Source: an uncultured Verrucomicrobiota bacterium
Lineage (GTDB): Bacteria; Verrucomicrobiota; Verrucomicrobiia; Opitutales; Opitutaceae
Direction: 5' to 3'
Assembly: GCA_913058185.1 (NCBI GenBank)
Contig: CAJXQX010000013.1
Location: forward strand, 1-64,000
Length of the DNA: 64,000 nucleotides
Of the stretch, positions 1-64,000 are shown one piece after another. A program made the position numbers and the translations under genes. How positions within the stretch are numbered: the stretch's first letter is position 1; each line of letters starts with the position of its first letter. The notes under the pieces are model-generated. The model searched no databases and was not told the origin of the DNA. It saw nothing but the letters and a program-made list of their open reading frames with translations.

Positions 1-62
1 TTGGACTAAGTGTTACCTATGTCCGGATCATTCCGTCAAACGACCATCTCATAACAATGGAG

Positions 63-132
63 TCAGGTCGTGTTTAGGAGATTAATTGGGTAGATCGGTT
101 TTTTTAGAAAAAATTAAGGAAACACGACCTGA
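63..132. repeat. 13-bp perfect inverted repeat with 44-base spacer
   Basis: TCAGGTCGTGTTT at 63-75 is exactly complementary to the 13 bases at 120-132. The spacer contains a smaller T-run/A-run hairpin (about 101-113). It lies just downstream of the minus-strand dehydrogenase gene, so it could act in 3' end formation, or it could be a remnant of a small mobile element. No coding sequence is visible in bases 1-138. Confidence 0.5.
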
Positions 133-138
133 GCCCGT

Positions 139-978
139 TTAGCCGAGGAGTTTGAAGAGGGCGGCGAAGTCTTCGTCGCCGAGGCCGTTGGCTTCGGCGG
201 TGGCTAGGCGCTCCCGCACGAGGGCGAGGAGCTGGAGATCGCTGACTTCGGGCATGTTTTCTGCCAAACGCATGTCTTTGTGCATGTGTTTGATGGAGAA
301 GAAGGGGGAGTAGTCGTCGTCGCGCACTTGGGGCCACTTGAGTTGGAGCAGACCCGAGTAGGTCGAGTTTCGTTCGATGGCGTTTTGGAAAACTTCGTTT
401 CCGATGCCTGCCCGACGACAGATAGTGAGGGCTTCGCTGAATCCCTGCATCTGGGCGGACACATTGAGGTTCATGGCAAGTTTCAGGGCGCAGGCTTGGC
501 GGTGGTCGCCAATACGGATGCGGTGGGCCGAGACGAGGGAAAGCACGGGCTCGAGTTCGGCGATGAGGCCGTCGTCGCCTCCTTGGTAGAAGACGGTTTG
601 TTTGGCCTCGGCGGCAGGTTTGCTCCCGGTGAAGGGGCATTCCAAATAGCGGGCCCCGGTTGCGATTACAGCGGTGCGAAAACGGTCGCTGCTTTCCGGA
701 TCGATGGTGCTGGATTGGACGACGGTCTTGGTGGAATCGAGAGCCGGAGCGATCGCGTCGAGGACGCTCTGCACTGCGGCGGGGTCAGCGACGGCGATTT
801 GGATAATGTCGGCGTTTTTGGCGACGATCGTTGCGGTGTCCTGCCATTGGGGGAAGTCGGGTTGGGCGGTGCGGTTCCAGGCTCCGGCGAGGATGCCTGC
901 GGCGTGGTAATGCCGAGCCCAGATACTACCGATTATGCCAAGTCCAAGAACGCCAACGGATGGGGATGTGTTCATCAT
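139..978 (-). CDS. NAD(P)-dependent beta-hydroxyacid dehydrogenase family oxidoreductase
   Basis: The protein (about 279 aa) is predicted to be a cytoplasmic NAD(P)-dependent dehydrogenase of the 6-phosphogluconate / 3-hydroxyisobutyrate dehydrogenase superfamily. The N-terminus carries a Rossmann nucleotide-binding loop, GVLGLGIIGS. A TGSKPAA segment near the middle matches the substrate-loop region (usual form G-x-x-x-A). The later KLAMN segment holds the expected catalytic lysine and the N-x-x-x start of the helical C-terminal domain. The start is taken at one of two adjacent ATG codons (978 or 975). A longer reading frame to 1032 adds a tail unlike the family. The substrate cannot be told from sequence; glyoxylate/succinic-semialdehyde reductase-type activity is one option. 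Confidence 0.8.
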   Translation of the reverse strand: MMNTSPSVGVLGLGIIGSIWARHYHAAGILAGAWNRTAQPDFPQWQDTATIVAKNADIIQIAVADPAAVQSVLDAIAPALDSTKTVVQSSTIDPESSDRFRTAVIATGARYLECPFTGSKPAAEAKQTVFYQGGDDGLIAELEPVLSLVSAHRIRIGDHRQACALKLAMNLNVSAQMQGFSEALTICRRAGIGNEVFQNAIERNSTYSGLLQLKWPQVRDDDYSPFFSIKHMHKDMRLAENMPEVSDLQLLALVRERLATAEANGLGDEDFAALFKLLG

Positions 979-1224
979 CAGGTAAAGAAACTGCCGTAAG
1001 CCAGAATGACAAACGTGGATTCGGCTATGCACTACCCACTTACCCGATACTCGCTACTTTTGGCGGTGAGGCAGGTGTTTTTTGGACACAGAGATCACGG
1101 AGAACACAGAGCTTTCAGCCTGTTTCGAGAACGAGAACGAGAACGAGAACGAATAAAGAGAAAGATCCGGTTGGGTGGAACTACCCGCTACTCGATGCTC
1201 GCGACTACCTTCGATGGCGAAGGC
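979..1224. other. Intergenic region with degenerate simple repeats
   Basis: This gap between two minus-strand genes holds no convincing gene. It contains a run of about 4.5 copies of CGAGAA (1126-1152). A stretch of related CACAGAG / CACGGAGAACACAGAG words lies at about 1087-1112, and two similar ACTACCC...ACTCG words lie near 1030-1055 and 1180-1205. Part of the CACAGAGATC word recurs at about 45290. Such low-complexity intergenic words are common in PVC genomes. No function is claimed. Confidence 0.45.
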
Positions 1225-1923
1225 CTAGGCGAAAATCTCGAGCATCCGGGTGAAGAGTCGGTTCACCTTGGCTTGATTCGATTTTACGAGATCATGAAAT
1301 TTCTCGAAATCGATTTCAGTGCCTTCGAAGCCGTTCGCGAAATTATCAACCAGCGCGAGGGAGTTGTAGTTGAGCCCCGCCTCGGTGCAGAGATCGGCCT
1401 CGAAGGCGGCGGTCATGCCGATAACGTCGCCCCAATCTTTCACGACGCGGATTTCGGCTTTGGTCTCGAAACGTGGGCCGCGCATCTGCACGTAGGTTTT
1501 GTCCGGCTTGATATCGAATTCCGGGGCGAGTTGTTCTAGGAGAGTCGGGATGAGATTATTGGATATGCCGGGAGGACCGCCCTTAAGCTCCTGATCGTAA
1601 AATGTCTTGGGTCCTTCTTGTAGGCAAAGGTAGTCGCCGCAGGAAACGAAGGTTCCGGGGGGAAGGTCGCGATCCAGGGAGCCGACAGAGTTGAGGGATA
1701 CCACATCGGTGAACCCGAGATCGGCGAGGGCCTGAATGTTGGCTCGGTAGTTAATCGAATGCGGCGGAAGCGGGAATTCGTAGCCGTGGCGATTGATGAG
1801 CACCTTGTCGCCTTGCATCTTGTAAGTGACTGCACCGTGGGCGGTTTCGATTATTTTCTCCTCCCAGGCGGCAAACAGATCGGATTTAACTATGCTGGTG
1901 CCGCTAATAAACGCTACTTTCAT
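1225..1923 (-). CDS. MTA/purine nucleoside phosphorylase family protein
   Basis: This 232-aa protein belongs to the PNP/UDP phosphorylase superfamily and is closest in pattern to S-methyl-5'-thioadenosine phosphorylases, which split MTA (or methylthioinosine/purine nucleosides) with phosphate into base and pentose-1-phosphate. Family signatures visible are the INRHG...PPHSINYRAN stretch around residues 45-63 and RGPRFETKAEIR near 150-160. These are followed by GMT and by a conserved Asp-containing LVDNFANG segment. It is a little shorter than typical MTAPs (about 240-290 aa) and lacks a signal peptide. It is divergent from the downstream lipoprotein gene with only 30 bp between starts, so its promoter must overlap coding sequence. 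The exact substrate is uncertain. Confidence 0.8.
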   Translation of the reverse strand: MKVAFISGTSIVKSDLFAAWEEKIIETAHGAVTYKMQGDKVLINRHGYEFPLPPHSINYRANIQALADLGFTDVVSLNSVGSLDRDLPPGTFVSCGDYLCLQEGPKTFYDQELKGGPPGISNNLIPTLLEQLAPEFDIKPDKTYVQMRGPRFETKAEIRVVKDWGDVIGMTAAFEADLCTEAGLNYNSLALVDNFANGFEGTEIDFEKFHDLVKSNQAKVNRLFTRMLEIFA

Positions 1924-1953
1924 ATGGTCTGATCAACGACCCGCCCTCTGCAT

Positions 1954-2718
1954 ATGACAATGGCTAAAGCCCTCCTCACTCTCCTTGCAGTCTGCACCCT
2001 CCTGTTGGGTTGTGCGACCCGAGGTCCGATGCACCTCTACAGTGCGGTTGACGGTGAGCAGCCCGTCAGGGATCGGGCGCTGGAAGCGGGTGAAAAAGAT
2101 GAGCTCGTCGGATTTCTCGAATCTAGCGATCGCGTCGTGGGTTTGGGCTACGAATTTAATACCGACTACATTTGGCTGCGGATCGCACCCGGCAATCGGT
2201 TGATCACGATCAAGCGCGGCTTTCGTGAGCTTTGGTATGACTACACGTTGCCGGATTCATTTCTCCTCGATGACGCTGCATCCGGTGATCTCGCGGTGCG
2301 GTCTTTCAACCGGATGGTTTATGTAGCGATGGCTAAGCCGGGCCTGGTCGCGAAGGTCGAACGCTATGGAGATGTGAACGAAGTTATCCAGCCCGGAGCC
2401 TCGGAACGCGCCATCGGCGGGCTGGCCTGGTGGGACCAGGTGAATGATCGTCTGCTGATCCTATACGCTGAGGGGTCGCCCGAAATCGTGGTCTATGACA
2501 ATGACACCGATGCAGTCGGTCACGTGACGTTGGATGCGCCCGTGCGTGCGACCACGCTGGCCTACGACAGCAATCGGCAACGCTACTACGTGCCGTTGGC
2601 CGAAGCCGGGTGGCTAGGCGAATTCGATGCCAACGGCCATTTGATCGATCGCCTGCCGTTTCCGGATCCCGAAGCTTCGATTGATGCCGGACAGCGTTCC
2701 GCGGTGCGGATATTTTAG
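1954..2718 (+). CDS. Predicted outer-membrane or periplasmic lipoprotein, function unknown
   Basis: The protein is 254 aa and has a type II signal sequence: a hydrophobic stretch (residues 5-19) ending in the lipobox LLLGC, so Cys21 would be lipidated. The remainder looks like a beta-rich single domain with repeated short strands (for example VVYDNDTDAVGHVTLDAP and TLAYDSNRQRYYVPL), reminiscent of a partial beta-propeller. I do not recognise the family. The start could be 1954 or the second ATG at 1960. The initiation region is CATATG; the neighbouring divergent gene's start is also within a CATATG (1921-1926). Confidence 0.7.
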   Translation: MTMAKALLTLLAVCTLLLGCATRGPMHLYSAVDGEQPVRDRALEAGEKDELVGFLESSDRVVGLGYEFNTDYIWLRIAPGNRLITIKRGFRELWYDYTLPDSFLLDDAASGDLAVRSFNRMVYVAMAKPGLVAKVERYGDVNEVIQPGASERAIGGLAWWDQVNDRLLILYAEGSPEIVVYDNDTDAVGHVTLDAPVRATTLAYDSNRQRYYVPLAEAGWLGEFDANGHLIDRLPFPDPEASIDAGQRSAVRIF

Positions 2719-3092
2719 GGATGTCGGGAGTGAAGGGCCAAGTGAGGCAGAACATTTTTAGGCTGACTGAATGTCAACGAGCGGTCTGTTGCCGCAGGCC
2801 GATTCGCTTTCCGGCAGCACGGAAACCCACCGCGACTGGGTGCGTTCGGCGCGTCGGTTTATGGTAGGGCGGTTTCGCCGAAACCGCCGGTTGCGGTGGG
2901 AGAGGTGAAACGGCGCGCTCGGCGAGCACGCCCTACCTCACAGGCCAGGCTAGCTCAATCTCATCAAAGCTGCGCATATACTTCCCCAGCCTCAACGGTG
3001 CCCACCGTTCTGCATCATCTGTCATCTGGCCCGTAAAGCCCGACCCACGAGAGTCGGGGTGAATCCACTCTGGTCGACGAAGGGGGCGGGGG
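2719..3092. repeat. Intergenic cluster of REP-like inverted repeats
   Basis: This 374-bp gap has no convincing gene. It contains a degenerate copy of a GATGTCGGGMGTGAAGG word (2720-2742) and a hairpin-forming GCGGTTTCGCCGAAACCGC (about 2868-2886) preceded by GGTAGGGC. A complementary GCCCTACC lies at about 2930. A reverse-oriented copy of CCGTAAAGCCCGACCCA is at 3031-3047. Related words recur at 31651-31676 and 55519-55587, which suggests a dispersed intergenic repeat family. A reading frame in this region on the minus strand is not credible as a gene. Confidence 0.6.
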
Positions 3093-3986
3093 TTAGCGCG
3101 AAAGTGTGATATTCCAATCGGCTCCGCTGGAGATGCCATGCTTGGCGGCAAAATCTCCCTGATTGATGGCGAGTGCTACGTTGAGCAAGTCGTTGATATA
3201 GATTACCGGTTCGCCGAGTTTAACTTGGCCGAACGTATTCACGAAAGGAACGCGTTCGTCATAGATTGCCTTGTCACCTTGGGTGATTTTCACCCGCAGG
3301 GGGGCCAACACTTCAGGTTCGATTTCCAAGAAAAGATCGCGACTCACGTTGGTCCAAATGTTCCCGTAGTGCACGTCGAGAATGGGTATATTGCCGTGGA
3401 TGGTGCCGTCGTCCTCCCGGGCTTTTTCGTAGGGCAGCCGACGAACCTTTTGAGTCAGCTTCCGGCCGACTTCTTTGAATTCGATTACCCCGGCAGCCAG
3501 ACGTGCGCCGGTGTAGGCGTAAACGTCACGACCGTGGAATGTGTAGGATTTCTCCGAGTTCTTGAGCCGGTTCACGGCCTCGTCGATTTCCCGCATTTCA
3601 GCGACTCCGAGCTCGTCGGCGACTAATGTCAGCGTGCCGTTATCGGGAGTGACAAAGTAGTGGCCGGTTTTGGTCTTCAGGACAACGGAGCGGCGGTCAG
3701 TGCCCACGCCTGGATCGACTACGGAAACGAATACGGTGCCGGCGGGCCAATACTCGGCGACTTGGTTCAGACGGTAGGCGGCTGCCCAGATATCGAAGGT
3801 CGGGATCTCGTGGGTGAGATCAAACATGCGCAGATCGGCCGAAACCCCGTAAGCCACGCCGCGCATGGATGCTACGGCCCCGTCCTTCTCGCCAAAATCG
3901 GACTGAAACACCAAAGCGTTCTGCTTAGCGAAGGCGGTGAGGGTCGTGAGTAGGAGGCAGGCTAAAAGAGGGGGGGCAAACTTCAT
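3093..3986 (-). CDS. Exported S-adenosyl-L-methionine hydroxide adenosyltransferase family protein (DUF62)
   Basis: This 297-aa protein matches the SAM hydroxide adenosyltransferase / chlorinase / fluorinase superfamily, which cleaves SAM to adenosine and methionine using water-derived hydroxide. Signatures seen are QSDFGEKDGAVASMRG near the N-terminus, VDPGVGTDRRSV, VTPDNGTL and FHGRDVYA, in the family order and spacing. Unusually, residues 1-20 (MKFAPPLLACLLLTTLTAFA) form a clear signal peptide ending in Ala-Phe-Ala, so the enzyme should be periplasmic, where SAM is not expected. The real substrate in that compartment is unknown. The start ATG is preceded by CTCACC rather than a Shine-Dalgarno. 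Confidence 0.88.
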   Translation of the reverse strand: MKFAPPLLACLLLTTLTAFAKQNALVFQSDFGEKDGAVASMRGVAYGVSADLRMFDLTHEIPTFDIWAAAYRLNQVAEYWPAGTVFVSVVDPGVGTDRRSVVLKTKTGHYFVTPDNGTLTLVADELGVAEMREIDEAVNRLKNSEKSYTFHGRDVYAYTGARLAAGVIEFKEVGRKLTQKVRRLPYEKAREDDGTIHGNIPILDVHYGNIWTNVSRDLFLEIEPEVLAPLRVKITQGDKAIYDERVPFVNTFGQVKLGEPVIYINDLLNVALAINQGDFAAKHGISSGADWNITLSR

Positions 3987-4088
3987 GGTGAGAATGGTGA
4001 GAGAAATTGATCGGTTCGCAATATGAAGAATACGCGCTTGGGTGAATATGCGGCTGTTAAAACTGCCGCCAGTAGATTCAATTTAGTC

Positions 4089-5060
4089 ATGCCTGCCTTT
4101 GATCTGCCCCTCAGTGAGTTGAAAGTTTACCAAGGATCGTCGCCCCGGCCGAGCGATCTCGATGAATATTGGAATACGGTGCAGCGAGAGTTGGACGCTC
4201 TCGATCCCCAGGTGAAACGGGTGCCGAATTTGACGCTTAAGGTCGATCACGTGGAGTGCTTTGATCTCTGGTTTGTTGGCTTGGGGGGGGCGAAGATTTA
4301 TGCGAAATACGTGCGTCCTAAAGCGACGGTGGGTCGTGCGCCGGGACCAGCGGTGGTTAGATTTCACGGTTATTCCGCCGCCAGCGCCGATTGGTCGGAG
4401 TTGATTGGTTATGCGAGTTCAGGTGTAGCGATCGCTGCCATGGATTGTCGGGGGCAGGGAGGGCGATCCGAAGATGTGGGTGGAGTCGCGGGCACCACGT
4501 TACGCGGACACATTATTCGCGGGTTGGAAGATCCCGACCCGACTAAATTGATGTTTCGTTCGATCTTTGCAGACACGGCGTTGATGGCGCGAATTGTGAT
4601 GGGATTTGATGAAGTGGATGCCACGCGAGTGGGGTCTGCCGGTGGCTCGCAAGGCGGAGCGCTGGCGCTGGCGTGTGCTGCATTAGAGCCGAGAATCAAA
4701 CGTGTCGCTTCGGTATTTCCGTTCCTCTGTGATTATCGCCGCATTTGGGAGATGGACCTGGCGAAGCAAGCCTTTGAGGAATTGAGTTATTTTCTCCGTT
4801 GGTTTGATCCACGTCACGAACGCGTGGAGGAGATATTTACGAAACTCGGCTATATCGACATCCAGAACCTGACTCCGCGAATCAAAGGAGAAGTGCTGAT
4901 GTTCACGGGATTGATGGATCAGGTGTGCCCGCCCAGCTCACAATTTGCGGCCTACAATAAGATTCCAGGAAAGAAGGAAATGGTGTTGTATCCGGACTAC
5001 GGACACGAAGCGCTGCCGGGAGAAAAAGACCGGGTCTTCAATTTCCTAGCCGAGCTATGA
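4089..5060 (+). CDS. CE7-family acetyl xylan esterase / cephalosporin-C deacetylase
   Basis: This cytoplasmic alpha/beta hydrolase (about 323 aa) is of carbohydrate esterase family 7 and removes acetyl groups from xylo-oligosaccharides and similar substrates. The N-terminus FDLPLSELKVYQG and the DLDEYW motif are family hallmarks. The nucleophile Ser lies in GGSQGG, the catalytic Asp in GLMDQVCPPS and the His in YGHE. RGQGGRS is also typical. I chose ATG 4089 because it gives the canonical CE7 N-terminus; an upstream in-frame ATG at 4023 adds 22 residues of unfamiliar sequence. Its 3' end overlaps the convergent mrdA gene by 6 bp. It probably helps use imported acetylated oligosaccharides. Confidence 0.9.
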   Translation: MPAFDLPLSELKVYQGSSPRPSDLDEYWNTVQRELDALDPQVKRVPNLTLKVDHVECFDLWFVGLGGAKIYAKYVRPKATVGRAPGPAVVRFHGYSAASADWSELIGYASSGVAIAAMDCRGQGGRSEDVGGVAGTTLRGHIIRGLEDPDPTKLMFRSIFADTALMARIVMGFDEVDATRVGSAGGSQGGALALACAALEPRIKRVASVFPFLCDYRRIWEMDLAKQAFEELSYFLRWFDPRHERVEEIFTKLGYIDIQNLTPRIKGEVLMFTGLMDQVCPPSSQFAAYNKIPGKKEMVLYPDYGHEALPGEKDRVFNFLAEL

Positions 5061-7025
5061 ATCGGCGGGAATTTCCGGCGCAGGTGCGGGGATAAGTTCA
5101 GGGTGTTTTTCTGCCCATTTGGCTAGAATGTCACGGGCAACGGGGGCAGAGTAAGTTCCTCCGCCCGTCTCTTCGCCGGGTCGGTCGCCTTCGACGATGA
5201 CCGCGATCGCAATTTGCGGATTTTCGATCGGGGCGAACGCGACGAACCAAGCGAAGTTTATCGTGCCCTTGGGGGTGCGCTTTTGAGCGGTGCCCGTTTT
5301 TCCACCGACCCGGAGACCGGGGATACGCATATTCTCAATCGTGGTAAACGACGCGCGGGATGTTCCCGTAATGGTGCACTCTTCCATGCCCTCAAGCAAA
5401 GCCGCATAGTCACCGGGAGTCAGTCCGATGGGAGCAGTCTGCTGAATCGGGCGATTCGGCTCATGGGTCATATACGGCGTGGTGTGGGTCTGGCCGCGAG
5501 CCAAAGATGCCATGAACGTCGCCATCTGCATTGGGGTGACGAGCATGTAGCCTTGGCCGATGGAGAAATTTGCGGTGTCACCGGGAACCCAGCTCTGATC
5601 ATAACGCTCTTTTTTCCAGTCTGGATCCGGCACCAGACTGCCCCTAGTTTCGTTGGGTAATGGAATCCCGGTGGGGTGACCGAATCCAAATTGACGAGCC
5701 GTGCGAGCGATAGCGTGCGCGCCGGTTTTCAGTCCATGCTCATAGAAGAACACATTGCAGCTCTTCGAGATTGCCGTTTTTAAGGCAATCTTACCATGGG
5801 CATGACCGTCGTGACAGGGGAACAGGCGGTTGCCCACGCGATAGTATCCTCCGCAATTTGCGGTCGTATCAGAAGCGATCGTTCCTGCCTGCATTCCCGC
5901 GACGGTCACGAGCGTTTTGAATGCCGACCCCGGTGGATAAAGCCCCTGGATGGGGCGGTTCAACCAAGCGCCGCGTTCATTGATATCCGTTGCGACCGAT
6001 TGAGTGAGCCGAGGTGAAAAGTCGTTGAGGTCGTAGTCGGGCAGACTGACCATGACGAGCACTTCACCGGTATTCACATCGATGGCTACAGCGGCCCCGG
6101 CCATCTCGTATTCGCGCAGGCGCTCTCCGGCCGCAATTTGCAGATCGATATCCAGGCTGGAAATAACGTTTTCACCTTGGACCGGCAGACGGCGATGAAG
6201 TGCTTCGACCCGGTAGCCTCCCGGATCAACCCGATACACGGTGCCACCGGCTTTGCCCTGCAATTTTGATTCGAACTGTGACTCAAGACCGTCACGCCCT
6301 TTGGTGCCCGTCATCTTGAAGGTCATCAAATCTGCACCGGGAAAATCTTCGTCGATTTCGATGTCACGATTGGATGATACGAATCCCAGGGTGTGGGCGG
6401 CCGCTGCACCGTAAGGATAAAACCGGCTGCTCGTGGTATATACCTGTAAAGGGGAATTAACCGGGAGCTGTTCCAATAGACGCGCATACTCTTCGCGCTC
6501 CAGGCCGTCGATGAGCGTGTAAGGCAGCATCCGCTGGGCGTTGAAGTGGCGGTTGAGTGAGCGCGATTCGAGTTTGGTTTCACGACCGAGTGCGCGGTTG
6601 ATCTGGTCTAAATACCTTTCGACGACAGTGAATCGGGCGATTTGGTTAATCTGCGCAACCGTTGGCGCATTCCCAGGATCCTCCTCTTGGTAGGCATCAC
6701 GAATCTCTACATACTCGCGGTAGATCTCGGTGCGCAGTTCCTCGAGATAAAGCACCACGGCAAAACGAGGGCGGTTGCCCACCAGGATACGGCCTTCGCG
6801 GTCGTAGATATTTCCGCGAGGGCCTGGAACGAGGATGCGGTTCTGGCTCTGGTTGATGGCCCTCATCTCGGCCAAATCCGAGCGCCAAACTTGTTGAAAA
6901 ATCAGCCCCATCATCAGCGTAAGTCCGCCTAATGCGATCGGGGTGTAGAAGAATCGCAGTCGTGAATCGCCGCCGCGATGGCTCTGCACCATGCTATTGG
7001 ATCCGGAGTCTAAAGATCGGGCCAT
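5055..7025 (-). CDS. mrdA: Penicillin-binding protein 2 (peptidoglycan transpeptidase, elongasome)
   Basis: This 656-aa class B PBP cross-links peptidoglycan during cell elongation. It has a single N-terminal membrane helix (about residues 26-45), a pedestal/dimerisation domain starting with the GPRGNIYDREG motif (68-78), and a transpeptidase domain. The active-site motifs are S367-x-x-K370 (PPGSAFK), S422-x-N424 (SCN) and K576-T-G. Length is normal for PBP2. It is the last gene of the mreB-mreC-mreD-mrdA order on this strand and starts 6 bp after mreD ends, so co-transcription is likely. The C-terminus ends in a Pro/Ala/Glu-rich tail. Confidence 0.95.
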   Translation of the reverse strand: MARSLDSGSNSMVQSHRGGDSRLRFFYTPIALGGLTLMMGLIFQQVWRSDLAEMRAINQSQNRILVPGPRGNIYDREGRILVGNRPRFAVVLYLEELRTEIYREYVEIRDAYQEEDPGNAPTVAQINQIARFTVVERYLDQINRALGRETKLESRSLNRHFNAQRMLPYTLIDGLEREEYARLLEQLPVNSPLQVYTTSSRFYPYGAAAAHTLGFVSSNRDIEIDEDFPGADLMTFKMTGTKGRDGLESQFESKLQGKAGGTVYRVDPGGYRVEALHRRLPVQGENVISSLDIDLQIAAGERLREYEMAGAAVAIDVNTGEVLVMVSLPDYDLNDFSPRLTQSVATDINERGAWLNRPIQGLYPPGSAFKTLVTVAGMQAGTIASDTTANCGGYYRVGNRLFPCHDGHAHGKIALKTAISKSCNVFFYEHGLKTGAHAIARTARQFGFGHPTGIPLPNETRGSLVPDPDWKKERYDQSWVPGDTANFSIGQGYMLVTPMQMATFMASLARGQTHTTPYMTHEPNRPIQQTAPIGLTPGDYAALLEGMEECTITGTSRASFTTIENMRIPGLRVGGKTGTAQKRTPKGTINFAWFVAFAPIENPQIAIAVIVEGDRPGEETGGGTYSAPVARDILAKWAEKHPELIPAPAPEIPADS

Positions 7026-7031
7026 GATGAA

Positions 7032-7571
7032 CTAAGCGGATATTCGACCGCGAAGGGAGCGAGGGTTGAGGACCAGACTGAGCGCACGGTGTTGTAGGGC
7101 GAAATACCACGGGGCGATCAATGCGAGAACCACTTGGGAAACCACCAGATCGGTGAGAAGTCTTACCCCTGAAATGGGTCCGCCGTGAGATCGCCCGATG
7201 ACGATGAAGGTGATCATCACGAACAAAATTAAGTTAATGATGAGTGCCACGATGATTCCGATGGTGAGTTCCGATGCGGCGAATCGTCTGCGGATGCGCA
7301 CCACGATAATTTGAGCGGCACCGAATAGCACGGCATGGGTGCCGAATCCGAGTGGAGCCCATGCGTCCAACATCATCCCGATGATCAAACAGGCGGTGAA
7401 ACCCGTTTTCGGATTAAGATGCAGGGCTGCGAATGCGATCAACAGTCCGCCGAGCCAGATCGAAAGACCGGTTGGTGCCAGGAGGTGGTTGGTCTGCCGC
7501 ATGAGGGTGATCAAGATCCACCCGGTAACCACCATGACGATTAAACGGCGTTGGCACGCGGTGATCTTCAT
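7032..7571 (-). CDS. mreD: Rod shape-determining protein MreD-like membrane protein
   Basis: This 179-aa polytopic inner-membrane protein has about five hydrophobic helices and no other motif. Identification rests mainly on position: it overlaps the end of mreC by 4 bp and precedes mrdA by 6 bp. Its size and membrane topology also match MreD (about 160-190 aa). MreD links MreC and PBP2 to the MreB filament in the elongasome. Sequence conservation in this family is low, so context carries the call. Confidence 0.85.
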   Translation of the reverse strand: MKITACQRRLIVMVVTGWILITLMRQTNHLLAPTGLSIWLGGLLIAFAALHLNPKTGFTACLIIGMMLDAWAPLGFGTHAVLFGAAQIIVVRIRRRFAASELTIGIIVALIINLILFVMITFIVIGRSHGGPISGVRLLTDLVVSQVVLALIAPWYFALQHRALSLVLNPRSLRGRISA

Positions 7572-8398
7572 AACGGATCAAGCGGGATGAGGATAGAGAC
7601 TTCAGTCAGTTCGTTGAGCCGCGGATCCAGCAAGACTCGACCCGTTTTAAACAAACCGTCGGGACTGGGTTGGAGATTGGTGACCGTGCCCAGCTTTAGA
7701 CCCCGAGGGAAAACTCCACCGAGTCCGGAAGTGATGAGAGGCTTGGGTTCCGCGGGATTGGCATAAAGATCGAGCGGCACAAACTCGGCGGTGGCCTGAG
7801 GTCGGGAAAGCGGCGGATTGATGCCACCTTGGAAACTTACCGGGCGATCATCTCCCTCAAACGAAGCAGCCAAGCGAACGGTCGAGCTGCTGATCAAATC
7901 AACCACGGCAGTGTTGAAGTGCACTTCGGAGATGCGTCCCACGACGCCGCCTGCGAATATAACCGGAGAACCTTTGACGACACCTTGGTTAGTGCCTTTT
8001 CGAATGATCAGTCGTTGCCACCAGCCGTTGAGATCACGGCTGACTACTCGAGCGGGCTCTGAGCGATAATCGGTAAATGAAGGCAGCCGGAGCAGCGTTT
8101 CGAGTTTCTCCACCTCTCGTCTTAGCTCGCCATTCTCTGCGGCGGCGTGCGCGTAGTGCGCGGCCATGTTACCCAGATCGCGATAGGCGTTGTAGATGTC
8201 CGTTTTCGAACGGGTGCGCCAAGCCCAGTAATCCTGCAGTTCACGCAGGTATGAGGCGGAGACTTCGACCGGAGCCTGCAGTTCGTAGAAGCCAATCCGG
8301 CTCACTCGCTTGGCCACGGTGGGGATCAGAAACCAAATGAGTAGCAACACCCCGAGGGTGATGAAAGGTTTGGAGGTATCGAAACGGTCAGGAGGCAC
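7568..8398 (-). CDS. mreC: Rod shape-determining protein MreC
   Basis: This 276-aa bitopic protein organises the elongasome in the periplasm and activates PBP2. It has one N-terminal membrane helix (about residues 11-27), a coiled-coil-like helix (about 55-95, with LRREVEKLETLLRL) and a beta-rich periplasmic domain. That domain contains the typical RVVSRDLNGWWQRLIIRKGTNQGV and GVVGRISEVHFNTAVVDLI segments. The start is GTG (8396-8398); no nearby in-frame ATG preserves the helix. It overlaps mreD by 4 bp, which supports translational coupling, and lies about 70 bp downstream of mreB. Confidence 0.92.
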   Translation of the reverse strand: MPPDRFDTSKPFITLGVLLLIWFLIPTVAKRVSRIGFYELQAPVEVSASYLRELQDYWAWRTRSKTDIYNAYRDLGNMAAHYAHAAAENGELRREVEKLETLLRLPSFTDYRSEPARVVSRDLNGWWQRLIIRKGTNQGVVKGSPVIFAGGVVGRISEVHFNTAVVDLISSSTVRLAASFEGDDRPVSFQGGINPPLSRPQATAEFVPLDLYANPAEPKPLITSGLGGVFPRGLKLGTVTNLQPSPDGLFKTGRVLLDPRLNELTEVSILIPLDPL

Positions 8399-8470
8399 TG
8401 GGAATGGGGGCCTCTAACCGTGGATCACCGATTCCCTTGGTGACAAGCCCCGTAGCGGGGTTGAGCGCAA

Positions 8471-9487
8471 TCAGGTGTGTTGGAGAAGCCAGTTGAGGTC
8501 ACTCAACACGGCACCGGTGCCATTTGCGACGGCTGAAAGCGGATCATCGGCGATGATAACCGGGAGACCGGTTTTATCACTGAGAAGACGATCAATGCCT
8601 CGGATGAGGGCACCGCCTCCAGCCAGCACGAAGCCACGATCCACGAGATCGGCAGAGAGTTCCGGCGGGCAACGCTCGAGAGCGGACCGAACGGCATCCA
8701 CGATCGCAGCCATGGTGTCGCTGAGAGCTTCGCGGATTTCCTGTGAGGTGACGTGAATGGTTTTGGGGAGACCAGCAACGGAGTCGCGACCCTTGACCTC
8801 CATGGTGAGTTCTTCCTCCAGCGGGTAGGCGGAACCAAGGCGTAGCTTAATTTCTTCCGCGGTGCGTTCACCGATGAGTAAATTGTAGGCCCGTTTCATG
8901 TAGTTCACGATGGCTGCATCGATCTCATCACCCGCGACGCGGATGGATTTTGAAAACACGACTCCGGCGAGAGAGATAATTGCGATCTCGGTGGTGCCAC
9001 CGCCGATATCAACGATCATGTTGGCGGCGGGTTCGTGAATGGGGAGTCCAACCCCGATCGCGGCGGCCATGGGCTCCTGGATCATGTGAACAGCACGTGC
9101 TCCGGCATGGGTGGCGGAGTCCTGCACGGCGCGTTTCTCCACCTCGGTGATTCCAGAAGGGATGGCGATCACTACGCGTGGGCTTACGCCAAAACTGTTG
9201 CTGTTCACCTTTTTGATGAAGTAGCGCAGCATGGCCTCGGTCACATCGAAGTCGGCGATTACGCCGTCCTTCATCGGCCGAATGGCGGTGATGTTGCCGG
9301 GCGTGCGTCCGAGCATGCGTTTGGCGTCGGAACCGACGGCGCGCACTTTGCGGGTCATGGTATCGAGAGCCACGACCGAAGGTTCACGTAGAACGATTCC
9401 GCGATCCTTTAAATACACCAAGGTATTTGCGGTGCCGAGGTCGATTCCAATGTCGTTGGAGAAGTGGGATAGAAGCTTCAGGGCCAT
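8471..9487 (-). CDS. mreB: Rod shape-determining protein MreB (bacterial actin)
   Basis: This actin-fold ATPase (about 338 aa) polymerises under the inner membrane and guides elongasome movement. Phosphate-binding motif 1 (DIGIDLGTANTLVYLK) lies near the N-terminus, phosphate motif 2 (DIGGGTTEIAIISL) in the middle, and the adenosine motif VLAGGGALIRGID towards the C-terminus. I place the start at 9487 (MALKLLSHFSNDIGIDLG), the usual MreB length; an in-frame ATG at 9517 would add ten residues. It heads mreB-mreC-mreD-mrdA. The gap to tatA (9488-9659) holds the tatA-side terminator and presumably the mreB promoter. Confidence 0.96.
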   Translation of the reverse strand: MALKLLSHFSNDIGIDLGTANTLVYLKDRGIVLREPSVVALDTMTRKVRAVGSDAKRMLGRTPGNITAIRPMKDGVIADFDVTEAMLRYFIKKVNSNSFGVSPRVVIAIPSGITEVEKRAVQDSATHAGARAVHMIQEPMAAAIGVGLPIHEPAANMIVDIGGGTTEIAIISLAGVVFSKSIRVAGDEIDAAIVNYMKRAYNLLIGERTAEEIKLRLGSAYPLEEELTMEVKGRDSVAGLPKTIHVTSQEIREALSDTMAAIVDAVRSALERCPPELSADLVDRGFVLAGGGALIRGIDRLLSDKTGLPVIIADDPLSAVANGTGAVLSDLNWLLQHT

Positions 9488-9591
9488 TTCAAGCGCGTTT
9501 CCGCTGAGGGGAAACAATTGGGATTACTTAGTGTTAAAGGGTAAAAAATGCCTATGGCGAGCGCGTTACGTGGTTATTTTACGTTAAAAAC

Positions 9592-9616
9592 AAAAAACGC
9601 CGCTAAAAAGCGACGT
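9592..9616 (-). terminator. Rho-independent terminator downstream of dnaG-rpoD-tatA
   Basis: Read on the minus strand, ACGTCGCT and AGCGGCGT form an 8-bp stem with one G-U pair and a short T loop. The stem is followed directly by six T. It lies 44 bp after the tatA stop and before mreB, separating the two minus-strand operons. Confidence 0.75.
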
Positions 9617-9659
9617 GAGTAAAATCTAAATACACCGCCACGATTGACGGGAGCCGGGC

Positions 9660-9902
9660 TCAGTTGTTGCCCGGAGGGGGAACGGTTTCGGTGCTCTTCT
9701 TCTCAACGGGGGTCGTAGGATCGACCGCATTCAATTCCTTTTCAGCCTCGTCGGTAGCCTTTTGGAATTCGCTCTTGGCTTTGCCGAGACCGCGAGCGAG
9801 CTCGGGCAATTTTTTGGCACCGAACAGAAGCACGATGACCAAAAACAGGAGGAGAATTTCAGGGCCGCCGAGGGTCCAGGCGAGCAGGGGCGAGACGTTC
9901 AT
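9660..9902 (-). CDS. tatA: Twin-arginine translocase subunit TatA/TatE
   Basis: This 80-aa protein has one N-terminal hydrophobic helix (about residues 11-28), the conserved FGAKKLPELARGLGKAKSEF amphipathic helix and a charged, Pro-rich tail, the TatA architecture. TatA oligomers form the Tat translocation path for folded proteins. The gene follows rpoD by about 60 bp and ends at a terminator. Tat substrates are predicted in this same window (the heparinase-like protein at 39656 and the DUF1552 protein at 53070). No tatC is seen here. It could alternatively be annotated TatE; the two cannot be separated from sequence alone. Confidence 0.92.
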   Translation of the reverse strand: MNVSPLLAWTLGGPEILLLFLVIVLLFGAKKLPELARGLGKAKSEFQKATDEAEKELNAVDPTTPVEKKSTETVPPPGNN

Positions 9903-9963
9903 GATGAAGAAAGGTTAGCGGTGGTGGTGGTGCCGGAGCAAGTGAAGAAAAAGGGTCGTCAGT

Positions 9964-11766
9964 CTACTTCGGGCGGCCGAGGGCTTCAGCGGTGCCAGGC
10001 TTGACGGCGAGCTTGAGTAGATTCTGCGCGTTATCCAATTGCTCGGCATCGAAGAAGCCATGGAGCTGACGGATACGGGTGGGGTGGCGCATTTTACGTA
10101 GCGCTTTCGCCTCAATTTGGCGGATGCGCTCGCGAGTCACCTTAAATTGCTTACCGACCTCTTCGAGGGTGCGGCTGTAGCCGTCGATCAGACCGAAGCG
10201 GAGGGAGAGCACCCGACGTTCGCGTTCGGTGAGGGAATCTAGCACGTCGACGATCTTATCACGCAGGAGTGAGTAGGCCGTCATATCGTAGGGATTCTCG
10301 GCCGACTTGTCCTCGATGAAGTCACCGAAGCTCGTGTCATCGCCATCACCGACTGGAGATTGGAGTGAGATGGGCTGTTGCGCCATCTTCATGATTTGCT
10401 GCACGCGCTCGACGGGCAGGTTCATTTCGTCCGCTACCTCGTCCGGAGTCGGCTCATGGCCGAATTCTTGGAGAAGTTGCTTCTGCACCTGCATGACCTT
10501 GTTGAGGGTCTCGATCATGTGCACCGGAATGCGGATCGTGCGGGCTTGGTCGGCAATGGAACGGGTGATCGCTTGGCGAATCCACCAAGTCGCATAGGTC
10601 GAGAATTTGTAGCCGCGACGATACTCAAACTTCTCCACCGCTTTCATCAGGCCCATGTTGCCTTCTTGAATGAGATCGAGGAAGGAGAGGCCACGATTGG
10701 TATATTTCTTCGCGATCGAGATCACGAGCCGGAGATTGGCTTCGACCATCTCGGTCTTGGCTTGGTGCGCGTCAGCGACGTGCACGTTCGTCTGCTGGAT
10801 GATGCGCAAGAAGTCTTCCGGCGGCATCCGTAACTCGCGTTCCATTTCCTTCAATCGAGCCTTCAGCGATTTAGCATCAATTGCCATGTCGCGCTTGGTC
10901 TTGGGCTTCTTAGCGCGGGCAAGTTGAGTATGAATCTGTTCGATCTCGTTGGTGATCGAGTTGCGATTCTTGATCCACTCTTCGTAGACCTTCAGTTTGA
11001 AGAAGAACTTCGGGAAACATTTGCGCAGGTTGGTCTCCCGCTTGCGGTGCTTGGTGAGCACCTTCTTTTTCTCGGCCTCGCTCCGAACCTTGGCTAGTTC
11101 GATCCAAGACTGAGCGACCAAATCTTCGGAACGAATCGTGGTCTCAACGAGTTTTGGAAGAGATTTGAAATACACGTCGCGACTCTCGATCTTCTTATCG
11201 ATGACGATGCGGTCGAAGCGTTCTTCGCGGGTGAGTAGCTTGTTGCCGAGTTGGCCGATGTGGTCACCGACAATGGAAGCCTCGAAAAGAGCGGACTGGG
11301 CCTTAAGCTCGGCGTTCTCGATGCGTTTAGAGATCTCGACCTCCTGTTCGCGGGTGAGCAGGGGCACTTGACCCATCTGCTTGAGATACATCCGAACGGG
11401 ATCGTCGAGGATGTCGTTCTGGGAAGACTTGGTTTGTTCTTCTTCGGCCTCCTCCATGCGGGCCTTGTATTCCTCGACTTGATCCGGTTCGAGGATTTCG
11501 ATCTCCAGATTTTGGAGAATGGAAATGATGTTATCGAATTCGTCCTGATTCTCGACTGACTCGGGCAGAGCCTCGTTGATGTCGTCCCAAGTGAGATAAC
11601 CCTGCTCTTTGGAGAGACGGATTAGCAGACGGATCCGCTCGTTGACGCCACTGGACATGGCTTCTATCGCGGTTGAACCTTTTTTACCCTTGGTAGACTT
11701 CAGGGCTTGTTCGACGGCGTCGGATTGAGCGGAGGGCGAGGAGACGGACTTGGCTTTGTGCGGCAT
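9964..11766 (-). CDS. rpoD: Primary sigma factor RpoD (sigma-70)
   Basis: This 600-aa housekeeping sigma factor directs RNA polymerase to standard promoters. It has an N-terminal region 1.1-like domain (about residues 40-100, [21 protein letters not shown]) and region 1.2 ([21 protein letters not shown]). There is a non-conserved basic insert, then regions 2.1-2.4 ([34 protein letters not shown], split here for description), region 3, and 4.2 with [20 protein letters not shown]. Group 1 status follows from the complete set of regions. dnaG ends 16 bp upstream, so they form the conserved dnaG-rpoD macromolecular synthesis pair, without rpsU next to it in this window. Confidence 0.97.
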
Positions 11767-11781
11767 GGAGAGAAACAGAAA

Positions 11782-13650
11782 CTAGACAACTGGCGCTAAC
11801 CTAAGAGGTTGGCGAAGTTGCCTTTGTAGTTCGGAACGCTCTTTCAGTAGAGAAATTACGTCAAATTGACTGTCCGTTTGGGACTGGGACAATGCAAGTT
11901 CAATTTGGCGGAGCTGAGGTTGCAGCGCTCGGAGGCGAAGTTTTTGTAATCCTTCTTCCGCGACTTTGGCCGGATCGTCCATGGTGGGCGTGTCAAAAAG
12001 AAGGGTGGCCGCGAGGGCCTTCTCCTCGGGCGTTTCGAGAAGTCCGCTCTCATTAAGTTCAGCGGTGCCGGGCCAGGCATCTTGCTCAAACTCGGCCAAA
12101 ATACGGTTCAGCAGGGCTCCGGCCGGGTGTTGGGTGTCAATCCATTCGTGGGGCAGGGCGAGGCTGAGAGGTTTGCCATATGCTTCGAAGTGGAGGCAGA
12201 TCAGCAGGAGGTGTTCCTCGGGGGAAATGGTGGTGGGTCCGCGGGGAATCGGCGGAGATTCAGCTTCTTCGTTGCGAGGTCGGGCGGGAGCGCGACGTGC
12301 TCCGTGGCGACGGTAGCGCTCAAAATCTGATGCGAGCGCCGAAATGGAGAGTCCAAGTTGGGCGGCTGCCTCCTTGAGGAATTCGGACTGAGCGACCTCA
12401 GACTCAGCGGCGATCACGATCTCAAAGAGGGGTTTCATGGCCGCCGACTTCTTTTCGGCGTTAGCTTTGCGCCCCTCGGGCAGCAGCGCTTGGCAGGCGA
12501 AGGTCATGGCCGAAAGGGCAGTTTTACGGATGTCTTCGTAGCCCTCCTTACCCTGTTCCATCATCAGAAGATCGGGGTCGAGTTTGCCGTCACCATCTCC
12601 GGTGATGAATCTAACTTCGATACCAGCGGCCAAAGCCATGGGCAGGAGCCTGAGGGCGGCTTTTTGGCCCGCGCCATCTCCGTCGAAGAAGCACTCGACT
12701 TGATTGTGGTAGCGGCGGAGGAGCGCGAGTTGCCCCTCGGTGATAGAAGTGCCTTGAGGGGCGACGGCGGTTTTTAGCCCCACACTCCAAGAGCGCAGTG
12801 CGTCCAGCTGCCCCTCGACTAAAACGAACGGATGTCCTTCCTTCGCTTCGGAGCGTGCTCGGTCGAGGTTAAAGAGGAGGTGGCTCTTGGTAAAAATGGG
12901 GGTCTCTGGCGAGTTGACGTATTTCGCGTCTTTGGCGGGGTCGTTGTCCGGAGTGAGGGCAGTTTGGCGAGCGGTGAATGCGACCACCCGGCCTTGGTGA
13001 TCTCGAATGGGGATCATCAGACGGCCACGGAATCGATGGCGCAGTGACCGCAAGCTGATCTCGGCGTCGTCGTAGATGAAGAACAGGCCACATTGGCGCA
13101 GGGCGGACTCGGAAAATCCACGCTTCATGAGTTCCGCGCCTAGATTACTGCCGTTGACATCGGCGGCTCCGACTTTGAACTCTTTGGCCAACTCGAGGTC
13201 GAAGCGCCGTTCATTTTCCCAATAATTCCGCATCCAGTTACCGGTCTCGTCATTGGCGCTGAAGGCTTCGTAGTAATGCTGGGCGGCGATGTCGTGGAGT
13301 TCAAAAAGCTCCTGTCGCAGTGATCGTTCCTCGCGGGTCGGGCCGGCTCCCGCTTCGTATTCGATCGGAACATTGAAGCGTTGGCCCAAAGTTTCGACCG
13401 TTTCGATGAAGTTGAGCCCTTCGGTTTCCCGGATGAAAGTGATGAGATCGCCAGATTTTCCACAGCCGAAACACTTGTAGACACCCATGTCGGGATTCAC
13501 GTGAAACGACGGCGATTTTTCCTGATGGAACGGGCAGAGGCCTTTGAACCGCGACCCTGCTTTCTTCAACGTCACACTGCGGGAGATCACATCAACGATG
13601 TTCACCCGGGCTCGTATCTCATGGACGCAGGATGGTTTGACTAAGGGCAT
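11782..13650 (-). CDS. dnaG: DNA primase DnaG
   Basis: This 622-aa primase makes RNA primers for replication. The N-terminal CHC2 zinc-binding domain is intact (C39, H42, C60, C63). It is followed by the RNA polymerase core and a TOPRIM domain with LVEGQLDALRSW and the acidic FFDGDGAGQKAALR motif. The C-terminal region, rich in Glu/Leu, would be the DnaB-binding domain. Length is normal. It lies immediately upstream of rpoD in the same direction. Confidence 0.96.
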   Translation of the reverse strand: MPLVKPSCVHEIRARVNIVDVISRSVTLKKAGSRFKGLCPFHQEKSPSFHVNPDMGVYKCFGCGKSGDLITFIRETEGLNFIETVETLGQRFNVPIEYEAGAGPTREERSLRQELFELHDIAAQHYYEAFSANDETGNWMRNYWENERRFDLELAKEFKVGAADVNGSNLGAELMKRGFSESALRQCGLFFIYDDAEISLRSLRHRFRGRLMIPIRDHQGRVVAFTARQTALTPDNDPAKDAKYVNSPETPIFTKSHLLFNLDRARSEAKEGHPFVLVEGQLDALRSWSVGLKTAVAPQGTSITEGQLALLRRYHNQVECFFDGDGAGQKAALRLLPMALAAGIEVRFITGDGDGKLDPDLLMMEQGKEGYEDIRKTALSAMTFACQALLPEGRKANAEKKSAAMKPLFEIVIAAESEVAQSEFLKEAAAQLGLSISALASDFERYRRHGARRAPARPRNEEAESPPIPRGPTTISPEEHLLLICLHFEAYGKPLSLALPHEWIDTQHPAGALLNRILAEFEQDAWPGTAELNESGLLETPEEKALAATLLFDTPTMDDPAKVAEEGLQKLRLRALQPQLRQIELALSQSQTDSQFDVISLLKERSELQRQLRQPLRLAPVV

Positions 13651-13771
13651 GAAAGTGGGTGGCCAAATGGCTTCGAAGGAGTTTGGACATTTACCTCGGC
13701 GTGTGCTCTGTCAAGGTTCGCTCTACTAAGAGGAAACAATCCTACCCCTCTTGGCGTCTCACCCCCAAATC

Positions 13772-14815
13772 ATGTCCCGATTTTTTACCTTATTATCCCT
13801 ATTGTTAGTGTCGGTTGGCGGATTTTCGCTGATGGCCCAAGACGCGGTGGAGGTCCCGGAGGGGCCCCAACCGCCGGCCACGATTTGGGCGGGCCAGCTG
13901 GAGGCATTCGACTTGAGCGTTTACTCGCGGGAGGTGAATTCGTTGATCGGGCAGTTTGAAGAGGCACTCGGCCAACGACTCGTTCCAGGCGAGAAGGGCA
14001 AAGTGGGTCTCAAAATCTACGCCGACAGTGGACCCGGTCTGGCCACTCCGATCCCTTTGGTGAAAGCCGTGATTCAAGCTCTCGTTGAACGAGGTTATGC
14101 CAAAGAAGACATCTTTTTGGTCGGGCTGAATCCGTTAAGGCTCCGATTTACCGGTTATTTGCCTTCGCTTATTACCGGGGAGGGTCCCTTTGACGATCAC
14201 CCGATCTTCATTCTCGAGTCTGGTGAGTATTATGATCCGGGTTGGTTCTACGATAGCCCGCTTCCATCCCGTTTTGATCCGGTGTTTCTCGCGGATCGCG
14301 GAGATGACCACCAGGAGCATCTGGAGGCCAACCGCCGCAGTTTCCTCGCCACCCCGTTATTTTTGGAGGCCGATTTTTGGATCAATTTGCCGGTCTACAC
14401 CGATCATCCGACACTCGGAGTGAATGGGGCATTGGTAAATGCGACCCTGTGGAACGCATCCAACACCGCCCGTTTTATGCAAAGTGCGACCAACGCCCCA
14501 GCGGCGGTGGCGGAGATGAGTGCGATTCCCGAGCTGCGGCAAACTTGGCTGTTCACGATCGCGAGTTTGCAACAATATCAGTTCATCGGCGGACCGGCCT
14601 TCAACTCCCTCTACACGGTCTCTGATAGTGAGATTTGGTTGAGCGCGGATCCGGTCGCATTGGATACCATGATGCTCGAACGCATCAATGGGCACCGGAC
14701 CAGGTGGGGCTTCCCGATTATCTCGGAGGAGATCCGCACGCTTGAATTTGCGGAGGTTCTGAAGGTCGGCAGCACGTCAAATTTAGATGAAAGACTCGTC
14801 CGAGTGGATGGATAG
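13772..14815 (+). CDS. Exported DUF362-like protein of unknown function
   Basis: The protein (about 347 aa) starts with a signal peptide (MSRFFTLLSLLLVSVGGFSLMAQ), so it should be periplasmic or secreted. The order of sequence blocks recalls DUF362 proteins: an early VKAVIQALVERGYAKEDI segment, a central WINLPVYTDHPTLGVNGALVN block, and the ending SADPVALDTMMLERIN. The last one is the best match to that family. The resemblance is distant, and no cysteine cluster for iron-sulphur binding is present. ATG 13772 is preferred because it begins the signal peptide. It faces away from dnaG and precedes nuoA by 62 bp. Confidence 0.6.
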   Translation: MSRFFTLLSLLLVSVGGFSLMAQDAVEVPEGPQPPATIWAGQLEAFDLSVYSREVNSLIGQFEEALGQRLVPGEKGKVGLKIYADSGPGLATPIPLVKAVIQALVERGYAKEDIFLVGLNPLRLRFTGYLPSLITGEGPFDDHPIFILESGEYYDPGWFYDSPLPSRFDPVFLADRGDDHQEHLEANRRSFLATPLFLEADFWINLPVYTDHPTLGVNGALVNATLWNASNTARFMQSATNAPAAVAEMSAIPELRQTWLFTIASLQQYQFIGGPAFNSLYTVSDSEIWLSADPVALDTMMLERINGHRTRWGFPIISEEIRTLEFAEVLKVGSTSNLDERLVRVDG

Positions 14816-14877
14816 ACGTGCTCGCGCCAATTTCCCCTTGTCAGGCCGCGACCGCTGAGCCCTGTATTTAAACGTCC

Positions 14878-15255
14878 ATGACGTCTGCGGCCTATCTCCC
14901 ACTTCTCATTCAAGCAGTCCTCGCCCTTGGCGTGGGATTGACGATTTTGGCGGTCAACCGTTTGGCCCGCCAGCGGGTGAAGTCCTCAAGCCCGATCAAA
15001 GACACGCCGTATGAATGCGGAGTTAAGAGCGAAGGCATCGTTCACACCCGCTTTTCGGTGAAGTTTTATATCACCGCGATGCTCTTCCTCCTCTTCGATA
15101 TCGAGGTGGTATTCCTGATCCCTTGGACGTTTGTTTACCGCGATTTTCTGGCCAACAACATTGCCATTCTGTCGCCCATGATGTTCTTCCTTTTCGTGCT
15201 GGTGCTGGGGCTCTTCTACGAAGTGAAGAAGGGTGTCCTGAATTGGGAAAAGTAA
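14878..15255 (+). CDS. nuoA: NADH-quinone oxidoreductase subunit A
   Basis: This 125-aa membrane subunit of respiratory complex I has three transmembrane helices (about residues 5-27, 62-84, 92-115). The conserved loop TPYECGVKSEG, the cysteine-containing signature of NuoA/ND3, is followed by RFSVKFYITAMLFLLFDIEVVFLIPW. It stands alone: neither neighbour is a nuo gene, whereas nuoA usually leads a nuoA-N operon. It may therefore be a second copy or belong to a split complex I locus. Start ATG follows AAACGTCC with no Shine-Dalgarno. Confidence 0.93.
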   Translation: MTSAAYLPLLIQAVLALGVGLTILAVNRLARQRVKSSSPIKDTPYECGVKSEGIVHTRFSVKFYITAMLFLLFDIEVVFLIPWTFVYRDFLANNIAILSPMMFFLFVLVLGLFYEVKKGVLNWEK

Positions 15256-15285
15256 TCGCGAGTTAGTTTCAGAACGATTTTCACC

Positions 15286-16644
15286 ATGCGGCTCGAAAAA
15301 CTCATCGCCCGAAGCCGCATCGTAGAACTACGTGGTTCCGACATGAAGTCGACGCTGGGCGAGATGCTCGACGTATGTGCGCAGCGGATTACGGGACTAA
15401 AACGTGACCCGTTGCTTCGTGGCTTGCTGGCGCGTGAGGCAACGATGACCACATATCTCGGACATGGGGTCTCCTTGCCTCATGTGCGGACCAAGCTGAG
15501 TCGGCGCTATCTGCTCGCCATTGGGCGCAGTCGTGACGGCGTTTCCCATGACGGTTCCGAGAGCGAGAAATCAAACCTCGTGATCATGTTGCTCGCGGAC
15601 GAGAAATCGCGGGATTACCTTCAGGTGCTCGCCTCACTGGCCCGAATGGTCAAAGAGCCGGAGTTGGTGCGTAGCTTGATCGATTCCGAAGATGTCGACC
15701 AGCTCTACGAGCGGTTGCTCGCAGGACTCAGCGGCATGCAGGTCCGACGCATCCCGACCAAGCAGAACAAAATGAACCGCCTAATGGTTCGCGAAGCGGA
15801 ACGGGTAGCCAAAGGAGCGGATTGCGACGCGATCGTGGTGATGGGCGATACCTTCACCGGGGGCATCGATGTCACGCGTTGGACGCCCAAGATTAAGTCG
15901 ATTCTCGTCACCAACAGCGTCCCTGACGGGTCGGATGCTTTCACCACGTTTGCCGAAGTGATTCAGGTGCGCTCATTTTCACCTCAGCGTTTGGCGCAGG
16001 TGCGCAGCGCAATCCTAGTGGCGCTGACTCGTGGGATCATTACTTTCACTGATCGCTTGTGTTGCCTTGGCGGAGTGTTGGGGAGCAATCAATTCGACAC
16101 GGTCGGAGTATTTGATGTGGAGCGTGAGTTTCAGACGCTGCTTACCGGTAAAACCGATCTGTTGCCCGACGACGTGAAGCCCGAGGTTTTTGAACGAGTC
16201 ATCGCCGTGGCGACCGAACTCGGAGTTGAAGGACGTGAAGGGAAACCCGTGGGGTGTCTGTTTGTCGTCGGAGGAACGCCTCAGGTGGAGAAATTCGTGA
16301 AGCCGTTAGTGCTGAATCCATTTTTCGGATATAAGGATGAAGACCGCAATATCCTCAATCCATTCATGGACGAAACCGTGAAGGAGTTCTCCACTATTGA
16401 CGGCGCTTTTGTTATCCAGGGTAACGGCGCGGTGAATTCCGCCGGTAGTCTCATTCAAGCGACTGACACCGAGCACATGTTACCGAGTGGTTTGGGCAGT
16501 CGTCATGCTGCTGCTGCTGCCATTAGTTTGGAGGCTCCCTGCATTGCCGTGGTCGTTTCGGCCAGCACCGGGCAGGTGTCACTATTCCGCCGTGGGGTTA
16601 TGCTGCCGCTGACAGAGAAAAAAGTGATCGCTTCGAAATCCTGA
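15286..16644 (+). CDS. PTS EIIA-type domain fused to DacZ-like diadenylate cyclase domain
   Basis: The 452-aa protein has three parts. Residues 1-150 form a fructose/nitrogen-type PTS EIIA domain, with GHGVSLPH ending in H66 at the place of the phosphorylated histidine. Residues about 165-300 (ADCDAIVVMGDTFTGGIDVTRW) resemble the pyruvate-kinase C-terminal (PK_C-like) domain found in archaeal DacZ. Residues about 300-445 form a DisA_N/DAC domain with DGA at 372-374 and SRHAA at 405-409. The DAC motif is of the RHxA type seen in archaeal DacZ rather than the bacterial RHR. It probably makes c-di-AMP from two ATP in the cytoplasm, with output set by EIIA phosphorylation. No signal or membrane helix is seen. 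It lies 30 bp after nuoA. Confidence 0.8.
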   Translation: MRLEKLIARSRIVELRGSDMKSTLGEMLDVCAQRITGLKRDPLLRGLLAREATMTTYLGHGVSLPHVRTKLSRRYLLAIGRSRDGVSHDGSESEKSNLVIMLLADEKSRDYLQVLASLARMVKEPELVRSLIDSEDVDQLYERLLAGLSGMQVRRIPTKQNKMNRLMVREAERVAKGADCDAIVVMGDTFTGGIDVTRWTPKIKSILVTNSVPDGSDAFTTFAEVIQVRSFSPQRLAQVRSAILVALTRGIITFTDRLCCLGGVLGSNQFDTVGVFDVEREFQTLLTGKTDLLPDDVKPEVFERVIAVATELGVEGREGKPVGCLFVVGGTPQVEKFVKPLVLNPFFGYKDEDRNILNPFMDETVKEFSTIDGAFVIQGNGAVNSAGSLIQATDTEHMLPSGLGSRHAAAAAISLEAPCIAVVVSASTGQVSLFRRGVMLPLTEKKVIASKS

Positions 16645-16789
16645 ACGGAAGGCTAAAAGCCTGATTCTGGGTTGAAAAACTGGCAAAGATGGGGTCGAGA
16701 GATTGTCAGGACTCAGTTAATCCGGCGAATTTGCGCTTGCCGAAGACGGGAGCGAGCCGTTGAGATCTTCCTTCACCCAATTTAAAGAC

Positions 16790-16954
16790 ATGCAAGAACA
16801 AGTAATTATCGAGTGCACCGAGGCCCGCGCCGAGGGTAAGTATGCTTCCAAATACCTCACGTCCCGCAACAAGAAGACTGTTACGGAGCGTATCGAGAAG
16901 AAGAAGTATAACCCTTCGCTTCGTCGCCACACGGTTCATCGTGAGATCAAATAG
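16790..16954 (+). CDS. rpmG: 50S ribosomal protein L33
   Basis: This 54-aa basic protein aligns with bacterial L33: [20 protein letters not shown], then RNKK, then [18 protein letters not shown] at the C-terminus. The paired CxxC zinc motifs are absent, so it is the zinc-independent type. The ATG at 16790 is chosen because it gives the normal L33 length; the preceding TTG at 16760 would add ten residues. A strong terminator follows 28 bp later, so it is probably a monocistronic unit or the end of the transcript. Confidence 0.9.
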
Positions 16955-16982
16955 CTCGCCGGGGTAACCCGTTAAAGTTTCC

Positions 16983-17015
16983 GACCGAAGTCCTCCGGGG
17001 CTTCGGTCTTTTTTT
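16983..17015 (+). terminator. Rho-independent terminator after rpmG
   Basis: GACCGAAG (16983-16990) and CTTCGGTC (17001-17008) form a perfect 8-bp stem with a 10-base loop. Seven T follow (17009-17015). It sits 28 bp after the L33 stop. Confidence 0.9.
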
Positions 17016-17025
17016 GGCTAGGTGA

Positions 17026-17262
17026 CTACGCTCCGGCTTGGCTACAGGAGTTCCGTGAGCCCTGACGCCAGTCTTCACGGTGATTCCGAATCCAGTCGAG
17101 CAGAGCACGTTCGAATCCAATATCTCCACCTAAACGCTCCGATTCCAACCACTTATGACGTAAAATCTCTTCTCGTTCGGCCAAAAACTCTTGGTAAAGA
17201 GAGGATTTCTTCACGAACTCGCGAGATGCAGGTGCGGAAGACTGGGCGACGGATTGATTCAT
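17026..17262 (-). CDS. Small conserved-looking hypothetical protein
   Basis: The 78-aa reading frame encodes a helical, charged core, EFLAEREEILRHKWLESERL, followed by GGDIGFERALLDWIRNHREDWR and a Ser-rich N- and C-terminus. The core resembles short uncharacterised bacterial proteins with an EILRHKW...GFE.ALLDWI pattern, but I cannot name the family. The composition is that of a real soluble protein. It lies between the rpmG terminator and mrp, both of which end or start at sensible distances. Confidence 0.6.
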   Translation of the reverse strand: MNQSVAQSSAPASREFVKKSSLYQEFLAEREEILRHKWLESERLGGDIGFERALLDWIRNHREDWRQGSRNSCSQAGA

Positions 17263-17387
17263 GGATGAGCGAGGGATTGAGATTGGGGGAAAGTCGAACG
17301 GTCAGCCCCTAACTGTCAACCTACCTGGGCGGCTTACCCTAGATGATGTTGTTTTGCGTTCACCGAGTTCCATTGGAGAGGGGCTGC

Positions 17388-18470
17388 TTAGGCAGGCTTC
17401 TTTGTCAGGGCCTCTCGCAGGCTGTTGCCGATGGATTCGAAAACGACTGAGGCTTTGCTCTCCGGTTCCGTGATGACGATAGGCTTACCGCTGTCGCCAC
17501 CTTCGCGAATGGCGGGAATCAACGGAACCTGGCCAAGAAAGGTTGTGCCTAGCTTGTCAGCCGTGGTTTTGCCGCCGCCTTCACCGAATAAAAGGTGTTT
17601 GATACCGGCGGGGTCGGTGAAGTGGCTCATGTTCTCGGCCACGCCGATGAGCGGCACATTTACCTTTTGGAACATCAAGCCGCCTTTGCGGGCGATGTTG
17701 GTGGCAGCTGGCTGAGGTGTGGTGACGATCACCGCACCGTCCAATGGGATGGTTTGAACCAACGAAAGTTGAGCGTCTCCCGTGCCAGGCGGCAAATCGA
17801 TCAGCAGGATATCCAGTTCGCCCCATTTCACGTTCTGCACAAACTGCTGCACCGTCTTCATGATCATCGGACCGCGCCACACGACGGGGGTATTGTCATC
17901 GATCAGAAATCCCATGCTCATGACTTTCACGCCATTCGACTCCATCGGAATGAGTAGTTCGTTCTCAACCTGAGGGCGTCCTTCTAGACCGATCATTAAC
18001 GGCACACTGGGGCCGTAGATATCGCAATCCATCAACCCTACGCGGCCGGGACGACCTTCGGCGGCGAGGCTGCGAGCAAGAGAGCAGGCCAAGTTGACGG
18101 CGAACGTGCTTTTGCCGACGCCGCCTTTGCCGGAAGCAATCGCGACGGCGTGTTTGATCTTAGCGTGTGCGGTGTCGGTCGCGTTACCGGCCAGATTTCC
18201 GCCAGCGGCGGGTGTGGCCGGCGCCTTCGGGGCCGAGACAGCGATATCGATGATGATATCTTTCACCTCGGGTAGAGCGTTTAGGCAATCGGAGACCTCA
18301 CGTTTCAATTGCAGCGGCGTCTTGGGATCGTTCGTGGTGATCGCGAGCGACAGCTTAACGGTGCCGTCAATGAAAGCCGCCGAACGCACCAGACCGAACG
18401 ACACAATGTCGCGGCTGAAACCGGGATATTTAACCTGCTTGAGGTGTTCTTTGATCGCTTCTGGAGTCAC
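17388..18470 (-). CDS. mrp: Mrp/ApbC-type P-loop ATPase, iron-sulphur cluster carrier
   Basis: The 360-aa protein has an N-terminal MIP18/DUF59 domain (residues about 1-85), a flexible Ala/Pro linker and a C-terminal Mrp/NBP35 ATPase. Visible motifs are the deviant Walker A SGKGGVGKST, VGLMDCDIYGPSVPLMIG, the Mrp signature WRGPMIMKTVQQF, and LIDLPPGTGD. Family members bind and transfer Fe-S clusters in the cytoplasm. The CxxC cluster ligands of NBP35/ApbC are not obvious in the sequence. The start is GTG (18468-18470). The downstream small gene reads in the same direction about 125 bp away. Confidence 0.92.
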   Translation of the reverse strand: MTPEAIKEHLKQVKYPGFSRDIVSFGLVRSAAFIDGTVKLSLAITTNDPKTPLQLKREVSDCLNALPEVKDIIIDIAVSAPKAPATPAAGGNLAGNATDTAHAKIKHAVAIASGKGGVGKSTFAVNLACSLARSLAAEGRPGRVGLMDCDIYGPSVPLMIGLEGRPQVENELLIPMESNGVKVMSMGFLIDDNTPVVWRGPMIMKTVQQFVQNVKWGELDILLIDLPPGTGDAQLSLVQTIPLDGAVIVTTPQPAATNIARKGGLMFQKVNVPLIGVAENMSHFTDPAGIKHLLFGEGGGKTTADKLGTTFLGQVPLIPAIREGGDSGKPIVITEPESKASVVFESIGNSLREALTKKPA

Positions 18471-18579
18471 TTATAGAGATAAAATGGAACGTTCTTGGGC
18501 CGAAAAGGGTTTAACGTTGTCGAGACTCCTGTCCCTGTAAAATACGAATGGCGAAATTTCGCCCGATCTCTCTTTAGCC

Positions 18580-19779
18580 ATGTCACGTTTTATCGCTCGA
18601 ATTTTTGTTCTTCTATGTCTGTCCGGCCTCTCGGTTTCTGCTCAACCGGCTGTCACAGATATTGGCCCGATTGAAATACAAAGCCAATTGCAGACCCTAT
18701 CCGTGCGGGTGACCGCGAGCCCCGAGGAGCTCAACCGATTGGCCAACCTCGCTTTTGAAGTGCATGGTCGTTACCGTCGGGTGACGAGTAATCCGTCCTT
18801 CGATATCCGCTTCACCGCAGTGAGCGGCAATCGCGTGCAAGTCGACGTAGCGCGTGGCAGCTCACGGGTGATGAACCGCACCTTTACGGGCACTTCAATG
18901 CGCAACGCTTTGCTCAAAGCGGCCGACGCCGTGGTCGAACAAACCAGCGATTTGAAAGGATTCTTCGCCTCTAAACTTGCCTTCATTAGCAAGCAAACCG
19001 GCGCTACAGAGGTCTACACCGGCGATCTGTTCTTTGGCGAAGGACAACGAATTACATCCGATCGTTCTTCCGCGCTTTCTCCGCGATGGGCGCCCGACGG
19101 CTCGAAGCTTCTCTACACGAGTTTTCATCAATCCAATGCCGCGGATATTTTCCAAATCGATATGCGCACGATGCAGCGCACTCCCTTCGTGAGTCTCAAG
19201 GGCACCAACCAGTCCGCACGGTTCAGTCCCGATGGTTCGAAGGTGGCGATGGTGCTGAGTGGAGCAGGTAATCCAGATGTTTACACCGCCAACCCTAATG
19301 GGCGTGGCATCCAACCCCTCACGCGCACGAGTGGCGTGGAGTCTTCCCCCGTATTTTCCCCCGATGGGCGCCAGTTGCTGTTGACCTCTGATGTAGCAGG
19401 CGGACCTCAGCTTTATGTGATGTCCGTCGCCGGTGGTCGCATGAGCCGGTTGCCGACCAATATCAGCGGATACTGTGCCGAACCAGATTGGAGCACGAGT
19501 GACCCCAACAAGATTGCCTTCACGATGCGGATGGGACGCGGATTCCAAATCGGCCTTTACGACCGATCAAAACGTGGGCCGGCCGTAAATGTGTCCAAAA
19601 CATCGCAAGATGCTCTGGAACCCGCTTGGCTAGCTGATGGCCGTCATTTGATCTTCACCCTGCGTTCCCCGAATCAGCGTAGCATCTGGATTTTAGATAC
19701 CGAGAGCGGCAAAAAAACCCGTCTTAGTCCTAGCTCCCTCGGGGAAGTTTCGCAGGCCTCCCCCGTGCTGCCGCGTTAA
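18580..19779 (+). CDS. TolB-like periplasmic beta-propeller protein
   Basis: This 399-aa exported protein has a signal peptide (cleavage after VSAQ), an N-terminal mixed domain (about residues 25-130) and a six-bladed WD40/PD40 propeller built of repeats. Examples are LSPRWAPDGSKLLYTS, ARFSPDGSKVAMVLSGAGNP and PVFSPDGRQLLLTSD. This is the TolB arrangement. No tolA, tolQ, tolR or pal is adjacent, so assignment to the Tol-Pal system is an inference. The start ATG follows TTTAGCC without a Shine-Dalgarno. Confidence 0.8.
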   Translation: MSRFIARIFVLLCLSGLSVSAQPAVTDIGPIEIQSQLQTLSVRVTASPEELNRLANLAFEVHGRYRRVTSNPSFDIRFTAVSGNRVQVDVARGSSRVMNRTFTGTSMRNALLKAADAVVEQTSDLKGFFASKLAFISKQTGATEVYTGDLFFGEGQRITSDRSSALSPRWAPDGSKLLYTSFHQSNAADIFQIDMRTMQRTPFVSLKGTNQSARFSPDGSKVAMVLSGAGNPDVYTANPNGRGIQPLTRTSGVESSPVFSPDGRQLLLTSDVAGGPQLYVMSVAGGRMSRLPTNISGYCAEPDWSTSDPNKIAFTMRMGRGFQIGLYDRSKRGPAVNVSKTSQDALEPAWLADGRHLIFTLRSPNQRSIWILDTESGKKTRLSPSSLGEVSQASPVLPR

Positions 19780-19792
19780 GCGAGCGGCTTGG

Positions 19793-19810
19793 TTGCACCC
19801 GACGGTGCAA
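19793..19810 (+). terminator. Possible weak hairpin after the TolB-like gene
   Basis: TTGCACC and GGTGCAA form a perfect 7-bp stem with a four-base loop, 13 bp after the stop codon. No T tract follows, so termination is doubtful and it could be a processing or regulatory hairpin. Confidence 0.3.
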
Positions 19811-19902
19811 TCAAACTGAGGTCTCGTTCGTCTGGCTTAGTATGACAATCAAGCCAGCCCGATCGACGAGGAATGAGATAAATTCATCCCGACTGCCAAT
19901 AT

Positions 19903-20463
19903 TTGGGAATATCTGGCGAGCTGGGCGATCTCACCGACTGCTTGGCTTTTTCTACCTCAGAAGAGTCTTCCACGGAGGAGAACAGTGATGCCGATTTACT
20001 CAATATCGGCTTCCGCTATGCTATGGCCTTAATGCATCACCGAGAAGATGCGGAAGATATCACTCAAGAAGCTTGGCTCAATCTGAACCGCCGCTACGGT
20101 AAGATTCCATCGAAGGCCGCGCTGTTCACTAGTATTAAGAATCTGGTGATTGATCGGTTTCGCCGCGGTAAGATCGTTTCTTTTGAGTCGGGTGAGGAAA
20201 TGGATCCGACCCCGGCACCTGAAACCGCTGAGCCTGGGGCCAGCGCTAATGTGGAGACGCTGCTCGGGCAGATCCGGGGTAACGAACGTGAGGCCCTGCT
20301 CTTGCACTATATCGAGGGGCGCACCGCCGAAGAGATCGGCAACATCACCGATCAACCGCGCAACACCGTCCTCAGTTTAATGCGCCGAGGATTGCAGAAA
20401 CTTCGCGAATCCGTTTCACCCGACCCTGCGCCCGACGTGGTGCCTCCTCCTACTACCGCCTAA
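19903..20463 (+). CDS. ECF-type RNA polymerase sigma factor
   Basis: The 186-aa protein has sigma region 2 (about residues 30-85: FRYAMALMHHREDAEDITQEAWLNL then a helix ending LVIDRFRRGK). An acidic Pro-rich linker separates it from region 4 (about 115-165: IRGNEREALLLHYIEGRTAEEI, RNTVLSLMRRGLQKLRE). No in-frame ATG lies before the region 2 core, so a TTG at 19903 (or 19942) is the likely start. The next gene starts 12 bp later and encodes a single-pass membrane protein, the normal arrangement for an anti-sigma pair. Confidence 0.8.
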   Translation: MGISGELGDLTDCLAFSTSEESSTEENSDADLLNIGFRYAMALMHHREDAEDITQEAWLNLNRRYGKIPSKAALFTSIKNLVIDRFRRGKIVSFESGEEMDPTPAPETAEPGASANVETLLGQIRGNEREALLLHYIEGRTAEEIGNITDQPRNTVLSLMRRGLQKLRESVSPDPAPDVVPPPTTA

Positions 20464-20475
20464 TTTTCACCTCCT

Positions 20476-21261
20476 TTGGATAATCCCGAAAAACAGTTCC
20501 GCGATTTCTACGAGCGCCAGTCCATGGTGCCCGATCGAGCGGCTGCGATTTTGGCGGAAGGCCGCAAGCTTGCGGCAGCTCACCGGCGTCAGAAATTGTG
20601 GTGGCGCACCGCCGGGATCGCGGCGGCCGTTTCTCTCGTGGGTGGACTCGGTTGGGTTGCGATGCGCCCGGACGCAGAACCGATTCCGGTTCAAGTGGCT
20701 CAATCCGTGGTGGGGCTACCCGCCGTGCAGGATAGTGTCATAGCATTTTTTGAAACCCCGAACTATGAGCTCGATCAGATCTCCCTCGATCAGCCCGCAC
20801 TGCTGGCTTATCTGAAAGTACAAGGTGCGCCTTCCGAGTTGACCGTGCCGGATGGGATTGGGGGGCTGGATAATCTTGGCTGCGAGGTGCTAGATGTGGA
20901 CGGACATCAGGTTTACATCATGTGCTTCTATCTCGATGGCGTGCCCCGTGACGCCAACGGTGTCGCGATGCCGGGTAAGAAACCCATGATGACGGCCGCA
21001 GTTGCAGTGCCCGAGCCCGTTGAGTCGGTATCGACCGAAGTCGCGCCAGTAATGATGAAGAAGCCAACGACCTTGGTGCATCTTGTAACCATTCCCCGTG
21101 ATCAATTTCTCGGGGCACCCATCGCAGGTGATCCCGCCTCCATGTCGCAGAACGGCGAGTGGAGCTTTGCCACCTGGGCACAAGGCGATGTGGTCTACGT
21201 CGCTGCCACGCCGGCCGACGCCGAACGATTTGCTGTCATCGCTGCAGACCTAAGCTTCTGA
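20476..21261 (+). CDS. Single-pass membrane protein, candidate anti-sigma partner
   Basis: The 261-aa protein has about 44 cytoplasmic residues, one membrane helix (about 45-63, TAGIAAAVSLVGGLGWVAM) and a periplasmic domain with no recognised fold. Position directly after an ECF sigma gene suggests an anti-sigma factor, but the cytoplasmic part lacks the His-x3-Cys-x2-Cys zinc motif. It has an inferred TTG start. The last 140 coding bases and the downstream sequence were duplicated in tandem; the second copy carries a stop. Family not recognised. Confidence 0.6.
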   Translation: MDNPEKQFRDFYERQSMVPDRAAAILAEGRKLAAAHRRQKLWWRTAGIAAAVSLVGGLGWVAMRPDAEPIPVQVAQSVVGLPAVQDSVIAFFETPNYELDQISLDQPALLAYLKVQGAPSELTVPDGIGGLDNLGCEVLDVDGHQVYIMCFYLDGVPRDANGVAMPGKKPMMTAAVAVPEPVESVSTEVAPVMMKKPTTLVHLVTIPRDQFLGAPIAGDPASMSQNGEWSFATWAQGDVVYVAATPADAERFAVIAADLSF

Positions 21262-21538
21262 ACGATATTCTTAACTCTTTAATAATTAGATATTAAGGGT
21301 GAAGTTTAACCATATTGGTTAAAGCGCTCATCGCAGGTGATCTCGTTTCCATGTCGCAGAACGGCGAGTGGAGTTTTGCCACCTAGGCACAAGGCGATGT
21401 GGTCTACGTCGCCGCTACGCCGGCCGACGCCGAACGATTCTCTGCCATCGCCGCGGACCTGCGCTCCTAAACGATAATCCTAACTGTTTAATAATTAGAT
21501 ATTAAGGATGAAGTTTAACCATATTGGTTAAACTGCTC
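21121..21538. repeat. 209-bp tandem duplication of a gene 3' end and its trailer
   Basis: Bases 21121-21329 are repeated with about ten differences at 21330-21538 (the same words recur at exact 209-bp spacing, for example ATCGCAGGTGAT and AATAATTAGATATTAAGG). Each copy ends in the near-perfect palindrome TTTAACCATATTGGTTAAA (21305-21323, 21514-21532). Both copies have kept the coding remnant and the downstream palindrome. Confidence 0.9.
21330..21470 (+). pseudogene. Duplicated 3' fragment of the membrane protein gene
   Basis: This is the second copy of the last part of the 20476 gene. It keeps frame and most codons, but TGG has become TAG at 21384-21386, and there is no start. It ends with TAA at 21468-21470. 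It is a decayed duplicate. Confidence 0.75.
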
Positions 21539-22367
21539 GTGTTTCATTCGAAGGGAATGGTGGAAATGAGGAGGTGGAGTTGCTCACGAGGGAGACGGTG
21601 ATCTCTGCGACAGGATACATGGCTTGTTTGAAGTCCGCGCCAGCGAAGCTTAAGGGACCTCCAAATCGGGTAAGAACCTGATCAATGATGCCACCTTGGC
21701 CCGCGGCCATGAAGCCAGCGTGCAGCGCGGCGACGCCGTTCTGGGTGGTGCCGGTGTTGGGGGCTGCTTGGGCGAGGAAAGCGGTGTTGGCGCCGTTCTC
21801 ATCGTTAACTTCGATGCCGGCGTCCCAGATCATGGAACCGTAGATCTTGAAGCTGCGGGGAATGAAAGTTCCGGCGCCATCAAAGATGGGGTAGGCGGAG
21901 GGGTTGTCGTTGGCCCAGAACGCATCGTTGCTAGGGATCACCATGGCAAAATAGCTGAGAAAGCTGTGATTGAGGTTAGCGGCGTCTAAATCGAAGATTT
22001 GAGTAAAAGTCCGACCAGGGCCGACGGGGCCAGGAATCACGGCGCCTTCGCCGTTGGGTTGAGAGGTGTTAAACCAGCCGGTGAGCATAGAGACATTGCC
22101 ATCTTCGGAGGCGGCTTCAATTGCGCCGTTCACCGCCTCGCCGGCAGTAAACGTATCGAAGGTGCCATCATGCACGCCGATCCAAGGATTAACGGCCCAG
22201 ATGCCATTTTCGGGGGCGGCGTTGCGTATCGTTACGGCGACCTGCACCGCCGAAGCGGCGGAGGCAATCAAGAGTGCTCCGGCAAAAGCAGCTATTCGAC
22301 GTAAATTGGAAGGACCTCCAAATGAAGAAAGGAGGAAGAGTGAGGTAGAGGGTGATTTTAAGTTCAT
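21528..22367 (-). CDS. Secreted spondin-domain protein
   Basis: The protein (about 279 aa) has a signal peptide (hydrophobic run LRRIAAFAGALLIASAASA). The mature part begins VQVAVTIRNAAPENG and continues into VNPWIGVHDGTFDTFTAGEAV, with EDGN and a following IPGPVGPG. This is the pattern of the Spond_N domain found in extracellular matrix proteins and in many bacterial secreted proteins. Function is unknown. The stop codon lies inside the second copy of the palindrome of the tandem duplication, so the C-terminal residues NETRAV may be duplication-derived. The ATG at 22367 is preferred over the GTG at 22370. Confidence 0.75.
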   Translation of the reverse strand: MNLKSPSTSLFLLSSFGGPSNLRRIAAFAGALLIASAASAVQVAVTIRNAAPENGIWAVNPWIGVHDGTFDTFTAGEAVNGAIEAASEDGNVSMLTGWFNTSQPNGEGAVIPGPVGPGRTFTQIFDLDAANLNHSFLSYFAMVIPSNDAFWANDNPSAYPIFDGAGTFIPRSFKIYGSMIWDAGIEVNDENGANTAFLAQAAPNTGTTQNGVAALHAGFMAAGQGGIIDQVLTRFGGPLSFAGADFKQAMYPVAEITVSLVSNSTSSFPPFPSNETRAV

Positions 22368-22588
22368 CACCGAGCAAAACGAGTCGCGGGGGTGGTTGAT
22401 TGCAGCTTAACTGCATTTTATGGAAATTAGTTATTTCACCGTCTTAAGATTTGATTCCACAGGACCACGCTTCTACCTCTTGATCCGTTTTCTTTGTGAC
22501 CTACTCCATAAAACTAAGCTCTATGCGTAACCACGCGGGATGGGCTGACGTCTGAGGTGATAGTCATTTGTCCTATCTTCGCTTTTTG

Positions 22589-24019
22589 ATGCCTTTTATT
22601 TCGATGCTTCTGCCCCGTCTTTCCGCCATTGTAGCTGGGTCGCTCGTGAGTCTTTTGGTGGTCGGCTGTATGTCGACGCCTCCCAGCCAAATCGAGGAGC
22701 TTCAGACCGATGTCCCCGAGGCTTGGGATACTGCCGCTAGCGGTGGTGAATTTAATCCTCAATTATGGATGCAGGACTTTGGTGATCCGCAGCTGGTGGA
22801 AATCATGCGCGAAGCGCTGCAGCACAACTTCGGCCTCATGGCTGCAGCGGCCCGGCGTGATGCCTCAGTCGCTGGCACCCTCTCGGCTCGATCGGGGATG
22901 TGGCCCTCCATCACGGCGAGTGCTAACAAGAACCAATCACGACGTAGTTCGGCTACCGGTATTCAACAGACGCCGGTTAATCGTTCTTACTCCACGAATG
23001 CTCGCTTTAATTGGGAACTCGATCTGTGGGGGGCATTGCGCAACGGCTACAAAGGAGACTTGGCCGATGCCGAAGCTGCTCTCGCTGACTTTGAAGCCAC
23101 GCGACTCTCGATTGCCGGACGCACGGCTCAAGCCTGGTATAATGCGATCGAAGCCGAACAGCAGTTGGCCCTCGCCAAACGAACCCTGGAAGCTTTCGAG
23201 GAAAGTAAACGCAACGTAGAGGAAGGCTTCGAGCAGGGTATCGGCACCGCCCTTGGAGTGCGATTGATTCGGGCCAACTTGGCCTCCTCCGCGAGCACCT
23301 TGGAACAACGTATCCGGGGCCGGGAGTCGGCCGTGCGCAACCTCGAGGTATTGCTCGGGCGCTATCCGGCGGGAGAACTTGCGGTGAGAACCGAGTGGCC
23401 AGAAATCGGCACGAACGTCCCCGCGGGGCTTCCAACCGAATTATTGCTCCGTCGCCCGGATGTATTGAGTGCCGAACGTTCGTTGGCCGCGACGCAGCAG
23501 CGTAAATATGAAAGCAAGAAGGCGATGTTACCCAATCTCGGCATCACGTTGACCCGTGGCACCAATACTCGGGATGCCGCGGATTTATTTGATTTGGATG
23601 CCCGTCGCGTTTGGACCCGCGTTTGGAGTGTTTCGATGCCCCTCTTTCAAGGCGGCCGGATTCGCGCCAATATCGCCCGTTCGGAGGCGCTGCATGAGCA
23701 AGCGGTCGCGAATTACACCGGGACCGTTCTCACCGCTTTTCGCGAAGTAGAGGATGCGCTGACCGAGCAGGATTCCTTTGCCCGAGATTACGAATTTCAA
23801 CAGGTGGCTACCGAAGAGTCTCAGGCGGCTGAGTCGTTAGCCTGGGAACAGTATGAGAGCGGACTGGCGGATATCACCACCGTCCTCGATGCCGTGCGAC
23901 GCTCCCTCAACGCCCAACGCTCTTTAATCACCACCACTAACCGGCGTATCCAAAGCCGCATCGATCTTTACCTCGCCCTAGGCGGAGGCTTCTCCTTCGA
24001 ACTAGCCGAAGAAAACTAA
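22589..24019 (+). CDS. Outer-membrane efflux lipoprotein (TolC/NodT family)
   Basis: This protein (about 476 aa) forms the outer-membrane channel of a tripartite RND pump. It has a lipoprotein signal (SLLVVGC lipobox) and two OEP repeats with long helices. The typical segments are QEALQHNF-like LQHNFGLMAAAARRDAS, FNWELDLWGALRN, LLLRRPDVLSAERSLAATQ and VSMPLFQGGRIRANI. The start is uncertain: ATG 22589 or 22604, both giving a short positively charged lead. It is the first gene of a three-gene operon with 7- and 37-bp gaps. Confidence 0.88.
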   Translation: MPFISMLLPRLSAIVAGSLVSLLVVGCMSTPPSQIEELQTDVPEAWDTAASGGEFNPQLWMQDFGDPQLVEIMREALQHNFGLMAAAARRDASVAGTLSARSGMWPSITASANKNQSRRSSATGIQQTPVNRSYSTNARFNWELDLWGALRNGYKGDLADAEAALADFEATRLSIAGRTAQAWYNAIEAEQQLALAKRTLEAFEESKRNVEEGFEQGIGTALGVRLIRANLASSASTLEQRIRGRESAVRNLEVLLGRYPAGELAVRTEWPEIGTNVPAGLPTELLLRRPDVLSAERSLAATQQRKYESKKAMLPNLGITLTRGTNTRDAADLFDLDARRVWTRVWSVSMPLFQGGRIRANIARSEALHEQAVANYTGTVLTAFREVEDALTEQDSFARDYEFQQVATEESQAAESLAWEQYESGLADITTVLDAVRRSLNAQRSLITTTNRRIQSRIDLYLALGGGFSFELAEEN

Positions 24020-24026
24020 TCTTTCC

Positions 24027-25493
24027 ATGAAACGAGCTCTGCAAATCCTGCTCCCTGTTATCATCCTCGCGATCGCGGGTGGTATCACCCTCTACATGAT
24101 TGTCTTCCAAAAGGAAGCTCCGAGGCGGCAGTTCCAAGCGCCGGCCAAAGAAGTGGTGGTGCGTCCCGTGAATCGTCAGAGCTATGAGATTGTGCTGCAC
24201 TCCCAAGGTTCGGTCCAAGCCCGGACCACCAGCACGCTGATCCCCGAAGTTCGGGGACGCATCGTCGCCATCGGTTCGAGTTTTCAAGAGGGTTCGTTTT
24301 TCGAAGAGGGGGAAGTCCTGATCGAGATCGACAAGAGCGATTATGAAACCGAATTGATCGTGGCCGATGCGGCTTATGCCCAGGCTGATCTTCGTTTGGC
24401 GGAAGAGCAGGCGCGGTCTGCTCAAGCCAAGCGTGATTGGGAACGACTCAATCCAGACACGCCAGCGGGTCGCCTCACGCTCAGGGAGCCCCAGCTCAAA
24501 CAAGCCGCCGCAGCGGTGGCCTCGGCCCAAGCCCGGGTCAATAATGCTAAACGTAATCTCGAACGCACCTTAATCCGCGCTCCTTTCGCCGGGCGCGTTT
24601 TGACCAAGAATGTTGATGTGGGGCAGTATGTTTCGACGGGTAATCAAATGGCTCGCGTGTTTGCGGTCGATCTCGCGGAAGTCCGCTTACCACTCACTGC
24701 TACCCAATATTCCTATCTCAATCTGCCCGCGATCTATCGGGGTGAGAATCCGACCTTGGCGGAAGGGCCGGCCGTGCAACTGTCCTTGGAGGTTGCAGGA
24801 GAAACTTATCGTTGGGGCGGACGCGTCTCCCGCGCGGAGGGCGCCGTAGATACCCGGAGTCGGCAATTGTTCGTGGTCGCCCAGATTAGGAACCCCTATG
24901 GCCGCACGGCGAATGAACGACCTCCTTTAAAAATCGGTTCATTTGTTGAAGCCGAAATCATCGGAAAGACCGTGGATGATGTGTTTGTGATTCCTCGCAG
25001 TCTTTTGCGGGAAAACTCCTATGTGCTGCTTGTTGATAAATCTGATGGCCGCGACATTTTGCGTCGACGACCTGTTTCTATTGCGTGGGAAACCGACGAC
25101 GTTGCGGTGATTAGCGAGGGGCTCGAAGACGGTGACTTACTCTGCCTCACTCAAGTGCCACTCGCACTTGAAGAATATCCCGTGCGATCCGTGTTGGAAA
25201 GCACCGCAATAGCCGCGGCGGACGAAGCAGCAGCGGCCCCAGAGCGTCGTGGTCCTCCTCCTACCGCCGGGGGCGGCGGCGGTGGTGCTGGTGGTGCCGG
25301 TGGTGCCGCGGGAGCGCTGCTGGCCGCGATCCCGGCCGACAAACCTTTACCGGCTGAGCTCAAAGCCAAACTTGATGAAGCTATGGCCGCAGCCGAAAGT
25401 GGTGATCGCTCAAAAATGCGACCCGTCATGGCCGAAATTCGCGAATGGGCTGAAGCCAACGGGGTCGAATTACCCGCTGGTCGCGGCCGCTAA
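24027..25493 (+). CDS. RND efflux periplasmic adaptor (membrane fusion protein)
   Basis: This 488-aa adaptor links the inner-membrane pump to the outer-membrane channel. It has an N-terminal membrane anchor, a biotinyl-lipoyl half (VRGRIVAIGSSFQEGSFFEEGEVLIEID), an alpha-helical hairpin with Gln/Ala-rich repeats (about residues 110-170), the second lipoyl half (LIRAPFAGRVLTKNVDVGQYVS) and a beta-barrel. The tail is unusual: a 25-residue Gly/Ala/Pro-rich linker (about 410-435), then a charged helical segment of about 50 residues not typical of the family. It starts 7 bp after the outer-membrane gene and precedes the pump gene by 37 bp. Confidence 0.9.
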   Translation: MKRALQILLPVIILAIAGGITLYMIVFQKEAPRRQFQAPAKEVVVRPVNRQSYEIVLHSQGSVQARTTSTLIPEVRGRIVAIGSSFQEGSFFEEGEVLIEIDKSDYETELIVADAAYAQADLRLAEEQARSAQAKRDWERLNPDTPAGRLTLREPQLKQAAAAVASAQARVNNAKRNLERTLIRAPFAGRVLTKNVDVGQYVSTGNQMARVFAVDLAEVRLPLTATQYSYLNLPAIYRGENPTLAEGPAVQLSLEVAGETYRWGGRVSRAEGAVDTRSRQLFVVAQIRNPYGRTANERPPLKIGSFVEAEIIGKTVDDVFVIPRSLLRENSYVLLVDKSDGRDILRRRPVSIAWETDDVAVISEGLEDGDLLCLTQVPLALEEYPVRSVLESTAIAAADEAAAAPERRGPPPTAGGGGGGAGGAGGAAGALLAAIPADKPLPAELKAKLDEAMAAAESGDRSKMRPVMAEIREWAEANGVELPAGRGR

Positions 25494-25530
25494 CTTAATT
25501 TTTTAGAATCCCACAAAACAAAGGCACCTG

Positions 25531-28500
25531 ATGCACAACTTGATTGAATGGTTTACCCGTAATAGCGTAGCCGCGAATATCCTGATGGCGGCGATCTTGG
25601 GTTCCGGCGCCTACTCGCTATGGAACAAGATGATCCTGCAGGAGTTCCCGGACTATCCGTCCCGGGTGATCTCAGTTTCGGTCACTTACCGAGGATCGAC
25701 TCCAACCGAGACCGAAGAGTCCATTGTCGTGCGTTTGGAGGAGGTTCTTTTCGACATTGAAGGTCTCAAGGAGATGCAAAGCCGCGCGACCGCGAACGCA
25801 GGTTCGGTATCGTTGGAGATTGAAGATAGTTTTGATCTGGGTGAAGCGCTTGATGAGGTGACCAATCGAGTCTCCACGATCCAGACGTTTCCGGTGGAGG
25901 CTGAACGACCTCAGATCAGTATCGCGGATCGGCGAGAACGTGTGATCACGGTGGTGGTCGCGGCGGATCTGAGCGAACGCGATTTGAAGGTTTTTGCCGA
26001 AGGCCTGCGGGAAGAGATCTCGGGGTTGGAGAAGGTGACCATAGCTTCACTCAAGGCGGTGCGACCCTATGAGATTTCGATCGAAGTGCTCGAAGCGGAT
26101 TTGCGCAAATATGGGCTGACGTTTGACCAGGTTGTGCGCGCGATTCGCACCCACTCCATCGACTTGTCGGCGGGTAGTATTCGCACCGAAGGCGGCAATG
26201 TCCTATTGCGCACGTCCCAGCAGGCCTACACGCAGGATGAATTTGCTGAGATTGCGATTATCACCAACCCTGACGGCACGCGAATCACCTTGGGTGACAT
26301 CGGATTGGTCACGGATGGATTCGATGAGATTCCGGTGAACCCTAAATTTAATGGAGAGCGCGCGGTGGCGATTGATGTATTCCGCACCGGTGATCAAAAC
26401 ATTCTCGAAATTGGTGAGGCGGTGAAGACGTTCGTCGCCGCGAAGAGAGAAACCCTTCCCGACGGGATTCAGTTGGATTACTGGCAGGACGACTCGTCCC
26501 GCATCCAAGCTCGTCTCGATACCTTGTTAGATAGTGCCATTTTTGGCTACATTCTAGTGCTCGTAATCTTGTCACTGTTCTTAAGGCCGTCATTGGCTTT
26601 TTGGGTGGCGCTGGGCGTGCCCATCGCGTTTTCGGGTGCATTCTTTTTGCTGCCGCTCTGGGGCGTCTCGATGAATCTCATTACGATGTTCGCCTTCATC
26701 CTCGTGCTTGGTATCGTGGTCGATGATGCGATTGTGACGGGGGAAAATATCTACCAACACATGCAGGAGGGCGAGGACTCTTTAACGGCGTCGATTGTAG
26801 GCACCAAGGAAGTCGCCATCCCGGTTATTTTCGGCGTGCTCACGACCATTGTCGCATTTTATCCGCTGAGTGTATTGTCGGGATTTCGAGGGAACTTCTT
26901 TAAACAGATTCCCATCGTCGTGATTCCGGTGCTGTTATTTTCCTTGGTTGAATCGAAGCTTATTCTACCAGCCCATCTTAAACACTGTCGTGGTTTGGGC
27001 AAAGCGGCGTCGAAGAATTTCTTATCGAGATTTCAACGCTTTTTTGCCGAGGGCTTAGAAAAATTCATCCTGAGTGTTTACCGTCCGATATTGGAGAAGT
27101 GCCTCCAGTATCGATACGCGGCTGTTTCGGTTTTCATAGGGCTCTTTATTGTCTTCGTCGGTGCGCTGTTTTCCGGGCATATTCGGTGGACCCCTTTCCC
27201 CAATATTCCGCGCAGTTCGGTCACCGTGACCTTACAGATGCCAGTGGGAACTGACATCGAAAAAACTGATGAAGTGATTCGACTGGTCGAGGCTCAAGCT
27301 TTGGCGATGAAGGTGGACTACCGGGAACAGTATGGGCACGATGTGATCGATAACATCTTTGCGACCTCCGGGGGCCAACCTTTCGGCGGTGGTTTTCGCC
27401 GCGGCGGACCCGCGGCAGGTGTCGCGGAAATCGGTGAAGTGGTGATCGAGCTGGTCACCGAAGACGATGGCAGTCTCGCGGTGAACAGCCGTGAGTTGAC
27501 GTTTGATCTGCGTGACCGCGTTGGGCCTGTGCCCGAAGCGGAACAACTTAATTTCTCCTTTGCTCGAGGCGGAGGCGGCGCAATGACGATCCAATTGGTG
27601 GGACCGAAAATCGAGGATCTCGTGGCCGTTTCCAAGGCGGTGCAAAAAAAGTTAACCGAATTCCCCGGGCTCTATGATATCCAGGATTCTTTTGAGACCG
27701 CCAACCAAGAGCTGGAACTCGAACTTAAGCCTCAGGCCTCTCATCTAGGGATTACGGCGCAGAACCTCGCGACCCAAGTGCGACAAGCATTCTTTGGCAC
27801 CGAGGCCCAGCGGATCCAACGCGGTCGGGACGACGTTCGCGTGATGGTGCGTTATCCGCTGGAAGCCCGCCGTTCATTGGGCGCGCTCAGTCGCATGATG
27901 ATTCGCACGGGCGCCGGCCAAGAAGTGCCCTTTGAGGAAGTGGCTCGGGTCGTGCCGGGCAAGGCGCTGCCTTCGATTCGTCGCGTGGACCGCAATCGGA
28001 TCGTGCGGGTGAGTGCGGAAGGTGATACCGAAACGGTCGATATTGATGGGATTGAAGCTGAAGTTCTAAAGAATTTCATGCCCACGCTCTTACTGGATTA
28101 TCCGGGGGTCTCAGTATCCTTGCAGGGTCGCGCGGCGGAGACTCAGGATAACAATGAGGAGTTTATCAACGGCTGCATCTTTGTGCTCATCGCGGTTTAC
28201 GTGCTGTTGGCGATTCCGTTCAAGAGTTACTTCCAACCCTTCATCGTGATGGCGGCTATTCCGTTTGGCGTCGTGGGGGCCATTTTGGGCCATACCGTTA
28301 TGTCCTTTATCTACGGCCTTATCGGTGCGGCCAATGATCCGGCGGCTTCGGTCACGATGCTGTCCTTGTTGGGTATCCTCGCGCTTTCCGGCGTCGTGGT
28401 GAACGATTCGCTGGTGATGGTCGACTTCATGAACCGTAAGGTGAAGGAAGGCTTAACTTTGGGCGAAGCCGTGCGCTTGGCGGGAGTGAAACGCTTCCGG

Positions 28501-28758
28501 CCGATTTTGCTCACCTCACTCACTACATTTTTCGGTCTGCTACCGCTGATGTTTGAAAGCAGTGTGCAAGCGCTCTTTCTCATTCCGATGGCGATTTCTT
28601 TGGGCTGGGGAATTGTTTTTGCGACGTTCATCACCTTGCTGCTTATTCCCACCGTCACCCTCATCGGTGAGGATATTCGTAAGAGCCTCGCTTGGATTTA
28701 TAATAAGGAAGAATACGCGAAGGATGCCGGGTCGTCTGATTCCGATGCTCACTCGTGA
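25531..28758 (+). CDS. RND efflux inner-membrane transporter (AcrB-like)
   Basis: The 1075-aa resistance-nodulation-division transporter uses proton motive force to expel substrates. It has 12 predicted helices and two large periplasmic loops. Typical family blocks are PEFPDYPS (here LQEFPDYPSRVISVSV), NGERAVAIDVFRTGDQNIL, LGIVVDDAIVTGENIYQHM (with the conserved DD) and SLLGILALSGVVVNDSLVMVDFMN. It is of the HAE1 type. Substrates cannot be predicted. The adjacent adaptor and channel genes make a complete pump. Confidence 0.93.
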   Translation: MHNLIEWFTRNSVAANILMAAILGSGAYSLWNKMILQEFPDYPSRVISVSVTYRGSTPTETEESIVVRLEEVLFDIEGLKEMQSRATANAGSVSLEIEDSFDLGEALDEVTNRVSTIQTFPVEAERPQISIADRRERVITVVVAADLSERDLKVFAEGLREEISGLEKVTIASLKAVRPYEISIEVLEADLRKYGLTFDQVVRAIRTHSIDLSAGSIRTEGGNVLLRTSQQAYTQDEFAEIAIITNPDGTRITLGDIGLVTDGFDEIPVNPKFNGERAVAIDVFRTGDQNILEIGEAVKTFVAAKRETLPDGIQLDYWQDDSSRIQARLDTLLDSAIFGYILVLVILSLFLRPSLAFWVALGVPIAFSGAFFLLPLWGVSMNLITMFAFILVLGIVVDDAIVTGENIYQHMQEGEDSLTASIVGTKEVAIPVIFGVLTTIVAFYPLSVLSGFRGNFFKQIPIVVIPVLLFSLVESKLILPAHLKHCRGLGKAASKNFLSRFQRFFAEGLEKFILSVYRPILEKCLQYRYAAVSVFIGLFIVFVGALFSGHIRWTPFPNIPRSSVTVTLQMPVGTDIEKTDEVIRLVEAQALAMKVDYREQYGHDVIDNIFATSGGQPFGGGFRRGGPAAGVAEIGEVVIELVTEDDGSLAVNSRELTFDLRDRVGPVPEAEQLNFSFARGGGGAMTIQLVGPKIEDLVAVSKAVQKKLTEFPGLYDIQDSFETANQELELELKPQASHLGITAQNLATQVRQAFFGTEAQRIQRGRDDVRVMVRYPLEARRSLGALSRMMIRTGAGQEVPFEEVARVVPGKALPSIRRVDRNRIVRVSAEGDTETVDIDGIEAEVLKNFMPTLLLDYPGVSVSLQGRAAETQDNNEEFINGCIFVLIAVYVLLAIPFKSYFQPFIVMAAIPFGVVGAILGHTVMSFIYGLIGAANDPAASVTMLSLLGILALSGVVVNDSLVMVDFMNRKVKEGLTLGEAVRLAGVKRFRPILLTSLTTFFGLLPLMFESSVQALFLIPMAISLGWGIVFATFITLLLIPTVTLIGEDIRKSLAWIYNKEEYAKDAGSSDSDAHS

Positions 28759-28821
28759 TCGCGAGGTAAGATAGCGACTCGCCCGCGAAGTCCGCAGATT
28801 CTTCCTCGTCTCGAATCCACA

Positions 28822-28854
28822 AAAAAGCCGTCCCACGAAATGGGACGGCTTTTT
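28822..28854. terminator. Bidirectional terminator between RND operon and sodA
   Basis: AAAAGCCGTCCCA and TGGGACGGCTTTT form a 13-bp perfect stem with a five-base loop (CGAAA). A-rich and T-rich flanks make it usable from both strands. It lies 64 bp after the pump gene and 23 bp beyond the sodA stop. Confidence 0.9.
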
Positions 28855-28876
28855 GTTTCGAAAGGTAAGCTGAGGA

Positions 28877-29509
28877 TCAAGCAGACGCGGCGGCGAAGTT
28901 CGCAGCGGCGGCATCCCAATCAACCACGTTCCAGAAGGCGCCGATGTAAGCAGGACGGACGTTCTGGTAGTTGAGGTAGTAAGCGTGCTCCCAGACATCG
29001 AGACCGATGACAGGCGTGCCAGCGATACCAGCAACGGCTTCACCCATCAGAGGGCTGTCTTGGTTGGCGGTGGAGCCGATGGCGAGCTTGCCCGCTGCGT
29101 TGACGTAGAGCCAAGCCCAGCCGGAACCGAAGCGACCCACGCCGGCGGCAGCGAACTGCTCCTTCATGGCGTCAAAGGAGCCAAAGGAGGCATCAATGGC
29201 GGCCGCGAGGTCACCAAAAGGGGTTCCACCCTTGCTAGGCCCGAGAATGGACCAGAAGAAGGCGTGGTTGGCGTGTCCGCCGCCGTTGTTGCGCACGGCA
29301 CCACGGATGGCATCAGGCACGGCCGCGAGATCGGCGATGAGATCATTGATGCATTTACCCGCCAGGTCATCATAGCCTTCGAGGGCGCCGTTGAGCTTGG
29401 CGATGTAAGTCGCGTGATGTTTGCCGTGATGGATTTCCATCGTGCGGGTGTCGATGTGCGGTTCGAGCGCGTCGGCCGCGTAGGAGAGGGCAGGAAGTTC
29501 GTATGCCAT
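28877..29509 (-). CDS. sodA: Superoxide dismutase, Mn/Fe family
   Basis: This 210-aa enzyme converts superoxide to hydrogen peroxide and oxygen. Ligands are visible as His in [13 protein letters not shown] (first), [10 protein letters not shown] (second) and the Asp-x-Trp-Glu-His of [13 protein letters not shown]. The GGHANH and DVWEHAYY contexts fit the Mn-type family, although metal choice is not certain from sequence. There is no signal peptide, so it is cytoplasmic. The gene is convergent with the RND operon and shares its terminator. Confidence 0.95.
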
Positions 29510-29601
29510 AATATTCAGTTGATTGGAGGGTTAGTAAAAAAAGGAAGGACAGTATGCTAGATGGCGGAGGTTTCGTCAACGCCGCCCACGGATTTCGCGA
29601 G

Positions 29602-30135
29602 TCAGGCTTCGTTTGCGTCGCTGCGTTTGAGCTGGAAGAAGGTCCGGATCAGTTCGCGGCACTCGTCTTCGAGCACTCCGCCAGCGGTGATTTCGCAGCG
29701 GTGATTCACGCGCGGCAGTTCGCTCAGATTGGTGGCGCCACCCAAACATCCCATCTTGGGGTCCGGCACCGCGTATACCACGCGTTTGACCCGCGCCATG
29801 ATACTGGCGCCGCTACACATGGGGCAGGGCTCCTTGGTGACGTAAAGGGTGCAGCCCTCGAGTCGCCAGTTACCGACGGCCGAGGCTGCCTGCGTGATGG
29901 CCAGCATCTCGGCGTGGGCGGTGGGATCTTCGCCATGTTCAACGGTATTGTGGGCGAAAGCGATGACCTGACCTTCCCGTTCGATCACACATCCGATGGG
30001 CACTTCATCCGCTCGCCACGCGTCAATCGCTTGGTTGAATGCGAGGCTCATAAAGAAGGAGTCATCTCGCACAAGTTGCGATGGGAACAGCTTTTCGAAG
30101 GGGCAGGGAGGTGGATTGGGCGGAGCGGATGGCAT
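29602..30135 (-). CDS. tadA: tRNA-specific adenosine deaminase TadA
   Basis: This 177-aa cytidine/deoxycytidylate-deaminase-fold protein converts A34 of tRNA-Arg(ACG) to inosine. The zinc site is complete: HAEMLAI (His ligand and catalytic Glu) and EPCPMCSG (two Cys). The sequence DPKMGCLGGATNL is typical for TadA, which distinguishes it from other deaminases. An N-terminal Pro-rich stretch of about 25 residues precedes the domain and may be an extension. The stop lies about 90 bp from sodA's start. Confidence 0.9.
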   Translation of the reverse strand: MPSAPPNPPPCPFEKLFPSQLVRDDSFFMSLAFNQAIDAWRADEVPIGCVIEREGQVIAFAHNTVEHGEDPTAHAEMLAITQAASAVGNWRLEGCTLYVTKEPCPMCSGASIMARVKRVVYAVPDPKMGCLGGATNLSELPRVNHRCEITAGGVLEDECRELIRTFFQLKRSDANEA

Positions 30136-30251
30136 GGCTTCAAATGTAATTGCCTTGACTAAGGAGGGCGGTCCTTGGCTTACAAGGGGCTTTTGCGCAC
30201 CTAAATCTGTATGATCTCACACCTGACCCTCGGCCTTTTGGCCTCTTATTA

Positions 30252-30524
30252 ATGCCTGACGGAGACTCGATTGAAGTAGAGGGGAAGATTGTATCAGTCC
30301 TTCCAGGCACCATGTTCAGAGTGGAATTGGCCAACGGCCATCAGGTGCTCGCCCATATTTCGGGCAAGCTGCGCAAGCACTTCATCAAAATCGCCGCTGG
30401 TGATACGGTAAAGATGGAGATGAGCCCTTACGATTTGGAAAAGGCTCGGATCACCTACCGCATGCGCACCCCGCCTCCCGGCGGATTTAGGCGTCGCTCC
30501 GGTGGCGGTGGACGTCGTCGGTAA
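30252..30524 (+). CDS. infA: Translation initiation factor IF-1 with Arg/Gly tail
   Basis: The first 71 residues are a complete S1-like OB-fold IF-1: [37 protein letters not shown] and [13 protein letters not shown]-1 sits in the A site during initiation. The protein then continues for about 19 residues rich in Pro, Gly and Arg ([14 protein letters not shown]), which ordinary IF-1 (about 72 aa) lacks. The ATG follows TTATTA with no Shine-Dalgarno. Confidence 0.92.
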
Positions 30525-30537
30525 GATCCTCTTCCGG

Positions 30538-30556
30538 GCACTTCGTGAGTGCTTTT
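30538..30556 (+). terminator. Possible short terminator after infA
   Basis: GCACT and AGTGC form a 5-bp stem with a five-base loop, followed by four T, 14 bp after the infA stop. It is weak and may not act alone. Confidence 0.35.
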
Positions 30557-30606
30557 GCAGGCTTGCTTGGCTTGCGCCCTAGTAATGAAGCGTTAGATCT
30601 CTTCCC

Positions 30607-31554
30607 ATGCCGTCGCGTTCCGGACCCCCGGTAGAAATACCTCCTGCTATGGAGGAGAGCATTCGCGATTTTGTCACATCGCTGGAACTCGAACGTGGCC
30701 GTTCCCCCAAGACGGTGGAAGCCTACGAGAGCGACTTGAGTCAAGCGGCGGTGTTCTTAGCCAAACAAGGGCGGACCGATTGGAAACGTGTAACACGCGA
30801 TGATGCCACGGCGTGGGCGCAGAACTTGAGTGATCGCAAACTCGCGAGCTCGAGTGCGGCGCGGAAACTTTCCGCGCTGCGAATGTTTGCCCGCTACTTG
30901 GTGCATGACGGAGTGCGGGCTGATGATTTCACCGAACTCGTCGTCGGCCCAAAACTTCAGCGTAAGTTACCCGGTACTCTAACGCTCGAGGAAATCGGAA
31001 AGATCTTGGCTGCGCCAACGGGGGAGGATGCGTTTGGGCTTCGTGATCGAGGGATTTTGGAGCTGTTCTATTCCAGTGGTCTGCGAGTTTCGGAGCTCTG
31101 CGAACTCACGCTGCAGCAGGTTGATCTCGATCATGGATTTGTGCGCGTGATGGGCAAAGGGTCGAAGGAGCGGGTTGTGCCATTGGGAGATCAGGCGATC
31201 CGGGCAATTCAGGCTTATCTCGCATCGGGGCGGCCGCATTTCGTGAAGACCAAGACGGGAAGTCAGTTTTTTCTTAGCAATCGGGGCACGGCTATCTCGC
31301 GCAAAACGGTTTGGTTGATGGTCAAGACCCACACGCGACGGGCAGGAATTACAAAAACAGTGAAACCGCATCTGCTGCGACATGCCTTCGCTACGCACTT
31401 ATTGAGTGGAGGCGCAGATTTACGGGCGATTCAAGAGATGCTAGGTCATGCCGATATCGGCACGACGCAGATTTACACCGCCGTAGAATCAACCCGCTTG
31501 TTGGACCACCATGCGAAGTTTCATCCGCGCAAGTTGAAGAGCACCGAGACTTAA
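30607..31554 (+). CDS. Tyrosine recombinase XerC/XerD family
   Basis: This 315-aa site-specific recombinase probably resolves chromosome dimers at dif. It has an N-terminal SAM-like core-binding domain (residues about 17-110) and a catalytic domain. The catalytic residues are visible: Arg in SGLRVSELCEL, Lys in GKGSKERVVP, His-x-x-Arg in HLLRHAFATHLL, His in MLGHADIG and nucleophile Tyr in TQIYTAV. It cannot be assigned to XerC or XerD from sequence alone. It follows infA by about 80 bp. Confidence 0.9.
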   Translation: MPSRSGPPVEIPPAMEESIRDFVTSLELERGRSPKTVEAYESDLSQAAVFLAKQGRTDWKRVTRDDATAWAQNLSDRKLASSSAARKLSALRMFARYLVHDGVRADDFTELVVGPKLQRKLPGTLTLEEIGKILAAPTGEDAFGLRDRGILELFYSSGLRVSELCELTLQQVDLDHGFVRVMGKGSKERVVPLGDQAIRAIQAYLASGRPHFVKTKTGSQFFLSNRGTAISRKTVWLMVKTHTRRAGITKTVKPHLLRHAFATHLLSGGADLRAIQEMLGHADIGTTQIYTAVESTRLLDHHAKFHPRKLKSTET

Positions 31555-31650
31555 ATAATTTTCGTTAACATTTGATGTCGGGCGTTCCTTCTTCGCCAAG
31601 GCTACGGCGGACGCGAAAGCACTGCTCTCGTATCTAATTTTCAGTTGTAT

Positions 31651-31676
31651 GGGTGGGTCGGGCTTTGCGCCCGACA
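31651..31676. repeat. REP-like palindrome, copy 1
   Basis: The core TCGGGCTTTGCGCCCGA can fold as a hairpin (CGGGC...GCCCG). The same word with one change occurs at 55561-55586, in inverted form at 55519-55542, and degenerate at 3031-3047. The region 31555-31716 between the xer and lepB genes otherwise holds no gene. Confidence 0.65.
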
Positions 31677-31716
31677 GCGAACCCAAGCTTACGTTCTCTA
31701 CAATCTAGAGAATTCG

Positions 31717-32408
31717 TCACCGCAACGGGGTGAAAAAGCGGCTCAGACGGGGCAGGTAGGTATCATTGATATCCAGTGAAACCAGAATGCTTTTGGCTTG
31801 GCCCAATATCGCATCCCGTTCGGCGAACCCGTAGACGCGGGAATCGTGACTGTTGTCGCGTGAATCCCCCATGAGGAAATATCGATCGGCGGGCACCGTA
31901 ACCGGCGAAAGGTCTCGGCGGGTTTCTGGGGCGATCGAAATCCCCATCACCGCGTGGGTCACTCCATCCAAGTCTTCCTCGGCGAAAAATGCATGAGGCC
32001 GGAGGGTTTCAGCGATTTCAGGTTCGTAGTCGCGGGCCGCCTGAGAATAGGTGGCGAACTCACCATTCAATAGAAGCTGATTATCTTTCATCGCTATCGT
32101 ATCGCCTGGAATGCCGACAATCCGTTTTACGAGTCGCGTGCCATCCTCGGGGGAAAGCACCACCACAATATCGCCGCGCGCGGGTTCCCCCCCCATTGCT
32201 TCATGTGGATGGTGGTCAAGGGCACGCGTAGGCTGTAGGCGAGCTTGTCGATCCAAGCCACGTCGCCCTCGAGAATCGTGGGATTCATGGAGCCAGTAGG
32301 AACCGGACTGTAGTCCACCACGGCCGAACGCACGGGGATCCATACCAAAACGAAAAAGAAAATATAACCCTGCCACTCGCGCCACGTTTTCGACAAAAAT
32401 TCAGTCAT
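31717..32408 (-). pseudogene. lepB: Signal peptidase I gene with frameshift at a G8 tract
   Basis: Two overlapping minus-strand frames together give a complete signal peptidase I. The first (start 32408) has a membrane helix and the catalytic Ser motif PTGSMNPTILEGD. The second carries the catalytic Lys in TRLVKRIVGIPGD and GDSRDNSHDSRVYG (box E). The frames are joined at eight consecutive G (32187-32194, minus strand); nine G would restore QWGGEPARGD. As sequenced, Ser and Lys lie on different polypeptides, so the product would be inactive unless ribosomes slip or the tract varies. It could be a sequencing error, a phase-variable switch or a real pseudogene with another lepB elsewhere. Confidence 0.85.
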
Positions 32409-32491
32409 GCGGTCTACTGACCGGAGAACTAAATCAGAGTTCATTAGTTTCAAATTTGTAATATTACCGGCCGGAAACGTGAGAGGAAGGC

Positions 32492-33508
32492 CTAGCCGAG
32501 CGGATACATGTGAGTCTTGGTGATCGAGTCGATTTTGGTCATCATCTCAGCGCTGATCTTCAAATCATGGGCGGGGAGAATCTCCTCAAGCTGGGCGAGA
32601 GATGTGGCGCCGAAAATAGTCGAAGCGGTGAAATCGTTCTGTTGTGACCACGCGATGCACAGGGCTGCGAGGGGGACGTTGATTTCGTCTGCTAGCACCT
32701 TGAGTTCCGCGACAGTGCTGAGGCTCTTCTCGTTCACGAACCGACCGACCATCGCTTGCTGGCGTGGTCCGGCGGCCATGTAATTGCTAAACCGAGCGCC
32801 TTCGGGGAATGCGCCATCCTGGTATTTGCCGCTGCAGACGCCACCTCCCAGAGGAGAGAAGGGCAGGAGACTGATTTGCTCGCGACGGCAGATTTCCGCG
32901 AGTTCGTCCTCAAATCGACGGTTCACAATGGAGTAGTTGTTCTGGATCGTATCGTAGCGAACGAGTCCTTGGCTGGCCGAAGTCGCTTGGGCTTTCATCG
33001 TCCCCCAGGCGTTTTCGTTGCTGGATCCCACGATCCGGACAAGTCCTTCGTCCTTGAGATCGGTCAGTGCAGCCAGCGTTTCCTCGTAACCAGCGCCCCG
33101 GTCGACCCAATGGGTTTGGTAGAGATCGATGTAGTCGGTCTGTAGGCGCCGCAGGCTACCCTTTATAGCCCGATTGATGCTGTGGCGGTCGAGGATGCTC
33201 TTGCCCTCACGGATGGGCGGGGTGAACCAGCCTTGGGCTGGCCCGACCACCTTAGAAGCGATGATCAAGCCATCCCGGGGCTTGGTCTTGAGCCACTTGC
33301 CTAGAATCTCCTCGGTGCGGTGCACGTATTTGACGTCGGGGGGCACGGGGTAGATTTCCGCTGTATCGTAAAAATCAATACCGGCATCATACGCCCGGTC
33401 TAATATGGCGAACGCTTCCTCTTCGGTGCTCTGAGTGCCGAAGGTCATCGTGCCGCAGCAGAGGTTGCTCACAAAAATTCCAGATTTCCCAAGTCGGCGT
33501 TGTTCCAT
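32492..33508 (-). CDS. Aldo/keto reductase (Tas-like)
   Basis: This 338-aa NADPH-dependent oxidoreductase has an (alpha/beta)8 fold. The catalytic set is visible: Asp in FYDTAEIYP and Tyr nearby, Lys in IIASKVVG and His in QTHWVDR. The [19 protein letters not shown] segment is typical of the Tas/YeaE-like branch of the superfamily. The start ATG lies close to the divergent rapA gene. Substrate unknown. Confidence 0.88.
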
Positions 33509-33616
33509 GGTAGAAATCAGCGAGATGAGGCCCCTGATGACAAGACGAGGGAGAAGAAATTGGATATTTTGGCGAATCGCTTTGAAAACCGCCGGAGACC
33601 GTCTCGTTGTCGTGAT

Positions 33617-36469
33617 GTGTCTTTAAATACTGTTGGTCAGCGTTGTGTGAGTGAGCCGGAGCCCGAATTGGGTCTCGGCGTAGTGATCGGCGTGTCCGGT
33701 GGTCGAGTGGGGGTTTCATTTCCTGCCACGGGGGAGCAACGGCTCTATGCCGAAGGCACGGCCGTGCTTAAACGGGTGCAATTCCATGAGGGGCAGAAAG
33801 TAGCGACTCGCGCGGGGGTTACTTTTCTGGTCGAGACCGTAGAGGAGCAGGATGGGCTGTTGGTCTATTGCGGGGAGGGCCAACGGGTGGTCGAGAACGA
33901 GGTGTCCGACATTGCGGGAGCTACAGGCCCATTGGATCGCCTGATGGCGGGTCAAACCGACGAGGGTGGGGTATTTGATCTCCGTTATCGGACGCGGCAG
34001 GTCCAAGCTGCGGTGCGGTCGTCGCCGGTGCGTGGATATCTTGGCGGGCGCTTAGAGTTGATACCGCATCAGTTTTACATCCTTCAAGAGGTCACCAACA
34101 GACAGCTCCCGCGGGTGTTGCTGGCCGATGAAGTGGGGCTGGGTAAGACCATTGAGGCCTGTTTGATCCTGCAGCGATTGCTCACCGTCGGCAAAGTGCG
34201 CAGGGCTCTAATTTTGGTGCCGGAGTCGCTGACGCATCAGTGGTTCGTCGAACTGCTCCGTCGATTTAACCTCTGGTTCAGCATTTTCGATGAACAGCGT
34301 TGCATCGACGAAGAGGCGGCCGATCCGGAAGAGAACCCTTTTCAGTGCGACCAACTCGCGCTCTGCAGCGTAAACTTCCCCGCGCAGGATGAAAATCGAT
34401 TCGAACAAATCGTGGCCGCCGGTTGGGACATGGTGGTCGTCGACGAGGCGCATCACTTGGCTTGGTCTCCCCAAGAAGTTGAAGTGAGCAAAGAATATCA
34501 ATTGGTGGAGCGACTGGCGGAACGCAGCCGAGGTTTGCTGCTGCTGACAGCCACCCCGACCCAATTGGGCTTGGCGGGACACTTCGCCCGCCTGCGTTTG
34601 CTCGATCCGCATCGCTATCGGGACCTGGATACGTTCCTGACCGAAGCGGCGCAGTTTGGCGAGGTAGCGGCCGTGGCCAACAAGGTCGTCGATGCCGAGA
34701 AATTGGACGCAGTCGATCACGCGGCATTGGCCAAAATCTTCACCAAAGATCCCGAAGGTCTCGCCACTCACCTGGGTGCCATTGAATCGGGTAAACCCGG
34801 TGCGAATGACGCTTTGTTGCGTAGTTTGTTAGATCAGCATGGCACGGGCCGGGTTGTGTTCCGCAACACCCGCACTGCGATGGAGGGGTTCCCGAAGCGA
34901 GAGTTCTGTCCCGCTCCATTGATCGATGAAAATCCGACTCTCCTCACGCGGATTGCCCGTGAGTTGGAGGCTGATGAAACCGGTCGTGCTTCCGAGATCC
35001 GTCACAATTTTCGGGATGATCCGCGGTTACTTTGGCTGGTCGATTTTCTCAAGGCGGACCCGAAACGCAAAGTGCTCCTCATCTGCCGCACCCACCGCAA
35101 GGTTGTCGCGATTGAAGCGGCGCTGCGCGAAAAAATGAATCCCAAGGTAGCCGTATTTCACGAAGGACTGCCGCTCGTGCAACGCGATCGTAACGCAGCT
35201 TATTTTGCCGAAGAAGATGGGGCGCAGCTGCTCCTCTGTTCGGAAATCGGCAGTGAGGGGCGTAATTTCCAATTCGCCCATCATGTCGTGCTCTTTGATC
35301 TGCCCCTCAACCCCGGTCTGGTGGAGCAGCGGATTGGTCGGCTGGATCGAATCGGGCAGACTGAGAAAATTCGAATTCATGTGCCCTACGTCGAAGGCAG
35401 CGCCGAAGCCGCCGTGGTTGATTGGTATCAACACGGTTTGGATGCGTTTGCTGAGCCGATGCATGGCGGCCACGAATACGAACAAACCTTTCGGGAGCGT
35501 CTGCTCACCCTGGCGATTCAGTTTGGCACCGGCACCAAGGCCTCGCCGACCAAAGAGCTCGCGAAGCTCATCGAAGAGTCGGCGGCTTACCGTGAAAAAC
35601 TTCAAGAACGTCTGCACCGCGGACGCGATCGATTGTTGGAGTTGAACTCGTTTGATCCGGTCATTGCGCAGCGCGTAATCGATAACGTTCGAGCCGCGGA
35701 TAGTGACCTGACGGTGAGGCGTTTGATGGCGGAGCTCTTCGATCACTTCGGGGTGCGGGTGAAGGACTATGAGGGAGGCGAGATATTCATCGATGCCGAT
35801 CACGCTTATGTCGAAGGATTCCCCGCCGTGCCTCGCGAGGGTATGTTGGCGACGTTTGATCGGCAGCGCGCGATTGTCCGCGAGGACATCCGTTTGCTCA
35901 CCGCTGACCACGCCCTCGTCGGAGATACGATGGAATTGCTCGTAAACTCTCCCACCGGCACAACGGCATTTGGGATGGTGGAAGCGGACGTGCCGAATCT
36001 CATATTGGAAGCGGTGTTTGTGCTCGAAACCGTAGCGGATACGCGTTGGCACGTGGACCAGTTTCTCGCGCCTCAGCCGGTGCGAGTCGTGGTTGATCTC
36101 CGGGGCCAAAACTTGACCGCAGAATGGGACCCACGCACGACGCCGGATCTCGTGACGGAAACCCCGATCACGCCATTTTTGGAGCGCCCGGAATTTAATG
36201 CGGAACTAATGAAGAACCTCGTCGAAGGGGCGACCAGCCTGGCCGAAAAGGAAGCGGCTCCGATCAAAAATGCGGCCGAGGAAAATGCCCGCGATCGGTT
36301 GGGCGCGGATTTCCAACGGCTCGTCGATCTCCAGAAAATCAATGATCACGTGCGACCGGAGGAAGTAAAACTGGCGCAGGTTCAGCTCAAGAAAACGTGT
36401 GGAGCGATTCGTGATGCGCGTCTGCGGCTTGATTCGCTCCGACTGATCGTGGCCGGATTTGATAGCTAG
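33617..36469 (+). CDS. rapA: RapA-like RNA polymerase-associated SWI2/SNF2 ATPase
   Basis: The 950-aa protein matches E. coli RapA along its whole length. RapA remodels stalled or post-termination RNA polymerase to promote recycling. The N-terminus, [16 protein letters not shown], aligns with the RapA N-terminus and the Tudor-like domains (about residues 1-110). The SNF2 domain has [15 protein letters not shown] (about 169-185) and DEAHH (about 275). The C-terminal helicase half ends with [12 protein letters not shown], followed by RapA-specific spacer and C-terminal domains. I chose the GTG at 33617 because it aligns exactly with RapA's N-terminus. It is more typical of Gammaproteobacteria. 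Confidence 0.9.
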
Positions 36470-36477
36470 GTGTCATT

Positions 36478-37206
36478 ATGAGTCGGGTGATGTGCTACCG
36501 GTGCTTCTGGCCAAACGAGCTGTGCTGGTGCAGTTCGATCAAGCTGGTGCCCACATCGACCCGATTTGTGATCTTAATGCACCCGAAAGAGTTTAAGCGG
36601 GAGAAAGCGGGGACCGGTCGACTGACGCATCTCAGTCTGCCGAATAGCGAAATTCAAGTCGGCGTGGAGTTTGATCAGCATCCGGTCGTCCAGCGGCTGA
36701 TCGATGATCCGGCACGACAGGTGTTGCTGCTTTATCCCGGGCGAGAGGCGATCAATTTATCGCAATCGGATCAGGAGTTTTCGATCGATGAATCACGCGA
36801 ATTGACCGTGTTCTTGTTGGATGCGACCTGGAGCTGCGCCCGGAAAATGCTCAAGATGAGCCCGTCGTTGCAACGGCTGCCGCGGGTGATGTTCACCCCT
36901 GACTCTCCCAGCCGCTACATCATCAAACAGCAACCTTTTGCCGGCTGCTTATCGACCTTGGAATCCGTCCGAGAAGTAATTCGGGCGCTCCATCAGCGCG
37001 GCATGGAACCGGAAGATAAATCGAATCAGCTCATCGAACTATTTGATCGCATGCAGCAGGTGCAGATCGACTGTGCTCAGGATCCCAATCGAGGGGGGTA
37101 TCGCAGGGGAGCCTACGCGAACCCCGATGAGCGAAAGCCCTTCAAGGGTAACAGCTCTCGACGTCGTGCGAACTTTTTTGATCCACCGCCAGCGCCGAAG
37201 CTGTGA
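36478..37206 (+). CDS. DTW-domain tRNA-uridine aminocarboxypropyltransferase (TapT-like)
   Basis: This 242-aa protein has the DTW domain signature: a cysteine-rich start CYRCFWPNELCWC, HPKEFKREKAGTGRL, and the defining D-x-T-W in LLDATWSCARKML. Known members (TapT/YfiP in E. coli, DTWD1/2 in eukaryotes) transfer the aminocarboxypropyl group of SAM to uridine (acp3U) in tRNA. The C-terminal 25 residues are basic and proline-rich. It starts 8 bp after rapA, so the two are probably co-transcribed. The tRNA target is unknown. Confidence 0.85.
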   Translation: MSRVMCYRCFWPNELCWCSSIKLVPTSTRFVILMHPKEFKREKAGTGRLTHLSLPNSEIQVGVEFDQHPVVQRLIDDPARQVLLLYPGREAINLSQSDQEFSIDESRELTVFLLDATWSCARKMLKMSPSLQRLPRVMFTPDSPSRYIIKQQPFAGCLSTLESVREVIRALHQRGMEPEDKSNQLIELFDRMQQVQIDCAQDPNRGGYRRGAYANPDERKPFKGNSSRRRANFFDPPPAPKL

Positions 37207-37216
37207 GCGCGGTCGC

Positions 37217-38020
37217 TTAGGGACGATCGTTAAGGGACCAGACGTATTCCGAGTAGGAGACGGTCCAGCGGCGGGCTTCGTTGCGCAGACTGTTAGCCGC
37301 GGGGACTCCCACAAAATTAGCGAGGTAACGCAGCAGCTCTTTTTCGTCGCTGCCGAAATCGACGTCGAACCATTTGAAGATTTGAGAAAGTTGGGCGGTG
37401 CGGGTGCGTGGATCGATCACGTTGCGGTGAGTCATGAAATGACGACCCTGCTCGTTGAGTTGTTCGTCTAACCGGTCAGGGACGTAGGCTTCGTTACGAA
37501 GTTGGGGGCAGGAGTAGGCCGCGCAAACCAGCGCAAAGTGGATCCGCGCATCGTTGAACTCGGGGCGGATAATTTCGTTCTCAATATGGTTAAGCGTGTA
37601 GGTTTCGCCGCCTATCTCGGCGATGGCTTGATCCCAGGGTTTAGCGGTGTCGGCGTCGCCCTTGGTGCCTAGTCCGGTGATTTCGGTGATCGATTCAGCG
37701 GCGGGAACTGAAGCGACCAACTTTAGGGTATAGGCATTGTAGGCATTGATCCAAAAAGCCAGCTGGGCCTCACGAGAGGGCAGTTCTATCGCCTTTGTTT
37801 CTGCGAGTTGCCCCAAATAAGTATCGAGTCGCTCGTCCTTCGCGATGTCGGTGTAATTCACCGCACCGTTAACGACATGATCCATTAAGATCGCCGTGAA
37901 CAACGTGTCGTCGTGCGCTCCCGCTTGAAGCGGCGCGCTCAGCAAAACTGTAAAGAAGACAAGGTAAGAAATTCGGTTCACGGGATTATGAGCGAATGGA
38001 GCCCCGCGTATTCCTGACAT
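37217..38020 (-). CDS. Exported DUF547 domain protein
   Basis: This 267-aa protein has a signal peptide (VFFTVLLSAPLQAGA) and a DUF547 domain with its hallmark blocks QLAFWINAYNAYTLKL, LNHIENEIIRPEF and HFALVCAAYSCPQLRNEAY. DUF547 proteins are secreted and structurally unassigned enzymes or binding proteins of unknown function. It is convergent with the DTW gene, 10 bp apart. Confidence 0.85.
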   Translation of the reverse strand: MSGIRGAPFAHNPVNRISYLVFFTVLLSAPLQAGAHDDTLFTAILMDHVVNGAVNYTDIAKDERLDTYLGQLAETKAIELPSREAQLAFWINAYNAYTLKLVASVPAAESITEITGLGTKGDADTAKPWDQAIAEIGGETYTLNHIENEIIRPEFNDARIHFALVCAAYSCPQLRNEAYVPDRLDEQLNEQGRHFMTHRNVIDPRTRTAQLSQIFKWFDVDFGSDEKELLRYLANFVGVPAANSLRNEARRWTVSYSEYVWSLNDRP

Positions 38021-38083
38021 GGAGGAGTTGGCGCTTAAGGTCGGTCTCCGTCACTCGAGACGGTCAAGAGACCTCCAGTAGGG

Positions 38084-39637
38084 CTATTTGGCAGATTCGA
38101 GATCCAAAGTAGGAAAAGGAAATTCATCGCTGGGGGTGCGGTGCTCCCGCATGAGCTTTTCCAAATGAGCCACGAGCTCGGGATGTTTGGCGGCTACATC
38201 GTGACTTTCCGTGATGTCGGTCGCGACGTGATAGAGCTCGGTTTTGATCACGACCTCAGTTCCTTTCGGAGGCATGAGGTTTTGCCGCACGGCCTTCCAT
38301 TCGCCCACACGAATGGTTTGTTGTCCGCGGTAGGACGGGAATTCGCGGTAGAGGAGATCGCGCGCTACTTGTTTTTTTCCTACTAGCGTAGGTAAAATAT
38401 CGATACCATTCACGTCATGCACGGTGTCGGAGACATCGGCGACCGATGCAAAGGTGGGTAACCAGTCTTCGAATCCAGAAACCACCGGACTGGATGTGCC
38501 GGGGGCGACTTGGGCGGGCCAGCGCACTATCGTGGGCACGCGCATGCCGCCTTCGTAGAGGGAGCCCTTACCCTCGCGCAGACCGCCATGGGAGTTGAAG
38601 AAAATGGAATCGGTGCCGGCGAGTCCTTCGTGGGTGCCGTGGGTGGGACCATTGTCGCTGGTGAAAACGAAGATGGTATTGTCGCTGAGCCCTAGCTCCT
38701 CGACCAAATCCATGGCTCGGCCCACGTCACGGTCCATGCGAGTGATCATCGCAGCGTAGGCGGCGCGGGGTTTGAAATGTGGGATATAGCCTTTACCGCC
38801 CGGGTAGGGAGGGTCTTCCCATCCGCCGAGGTATTCCGCCAGAGAATCGTCGGGCACTTGGAGAGCGACGTGAGGCACGGTGCTCGCCCAATAAACGAAG
38901 AAGGGCTGATCTTGGCTCTTGCGGATGAATGCCAGCACCTCATCTGAGATCAAGTCGGCGGAATACACGTTACCTTGGAAACGTTTGTAGCTCGCCGGAT
39001 CGGTGGGGTCTTCGTCGTCGCGGAAGGTGTCGTGGGCGGAGAACGCGGGGTTATCGAGGGAGATGGTTTTGTCGTCATCCCAAAGGTAAGTAGGATAGAA
39101 ATTGTGGGCGACAGCCTGACCGTTGTAACCGAACCAACGGTCGAAACCTTGGCGGAGGGGAGCGCCGGTCGAGTCGGGGCCGCCGAGACCCCATTTGCCA
39201 AAACCGCCGGTGGTATAACCAGCATCACGCAGGACCTCAGCGAGGGTGACATCTTCATCGCGGATGGGGAATTGGCCTTCGATCTCGGGCCGGCCGACGA
39301 CTGAGATACCGCCGGTGGCCATGCCGCGATTTGTGCGGATGTAAGTGTGCCCAGGATCTTGTCCCGTCATCAGCACGGAGCGGGAAGGAGCACAGACCGC
39401 GTTGCCAGCGTAGTGCTGGGTGAGCATCATACCCTCCGCGGCCAGACGATCGATATTGGGTGTGCGGATTTTCAACTGTCCGAATGCTCCCACATCACCA
39501 TAGCCGAGATCGTCGGCGAGGATGAAAACGATATTGGGCGGGCGCTCGGCTGATTGCGCGTTGAGGGCAAACAGGCTGGTCGCAATCAAAGCGACTAGCA
39601 GGTGAAGGGGTAGGAATCGACGGACCATGGTTGCCAT
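38084..39637 (-). CDS. Secreted sulfatase (arylsulfatase-type)
   Basis: The 517-aa sulfatase has a signal peptide (residues 1-30). FILADDLGYGDVG provides metal ligands. C82-A-P-S-R86 (VCAPSRSVLMTG) is the site of formylglycine formation. HDTF.. and TSDNGPTHGTHEG follow as expected. It hydrolyses sulfate esters, probably from algal or matrix polysaccharides in the periplasm. The formylglycine-forming enzyme is not in this window. It follows the heparinase-like gene by 18 bp on the same strand. Confidence 0.92.
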   Translation of the reverse strand: MATMVRRFLPLHLLVALIATSLFALNAQSAERPPNIVFILADDLGYGDVGAFGQLKIRTPNIDRLAAEGMMLTQHYAGNAVCAPSRSVLMTGQDPGHTYIRTNRGMATGGISVVGRPEIEGQFPIRDEDVTLAEVLRDAGYTTGGFGKWGLGGPDSTGAPLRQGFDRWFGYNGQAVAHNFYPTYLWDDDKTISLDNPAFSAHDTFRDDEDPTDPASYKRFQGNVYSADLISDEVLAFIRKSQDQPFFVYWASTVPHVALQVPDDSLAEYLGGWEDPPYPGGKGYIPHFKPRAAYAAMITRMDRDVGRAMDLVEELGLSDNTIFVFTSDNGPTHGTHEGLAGTDSIFFNSHGGLREGKGSLYEGGMRVPTIVRWPAQVAPGTSSPVVSGFEDWLPTFASVADVSDTVHDVNGIDILPTLVGKKQVARDLLYREFPSYRGQQTIRVGEWKAVRQNLMPPKGTEVVIKTELYHVATDITESHDVAAKHPELVAHLEKLMREHRTPSDEFPFPTLDLESAK

Positions 39638-39655
39638 TAGCGGCTGAAGCGCGGC

Positions 39656-41662
39656 TCAGAGCAACTTGATCTTCGGGGCAAATGCGGTGGGGGTGATGCT
39701 TACGCGGTGATCTCGAGCGGCGATCGTCCAGGCATGGTGGTCGTTTTGCGTCGCGGAAAGTCTAGGCGTTGCGGACATCTTACCCGTGGTCGCTGCCAGC
39801 ACTGTCACAATATGGTGCGAAAGTCCCTTGGGCGAATGCACCTCAATGCAGGGAAAATCGCCGGTTTCCGGCTTCACGTCCAAGCGAGAGAGGCGAGGGG
39901 CGGCGTTGGAATTGGAGGCAATCAGGCCGTGGAGCTGGGCGTTGGGCCGCGTCAGCGTGAATTGACGGCCGTCGACGGCTAGTGTGGCCGCGCTGTCACG
40001 GTTGTCGGGGAACAGTCGTGCATCCACGGTTTGCGGGCGGTAGCGGAAGTTAATCTGATCAAATATCACGATTACGCCGGGCTTAGCGTAAACGACCGAA
40101 CGCTGCACTTGGGTGACGTGATAGTTTTTGATGATGTAGCCAGAAGTGGCGTCGCTAGTCCACCAGACCACGTCCCCGTGATCCTGATAGTCGAGGATGT
40201 TGGCGTAGGCTTGGCTGTCGTTAGTGCCTTCGACTCCGTCGACATAGTGATGTCCGTGACCGTTGATGAGCACGGCATTGTGACCAGCCGTTTGGCGCAT
40301 CTTCCAACCATCGTGGCGCCGATCATAAGCCGCACCGAATTGATCGTGAAGCATACGTTCGCCGTTAATCTTGAACGTGATGTGATTGCGATCGGCGTGC
40401 TCGTGGTTGGCAGGTCCGCCGCTCTTAAAGGCCAGGGTCGCGGCCGTGGCTTCCCAGCCGGATCGAAAGATGATCCAGTTGTAATCGTTACGGTGATTGA
40501 GCAGCTTTTCGGCCGGAGGGGCTTTCGGAGCGTTGGGTCGATACCACAGAAAGTCGTAAAAGAAGTAGGGCGCGCCGGCGTAGTCGGCAATGTGGGCAGC
40601 TAACGGATTACCGGTCATTTCGCCGACCTGGGACAACCAACCCGGGAATACGCTGCGTCTGGCATCGCTGAAGTTTACAATATCTGGGTCTCCCTCGGGG
40701 GTTCGGCCCATCTGCATCGTTATGGTATAATCGAGCATCCCATCCCAATTGATTTTACTCATCCAGTCCACGTCGCCAACGAGACGCTGATGGGCCACGA
40801 TGAAGGGCAGACTCGTGCGCATCGAATAGTCGAGGTAGCTGAGGCCTTCAAAGAAACTCCCATCTGCCGCGAACAGTTTAAGAAAACGCTCCGTGCTGGC
40901 GACCGCTGTTGCTAGCCACTTTTCGGCGCGAGGATCACGTCCGAGCAGGGCGAGGGCTCCGAGTCCGAGGGCACCGGTGGGAGCAGAGCGGAGATTATTG
41001 GCTCCGATAATCATGGGCCAACGTTCCATCGTCACATCGTAGAAATCGGCGTGTTCCGGATCGAAGTCCCAACCCTTCACCGTTTCGGGGTGGTCCATGT
41101 CGTTGACCGTGGCAAAACAGGAGAGGCAGCCTTTTTTGGCGATGGCATCGAGGATGCGATGGTCGAATTCTTCGGTCAGATCGTCGGCCAAGACTTCGCG
41201 AGCATAAAGCAGACGGACGGTGGCAAAGGAGGCGCGTTGGATGCCGAGAACCTCGGTCTGGCCGTCGCGAAAATAATCCCAGTAAGGGCGCTCAATGATG
41301 CGTTCGATCACCTCCAGGAGGGAGGCCAATCGTTCCTCGGAGGGGCGCACCAGTTGCACGGTGAGACTGCGCTCGAGCAGGAAGAGCATCGCGCCGAAAT
41401 CGGAGACGATGTTGCCCGATTTTTCGAAAGTCGTCATCGCATCTCGCAAGTCTTCCGCGGTCTCGGCTACCCATTTTTTGAACATGGGCTGGAGCAGGGG
41501 AGTGTGGGTATTGGCCGAGATGCGGGGCAGGTCGACGGCGCTGAAAAACAAATGAGAGCCAGCGGCTGCAGCGTGGTTCGGATGAGCGAGCAGACGGGAA
41601 CGAGCCAGGCTAGCGTAAGCAAGGGAGGCGCCACCAAAGCGGAGAAGTTCGCGACGGGTCAT
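39656..41662 (-). CDS. Heparinase II/III-like polysaccharide lyase with Tat signal
   Basis: This protein (about 668 aa) starts with a twin-arginine signal, TRRELLRFGGASLAYASLARS, so it would be exported folded. An alpha-alpha toroid (about residues 60-360) is followed by a beta-sandwich, the arrangement of polysaccharide lyase heparinase II/III and alginate lyase relatives. The motif NHEHADRNHITFKING with KMRQTAGHNAVLINGHGHHY fits the catalytic centre of that class. The ORF upstream extends to 41788, but ATG 41662 starts the Tat signal. With the sulfatases it forms a sulfated polysaccharide locus. Confidence 0.78.
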   Translation of the reverse strand: MTRRELLRFGGASLAYASLARSRLLAHPNHAAAAGSHLFFSAVDLPRISANTHTPLLQPMFKKWVAETAEDLRDAMTTFEKSGNIVSDFGAMLFLLERSLTVQLVRPSEERLASLLEVIERIIERPYWDYFRDGQTEVLGIQRASFATVRLLYAREVLADDLTEEFDHRILDAIAKKGCLSCFATVNDMDHPETVKGWDFDPEHADFYDVTMERWPMIIGANNLRSAPTGALGLGALALLGRDPRAEKWLATAVASTERFLKLFAADGSFFEGLSYLDYSMRTSLPFIVAHQRLVGDVDWMSKINWDGMLDYTITMQMGRTPEGDPDIVNFSDARRSVFPGWLSQVGEMTGNPLAAHIADYAGAPYFFYDFLWYRPNAPKAPPAEKLLNHRNDYNWIIFRSGWEATAATLAFKSGGPANHEHADRNHITFKINGERMLHDQFGAAYDRRHDGWKMRQTAGHNAVLINGHGHHYVDGVEGTNDSQAYANILDYQDHGDVVWWTSDATSGYIIKNYHVTQVQRSVVYAKPGVIVIFDQINFRYRPQTVDARLFPDNRDSAATLAVDGRQFTLTRPNAQLHGLIASNSNAAPRLSRLDVKPETGDFPCIEVHSPKGLSHHIVTVLAATTGKMSATPRLSATQNDHHAWTIAARDHRVSITPTAFAPKIKLL

Positions 41663-41710
41663 GGGGAAACGGGGGTAGAGTTGAGATTTTGCAGTCGAGC
41701 CACCAATCGA

Positions 41711-41731
41711 GAGAATCTCGCGAGTATTCTC
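41711..41731. promoter_or_regulatory. Near-palindrome in divergent heparinase/sulfatase promoter region
   Basis: Between the two divergent genes, GAGAAT and TATTCTC flank a TCGCGA core (one arm has an extra base). It is a plausible dimeric regulator operator shared by both genes. No regulator gene is adjacent. Confidence 0.4.
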
Positions 41732-41828
41732 GAGTGAATATGGAATGAATATTTCTCCGTGTTTCAGTCGAACGATTCGTCTTAACAATAGGTCGAGCCG
41801 TCGTTTTCATGGCGTCACCCCTATTCCC

Positions 41829-43283
41829 ATGAAATCACTTGTTACCCGGTCGGCGTTCTTGTTCTTAGCATTTTTGTTTGTTTCTTGTTCTTCTGAACAG
41901 GTCGCAGCTGTGAGCGAAAATGCGGCGGATAAGTCTTCGCCACCAAATATTCTACTGATCTGTATCGATGATCTGCGGCCGGAGCTAAATAGTTTCGGCG
42001 TCGATTATATAAGTTCGCCTCACATTGATGCGTTGGCGGCGCAGGGACGGGGCTTTCGGCGTCATTATGTTCAGGCCCCGACTTGTGGGGCGTCCCGTTA
42101 TGCTTTGTTGACCGGCCAATACGGCGGGTCCTCCAATGCGGCGTTATTCGGCCGGGCCGAACAGCTGGCGAAAGATCCGAATGCGCTTCCTTCCAGTATG
42201 CCAGCTTGGTTTCGGCAGTATGGTTACACGACCATATCGGTCGGAAAGGTTTCGCATCATCCCGGTGGGCGTGGCGGGCCGGATTGGGATGACGAGGCCA
42301 TTCATGAAATGCCCGAATCCTGGGATCGGCACATCCTCGAATCCGGTGAATGGCAGCACCCGAGAGGGTGGATGCATGGTTTGGCTCTCGGAGAGATCCG
42401 TGGTGATGCGACCAAGATGGACGGGATTCAATTGGTTGAGGGACCCGACTCCATCTACCCGGATGGCACCAATACCGAGCGGGCTATGGCGGAGCTCGAA
42501 AGCCTGACCAAAGATGCGTCCGGCAAACCGTTCTTTATGGCCTTTGGTATTCTTCGCCCGCATCTGCCGTTTGGAGCTCCCGCGAAATACATGGAGCCTT
42601 ACGCCGGTGTGAAACTTCCCGCGACGCCGCATCCGGAGAAACCGGAAGGGCGGACTACCTGGCATAAGTCCGGCGAGTTTTATAAATACAACTTACTCGA
42701 GCCCGAGCTGACTGCTGATCAGGAATTTGCGATGGAGGTGCGGCGCCACTACGCCGCCTGTGTTTCGTATGCCGACGCTCAGGTTGGTCGTATTCTGCAA
42801 CGCTTGGATGAGCTCGGCCAACGCGAGAATACCATCGTTGTCCTCTGGGGCGATCATGGCTGGCACCTCGGTGAGCACGATATCTGGGGGAAGCATGCGC
42901 TCTTCGAAGAGTCGCTCCGCTCTCCTTTGATCATCAGTTACCCAGGTATGCCTGACCCTGGCGAAATGTCGGACGCCATGGTAGAGACCATCGACATCTT
43001 TCCGACGCTGGTCGAATTGGCCAAACTTCCGGCACCGGAGCACGCCTCCGGCGTTTCCCTAGCCCCTGTGCTCGCATCGGCCGCAGCCGACGGTCATCCG
43101 GCTTACGGTTATTTTAAGAATGCACGAACGCTTCGCACGGAAACTCACCGTCTGATCGTTCATGAAGACGGATACTTGGAACTCTACGATCATCGCACCT
43201 CGGAGGGCGAAACGAAGAATTTGGCTGAGGCGCAGCCCGAGCTAGCCCAACAACTCCTAGCGCAGATCGAAGCCCGGCTTTGA
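41829..43283 (+). CDS. Sulfatase lipoprotein (iduronate-2-sulfatase-like)
   Basis: This protein (about 484 aa) has a lipoprotein signal ending at Cys20 (FLFVSC), so it is anchored to a membrane. [20 protein letters not shown] and C86-G-A-S-R90 ([13 protein letters not shown]) hold the ligands and the formylglycine cysteine; Ala rather than Pro follows at +2, an allowed C-x-(P/A)-x-R variant. [15 protein letters not shown] and [18 protein letters not shown] are typical of the iduronate-2-sulfatase-like group. It is divergent from the heparinase-like gene. ATG 41829 is chosen as it begins the signal. Confidence 0.9.
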
Positions 43284-43353
43284 TCGATCAGGTGAGTCTG
43301 AATGTGCAGCTGAATCGGATAGGTCGCACAAACAGCTCCGTCTATGTCTAAAT

Positions 43354-43429
43354 GTAGCCGGGGTCGCTGACCCCGGAACGGTGGGACGAACTTGGAGGCC
43401 ATGAGACCGGGGTCAGCGACCTCGGCTAC
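43354..43429. repeat. Inverted repeat, GTAGCCGGGGTCGCTGACC type
   Basis: GTAGCCGGGGTCGCTGACC starts at 43354 and is repeated in reverse (with G/A differences) ending at 43429. The arms are about 23 bases long, separated by 30 bases. It lies in the gene-free 43284-43533 stretch downstream of the sulfatase. The only other feature seen there is the tsf terminator. Confidence 0.6.
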
Positions 43430-43475
43430 CGTATTTTGAGCGCTTGAATGAATGGTGAGGCGGGGCATTCAGCCC

Positions 43476-43507
43476 AAAAAAAACGCCTCCCCGTGAAGGG
43501 AGGCGTT
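43476..43507 (-). terminator. Rho-independent terminator of rpsB-tsf
   Basis: On the minus strand AACGCCTCCC pairs with GGGAGGCGTT (10 bp, six-base loop), followed by an eight-T run. It lies 27 bp downstream of the tsf stop. Confidence 0.9.
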
Positions 43508-43533
43508 GTAAATTTACGAGTCGGAAACGCGGT

Positions 43534-44127
43534 TTAGGCGCCGAGCTGGTAGCGGGTGAAGCGGCGGATTTGGATATTCTCGCCGGTCTTCTGGATCGTC
43601 GCTGCGATGAGCTCGCGGATGGTTTGATCGGGATTCTTCACGAACGGCTGATCGAGCAGCACGCTTTGGGCGAAGAACTTCTCGAGCTTTCCTTCGACGA
43701 TCTTCTGCACCGCCATCGGAGGTTTGCCCTCGGCTTGAGCCATCGCGATTTCGCGTTCCGCGGCCACGAGGTCCTCAGGGACTTTTTCGCGGTTCACGGC
43801 GGTCGGGTTGACGGCGGCGATATGTAAGCAGATGTCTTTCACGAATGCCTTGAAGTCGTCATTGCGAGCGACGAAGTCGGTCTCGCAGTTGACCTCGATC
43901 AAAACGCCAACTTTTCCACCGAGATGGATGTAGCTTTCGATCACGCCTTCTTTGGCTTCACGTTGAGACTTCTTGGCCGTATCGGCTTCACCCTGCTTGC
44001 GCAGGATGGTCGTCGCTTCTTCAACGTTGCCGTTGGTTTCCACGAGGGCCTTTTTGCATTTCATTAGTCCTGCGCCAGTTATCTTGCGCAGTTCATTTAC
44101 CATCTGGGCGCTAATTTGAGTGCTCAT
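43534..44127 (-). CDS. tsf: Elongation factor Ts
   Basis: This 197-aa protein is a short EF-Ts: the N-terminal UBA-like domain (VNELRKITGAGLMKCKKALVE, NVEEATTILRKQG) and one core domain containing VLIEVNCETDFVARND. It recycles EF-Tu by exchanging GDP for GTP. The length resembles the short type found in several non-proteobacterial phyla rather than the 280-aa E. coli form. It follows rpsB by 47 bp. Confidence 0.96.
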   Translation of the reverse strand: MSTQISAQMVNELRKITGAGLMKCKKALVETNGNVEEATTILRKQGEADTAKKSQREAKEGVIESYIHLGGKVGVLIEVNCETDFVARNDDFKAFVKDICLHIAAVNPTAVNREKVPEDLVAAEREIAMAQAEGKPPMAVQKIVEGKLEKFFAQSVLLDQPFVKNPDQTIRELIAATIQKTGENIQIRRFTRYQLGA

Positions 44128-44174
44128 GAGAGTGTCTTGAATCTATCGATTATTGAGAGAGGGAGAGGAATCGC

Positions 44175-45173
44175 TTACTCTGCTGCTTTAGGCGCTTCCT
44201 TAGCTGCTTCGGTAGGAGCGGCGGGAATGGCAGGAGCAGGAGCGGGCTTAGGAGCCTCTTCGGCTTCCTCGGTAGCTGCGGGAGCCTCGTCGGCGGTAGC
44301 ACCATCCTTAGGCGCAGCGATCTTTTTACGCTTCGTGGCAGCAGGGATGACGACTTCGTCGGAGATGGTCTTGGTGACGTCGGGGGCAGGACCTGGTTGG
44401 TCTTCGGCGGCTTCAGCGGCAGCGGCAACAGCAGCAGTGGCGGCCTTGAGGTCGGCTTGACCCTTGGCGATACGACGTGCGTCGCGTTGGCTGAGTCCGT
44501 TTTGGATGGCCTCTACTACGGTATCCACGATCACGCGGATGGACTTAACGGCATCGTCGTTACCCGGAATTGGGTATGTGACGTTGGTTGGGTCAGAATT
44601 GGTGTCGACCAAGGCGATGGTCGGGATTTTGCAGCGAACGCCTTCAGCGACAGCGATGTCTTCATGAGCGACGTCGATGATGAACATAGCCTTCGGTAGG
44701 TCGGTCATCTCAGAGATGCCGGAAAAGTTCTTCTGCATCCGAACCATCTCGCGACGGATTGCGGCTTGTTCCTTACCACCGAGTTTTTGGAGGTCTCCCG
44801 AGGTGTCCATGGCCTGATACTTCTTATACTTGGCGATGGATGCCTTAACGGTGGCGAAATTGGTGAGGGTGCCGCCGAGCCAGCGGTCGACACAGAAAGG
44901 CATGTTTACGGAGCCAGCGGCCTCGCGCACGATTTCTTGAGCTTGGCGCTTGGTGCCAACGAACAGGATGTTACCGCCGGTGGCGATGAGTTCGGTGACT
45001 GCTTCACAAGCTTGCTCGAGCAAGGTGTAGGTCTTACCGAGATCGATAATCGTGATCCCTTGACGGTGGTCGAAAACGAAGGGTTTGGAACGCGGGTTCC
45101 AACGCCGTGTTTGGTGGCCGAAATGGACGCCAGCATCGAGGAGGTCGTGGACCGTAGTGGTGATTTTACTCAT
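44175..45173 (-). CDS. rpsB: 30S ribosomal protein S2 with long C-terminal tail
   Basis: The first about 235 residues are a complete S2: LLDAGVHFGHQTRRWNPRSKPFVF at the start, LFVGTKRQAQEIV, and IDVAHEDIAVAEGVRCKIPTIALVDTN. About 95 further residues are rich in Ala, Pro, Glu and Lys (AATEEAEEAPKPAPAPA) and look disordered, which ordinary S2 lacks (about 240-260 aa). It heads rpsB-tsf, and its promoter lies in the 308-bp gap that also contains a leader hairpin. Confidence 0.96.
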   Translation of the reverse strand: MSKITTTVHDLLDAGVHFGHQTRRWNPRSKPFVFDHRQGITIIDLGKTYTLLEQACEAVTELIATGGNILFVGTKRQAQEIVREAAGSVNMPFCVDRWLGGTLTNFATVKASIAKYKKYQAMDTSGDLQKLGGKEQAAIRREMVRMQKNFSGISEMTDLPKAMFIIDVAHEDIAVAEGVRCKIPTIALVDTNSDPTNVTYPIPGNDDAVKSIRVIVDTVVEAIQNGLSQRDARRIAKGQADLKAATAAVAAAAEAAEDQPGPAPDVTKTISDEVVIPAATKRKKIAAPKDGATADEAPAATEEAEEAPKPAPAPAIPAAPTEAAKEAPKAAE

Positions 45174-45263
45174 GTTGATCTATGTATTGATTCTTTACAC
45201 AGGTCCGCCAGTGGGCGGCCTTGCGATCGGATTTGTTGTTAGTTGGTTGGGTTCGAAGGAACG

Positions 45264-45283
45264 GTTCTTTCCGAGGAAAGAAC
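45264..45283 (-). promoter_or_regulatory. Leader hairpin upstream of rpsB
   Basis: GTTCTTTC (45264-45271) and GAAAGAAC (45276-45283) are perfectly complementary around CGAG, 91 bp before the rpsB start. In the rpsB transcript it may be a protein-binding leader element. No T run follows on the minus strand, so it is not an ordinary terminator. The rest of 45174-45481 shows no gene; a TTGACA at 45348 lacks a good -10. Confidence 0.4.
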
Positions 45284-45481
45284 GGTCAAACACAGAGATC
45301 GGGGTGGGGGGATGCAAGAGCGGAGTTAGGAATTTTCAAAAAGCCTGTTGACACGGCACTTTCTGGTTTCATTCCTCTCCCTCCCTTCGGGGACGTGTCC
45401 CTTGGGCATTTAGGTTCTTTTAACTCAATTTACTCGCACTGAGACGAATCCAGATGATTCAGTGTCGAATATCACCTTTGT

Positions 45482-45558
<77 letters not shown>

Positions 45559-45603
45559 ATTTACCCGGTTGGCTTAATTGCCTACCGGTTTTTTTGTGCC
45601 CGC

Positions 45604-45867
45604 ATGGCTTATCAGGTGTATCTGATCGAAAACCCTGCGGGTCGGACCTATATTGGCCTTTCCGATGACGTGAGCAGGAGGCTGCGAGATCACAACGATG
45701 GTGTGAGTAAATGGACCAGCTCTCGCGGGCCGTGGGAATTGAAGTGGCAGAGCACACCATTTGATACACTAGGAGAAGCTCGGCGGTTGGGAAATCGGCT
45801 TAAACGCCAGAAAGGCGGTGTGGGATTGCAGGCGCTTCTCGATCTGTTCACCAATGAATCCGAATGA
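45604..45867 (+). CDS. GIY-YIG domain nuclease-like protein
   Basis: The 87-aa protein is a single small GIY-YIG domain. The VYLIENPAGRTYIGLS segment carries the motif pair (here VYL and YIG), and RRLRDHNDG holds the basic helix residue. RRLGNRLKRQKGGVG follows near the end. Small stand-alone members (YhbQ/UPF0213 group) are poorly characterised and may cut or bind structured DNA. It begins 46 bp after the tRNA-Met gene and its stop overlaps the next gene by 4 bp (ATGA). Confidence 0.8.
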   Translation: MAYQVYLIENPAGRTYIGLSDDVSRRLRDHNDGVSKWTSSRGPWELKWQSTPFDTLGEARRLGNRLKRQKGGVGLQALLDLFTNESE

Positions 45868-46271
45868 AAGTCACTCGGGGTCAAATCGTCACACGTGGTC
45901 TAACCAATCGGTGCCCAAATTGCGGCGGCAAGACGTTGTTTCAGGTGGGTAAACCGTTTCGGGTGAAACCGGAATGTCCAGGTTGTGCGATGAAGATCGA
46001 ACGGGACGAGGGCAGCTATCTTGGCTCACTATCTCTTATCTACGGGGTCACCGTTGTGCTCTATCTTGTTCCAGTGCTGTTACTTTACTTAGCGGGCGTG
46101 CTGTCGGAAATGGTGGCGAGCGTTGCGGCTGGGGTGGGAGCGATTGTCGTTCCCATTCTTTTATATCGGCCGGCCCGGAGTTGGTGGCTGATGAACTACT
46201 ATTTCTTTTTGCCGCATCACCTTCCGGCCAATCAGCGAGAGGTGGCCTCGGACGAAGACGCCAATACTTAG
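45864..46271 (+). CDS. DUF983 membrane protein with N-terminal zinc ribbon
   Basis: This 135-aa protein matches DUF983: a CPNCGGKTLF zinc ribbon (CPNC...CPGC, residues about 17-43), a polar stretch GSYLGSLSLIYG, two or three hydrophobic helices (55-105) and the terminal YRPARSWWLMNYYFF. Function is unknown; some relatives are found near cytochrome oxidase genes. It overlaps the GIY-YIG gene by 4 bp, so the two are translated together. Confidence 0.8.
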   Translation: MKVTRGQIVTRGLTNRCPNCGGKTLFQVGKPFRVKPECPGCAMKIERDEGSYLGSLSLIYGVTVVLYLVPVLLLYLAGVLSEMVASVAAGVGAIVVPILLYRPARSWWLMNYYFFLPHHLPANQREVASDEDANT

Positions 46272-46300
46272 GGGATGGGTTTTGGTTCGAGTAGGTCACT

Positions 46301-46330
46301 TTGCTCGAACTTTCTGCTTTCGTTTTAAAT
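46301..46330 (+). promoter_or_regulatory. Possible promoter for tRNA-Ser
   Basis: TTGCTC at 46301-46306 and TTTAAA at 46324-46329, 17 bases apart, fit -35 and -10 elements. The tRNA begins about 30 bases further on. Confidence 0.4.
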
Positions 46331-46360
46331 ACGGCCCCCTAGGTTTCTGCGTTCACCTCA

Positions 46361-46450
46361 GGAGAGATGGCAGAGTGGTCGAATGCGTCTGACTCGAAAT
46401 CAGATTTACCGGCAACGGTAACGGGGGTTCGAATCCCTCTCTCTCCGCCA
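46361..46450 (+). tRNA. tRNA-Ser(CGA)
   Basis: The 7-bp acceptor stem GGAGAGA/TCTCTCC, D arm, anticodon loop CTCGAAA (anticodon CGA), long class II variable arm with a hairpin (TTACCGGCAACGGTAA) and T arm GGGGGTTCGAATCCC are present. CCA is encoded. The long variable arm and anticodon identify serine. Confidence 0.95.
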
Positions 46451-46552
46451 TTTTTATTTCGGAATTACGATTTACGAACTCGGATTTGGTGCAGGATGGA
46501 CTGGCACCACCCATTGAATGAGGGATTTGGCCTGGAATGGGCCGGTCTCGTC

Positions 46553-48751
46553 TTAGGCCTCGGGCAACTGAATCTCTTCTTTACGGCGTTGGTTGGCGGC
46601 GGCGATGAAGTAGTTCTGTACCGAGAATGCTGGTTCGTCGTCCTTTCGGACCACGGGGGTGTAGGCTCCGTTTTGGTGCAGTTCGCGGGCGTTGGTATTG
46701 TCCTGCAATTCCATCGCGAATAATTCGTTCATGATCCAAGACCGTGCTTCTTCTTCATCGATCGGGAAGATCACTTCGATGCGACGGAAGAAGTTGCGCG
46801 GCATCCAGTCGGCGCTGCCGGCGTAAATGTGCGGTTCGGCTTCGGCATTCTGAAAATAGAAAACGCGCGCGTGTTCAAGATATCGTCCGACGATGCTGCG
46901 CACGCGGATGTTCTCACTGAGTCCTGCTACCCTTGGAACCAAACAACAAATGCCACGCACGATCAGATCGATTCGTACGCCGGCTTGGGAGGCCGCGTAG
47001 AGGTGATCGATGGTCGTCTTGTCGACGAGTGAATTCATCTTGGCGATGATACGTGCCGGTTTTCCAGCGATGGCATTGGCCGCTTCAGCATCGATCAACT
47101 CGATCATGCTCGAGTGAAGATTGAATGGGGCAACCACGAGGCGTTCGAACTCCGGTTCCTTGCTGAAACCAGTCAGCGTGTTAAACGTGTTTGCGACGTC
47201 CTCGGTGATGTCTTCGCGCGCCGTGAATAAACTTAAGTCGGTGTAGAGTCGAGCGGTCTTGGGGTTGTAGTTGCCGGTGGCAAGATGGGCGTAACGGCGG
47301 AGTTGTTTGCCTTCGCGCCGAACGACGAGGGAGCACTTACAGTGGGTCTTGTGGCCGACGAGTCCGTAGACCACCAGCACGCCGGCTTCTTCGAGATGGC
47401 GGGCCCATTGGATGTTATTGGCTTCGTCGAACCGGGCCTTCAACTCGATTAGAGCAGTGACTTGTTTACCATTGCGGGAGGCTTCGACGAGAGCCCGCAC
47501 GATAGGTGAATCCCCACTGGTGCGGTAGAGTGTTTGCTTCATCGAGAGCACGTTAGGATCGCGTGCAGCTTGGGTAACGAAGTCCACCACGGGGGAGAAC
47601 GAATTGTAAGGGTGATGGAGCAATACGTCTCCCTTGCGAATCGCGTCGAAGGGGGACCTTTCGGCGGGGAGTAAGTTCGACGGTAAGGGAACGAAAGGCG
47701 GGTATTTGAGATCAGGCCGATCGATCTCAGAGAGGCTCATGAGCCTGAGCAGGTTCAATGGTCCGTTAAGGCGGAACACGTATTCGTGCGAAAGCTCAAG
47801 GTGCTCGCAGAGTGCAGTGAAAATTCCGTCGTTCACTCCTTGTTCGATTTCGAGTCGAACGGCGGCTCCTCGGCGGAGGTTCCTCAATTCCTCTTCTATG
47901 GTTTTGAGCAGGTTTTCGGCCTCTTCCTCGTCGATGTAGAGGTCACTGTTACGGGTCACGCGGAAGGCGTGGGCACCGTTGACACGATAGCCGGGGAAGA
48001 AGTCCCCCGCACAAAGTTTGATGATTTCGCTGAGGAAAACATAGGTGTCTCCAGCTTCGCCTTCGGATTCCACCCGGACCAATCGCGGAAGAATCCGGGG
48101 CACCGGGAGTAGGGCGGCTTGGCGCTCCTCGTCCGGGGTGGTGGTGTCATCCAGGGAGACAATGACGTTGAGGGTCTTGTTAGTGAGCTGAGGAAAGGGG
48201 TGGGATTGATCGAGCGCGAGAGGCGTGAGCACCGGGAAAACTTGTTCATCAAAATATTGTTTCACCCACATCAATTCGTGGGCCTTCAGCTCGTCGGCGG
48301 ATTTGAAGACGATGCGCTCGGCGGCGAGCGCCGGAACGAGGTCCTCTTGCCACGTGCGGTATTGATCATCGACGAGCGAAGCGACCACCGAGTGGATGCG
48401 GCGCAGCTGTTCGCGAGGGCCGAGACCATCGATACCGATCTTATTGGAACCGGCGTCGACCTGTTGGATCAGGCCGGCGACCCGAATTTCGAAAAACTCG
48501 TCGAGATTGGAGCAGAGAATGGCGAGGAACTTCACGCGTTCCAACAGGGGCACCTCGGGGTTACGAGCCTGTTCCAGTACGCGGCGATTGAAGGCCAGCC
48601 AGGATAGCTCGCGATTGAAGTAAGCTGATTTGATCGGCCGCGTATGACTTTCCACCGGTGCTACTTCATTGTGTGGCACGTGCAATCCACGTCGGTTGAT
48701 CGGAGGGAGCTCAATCGTTTTGTTGGTGGATGGTGAAGGGCGGCGTGGCAT
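46553..48751 (-). CDS. ppk: Polyphosphate kinase 1
   Basis: This enzyme (about 732 aa) reversibly makes inorganic polyphosphate from ATP. Family blocks run through the sequence: FNRELSWLAFNRRVLEQ near the N-terminus, the LHHPYNSFSPVVDFV segment, LIELKARFDEANNIQWA, and THCKCSLVVRREG. The last holds the phosphorylated His in the IHAKL position, followed by the second ATP site RYAHLATGNYNPKTARLYTD. ATG 48751 is preferred to a TTG at 48763. It follows the CnrH-like sigma gene by 99 bp on the same strand. Confidence 0.94.
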   Translation of the reverse strand: MPRRPSPSTNKTIELPPINRRGLHVPHNEVAPVESHTRPIKSAYFNRELSWLAFNRRVLEQARNPEVPLLERVKFLAILCSNLDEFFEIRVAGLIQQVDAGSNKIGIDGLGPREQLRRIHSVVASLVDDQYRTWQEDLVPALAAERIVFKSADELKAHELMWVKQYFDEQVFPVLTPLALDQSHPFPQLTNKTLNVIVSLDDTTTPDEERQAALLPVPRILPRLVRVESEGEAGDTYVFLSEIIKLCAGDFFPGYRVNGAHAFRVTRNSDLYIDEEEAENLLKTIEEELRNLRRGAAVRLEIEQGVNDGIFTALCEHLELSHEYVFRLNGPLNLLRLMSLSEIDRPDLKYPPFVPLPSNLLPAERSPFDAIRKGDVLLHHPYNSFSPVVDFVTQAARDPNVLSMKQTLYRTSGDSPIVRALVEASRNGKQVTALIELKARFDEANNIQWARHLEEAGVLVVYGLVGHKTHCKCSLVVRREGKQLRRYAHLATGNYNPKTARLYTDLSLFTAREDITEDVANTFNTLTGFSKEPEFERLVVAPFNLHSSMIELIDAEAANAIAGKPARIIAKMNSLVDKTTIDHLYAASQAGVRIDLIVRGICCLVPRVAGLSENIRVRSIVGRYLEHARVFYFQNAEAEPHIYAGSADWMPRNFFRRIEVIFPIDEEEARSWIMNELFAMELQDNTNARELHQNGAYTPVVRKDDEPAFSVQNYFIAAANQRRKEEIQLPEA

Positions 48752-48850
48752 GATGGGAGACAAAGGGGGTCAGATATTATCAAACCTCGCGAATGAAACC
48801 ACCCTTTTTGGGGGGTTCAGGTGCAGTTGTAACATTCGCCCGAGCGAATT

Positions 48851-49402
48851 CTACGATTGGAGCCAATGGCTCAGCGCCTCCCGAAGCTTGGCGCGAGCAC
48901 GGTAGAGCCGTGTCTCCACTGCCTTGGTGCTCGCTCCGATAATCTCGGCCACTTCCGCGTGTGAACGGTGTTCGAATTCGACCAATACCACGACTTCCCG
49001 TAGTGGGAGAGGAAGTTTGCTCACCGCATGGCGGACAGCCTCAGCGGCTTCAGCCGATTCGGTGGCGGATTGGGGAGTCGTAGTTGTAATGGCCTCGGGC
49101 GCATCCTCGAGAGGCGATATCGGTCGCCGTTGCCGGCGGCGGGCTTGATCGCGAAGGAGATTGAGCGCGATCTGAAACATCCAAGTGCTGAAGGTGCGTC
49201 GGGGGTCAAAACGGCTGGCGTGTCGAAAAACCCGCACAAATGATTCCTGAGCCAGGTCGCACGCGTCGGCATCGTTCAGGCCATGCCGCATCAAGTAGCT
49301 GCGCAGTCGAATCTCCCACCGCTGCATGAGAGGATCCAACGCCGAAGCGTCACCACCCTGCAGTCGACGCATGTCCGCGCAGTCGTGCTCGGCCTCAGTC
49401 AT
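48851..49402 (-). CDS. ECF sigma factor, CnrH-like position
   Basis: This 183-aa sigma factor has region 2 (DADACDLAQESFVRVFRHASRFD..FSTWMFQIALNLLRDQARR) and region 4 (LPLPLREVVVLVEFEHRSHAEVAEIIGASTKAVETRLYRARAKLREAL). It directs transcription of a specific stress regulon. It is the last gene of a three-gene operon: its start overlaps the sensor-like gene stop by 4 bp (ATGA). The order (small membrane protein, sensor, sigma) and the sizes match cnrY-cnrX-cnrH. Confidence 0.85.
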   Translation of the reverse strand: MTEAEHDCADMRRLQGGDASALDPLMQRWEIRLRSYLMRHGLNDADACDLAQESFVRVFRHASRFDPRRTFSTWMFQIALNLLRDQARRRQRRPISPLEDAPEAITTTTPQSATESAEAAEAVRHAVSKLPLPLREVVVLVEFEHRSHAEVAEIIGASTKAVETRLYRARAKLREALSHWLQS

Positions 49403-49833
49403 TTCAGGCCGAAAGGTTCGACGTGGCGGTGATCGCTGAGGCGCGGACTGATCAATTCGAGGTAGCGTTGGCTTTGGCCAGGTGCCATGACCGCGGCGAC
49501 CGCCTCTAAATGCGTTCGGGTGGACTGATGGCAGATGATTTCTAGTTGGTGCATTTCAGCTTCCGCGATCTGCCGTTCGGGGGTGGATTGAGCGGCTGCG
49601 ATCCGATCTTGGGCGGCGACGATTGCATCACAATGCTCCAGACAAACCGGCCGGTAGGCGGCATGAAGGTCGGCAATTTTGGCCCGTTGTTGTGGGTCCA
49701 GATCAAACTCCCCGGCGAGCCAATCCATTTCACTGATGTCCGGTGGCGATACCGTGAAAAAGTGGCGGGTCACAAAAAATGACACTCCGCCAGCAATCGC
49801 GACGACTAACAATAGACGTAGGACGCGCGCCAT
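49399..49833 (-). CDS. Membrane-anchored periplasmic sensor-like protein (CnrX/ZraP type)
   Basis: The 144-aa protein has one N-terminal membrane helix (about residues 5-22) and a helical periplasmic domain with the ZraP/CnrX pattern: DLDPQQRAKIADLHAAYRP, a second long helix, and a third beginning AEMHQLEII. Clusters of possible metal ligands are C64, H67 and C68, and H95, C101, H102 and H108. They differ from the classic CnrX set of His, Glu and Met. It lies between the anti-sigma-like and sigma genes and presumably senses a metal or redox signal for that pair. Confidence 0.75.
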   Translation of the reverse strand: MARVLRLLLVVAIAGGVSFFVTRHFFTVSPPDISEMDWLAGEFDLDPQQRAKIADLHAAYRPVCLEHCDAIVAAQDRIAAAQSTPERQIAEAEMHQLEIICHQSTRTHLEAVAAVMAPGQSQRYLELISPRLSDHRHVEPFGLK

Positions 49834-49834
49834 A

Positions 49835-50128
49835 TCAGTGTCCGGAATGGCCGGTCATTTGAATCGGATCGATGCTTTGAGCGTAAGCTGTCGCCAACTG
49901 TTCCAGCTGCAGCGAGCGTTGAGTGGAGACCGCCGCGGAAACTCCCAACATGATCGCAATGCCCGCCGCGAGAGGCAGGGTGGCTGGAAATGCCAGAACT
50001 TTGGCCCAAGCTCCGGTCCCGTTAGTAGACTCGATCCGCTCTTGAACCTGAGCAGCAAATCTCGGTTGCTCCGAGGGAGCGGTATCCCAGCGGTTCAAAA
50101 GTTGGTTGAGTTGATCCGGTTCGTTCAT
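49835..50128 (-). CDS. Small single-pass membrane protein (CnrY-like anti-sigma candidate)
   Basis: The 97-aa protein has about 40 cytoplasmic residues, one membrane helix (about 45-66, LAFPATLPLAAGIAIMLGVS) and about 30 periplasmic residues. Length, topology and position directly ahead of a sensor and an ECF sigma gene match CnrY, which holds its sigma factor at the membrane. No zinc-binding motif is present, as in CnrY. Function is inferred from context. Confidence 0.65.
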   Translation of the reverse strand: MNEPDQLNQLLNRWDTAPSEQPRFAAQVQERIESTNGTGAWAKVLAFPATLPLAAGIAIMLGVSAAVSTQRSLQLEQLATAYAQSIDPIQMTGHSGH

Positions 50129-50134
50129 GCTGGG

Positions 50135-50144
50135 TTATACGCTG
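50135..50144 (-). promoter_or_regulatory. Promoter-like word TCAGCGTATAA upstream of the CnrYXH-like operon
   Basis: CAGCGTATAA (with a preceding T) lies 6 bp before the first ATG of the operon. The same word occurs on the plus strand at 50281-50290, in front of the divergent DUF1592 gene. It contains CGTA, a common ECF -10 core. Confidence 0.45.
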
Positions 50145-50280
50145 AACCGACTCGCCCCCCTTGACAATTTTTGGTTTCACCGGATCAAAGTCCGAATTGC
50201 TGGACGGGAACAGGGATTGCGGCCCACTCCGACCCGCGGGCTATTTAACAGTCACAGCTTTACTCGCCGGAGAGAGTTGT

Positions 50281-50290
50281 CAGCGTATAA
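50281..50290 (+). promoter_or_regulatory. Promoter-like word TCAGCGTATAA upstream of the DUF1592 gene
   Basis: TCAGCGTATAAT contains a perfect -10 hexamer TATAAT (50286-50291) and matches the word at 50135-50144 for 11 bases. If it is a -10 element, transcription would start near 50298, leaving a leader of about 47 bases to the ATG at 50345. The other 50129-50344 bases show no gene. Confidence 0.45.
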
Positions 50291-50344
50291 TTATTGAGTG
50301 ATAGTCCGGCTGGTGAGCTCTCAAGGCACCGCATCACCCTGCTC

Positions 50345-53077
50345 ATGCTTTCACTCCCTTCCATTGGTTTACTCATATTATGGCGCCTCGGCACCGGCGT
50401 GTTGGGGTTCAGTATCTTCGGTTCAGCGCTTTGGGCCGCTTCTATCGAGCAAGGAGACCCAACGGGCCCCCTTTTTACCAGTTTCCGGGAGGAGATGGCC
50501 AAGGTGCTGGATGAATATTGTTATGATTGCCACGGGTTTGGGACCAGTAAGGGAGGCGTGACTCTCGATGAATTTTCTGATGATCAAGCGCTGCAAGATC
50601 ATGCGCTTTGGCTGCGGGTGCTCAAAAACGTTCGCGGTGGAATCATGCCTCCCGCGGGAGAGTTTCAGCCCGAGGAGCATGAGCGTGGTGCAATGGTGGA
50701 CTGGATTAAGTCCAAGGCGTTTGAACTTGATGCCACGCACCCCGATCCCGGCCGGGTTCGGGTGCGTCGCCTCAACCGGGTCGAATACCGCAACTCGGTG
50801 CGAGATCTGCTCGGAGTCGACTACGATACGGCGGAGGAATTTCCGGCGGATGATACCGGACATGGGTTCGACAATATTGCCGACGTCCTGACCATCTCAC
50901 CGATGCTGCTCGAGAAATACCTCGATGCCGCTCAGGCCATCATCGACGAGGCGATTCCGCTGCAACCCCGACAGGTTGAAGAACGCTGGGTTTCGGGCGC
51001 GCGTTTTAAGTCGACTGTCGAAATTGTGCCAGTCCCGGAGACAACCAAGCTAGCGGAATCGGTAGGTGAGGCTGTTCCGACTGAGTATACGCCTTCTGTC
51101 GAATCCGAGCCGTTGCCTTCCGCGCAAATTTGGCAGGCAGGAGTGGTGAGCGGAAATGACCTCGATCTGCTTTACTATTCGCCGGCATCCGTCGCTACCA
51201 CGACGACGCTGCGTCACGACGGTGATTACGAAATTGAACTCAACGTCCAAAGCGTCGAGCGCTACGTCGATAATCAATTCGACCTCAATCGCTGCCGTTT
51301 GGTGTTTAAACTAAACGACGAGATTCTCCTGGAAAAAGAAATGGTGCGGGAAGGGTATCGGAAATTTAACTATGTATATCCCCAAACATTAACCGCCGGT
51401 GATTATAAACTGGTGGTGGAAATTTACCCGCTCGAACCGGCGGAGGAGCAGAAGCGGCAACTGCGGGTGAGACTCGACAGTGTAATCGTGCGTGGCCCGA
51501 TGGCACGGGAACATTGGACCATGGTGCCTGATTATGCCGATTTCTTCCCTCGACCGGTGCCCGCCGACGCAACCTATCGGCGTGCTTATGCTCGCGAAAT
51601 ATTGGGTAACTTCGCGACTCGGGCATTTCGCCGTCCAGTGGATGCCGCCACGCTCGATCGATTGGTCGAGATTTCTCAGGACGTCGCGGGCCGGGACGGC
51701 GGCACGTTTGAGAGTGGAGTAGCCCAAGCGATGGTGGGGGTGATGGCTTCCTCTCGATTCCTTTTCCGCGAAGAGGAGACGCTGCCGTTGGGCCCGGGTG
51801 AAACCTATCCGTTGATTGACGAATACGCGCTGGCTTCCCGGCTCTCGTATTTTCTTTGGTCGACCATGCCGGATCAGGAGTTGTTTCAACTCGCTGAGGT
51901 CGGTGAATTGCGGGACCAACTTTCGACTCAGGTCGCACGGATGTTGCGCGATCCCAAATCGGGTGAGTTTGTCGAGAACTTCGTGGGGCAATGGCTGCAG
52001 GTCCGGGATATTACAAATGTGGAGATAAGCAGCACCGAGGTCTATTTGCGGGAAAACCCTTCTCCGGAAGTTTCTGCTGCATTCAAGGCTTACCGCCGAA
52101 TGAGTCGGGTGCGCGAGTCGGAGCGGACGCCGGAGCAGGTTGAAGAGTTGGCGGCGTTACGCAAAACCGTCGTGGCATTTTATCGCCTGCCCAAACCCGA
52201 TTTGAGTCGGGACCTGAAGCGGGCGATGGGGCAGGAGACGCGACGCTACTTTGACCACATCCTGCGGGAGGATCGCAGTGTGCTCGAACTGCTGGATAGT
52301 AACTACACGTTCCTCAACGAAGACCTCGCAGAACATTACGGCATTGATCATGTGGAGATCAAGGGCGACGAACTGCGCAAAGTCATCCTGCCCGAAGGCA
52401 GTCCTCGCGGTGGGGTGCTCACGCAGGGCACGGTTCTCGCCGTCACTTCGAACCCGACAAGAACATCTCCCGTTAAACGAGGCGTGTTTATTTTGGACCA
52501 TATTCTGGGACTGCCGCCGCCGCCGCCGCCGCCAAATATTCCCTCACTGGAAGATGCCGTAGGGGAGGGAGAACTTGCTCAGCTCTCGTTGCGGGAAACA
52601 CTTGCCCTACACGCGAGTGATCCCGTTTGCAGCTCGTGTCACATGCGCATGGATTCACTGGGACTCGCGTTGGAAAACTTCAATGCGATGGGCCGCTGGC
52701 GGGATGCTGAGATGGGCCAACCCATCGAACCGCACGGCCAACTCATCAGCGGCGAGAGTTTCGCTACTATTCAGGAGTTAAAAAAGATTCTGGTGACCTC
52801 GCAAAGAGAGCAATTTCTGCATACCTTGTCGGAGAAAATGTTAATCTACGCCTTGGGTCGCGGGATGGAATATTATGATGTCGAAACGCTGGATCAATTG
52901 GTAGCGCAACTGGAGGCTGCCGATGGGCGACCTTCCGCGCTAATTTCCGGCATTATCGAATCTGCCCCGTTTCAACGCACTCGCCGCCCCGATTCCGCAT
53001 TGGCTCAATCCGCCGACCATTGGAATTCCTCGACAGATCAACAGATCGCCCATCTTGACCCTACTGACCATGAGTAA
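50345..53077 (+). CDS. Planctomycete-type multi-domain cytochrome (DUF1587/1592/1588/1585)
   Basis: This protein (about 910 aa) has a signal anchor, then a haem-binding site C59-x-x-C62-H63 (CYDCH), typical of PSCyt1-like domains. It continues with the DUF1587 start VRRLNRVEYRNSVRDLLG, a carbohydrate-binding-like beta domain, then DUF1592 and DUF1588 (RAFRRPVDAATLDRLVEI, SRLSYFLWSTMPD). It ends with a second CxxCH (CSSCH) and the DUF1585 tail. Such proteins occur beside DUF1552 partners in Planctomycetes and Verrucomicrobia; function is unproven. The DUF1552 gene overlaps it by 8 bp. Confidence 0.85.
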   Translation: MLSLPSIGLLILWRLGTGVLGFSIFGSALWAASIEQGDPTGPLFTSFREEMAKVLDEYCYDCHGFGTSKGGVTLDEFSDDQALQDHALWLRVLKNVRGGIMPPAGEFQPEEHERGAMVDWIKSKAFELDATHPDPGRVRVRRLNRVEYRNSVRDLLGVDYDTAEEFPADDTGHGFDNIADVLTISPMLLEKYLDAAQAIIDEAIPLQPRQVEERWVSGARFKSTVEIVPVPETTKLAESVGEAVPTEYTPSVESEPLPSAQIWQAGVVSGNDLDLLYYSPASVATTTTLRHDGDYEIELNVQSVERYVDNQFDLNRCRLVFKLNDEILLEKEMVREGYRKFNYVYPQTLTAGDYKLVVEIYPLEPAEEQKRQLRVRLDSVIVRGPMAREHWTMVPDYADFFPRPVPADATYRRAYAREILGNFATRAFRRPVDAATLDRLVEISQDVAGRDGGTFESGVAQAMVGVMASSRFLFREEETLPLGPGETYPLIDEYALASRLSYFLWSTMPDQELFQLAEVGELRDQLSTQVARMLRDPKSGEFVENFVGQWLQVRDITNVEISSTEVYLRENPSPEVSAAFKAYRRMSRVRESERTPEQVEELAALRKTVVAFYRLPKPDLSRDLKRAMGQETRRYFDHILREDRSVLELLDSNYTFLNEDLAEHYGIDHVEIKGDELRKVILPEGSPRGGVLTQGTVLAVTSNPTRTSPVKRGVFILDHILGLPPPPPPPNIPSLEDAVGEGELAQLSLRETLALHASDPVCSSCHMRMDSLGLALENFNAMGRWRDAEMGQPIEPHGQLISGESFATIQELKKILVTSQREQFLHTLSEKMLIYALGRGMEYYDVETLDQLVAQLEAADGRPSALISGIIESAPFQRTRRPDSALAQSADHWNSSTDQQIAHLDPTDHE

Positions 53078-54461
53078 TACCTCCGATACCCGACTTCGCC
53101 AAGAACTCGCATCCATCAGTCGTCGCAACTTCTTACGCGGCGTGGGAGCGTCCCTTGCTCTACCGGCCTTCGCATCAATCACCCCCAGTCGCCTCTTGGC
53201 CTCGAGTGAGGCGCTCAACCTCGCGACGACCGCGACCGGTGCGCCGCTGCGCACGGCTTTTGTGACGTTCCCTAACGGTGCGATTCCGGATCGCTGGTGG
53301 CCAAACTCTAGCGAGGGCGGTTACGCATTTGGCCCAACGCTGTCACCGTTGGAGGGTATGAGAGAACACTTTCAAGTCCTGGGTGGTTTGGACCATTTGA
53401 ACGCCACTCCTGGCGACGATGGCGGAGGCGATCATGCGCGTGGTGCAGGGGTGTTCCTCACGGGTGTTCGCCTGAAAAAGAGCGCGACGGATATTCGGGC
53501 AGGAGTTTCCATCGACCAAGCGATCGCGCGTGAGGTCGGCCACCTGACGCGATTTCCTTCGCTCGAACTCACGTGTGATGCCACTCGCCGCACGGGCAAT
53601 TGTGACTCCGGCTACTCGTGTGCCTATCAGTTTAATATTTCGTGGAAATCTCCCACCGTGCCGATGACGCCGGAGAACAATCCTCGGCTGGTTTTTGAAC
53701 GACTGTTTGGCCCGGGTGCCCATGGAGATCGTGCGACCAATGCGCAGAGTCGCATGCAAAACCGCCGCTCAGTGCTCGATTTTGTGATGGATGATGCCCG
53801 TCGGGTGCAGCGTCGCCTCGATCCGGAAGATCGTCAGAAACTCGATCAATATCTCACCGGAGTGCGCGACGTCGAATCGCGGATTCAGCGGGCCGAGCAA
53901 TTTGGACCCAATGTGGATCCCGATCTTGCGACCCCCGAAGGGATTCCCGAGAGCCGGGCCGCCTATGTGCAGATCATGTATGACATGATGCTGCTGGCTT
54001 TTAAGACCGATTCGACGCGCGTCGCTACCTTCATTCTCGGCCACGATGGTGACAACCGATCCTTCAGTGAAATCGGAGTGAATGAGGGCCATCACGACCT
54101 GTCGCATCACCAAAACAATGCGGACCGGGTAGAGAAGGTGGCGTTGATCGATCGGTGGTATACCGAACAATTCAACAAGTTCCTCGTGCGCATGGATGAG
54201 ACGATTGATGTGGATGGAAACTCGCTGTTGCACAATTCGCGGATCGTCTACGGCAGCGGCAACGCCGACGGCAATCGTCACACCCATGAAAACCTTCCAG
54301 TATTGCTCGCCGGTGCGGGCGGGGGACAACTCAATCCGGGCCGATATGTGCAACACGATGCCAAGCCCATGAGTAATCTGTTCCTCACCTTGGCTGATCA
54401 AGTCGGCGTCCCCGGCTTGGATCGATTTGGTGATTCAACCGGTCGTCTCGGCGATGTGTGA
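53070..54461 (+). CDS. DUF1552 protein with twin-arginine signal
   Basis: This 463-aa protein begins with a Tat signal, SRRNFLRGVGASLALPAFAS. Family blocks include AFVTFPNGAIPDRWWPN, GGDHARGAGVFLTG, SLELTCDATRRTGNCDSGYSCAYQFNISW (given here in part) and FILGHDGDNRSFSEIGVNEGHHDLSHH. Metal-ligand-like His and Asp residues recur in the last two. DUF1552 proteins are always found with DUF1592-type cytochromes. It overlaps that gene by 8 bp, so the two are surely co-expressed. Confidence 0.85.
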   Translation: MSNTSDTRLRQELASISRRNFLRGVGASLALPAFASITPSRLLASSEALNLATTATGAPLRTAFVTFPNGAIPDRWWPNSSEGGYAFGPTLSPLEGMREHFQVLGGLDHLNATPGDDGGGDHARGAGVFLTGVRLKKSATDIRAGVSIDQAIAREVGHLTRFPSLELTCDATRRTGNCDSGYSCAYQFNISWKSPTVPMTPENNPRLVFERLFGPGAHGDRATNAQSRMQNRRSVLDFVMDDARRVQRRLDPEDRQKLDQYLTGVRDVESRIQRAEQFGPNVDPDLATPEGIPESRAAYVQIMYDMMLLAFKTDSTRVATFILGHDGDNRSFSEIGVNEGHHDLSHHQNNADRVEKVALIDRWYTEQFNKFLVRMDETIDVDGNSLLHNSRIVYGSGNADGNRHTHENLPVLLAGAGGGQLNPGRYVQHDAKPMSNLFLTLADQVGVPGLDRFGDSTGRLGDV

Positions 54462-54527
54462 TTTCGTCGCGAATCGTTAGTTATTGGCGGATCGATTTGG
54501 TCCAAATCTCGCAAAATAAATACCCCT

Positions 54528-55493
54528 ATGAAATTCCGAACTTTTATCGCTTTGGCGGCATTCACCTTGGCTGCGCTGCCCGGGCAGGCCGAAATGAAAA
54601 TTCTGACCGGAGATTTCGAAACCGGTCCAGATTCGTTGGTCCAGCCCGATGTGCCGCAAGGTCGACTGGAAGGTCCGTTCGAGTTTCATAGTAAAATTAT
54701 CGCTGACACCGTGCGTCGTTATTGGGTGTTCGTTCCGGCGCAATACGACCCGGCTGAGGCGGCCAACCTGATGGTGTTTCAGGACGGTCAGCGGGCGACG
54801 AATCCCCAGGGATCTCTCCGCGTGCAAAACGTGCTGACCAATCTGATTCACGATGGGTCGATCGCCCCGACGATTGGGATATTTATCACGCCTGGAAACA
54901 AGAGTGAACACTACCCGGATGAACTGGGTAGCAGTAATCCGAATAACCGTTGGCCAGAGTATGATGTGCTTACGACAGACTATGCTCGGATGCTGATCGA
55001 AGAGCTGCTGCCCCATGTTGGTCAGAGCTATAATATCACGGACGATCCAGAACGCCGGGTCATTGGCGGGACCAGCAGTGGAGCGATTTGTGCGTTCACC
55101 GTAGCTTGGAATTTCCCCGACGCGTTTCGCAATGTCATCAGTTACATCGGCAGTTACGTTTCCATCGGAGCACGTCCACCGGCGGACGATCCTGATGGGG
55201 CTTGGTCGGCAGGGGGGCAGAACTATCCCGCCATGATTCGGCGCGGCGATATTCGCCCTCTGAAGATTTTTTTCCAGGATGGTTCTAACGATCTAGACAA
55301 TGCGTGGGGCGATTGGTTTTTGGCCAATCAGCAGATGGTCAAGGCGCTGAACTACCGTAACCGCGTCGCCGATGAACGCAGCGAAGATGGCCCGCGTTAC
55401 GTAGAGAGGCACGTCTGGACCGATGGGAAACATTCCGACAGTCACGGCGGGTCCATGCTGCCCGATGCGTTGCGTTGGATCTGGTCGGAGTAA
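54528..55493 (+). CDS. Exported alpha/beta-hydrolase esterase (enterochelin/feruloyl-esterase-like)
   Basis: The 321-aa protein has a signal peptide (MKFRTFIALAAFTLAALPGQA). The region FVPAQYDPAEAANLMVFQDGQ and the nucleophile in GGTSSGAICAFTVAW are of the CE1/enterochelin-esterase type. DGKHSDSHGG holds the likely catalytic His. It probably removes acyl groups from extracellular polysaccharides. It follows the DUF1552 gene by 66 bp, so may be part of the same transcript. Confidence 0.8.
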   Translation: MKFRTFIALAAFTLAALPGQAEMKILTGDFETGPDSLVQPDVPQGRLEGPFEFHSKIIADTVRRYWVFVPAQYDPAEAANLMVFQDGQRATNPQGSLRVQNVLTNLIHDGSIAPTIGIFITPGNKSEHYPDELGSSNPNNRWPEYDVLTTDYARMLIEELLPHVGQSYNITDDPERRVIGGTSSGAICAFTVAWNFPDAFRNVISYIGSYVSIGARPPADDPDGAWSAGGQNYPAMIRRGDIRPLKIFFQDGSNDLDNAWGDWFLANQQMVKALNYRNRVADERSEDGPRYVERHVWTDGKHSDSHGGSMLPDALRWIWSE

Positions 55494-55518
55494 GTCCGCT
55501 GCGTTGTGGCAGCGGGGA

Positions 55519-55587
55519 TGTCGGGCGTGAAGGCCGACCCACATAACACCGGATCCTGCTGGGTGGGTCGGGCTTTACGCCCGACAT
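55519..55587. repeat. Inverted pair of REP-like elements
   Basis: TGTCGGGCGTGAAGGCCGACC (55519) and GTCGGGCTTTACGCCCGACA (ending 55586) are head-to-head copies of one element separated by about 18 bases. The second matches 31651-31676. The whole can form one large hairpin downstream of the esterase gene. Confidence 0.7.
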
Positions 55588-55639
55588 TTGCGGTTGAAAG
55601 CCCGTCCGATGCTGATCTCCTTGGCGGCCAAGAATCCGG

Positions 55640-56149
55640 TCAGTTCTTTACGAAGATATAACTGCCGATCGGGTGGGACTTAGGACCCAAAGCCGTTGCG
55701 GTGACGCGGTAGGCTTTGACCTCGAGGTAGGCACCATCGCTTAGCGGAGTGATAACCAGAGACGTGCGGTCACCGCTGGAGTTGCCGTTGCTGATCCGGA
55801 TAACGGCGGAGTCTCCTTCGTGAGAGTAACCATCGTTGGCCCGCCAAACGGCGCCCCAAACGATTTTACCCTCCTTATCGATGATCTCGATGTCGAGCTT
55901 GCCGTCTTTGTCGATCAGATCGATGTGGGTCGTGTCGCCATACTTGGCTTCCGCCATGATGGGATCGAAGTCCAAACTCAACATGCCGTGGAAGGAAATA
56001 GTCTCGCTGCCTCCTCCGCTCTCCGAGCGGATCACCGTGCCTTTGTCGTCGTAGCTACCCGAAATATCGAGGGCAGATACCGGCGTAAGTGCGACAATCA
56101 CGGAAGAAATCAGCAACGCGGCGAGGGTGGTGATTCGTTTTGTCTTCAT
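55640..56149 (-). CDS. Small exported protein, function unknown
   Basis: This protein (about 169 aa) has a signal peptide (MKTKRITTLAALLISSVIVALTPVSA) and a beta-rich mature part with repeated short strands, e.g. GTVIRSESGGGSETISFHG and VIRISNGNSSGDRTSLVITPL. I do not recognise the family. ATG 56149 begins the signal peptide; the longer frame to 56182 is not needed. It lies 48 bp downstream of the cytochrome c gene on the same strand. Confidence 0.65.
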   Translation of the reverse strand: MKTKRITTLAALLISSVIVALTPVSALDISGSYDDKGTVIRSESGGGSETISFHGMLSLDFDPIMAEAKYGDTTHIDLIDKDGKLDIEIIDKEGKIVWGAVWRANDGYSHEGDSAVIRISNGNSSGDRTSLVITPLSDGAYLEVKAYRVTATALGPKSHPIGSYIFVKN

Positions 56150-56197
56150 GGGGCAATATAGCGAAAATACCAATTTCCGCAAGACCCATGACTGGTC

Positions 56198-57091
56198 CTA
56201 CAAATTGTCGTAGATCGTCTCGCCGATGGACTCGATGGCCGCCATATCCAGTGGACCTTGGTCGTTGATCCACTTGAGGTAAACCACGAGTAGCTCGATT
56301 TCGCCGTCGCTCAAAATTTCCTCGTAAGCGGGCATGGGAATAGCCTGCTCCTCGAAATATTTCTTGGCCATGCTGCCGAGAATTCCGGATTCGATGGCCA
56401 CACCACGGCCGTACTCAATCCAATGGCGGATCTCTCCAGCGTTGGTATTATCGGTGAGTTTGGCGAAGTCGGCCCCTTGAAAGCCGGGAATGTAACCTTT
56501 GAATGAAGCGAAGTTCTCCGCCCCGCCTTGACCCAGTTCGCCGTGACATTGGTAGCAGCCACTTTTCCGCGAGAGGCGGTCACCGAGAGTGATCAGCTCG
56601 GCGGTTTCGAGTTCAGCGATGTCCGCCACCTCGAGCTCAGGCATGTCCTCGTCGATATTGTCGTAGCCTTGGAATCCCTTCATCCCAACGGCGAGGGCCC
56701 AAGCAGCGACGTCTTCGATCTCCGCGACGGTCAGGTGGCCGTCATCGCCGTAGGCTGGCATCTGCAGAAGATATTGTTGATGGCTCTCTCGTTTTCTCTC
56801 GGAAACGCCGTGAGTGATCCAAGTGATGAGTGACTTGGCCGAGTGTTCCTCTTCCCAGATCGGAGCGATGCTTTCGTTGCTCCAAGATTCGTCACGCAGG
56901 CGGAAATTCGCGCGCGGGTCGTCGATGCTGTTGCCATGGCACGCGATGCAACCGGCGGCGTGAGCGAGCTTGGCACCACGTGAAACGGGGGAAGATTCCG
57001 GTTTGGTCTCATACCAGTAGAAGGCGCCACAGAGGACGGCGAAGCCGGCCGCGATACCGATAAATACACCGATGCGTTTAGGGAGTTTCAT
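56198..57091 (-). CDS. Membrane-anchored dihaem cytochrome c
   Basis: This protein (about 297 aa) has an N-terminal membrane helix and two CxxCH haem sites, CIACH and CYQCH, each in a cytochrome c domain with a downstream Met (LQMPAYG and IPMPAYEE) for the sixth ligand. It should carry electrons in the periplasm. ATG 57091 starts the membrane segment. It is divergent from the M20 amidohydrolase gene. Confidence 0.88.
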   Translation of the reverse strand: MKLPKRIGVFIGIAAGFAVLCGAFYWYETKPESSPVSRGAKLAHAAGCIACHGNSIDDPRANFRLRDESWSNESIAPIWEEEHSAKSLITWITHGVSERKRESHQQYLLQMPAYGDDGHLTVAEIEDVAAWALAVGMKGFQGYDNIDEDMPELEVADIAELETAELITLGDRLSRKSGCYQCHGELGQGGAENFASFKGYIPGFQGADFAKLTDNTNAGEIRHWIEYGRGVAIESGILGSMAKKYFEEQAIPMPAYEEILSDGEIELLVVYLKWINDQGPLDMAAIESIGETIYDNL

Positions 57092-57258
57092 GCGCTGATG
57101 GGGGCGGCGGCACAGATCGTGCCCCATAGAAGGGTTAACGGCATGATCGTGGTTATCGAAAATGTGGTCCTTTTCACAACCTCTTTAATTGGAACAGGGA
57201 GTTGGCGAGGACTGCCACCATGCTTGCGCCTACCGTGGGTCGATTTTAGGACTAAGGC

Positions 57259-58548
57259 ATGATCCGATTTCTTTTCCTTCTCGTTGTGTCGTCCTTTTCT
57301 TTATCGGCGGTTCCCGTCACGGCGATTGATCGATTGGCGAAGGAGATCGAGACCAAGGTGATCCAATGGCGCCACCACGTGCACCAGCATCCGGAGTTGT
57401 CCAATCAGGAAGTGCAGACCGCTGCCTTCATTGCTCAGCATTTACGCGACCTGGGTATCGAGGTGCAAACGGGGGTGGCTGGACACGGGGTCGTGGGGCT
57501 TCTGCGCGGCGGTAAACCTGGTCCGGTCGTCGCCTTGCGGGCCGATATGGACGCACTGCCAGTCACCGAGAAGACGGGTCTACCGTATGCGTCCACCGTT
57601 ACGGCACCCTATGGCGATAAAGAGGTTGGGGTTATGCATGCGTGCGGGCATGACGCTCACGTCGCGATTTTGATGGGGACGGCTGAGGTATTGGTCGGTG
57701 TGCGTGAAGATCTCGCCGGCACGGTTAAATTTATTTTCCAGCCCGCGGAAGAAGGCGCGTGGCCCGCGCCGGAGTGGGGCGCGAAACTTATGATCACCGA
57801 AGGGGTGTTGGAGAATCCGAAGGTCGACGCGATCTTCGGTCTTCATGTTTGGTCCTCGATGCCGAGTGGCGTGATCGGATTACGGCCGGGCCCCGTCATG
57901 GCCAGCAGTGATTTTCTTCGCGTCACCGTAACCGGTAAACAAACCCATGCGGCGGCACCTTGGGCGGGGATCGATCCGATCACCGTTTCGTCGCAAATTA
58001 TTCTTGGTATTCAAACCGTCGCCAGCCGTCAGGTGAATATCCTCGGCACGCCCTCGGTGGTTTCGATCGGCACCATCCATGGCGGTGATCGTAACAACAT
58101 CATTCCCGACGAGGTCGTCATGACCGGCACGATCCGCACCTACGACCCGAAGGTGCGTGTGGCCTATCACGAAAAGGTGAAGCGCACGGCCGAGAAGATC
58201 GCGGCAGCCTCGGGAGCGACAGCGGAAGTGTATATCGGAGACAACACCGGTTATGCGGCGACCGTGAACCACGAGGAACTCACCGAATCGATGCGCGATG
58301 TGTTTGTCCGGGTCGCTGGCGAAGGGAATTTAGTGCGCAGTGATCTCACCACGGGTTCCGAGGATTTTTCATTTTTTCAGCAACAAGTTCCGGGGGTGTT
58401 TTTCTTTCTGGGGGTCACGCCGCTCGACCAAGATCCCGCAAAGGCCGCGGCTAATCACTCGCCGCTGTTTTTCGTCGACGACACCGCTTTGATCACGGGC
58501 GTCCGCGCCATGGCCCAAGTCGCAGCGGAGTATCTCGAACGAAATTAG
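57259..58548 (+). CDS. Exported M20D-family amidohydrolase
   Basis: The 429-aa metallopeptidase-fold protein has a signal peptide (about residues 1-20). RADMDALPVTE and HACGHDAHVAILMG hold the zinc ligands, and QPAEEG the Glu pair. The HAAAPWAGIDPI segment follows, and SEDFSFFQQQVPG lies near the end. This is the pattern of hippurate or N-acyl amino acid hydrolases. Export suggests it acts on extracellular N-acyl compounds. It faces away from the cytochrome c gene with 167 bp between. Confidence 0.88.
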   Translation: MIRFLFLLVVSSFSLSAVPVTAIDRLAKEIETKVIQWRHHVHQHPELSNQEVQTAAFIAQHLRDLGIEVQTGVAGHGVVGLLRGGKPGPVVALRADMDALPVTEKTGLPYASTVTAPYGDKEVGVMHACGHDAHVAILMGTAEVLVGVREDLAGTVKFIFQPAEEGAWPAPEWGAKLMITEGVLENPKVDAIFGLHVWSSMPSGVIGLRPGPVMASSDFLRVTVTGKQTHAAAPWAGIDPITVSSQIILGIQTVASRQVNILGTPSVVSIGTIHGGDRNNIIPDEVVMTGTIRTYDPKVRVAYHEKVKRTAEKIAAASGATAEVYIGDNTGYAATVNHEELTESMRDVFVRVAGEGNLVRSDLTTGSEDFSFFQQQVPGVFFFLGVTPLDQDPAKAAANHSPLFFVDDTALITGVRAMAQVAAEYLERN

Positions 58549-58558
58549 GCGCGTCATC

Positions 58559-60180
58559 TCATCGTTCGAACTGAATGACTAACCCTGGCACGGAGATGTC
58601 TCCAGAGTCAGCGGCAGCTAAACCGATCTGGGCGATGATTTCGCCGGGAATGGAGATCTGATGTCCGTTGATACTGACTCGTGACCGGATGTCGGTGGCG
58701 CTTTCAGCGAGTAGGTCCTGAACCCAGACGTGTTTTAGATCCGTGATGGGTTCGGGGAAATTGAGGACTAGGGTGTCGTAGTGACCAAATACCCCGATGG
58801 GTTGTGAGGCATCTGCTACGTCAATGGTCACGGTTGCGCGAGGTTCATACCACTGATTCTCCAAACTGACTCGGCCTTCGGTTGCGACGCAGACCGGCCC
58901 GTTGGGATAAGTAGACGCCATGACGTAAGGGGCATCGCCGGTGACCTCAACTCGAGGCAGCGGCATGTTGCGCGCCATGATCGCGGGCGCACTTTGGGTG
59001 ACGATCTTCCCGTAAACCGGTTTGAACCACGTGTCGTTGGCGGTGTGCGGTTAGCGATCAATCAGATCGTTCTCGGAGGAGAGATACGAACCGATGCCAG
59101 CGGCGAAGGCGGGTGCGATTCGTTGCCAACGACCGAAGCGTTCGACCTCGTTCATCCGCCACTGCACCATGTGCTTTCCCCGCATCTGGTGATGGAGATC
59201 TTTGCCGTCCAACGTGCGTTCACCAAAGTTGGGGTGACGTTTGCTAGCGATCAAGCAGCCCATGCCGGCGGCGACTTGGGGGTCATCCTGAATGTTGAGA
59301 ATGCCGATGTAAGCGGGATTGTTCTGCGTCTGTTTGAGGATGTCGTTCACGCGTTGCATCGTGATGGTTGAGAACAATAGCGGAGCCACGTCGTAGGTTC
59401 GGAATACGTCGGTGTATTGCAGAATCCGCAGCATGCTTGCCTGCTTGGCTTGGCCGATGTCGAAGGGGGACGGGTAAGAACTTCGATTGGGATCGTCCCA
59501 GTGCTCGTTGAATGGTCCCGTGCCGTTGATGTATTCGAGTTGCAGGGCAGGGAACAGCTCCTGTTTGGCAGCTGATAGCTGTAGAAATGCTCCGTATCTC
59601 CACCGTCGATTTTCCAATACTCGATGCCGGCCTCACGGGACCATTCTACAAAAGTGCGCGCGGCAGACTCTGTTACCTGACCTCGCACCCACAGTCCCAG
59701 TCCCCGCCAACCCAAAGCAGTGATTCGCTCATTAAATTTTCGGAGGGCGACTGGTGGTGGTAAGTCAGCGATCGAAGGGAAATATCGCTCGTCGATTTGG
59801 AGTGAAAAGAAATCCGCACTGCCCTCGATGGGGCGCTCGCTCGGCACTTTGGTTTGCCAGCCATGATCGATCAGGAAAAAGAAATCTTCGCGGCCACGGG
59901 GGAGATACGACTCCGCCCAGCCATCCTCGGAATTGAATAGATGGTGATCAGATAACTCCTCCCGGGCGTTGGGATTGTTGAGTTGAGTGAAGTCGGTGAT
60001 TTCCCCGGGACGTTGTTGCCAATAATTCTGGGCATACCACGTGCACCAATAGTTGGCGGCCTCCGCCGATTTTTCGGGAACCATATTCGGCGCGCTGCGA
60101 ACGGTGCTGAATGGAGCGAACATTCCAATTAGCAGGAAGAGACGAAGTAGCCGGAGAGGCAGGGATGGGGTATTGGGCAT
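58559..60180 (-). pseudogene. Decayed secreted glycosidase-like gene (one frameshift, one stop)
   Basis: Three minus-strand frames join to one product of about 540 aa with a signal peptide (LLRLFLLIGMFAPFSTVRS). The N-terminal part ends in EWSREAGIEYWKIDGGDTEHFYS, where a one-base deletion near 59580 moves into LSAAKQELFPALQLEYINGTG. A TAA at 59051-59053, probably from CAA, then interrupts DLIDR*PHTANDTWFKPVYG. The KIDGGD signature and TIM-barrel-like order recall retaining alpha-glycosidases, but I cannot name a family. The rest of the gene is otherwise intact, so decay is recent, or these are sequencing errors. Confidence 0.7.
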
Positions 60181-60349
60181 CAAATTAGTGGTTTGAATTT
60201 GTCAGCATTGCACCTGATACGAAGACCCTTAAAAGGGGGATGACAAACAATCCAGTCTCCCTCAATTGGGTGATTATGTTCAGGTCGAAAACGGAAGGCC
60301 GATCGCTATTTCGGGCGATGCCGACTCACTCGCAAAGTGGGCTAGCCCG

Positions 60350-61234
60350 TTAATCGAAGATCAATGTCGCGGTGACGGGGTAGTGGTCGCTTGGGTATTG
60401 GCCGTTTATCTCGGTCGTAACGATCCGAGCCCGGCTGATGGTCGTGGGGTTGCGAGCGAGGACCCAATCGATTCGTTTGCCCTCAAACTTGGGCGGCTCG
60501 TAGCCGCCAAACGTGTTTGGCGTTGGGGTGGGGTGACACGTTTTCGCGTGGGTCCAAGTATCAACAAGTCCGGTCTCAGTTGTGAGAATATCGAATGGCT
60601 CGCTCGCATCAGCCGGGCAGTTGAAATCCCCCATTACGATCAGCGGTATATCCGGTTCGAATTGCTTGATGCGCTCACGAATAAGTCGTGCCGATTTTTG
60701 GCGGGCAACTTCGATCCGGTGATCAAAGTGGGTATTGAGCACGATGAACTCCCGTTGCGTATCGCGATCGCGGAAGTGGCCCCAAGTGGCCATGCGTTTG
60801 TGCTTATGCCCCCAGGTGATAGAGGCGATAATCTCAGGAGTGTCCGAAAGCCAAAAATGGTCAAATGCCACGAGTTCAAATCGTTCGCGTAGAAAGTAGA
60901 TCGCGCAAAACTCTCCCCGGCTACCGCCATCTCGGCCCAATCCCACCCAATCGTATTCTGGGCGATCTTCGGCGATGTTTTGGATCTGCTGCCATACGCC
61001 TTCCTGCGTGCCGAAGATGTCGGGGGCGGACTCGGCGATGACTGCCGCCACGGCCGGTCGACGGTCCGGCCACGCGTTGGGTGGTCGCTCGCTCGCGTAG
61101 CGTAGATTAAAAGTCATCACCTCGAGTTCGAGGGATGGAGCGGACGTGGCTGCCTGACCGCTTGAGGCAGCGCAGAGGCCGCACATCGCAACGATCAAAA
61201 ACTTCGGAAACGTGAATCTCATGAGCGGTTTCAT
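60350..61234 (-). CDS. Exported endonuclease/exonuclease/phosphatase family protein
   Basis: The protein (about 294 aa) has a signal peptide (LIVAMCGLCAASSGQA) and an EEP domain. VMTFNLRY, DIFGTQEG (acidic ligand), LNTHFDH, MGDFNCPAD, and the terminal YPSDHYPVTATL (catalytic His) are all present. The substrate could be nucleic acid, phosphodiester lipid or sugar phosphate. Start 61234 overlaps the SDR stop by 4 bp (ATGA); an alternative is 61222. Confidence 0.85.
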   Translation of the reverse strand: MKPLMRFTFPKFLIVAMCGLCAASSGQAATSAPSLELEVMTFNLRYASERPPNAWPDRRPAVAAVIAESAPDIFGTQEGVWQQIQNIAEDRPEYDWVGLGRDGGSRGEFCAIYFLRERFELVAFDHFWLSDTPEIIASITWGHKHKRMATWGHFRDRDTQREFIVLNTHFDHRIEVARQKSARLIRERIKQFEPDIPLIVMGDFNCPADASEPFDILTTETGLVDTWTHAKTCHPTPTPNTFGGYEPPKFEGKRIDWVLARNPTTISRARIVTTEINGQYPSDHYPVTATLIFD

Positions 61235-62070
61235 TCCGAACCCGCGACCACCGTTGTCTTGCCGAGGCCTTCTGGGCCCATTCCCTGATAGCCTCCGTCG
61301 ACGGGTAGGTCGGTGCCGGTGATGAAACTGGCGTCGTCGCTGAGGAGAAAGAGCACCGGGCGGGCGATCTCTACGGTGTGACCGCAGCGCGCGAGCATAT
61401 GGTATTCGCCCCAGATGGCATCCCACTTCTCCGGGCTGCCTCCGTCGAGATTGGCTGCATTGAGAGTTTCGCGCGTCCAGATCCAACCGGGGCTCACACT
61501 GTTCACTCGAATGCCGGCTGTGGCGTAGTCGAGTGCCATGCATTTGGTGAGCGTGTGCACGGCACCTTTGGCGGCGTTGTAGGTCCAGCGGTGAGGTTGC
61601 GCGATGAAGGCGGAAATACTGGAAATATTCACCACGGCGCCACCGCCGTTCTCTTGCATGTGAGGTGCGGCAGCCGCGAGTAAACGAGCGTAGGCGACCG
61701 GGCCGACAAAGAGTGAACGGTGCCAGTCTTCCTCGGTCGCGTCATGGCTCTTGGCGGTGAACGAGAACGCGTTGTTGACGAGGTAATCGATCCGACCGAA
61801 ATGCGCAGCAGCTTCGGCTACAAACGAGGTGCAAAAGGATTCATCTTCGAGGTTTCCCTGCCAAGCACGCACGGCATGTCCGGCAGCGGTGAACTCTGCG
61901 GCCAAAGCCGTGGAGCCTTCATCGAGGTCGGCGATACCAACGGCACAGCCTTCACGCAGCAGTTCGTCAACGACGCCGCGACCGATGCCGTTTACGCCAC
62001 CAGTTACGAGAGCGACTTTGCCGGTGAAGCGATTGAGGTTTTTAAATGTGGGGGCAATGGGAGCGGCCAT
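61231..62070 (-). CDS. Short-chain dehydrogenase/reductase
   Basis: This 279-aa classical SDR has TGGVNGIGRG (coenzyme-binding glycine motif), NNAF, the ISSISA Ser, and YNAAKGA (active-site Tyr-x-x-x-Lys). DLPVDGGY closes the domain. Asp after the second strand (IADLDE) suggests NAD rather than NADP. It lies between the cyclase-family gene and the EEP gene, so all three are probably in one operon. Substrate unknown. Confidence 0.9.
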   Translation of the reverse strand: MAAPIAPTFKNLNRFTGKVALVTGGVNGIGRGVVDELLREGCAVGIADLDEGSTALAAEFTAAGHAVRAWQGNLEDESFCTSFVAEAAAHFGRIDYLVNNAFSFTAKSHDATEEDWHRSLFVGPVAYARLLAAAAPHMQENGGGAVVNISSISAFIAQPHRWTYNAAKGAVHTLTKCMALDYATAGIRVNSVSPGWIWTRETLNAANLDGGSPEKWDAIWGEYHMLARCGHTVEIARPVLFLLSDDASFITGTDLPVDGGYQGMGPEGLGKTTVVAGSE

Positions 62071-62096
62071 GGGATGAAATCTGAGGGGGAAAGGAA

Positions 62097-62744
62097 TTAC
62101 TCTGCGATGCCAGCGACTGCCCGGATAGGTGAACCGTCGCGTCCCTTCAAGTTGAGGGGGAAGCCCATGAAGGTGAAGGTCTCAGGAAGTTGTTCAAGGT
62201 GGGTGAGGCCTTCGACGATCACGAGTTCGACCCCTGGGGCCAAGAGGATGAGGTGACATTCTTTCCAATCCGTGCTCGGGGTGGGGGTATCCATGCCGAT
62301 GAGCCCGATCTTCTTTTCGGCGATCCAGCGTGCGGCATCCAGGGTCAAGGTAGGGAAGACGGAAAAAAATTCGGGCGTGCCGAATTTTCGATCCCAACCG
62401 GTGCGGTAGATGATGCGGGCGCCGGGCTTGAACTTGGCGGCGTGCGGTTCGAACATCTCGACCGTGAGTGGGGTGGATGGATCGAGGGCGCCACCGGGGG
62501 CGAGGTCGATGAGGTGAGCCTCTCCGTAGAACTGCTCGAGCTTCATTTGATCGATGGTCTTGCCGTCATCGTAAAAATGAAACGGCGCATCGAGGTGAGT
62601 GCCTTGGTGACTGGCCATACTCATCTGCGACATGTTGTAGCCGATTGACGAAACGGTGTTGTGCACCAGCACGCTGATCTTCGGGTCGTAGGGGAAATTA
62701 AATTGTCCGTGTTCGAGCGGATGCGACAGGTCGATGAGTTTCAT
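62097..62744 (-). CDS. Cyclase-family hydrolase (kynurenine formamidase-like)
   Basis: The 215-aa protein has the cyclase/KynB signature ASHQGTHLDAPFHF (His-x-Gly-Thr-His-x-Asp-Ala-x-x-His), with GMDTPTPSTDW and VIVEGLTHLEQLP as later family blocks. Members hydrolyse N-formylkynurenine, isatin or other cyclic or formamide compounds. No other tryptophan-degradation gene is nearby, so the substrate is uncertain. It precedes the SDR gene by 27 bp. Confidence 0.88.
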   Translation of the reverse strand: MKLIDLSHPLEHGQFNFPYDPKISVLVHNTVSSIGYNMSQMSMASHQGTHLDAPFHFYDDGKTIDQMKLEQFYGEAHLIDLAPGGALDPSTPLTVEMFEPHAAKFKPGARIIYRTGWDRKFGTPEFFSVFPTLTLDAARWIAEKKIGLIGMDTPTPSTDWKECHLILLAPGVELVIVEGLTHLEQLPETFTFMGFPLNLKGRDGSPIRAVAGIAE

Positions 62745-62865
62745 GGGGTATGGGGTTTAATCGGCGTATTCTGATCGCCTTTGACTGCAGAGCGTCAATG
62801 TGACCTATCGGCGGTTTCGCGCAAAATGAATATTGCTGAAAATCTCGCTTCGAGAAAGGGCGATT

Positions 62866-63600
62866 TCAGTCAGCCGATTGCCAACGGTGACCATAGAGCC
62901 GGTCATAGAACGGGCGTGCTGCGTGTTCTATCGCGGTTTGTTCGGGACTCAATTCGCCGGTGCGTTCCCGCCACGGGGCGAATCCGGTCGAAGCCTCCAC
63001 ACTGGCATACCAATGCGGTGCCCATGCTCCGTCTGTTGTGCGAGGGCCGGCGGGCCACGATAGCATCTCATCTCTGAATTCGACCCCGATATAGTCGCAG
63101 ATCTTGATCAAATGTTTCTGCGGATTCTGAAGAAAGTCCCTACTATCGATAACGAGGGGAGCAGGTTGTCCGTGGTCGATTAACCAGTCGTAGAGCTCGG
63201 CCTGTTGTTGGAAGCCGATTCCATGGAGATTTACCTCTTCCATGCTCCGCAAGTAGGACAGCAAGACTTCCCGAGGATCGCGGAGCAGAAACACGTGGGC
63301 CAATTGTCCCAGCCACTCGCGATCGATTGATGGAAGCAAATGGTGCGTCATGTGTTTTAAATAGAACACGGAATTGCCATCTGGGATGGGGCCGGTGGCT
63401 CGGTCGGCGGCATCTTGCCATGCGGTGAGGCCGTCGGCGATCACGGCATCGCGCATCGGATGGTCCAGACCGGTAGCCTGGAGGTAGTGGGCGTAGAGTG
63501 GTTCGTCCCATACCGTGGTGTCGGAGCGATTCTCCCAAGCTCGCATCATCGCGGTGGAGATGTTGCGGGGGCCGGACCACATGGCGAGACGCACACTCAT
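62866..63600 (-). CDS. Sulfotransferase-like protein next to an aminotransferase
   Basis: This protein (about 244 aa) starts with SVRLAMWSGPRNISTAMMRAWENRSDTTV, the 5'-phosphosulfate-binding-like loop of sulfotransferase-fold proteins. HVFLLRDPREVLLSYL forms the second nucleotide-binding block. The short branch WSGPRNIST is often encoded beside branched-chain aminotransferase genes; its real activity is unknown. Start 63600 overlaps the aminotransferase stop by 4 bp (ATGA). Confidence 0.75.
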   Translation of the reverse strand: MSVRLAMWSGPRNISTAMMRAWENRSDTTVWDEPLYAHYLQATGLDHPMRDAVIADGLTAWQDAADRATGPIPDGNSVFYLKHMTHHLLPSIDREWLGQLAHVFLLRDPREVLLSYLRSMEEVNLHGIGFQQQAELYDWLIDHGQPAPLVIDSRDFLQNPQKHLIKICDYIGVEFRDEMLSWPAGPRTTDGAWAPHWYASVEASTGFAPWRERTGELSPEQTAIEHAARPFYDRLYGHRWQSAD

Positions 63601-64000
63601 GAGGCGGTGCAGTCGCGATGGATGAATTCTTGGTAGAGCTCTTGGAGTCGTTCGGTCATCGGGCCGCGCTCGCCGGATCCGATGGTGCGACCATCGATGG
63701 AGCTGATCGGTGCGACCCCAGCAAACGTGCCGGTCACAAACGCTTCGTCGGCGCTGTAAACATCGGTGAGACTGAACAGTCGCTCCTGTGCGGGGATGCC
63801 GTTTTCGTGGCAGACTTGGAGCACATTGCCACGAGTGATTCCACCGAGGCAGTAAGCTCCGTTGGAGGTCCAGACTTGGCCCCGTTTCACGATGAAGAAG
63901 TGGGTGGAGTTGCACGTCGCGACGAATCCCTGCGGGTCGAGCATGAGAGCCTCGTCGGCGCCGGCTTTGGTGGCCTGAATACAAGCCAGGATGCAGTTGA
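63597..64000 (-). CDS. PLP-dependent class IV aminotransferase, C-terminal part
   Basis: The gene runs off the right edge of the window; only the last about 134 residues are present. AGADEALMLDPQGFVATCNSTHFF and LGGITRGNVL are typical of the branched-chain and D-amino acid aminotransferase family (fold IV). Later TDVYSADEAFVTGTFAGVAPI is a further match. It is overlapped by the sulfotransferase-like gene at its 3' end. Confidence 0.85.
   Translation of the reverse strand, partial: NCILACIQATKAGADEALMLDPQGFVATCNSTHFFIVKRGQVWTSNGAYCLGGITRGNVLQVCHENGIPAQERLFSLTDVYSADEAFVTGTFAGVAPISSIDGRTIGSGERGPMTERLQELYQEFIHRDCTAS

Follow-up and report, generated by a model that had tools for sequence, protein, structure and literature searches.

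A PTS EIIA domain fused to a predicted DacZ-like diadenylate cyclase in an order of Verrucomicrobiota

To our knowledge, the signals that raise or lower bacterial c-di-AMP are little understood for most classes of diadenylate cyclase (DAC). The locus described here is located in a 64,000-nucleotide stretch of DNA from an uncultured Verrucomicrobiota bacterium (the window) and encodes a protein in which a phosphotransferase system (PTS) EIIA domain, a DacZ_P domain and a DAC domain are joined. The protein raises the question of whether c-di-AMP synthesis is linked to the PTS, and the candidate input is the EIIA, a domain of known biochemistry.

Domain architecture and family membership

The sequence-only reading of the locus had proposed a 452-aa fusion of EIIA, a PK_C-like middle part and DAC, and a Pfam profile search bears this out (Table 1). 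The PTS_EIIA_2 match covers residues 37–144 (67.6 bits, E 1.5e-18), the DacZ_P match residues 163–284 (69.9 bits, E 2.1e-19) and the DAC match residues 313–438 (69.2 bits, E 3.1e-19), and all three exceed the Pfam curated cut-offs of 27–27.4 bits. The C-terminal region therefore does give the DisA_N match, and the PLPH66, DGA and SRHAA motifs lie where that reading had placed them. By sequence, the protein belongs with the diadenylate cyclases (DAC match over the cut-off, DGA and RH motifs), the DacZ/CdaZ superfamily (PK_C-fold domain N-terminal to DAC) and the PTS EIIA_2 proteins (PF00359 match and a phosphosite His in PLPH66).

Table 1. Coordinates of the cyclase gene, its domains and motifs, and flanking features, numbered along the window
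Feature	Coordinates	Strand	Basis or remark
NuoA-like subunit (Oxidored_q4)	14878..15255	+	30 bp upstream of cyclase gene
EIIA-DacZ_P-DAC protein, probably a DacD-type diadenylate cyclase	15286..16644	+	452 aa, ATG start
EIIA_2 domain of the PTS with EIIA-Ntr fold, residues 1-148	15286..15729	+	Pfam PF00359, 1a6j
His66 codon	15481..15483	+	aligned with PH histidine of PtsN chains
Tyr111 codon	15616..15618	+	His at this place in PtsN chains
DacZ_P domain (probable sensor with the fold of the pyruvate kinase C-terminus), residues 163-284	15772..16137	+	PF21755, structure
DAC (DisA_N) catalytic domain, residues 313-438	16222..16599	+	PF02457; CdaA, DisA structures
DGA motif, residues 372-374	16399..16407	+	alignment of 157 rows
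SRHAA motif (RHxA), residues 405-409	16498..16512	+	alignment of 157 rows
Terminator-like hairpin then T run	16983..17008	+	about 340 bp past stop codon

The best NCBIfam match is the DacZ model NF041371, which supports the DacZ-like character assigned earlier to the DAC domain; the score of 111.9 bits lies under the equivalog cut-off of 430. Like archaeal DacZ/CdaZ, the window protein features a PK_C-type domain preceding DAC, and it differs from these proteins by the additional N-terminal EIIA domain. The DAC fold and the DGA and RH motifs are shared with CdaA/DacA and DisA. However, the scores stay below the equivalog cut-offs for CdaA (TIGR00159, 30.7 bits vs 188.8) and DisA (NF010009, 21 bits vs 201), and the GXRHRXA and SEET motifs of CdaA/DacA read GSRHAAA and SAST in the window protein. 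The EIIA domain shares its fold and PH phosphosite with PtsN/EIIA-Ntr, whereas its fusion to a cyclase and the presence of Tyr111 in place of a PtsN His set it apart, and the PtsN equivalog TIGR01419 is matched at 42.2 bits vs a cut-off of 138.7.

AlphaFold2 models, which were built with 29 relatives and are of medium confidence, agree with these assignments. The whole-protein model has a mean pLDDT of 71.6 and a pTM of 0.44, at which the relative placement of the domains is not to be read from the model, and a second model of residues 155–452 has a mean pLDDT of 74.8. In the whole-protein model, residues 1–150 resemble EIIA-Ntr (1a6j) with Z 20.1 and rmsd 2.1 over 147 aligned positions. In the second model, the PK_C-like middle seen in the sequence-only reading is predicted to adopt the C-terminal fold of pyruvate kinase (6v74) with Z 13.2 and rmsd 3.0 over 116 aligned positions. 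The predicted DAC part matches CdaA-AMP 8c4n (Z 12.9, rmsd 3.8, 130 aligned) as well as DisA structures. The EIIA part further scores Z 12–15 against cytosolic domains from human anion exchangers; this likeness was taken as a shared fold, and kinship was rejected.

The active-site residues of the DAC domain are strongly conserved in an alignment of 157 rows, consisting of 156 proteins from genomes of the order and the window protein. Asp372, Gly373, Arg406, His407 and Ser425 are invariant in 157/157 rows, residue 409 is Ala in 155/157, and residue 427, the counterpart of the second Glu in the SEET motif of CdaA, is Ser in 155/157. More variation is found at residue 374 (Ala in 138, Gly in 9, Cys in 8, Ser in 2) and residue 408 (Ala in 123, Ser in 18, Thr in 8). 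In Leptospira CdaA (PMC12974146), the D172A (DGA) and R203A (GXRHRXA) mutations each kill activity, and S222A leaves a reduced conversion efficiency (47.5 ± 8.1%).

The EIIA-DAC class appears to correspond to DacD, a class already in print, with which the taxonomy of the relatives agrees. A 2013 review by Corrigan and Gruendling reportedly gave DacD an EIIA domain. The class is named in a 2019 paper (PMC6741144), which lists five members, all from Opitutae/Verrucomicrobia and including Lacunisphaera limnophila, traces the classes to Corrigan and Gruendling 2013 and places some bacterial relatives with DacZ. Relatives of the window protein share this taxonomic range, and one of them, from Lacunisphaera sp. 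(L332), is 61% identical over residues 1–449. The terms "EIIA" and "phosphotransferase" do not occur in the main text of PMC6741144, and titles, abstracts and term counts of the papers searched gave no pointer to an EIIA-DAC fusion in print, nor did the texts consulted contain a test of the DacD EIIA; the article "All DACs in a row" (Galperin 2023) may describe the fusion, and a review (PMC7288161) depicts the most frequent DAC architectures. Pfam already annotates DacZ_P as a "probable sensor domain". Since the DacD class is published and DacZ_P is in Pfam, this kind of protein is already known.

Distribution and the predicted c-di-AMP system of the order

The order was taken as Opitutales by inference from the named relatives, which, among the matches listed, are mostly Opitutaceae/Opitutae of Verrucomicrobiota. 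Of the 177 genomes examined from the order, 158 carry a DAC gene, four of them in two or more copies, and 143 of the 156 aligned DAC proteins (the window's own row left out) have an EIIA domain and a frame of 430–540 aa. The EIIA-DacZ_P-DAC protein is the usual diadenylate cyclase of the order, and the earlier view that an EIIA domain is absent from the bacterial synthases of c-di-AMP is not supported. By hmmscan, all three domains are found in 30/30 proteins of a set comprising the window protein and 29 relatives (A2), and in a second set of the window protein and 15 proteins from across the order (A1) EIIA and DAC are found in 16/16 and DacZ_P in 15/16. The frequency of the DAC gene in the order and the recurrence of the domains in both sets rule out a unique fusion and, equally, a chimera or assembly artefact. 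In the phylum, DacZ_P was found in 46/288 genomes, of which 41 belong to Opitutales. Public genomes contain at least 542 stretches that encode relatives, as counted with two peptide patterns by which a single gene may count twice (80 loci were kept), and the architecture is thus more than chance. No viral relative was found.

The EIIA domain is lacking in 13 of the 156 proteins, three of which are cut by contig ends. Three of the EIIA-less proteins occur in genomes with EI; two are contig-end cuts (G325, G415) and the other is a different DAC (G323). The eight EIIA-less proteins of families f80 and f81 have both ends on the contig and are natural EIIA-less variants. These DAC proteins are about 290–350 aa long and occur in reduced genomes (L103, L120, L131, L143, L168, L192, L220, L221). 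A different DAC protein, with frames of 402–438 aa and a DAC score above 108 bits, is found in four f68 genomes (G363, G334, G346, G313; L032–L035), in three of which it coexists with the EIIA-DAC type.

The check for a separate disA or cdaA proposed in the sequence-only reading was carried out, and a search of the window's genome found no DAC other than the EIIA-DacZ_P-DAC protein. PgpH degrades c-di-AMP, and its 7TM domain (PF07698) was found in 157 of the 177 genomes of the order, including that of the window. Among the 136 genomes that are at least 90% complete, DAC and PF07698 occur together in 120, whereas 9 have neither, 3 have DAC only and 4 have PF07698 only (Fisher p 4e-9). Seven of the nine genomes with neither belong to family f3, so the pattern amounts to about three independent co-losses. 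The f3 genomes without a match to DAC or PF07698 are G102, G336, G377, G388, G396 and G429 (g19) and G357 (g189), and these genomes retain EI and HPr. Signalling by c-di-AMP has apparently been lost as a whole in them. The window's genome also encodes a 335-aa DHH-DHHA1 protein that may act as a second phosphodiesterase. Three of its frames contain TrkA_C domains and are possible receptors. Under strict filters, the c-di-AMP riboswitch RF00379 was found in 7/156 genomes of the order (L337–L343) and not in that of the window.

PTS partners and residue 66

The window's genome encodes one copy of EI, an HPr with GIHARPA and NGKSIMGL motifs, and HprK. The Pfam matches of this EI are confined to its three canonical domains, a point of difference from the PtsN/EIIA-Ntr system. 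In a search confined to the PTS_EIIA_2 family, the cyclase protein is the sole match in this genome. Because EI, HPr and HprK are present and the EIIA_2 domain is the only one, the PTS relay plausibly ends on this cyclase. The cyclase EIIA is the sole EIIA_2 domain in 27 of 52 sampled genomes of the order, that of the window included, and 23 of these have EI. One of the 23 is G311 (f64), which has Tyr66, EI and no other EIIA_2 match. A separate EIIA_2 protein is carried by two f3 genomes, G149, in which the DAC protein is His-less, and G102, which has no DAC, and this fits a division of labour, to which G311 is a counter-example.

Of the 144 alignment rows that bear an EIIA domain, 116 have His66, always preceded by Pro65 (116/116), and 28 do not. 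Residue 111 is Tyr in 133/144 rows, and a canonical EIIA from a related genome has a His at the matching position, which we take to be the second active-site His of PtsN. The replacement of this PtsN His by Tyr111 implies that the transfer chemistry may differ. The column entropy is 1.83 bits for EIIA, 1.78 for DacZ_P and 0.98 for DAC. His66 is replaced in 12 EIIA-bearing rows from genomes that have EI and HPr; five belong to f64 (Tyr), six to genus g24 of f3 (Ser, Cys, Asn) and one to f75 (Tyr). The HPr proteins examined in f64 and g24 have HARPA in 6/6. Conversely, His66 is retained in 14 rows from genomes where EI was not found.

The raw counts for the 156 proteins are His in 101, another residue in 12 and no EIIA in 3 where EI is present, and 16, 16 and 8, respectively, where EI is absent. 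Two of the EI-absent rows counted as His (G369, G399) lack an EIIA domain, the His there being an artefact of the alignment. The corrected counts for 143 EIIA-bearing rows give His66 in 101/113 with EI vs 14/30 without, where many genomes are incomplete assemblies and an absent EI can be a gap. On a tree built with FastTree from the DacZ_P-DAC part of 155 rows, after removal of two short ones, EI and His66 change the same way in 1.6 pairs and in opposite ways in 0.5, with 4.9 pairs unchanged, which is not significant. The reverse pairing (His66 against EI) and the pairing of HPr with His66 are not significant either, and tight co-evolution of His66 and EI is not claimed, the independent pairs on the tree being few. 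Among the genomes at least 90% complete, the presence of EI is unrelated to that of DAC (p 0.69). Direct coupling through His66 phosphorylation, as proposed in the sequence-only reading, is a putative mechanism.

Family f82 differs in its residue 66 and in its PTS genes. Its genomes are 0.7–1.1 Mb, and EI was not found in any of the ten that bear DAC. Residue 66 is Tyr in 8/8 DAC rows of g184 of this family. In five f82 genomes (L133, L145, L152, L170, L206; G331, G343, G353, G371, G417) the gene that immediately follows DAC, in the same orientation and after a gap of 19–42 nt, is hprK. A sixth f82 genome (G425) has hprK at contig base 422 and no DAC was found in it, and no hprK match was obtained in the three other Tyr66 genomes of g184 (G362, G383 and G392). 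The Arg of the HARPA motif of HPr supports His phosphorylation; it is replaced in 6/6 f82 HPr proteins examined (HATPA in four, HAIPA, HTAPA), whereas HARPA is kept in 13/13 of the others examined. The Ser of NGKSIMGL is retained in f82, and the motif is exact in 4/6. These features suggest that the f82 cyclase could be connected to the Ser-P branch and not the His-P branch. The pattern is confined to one clade and so counts as one event.

Possible mechanism and genomic context

In the proposed mechanism, the DAC domain would make c-di-AMP from two ATP, as its family and the conservation of its active site suggest, and a PgpH-type protein would presumably remove it. The N-terminal EIIA would be the input through which the EI, HPr and HprK encoded alongside it in this genome are linked to the cyclase. 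In the simplest case HPr~P would phosphorylate His66, and the phosphorylated and unphosphorylated EIIA would set DAC activity differently. DacZ_P, located between EIIA and DAC, could relay the signal or add a small-molecule signal of its own; ligands noted for the PK_C fold are FBP, in pyruvate kinase, and FMN, in a protein from archaea (PMC6741144). The protein would carry two stacked sensors with relatives in glycolysis, an EIIA for the PEP-driven relay and an allosteric domain of the pyruvate kinase type. On balance we judge it somewhat probable from sequence that this is the sole and active DAC of the cell and that its EIIA senses the state of the PTS through phosphorylation, binding of HPr or both.

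An obligatory phospho-switch is disfavoured by the losses of His66, the His66 rows without EI, the mismatch of EI and DAC, the non-significant tree test and Tyr111. The EIIA could instead be mainly a protein-docking sensor, in which HPr, HPr-Ser-P or some other partner would dock on the unphosphorylated domain, while phosphorylation of the His would be dispensable or would not occur. This would account for lineages in which the EIIA stays and His66 is replaced, as in f64 (5/5), g24 of f3 (6/6), g184 of f82 (8/8), f83 (5/6) and f67 (3/9), for the prevalence of Tyr111, and for the hprK genes next to DAC in EI-less f82 genomes whose HPr has lost the HARPA Arg and kept the Ser. It is also in line with E. 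coli, in which unphosphorylated PtsN binds TrkA and KdpD (PMC7900238). However, His66 is retained in most EIIA-bearing rows, the HPr of f64 and g24 still has HARPA, three Tyr66 genomes gave no hprK match, and the hprK adjacency belongs to one clade and could be a single accidental rearrangement in reduced genomes. We regard docking as the main function as rather unlikely, in favour of an EIIA that would read the PTS state by either route.

It is less probable still, and in our judgement quite improbable, that the EIIA is the decaying remnant of an old fusion, with regulation passing through DacZ_P or absent. The eight complete f80 and f81 proteins that lack EIIA and the higher column entropy of EIIA relative to DAC speak for this, but the domain is conserved about as well as DacZ_P, it is present in 144 of 157 rows with three of the 13 exceptions being contig-end cuts, and it is the only EIIA_2 domain in about half of the sampled genomes (27/52). 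It is very improbable that the DAC domain has lost its catalytic activity or forms a different product. The Ala at the third position of the RHR motif and the SAST reading of SEET would permit it, whereas the DG, RH and SEET-type Ser residues are invariant, the gene co-occurs with PF07698, no other DAC was found in the window's genome, and archaeal DacZ, whose model is the best NCBIfam match, is reported to be active (PMC6741144). Returning to the reading of an active cyclase with a PTS-responsive EIIA, a more specific version would have a regulatory PTS relay that ends on the cyclase in most of the order, together with a Tyr66 EIIA that was rewired to HprK/HPr-Ser-P in f82; as a joint claim, this is tentative and has a low probability.

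If the first part of this joint claim holds, the PEP/pyruvate ratio would set c-di-AMP through EI, HPr and EIIA, perhaps together with a metabolite on the pyruvate-kinase-like domain. The likely output is K+/osmotic homeostasis, which elsewhere is governed independently by EIIA-Ntr (PtsN), in Proteobacteria, and by c-di-AMP, in many other bacteria (PMC7900238, PMC13104625). The physical joining of an EIIA-Ntr-type domain and a c-di-AMP synthase would let a single protein tie carbon or energy state to the control of osmotic balance. With EI, HPr and HprK identified in the same genome, the question reduces to a short in vitro experiment, and natural variants are at hand in lineages without EI, HPr, HprK or His66, or with no EIIA at all.

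The genomic neighbourhood of the cyclase gene was compared in 147 of the 157 cases, the ten others being those that could not be parsed. A nuoA-like gene, for complex I subunit A, is the commonest neighbour (69/147) and in 65/147 immediately precedes the cyclase gene in the same orientation; next come a DUF362-like gene (39/147) and an Mrp-type ATPase gene (23/147), so the context does not point to the pathway. The terminator-like hairpin listed in Table 1 is weak evidence of a terminator, as 3 such hairpins were found in the region vs 4.9 expected from shuffles. At Rfam gathering scores, the matches in the 64-kb window are two tRNAs only.
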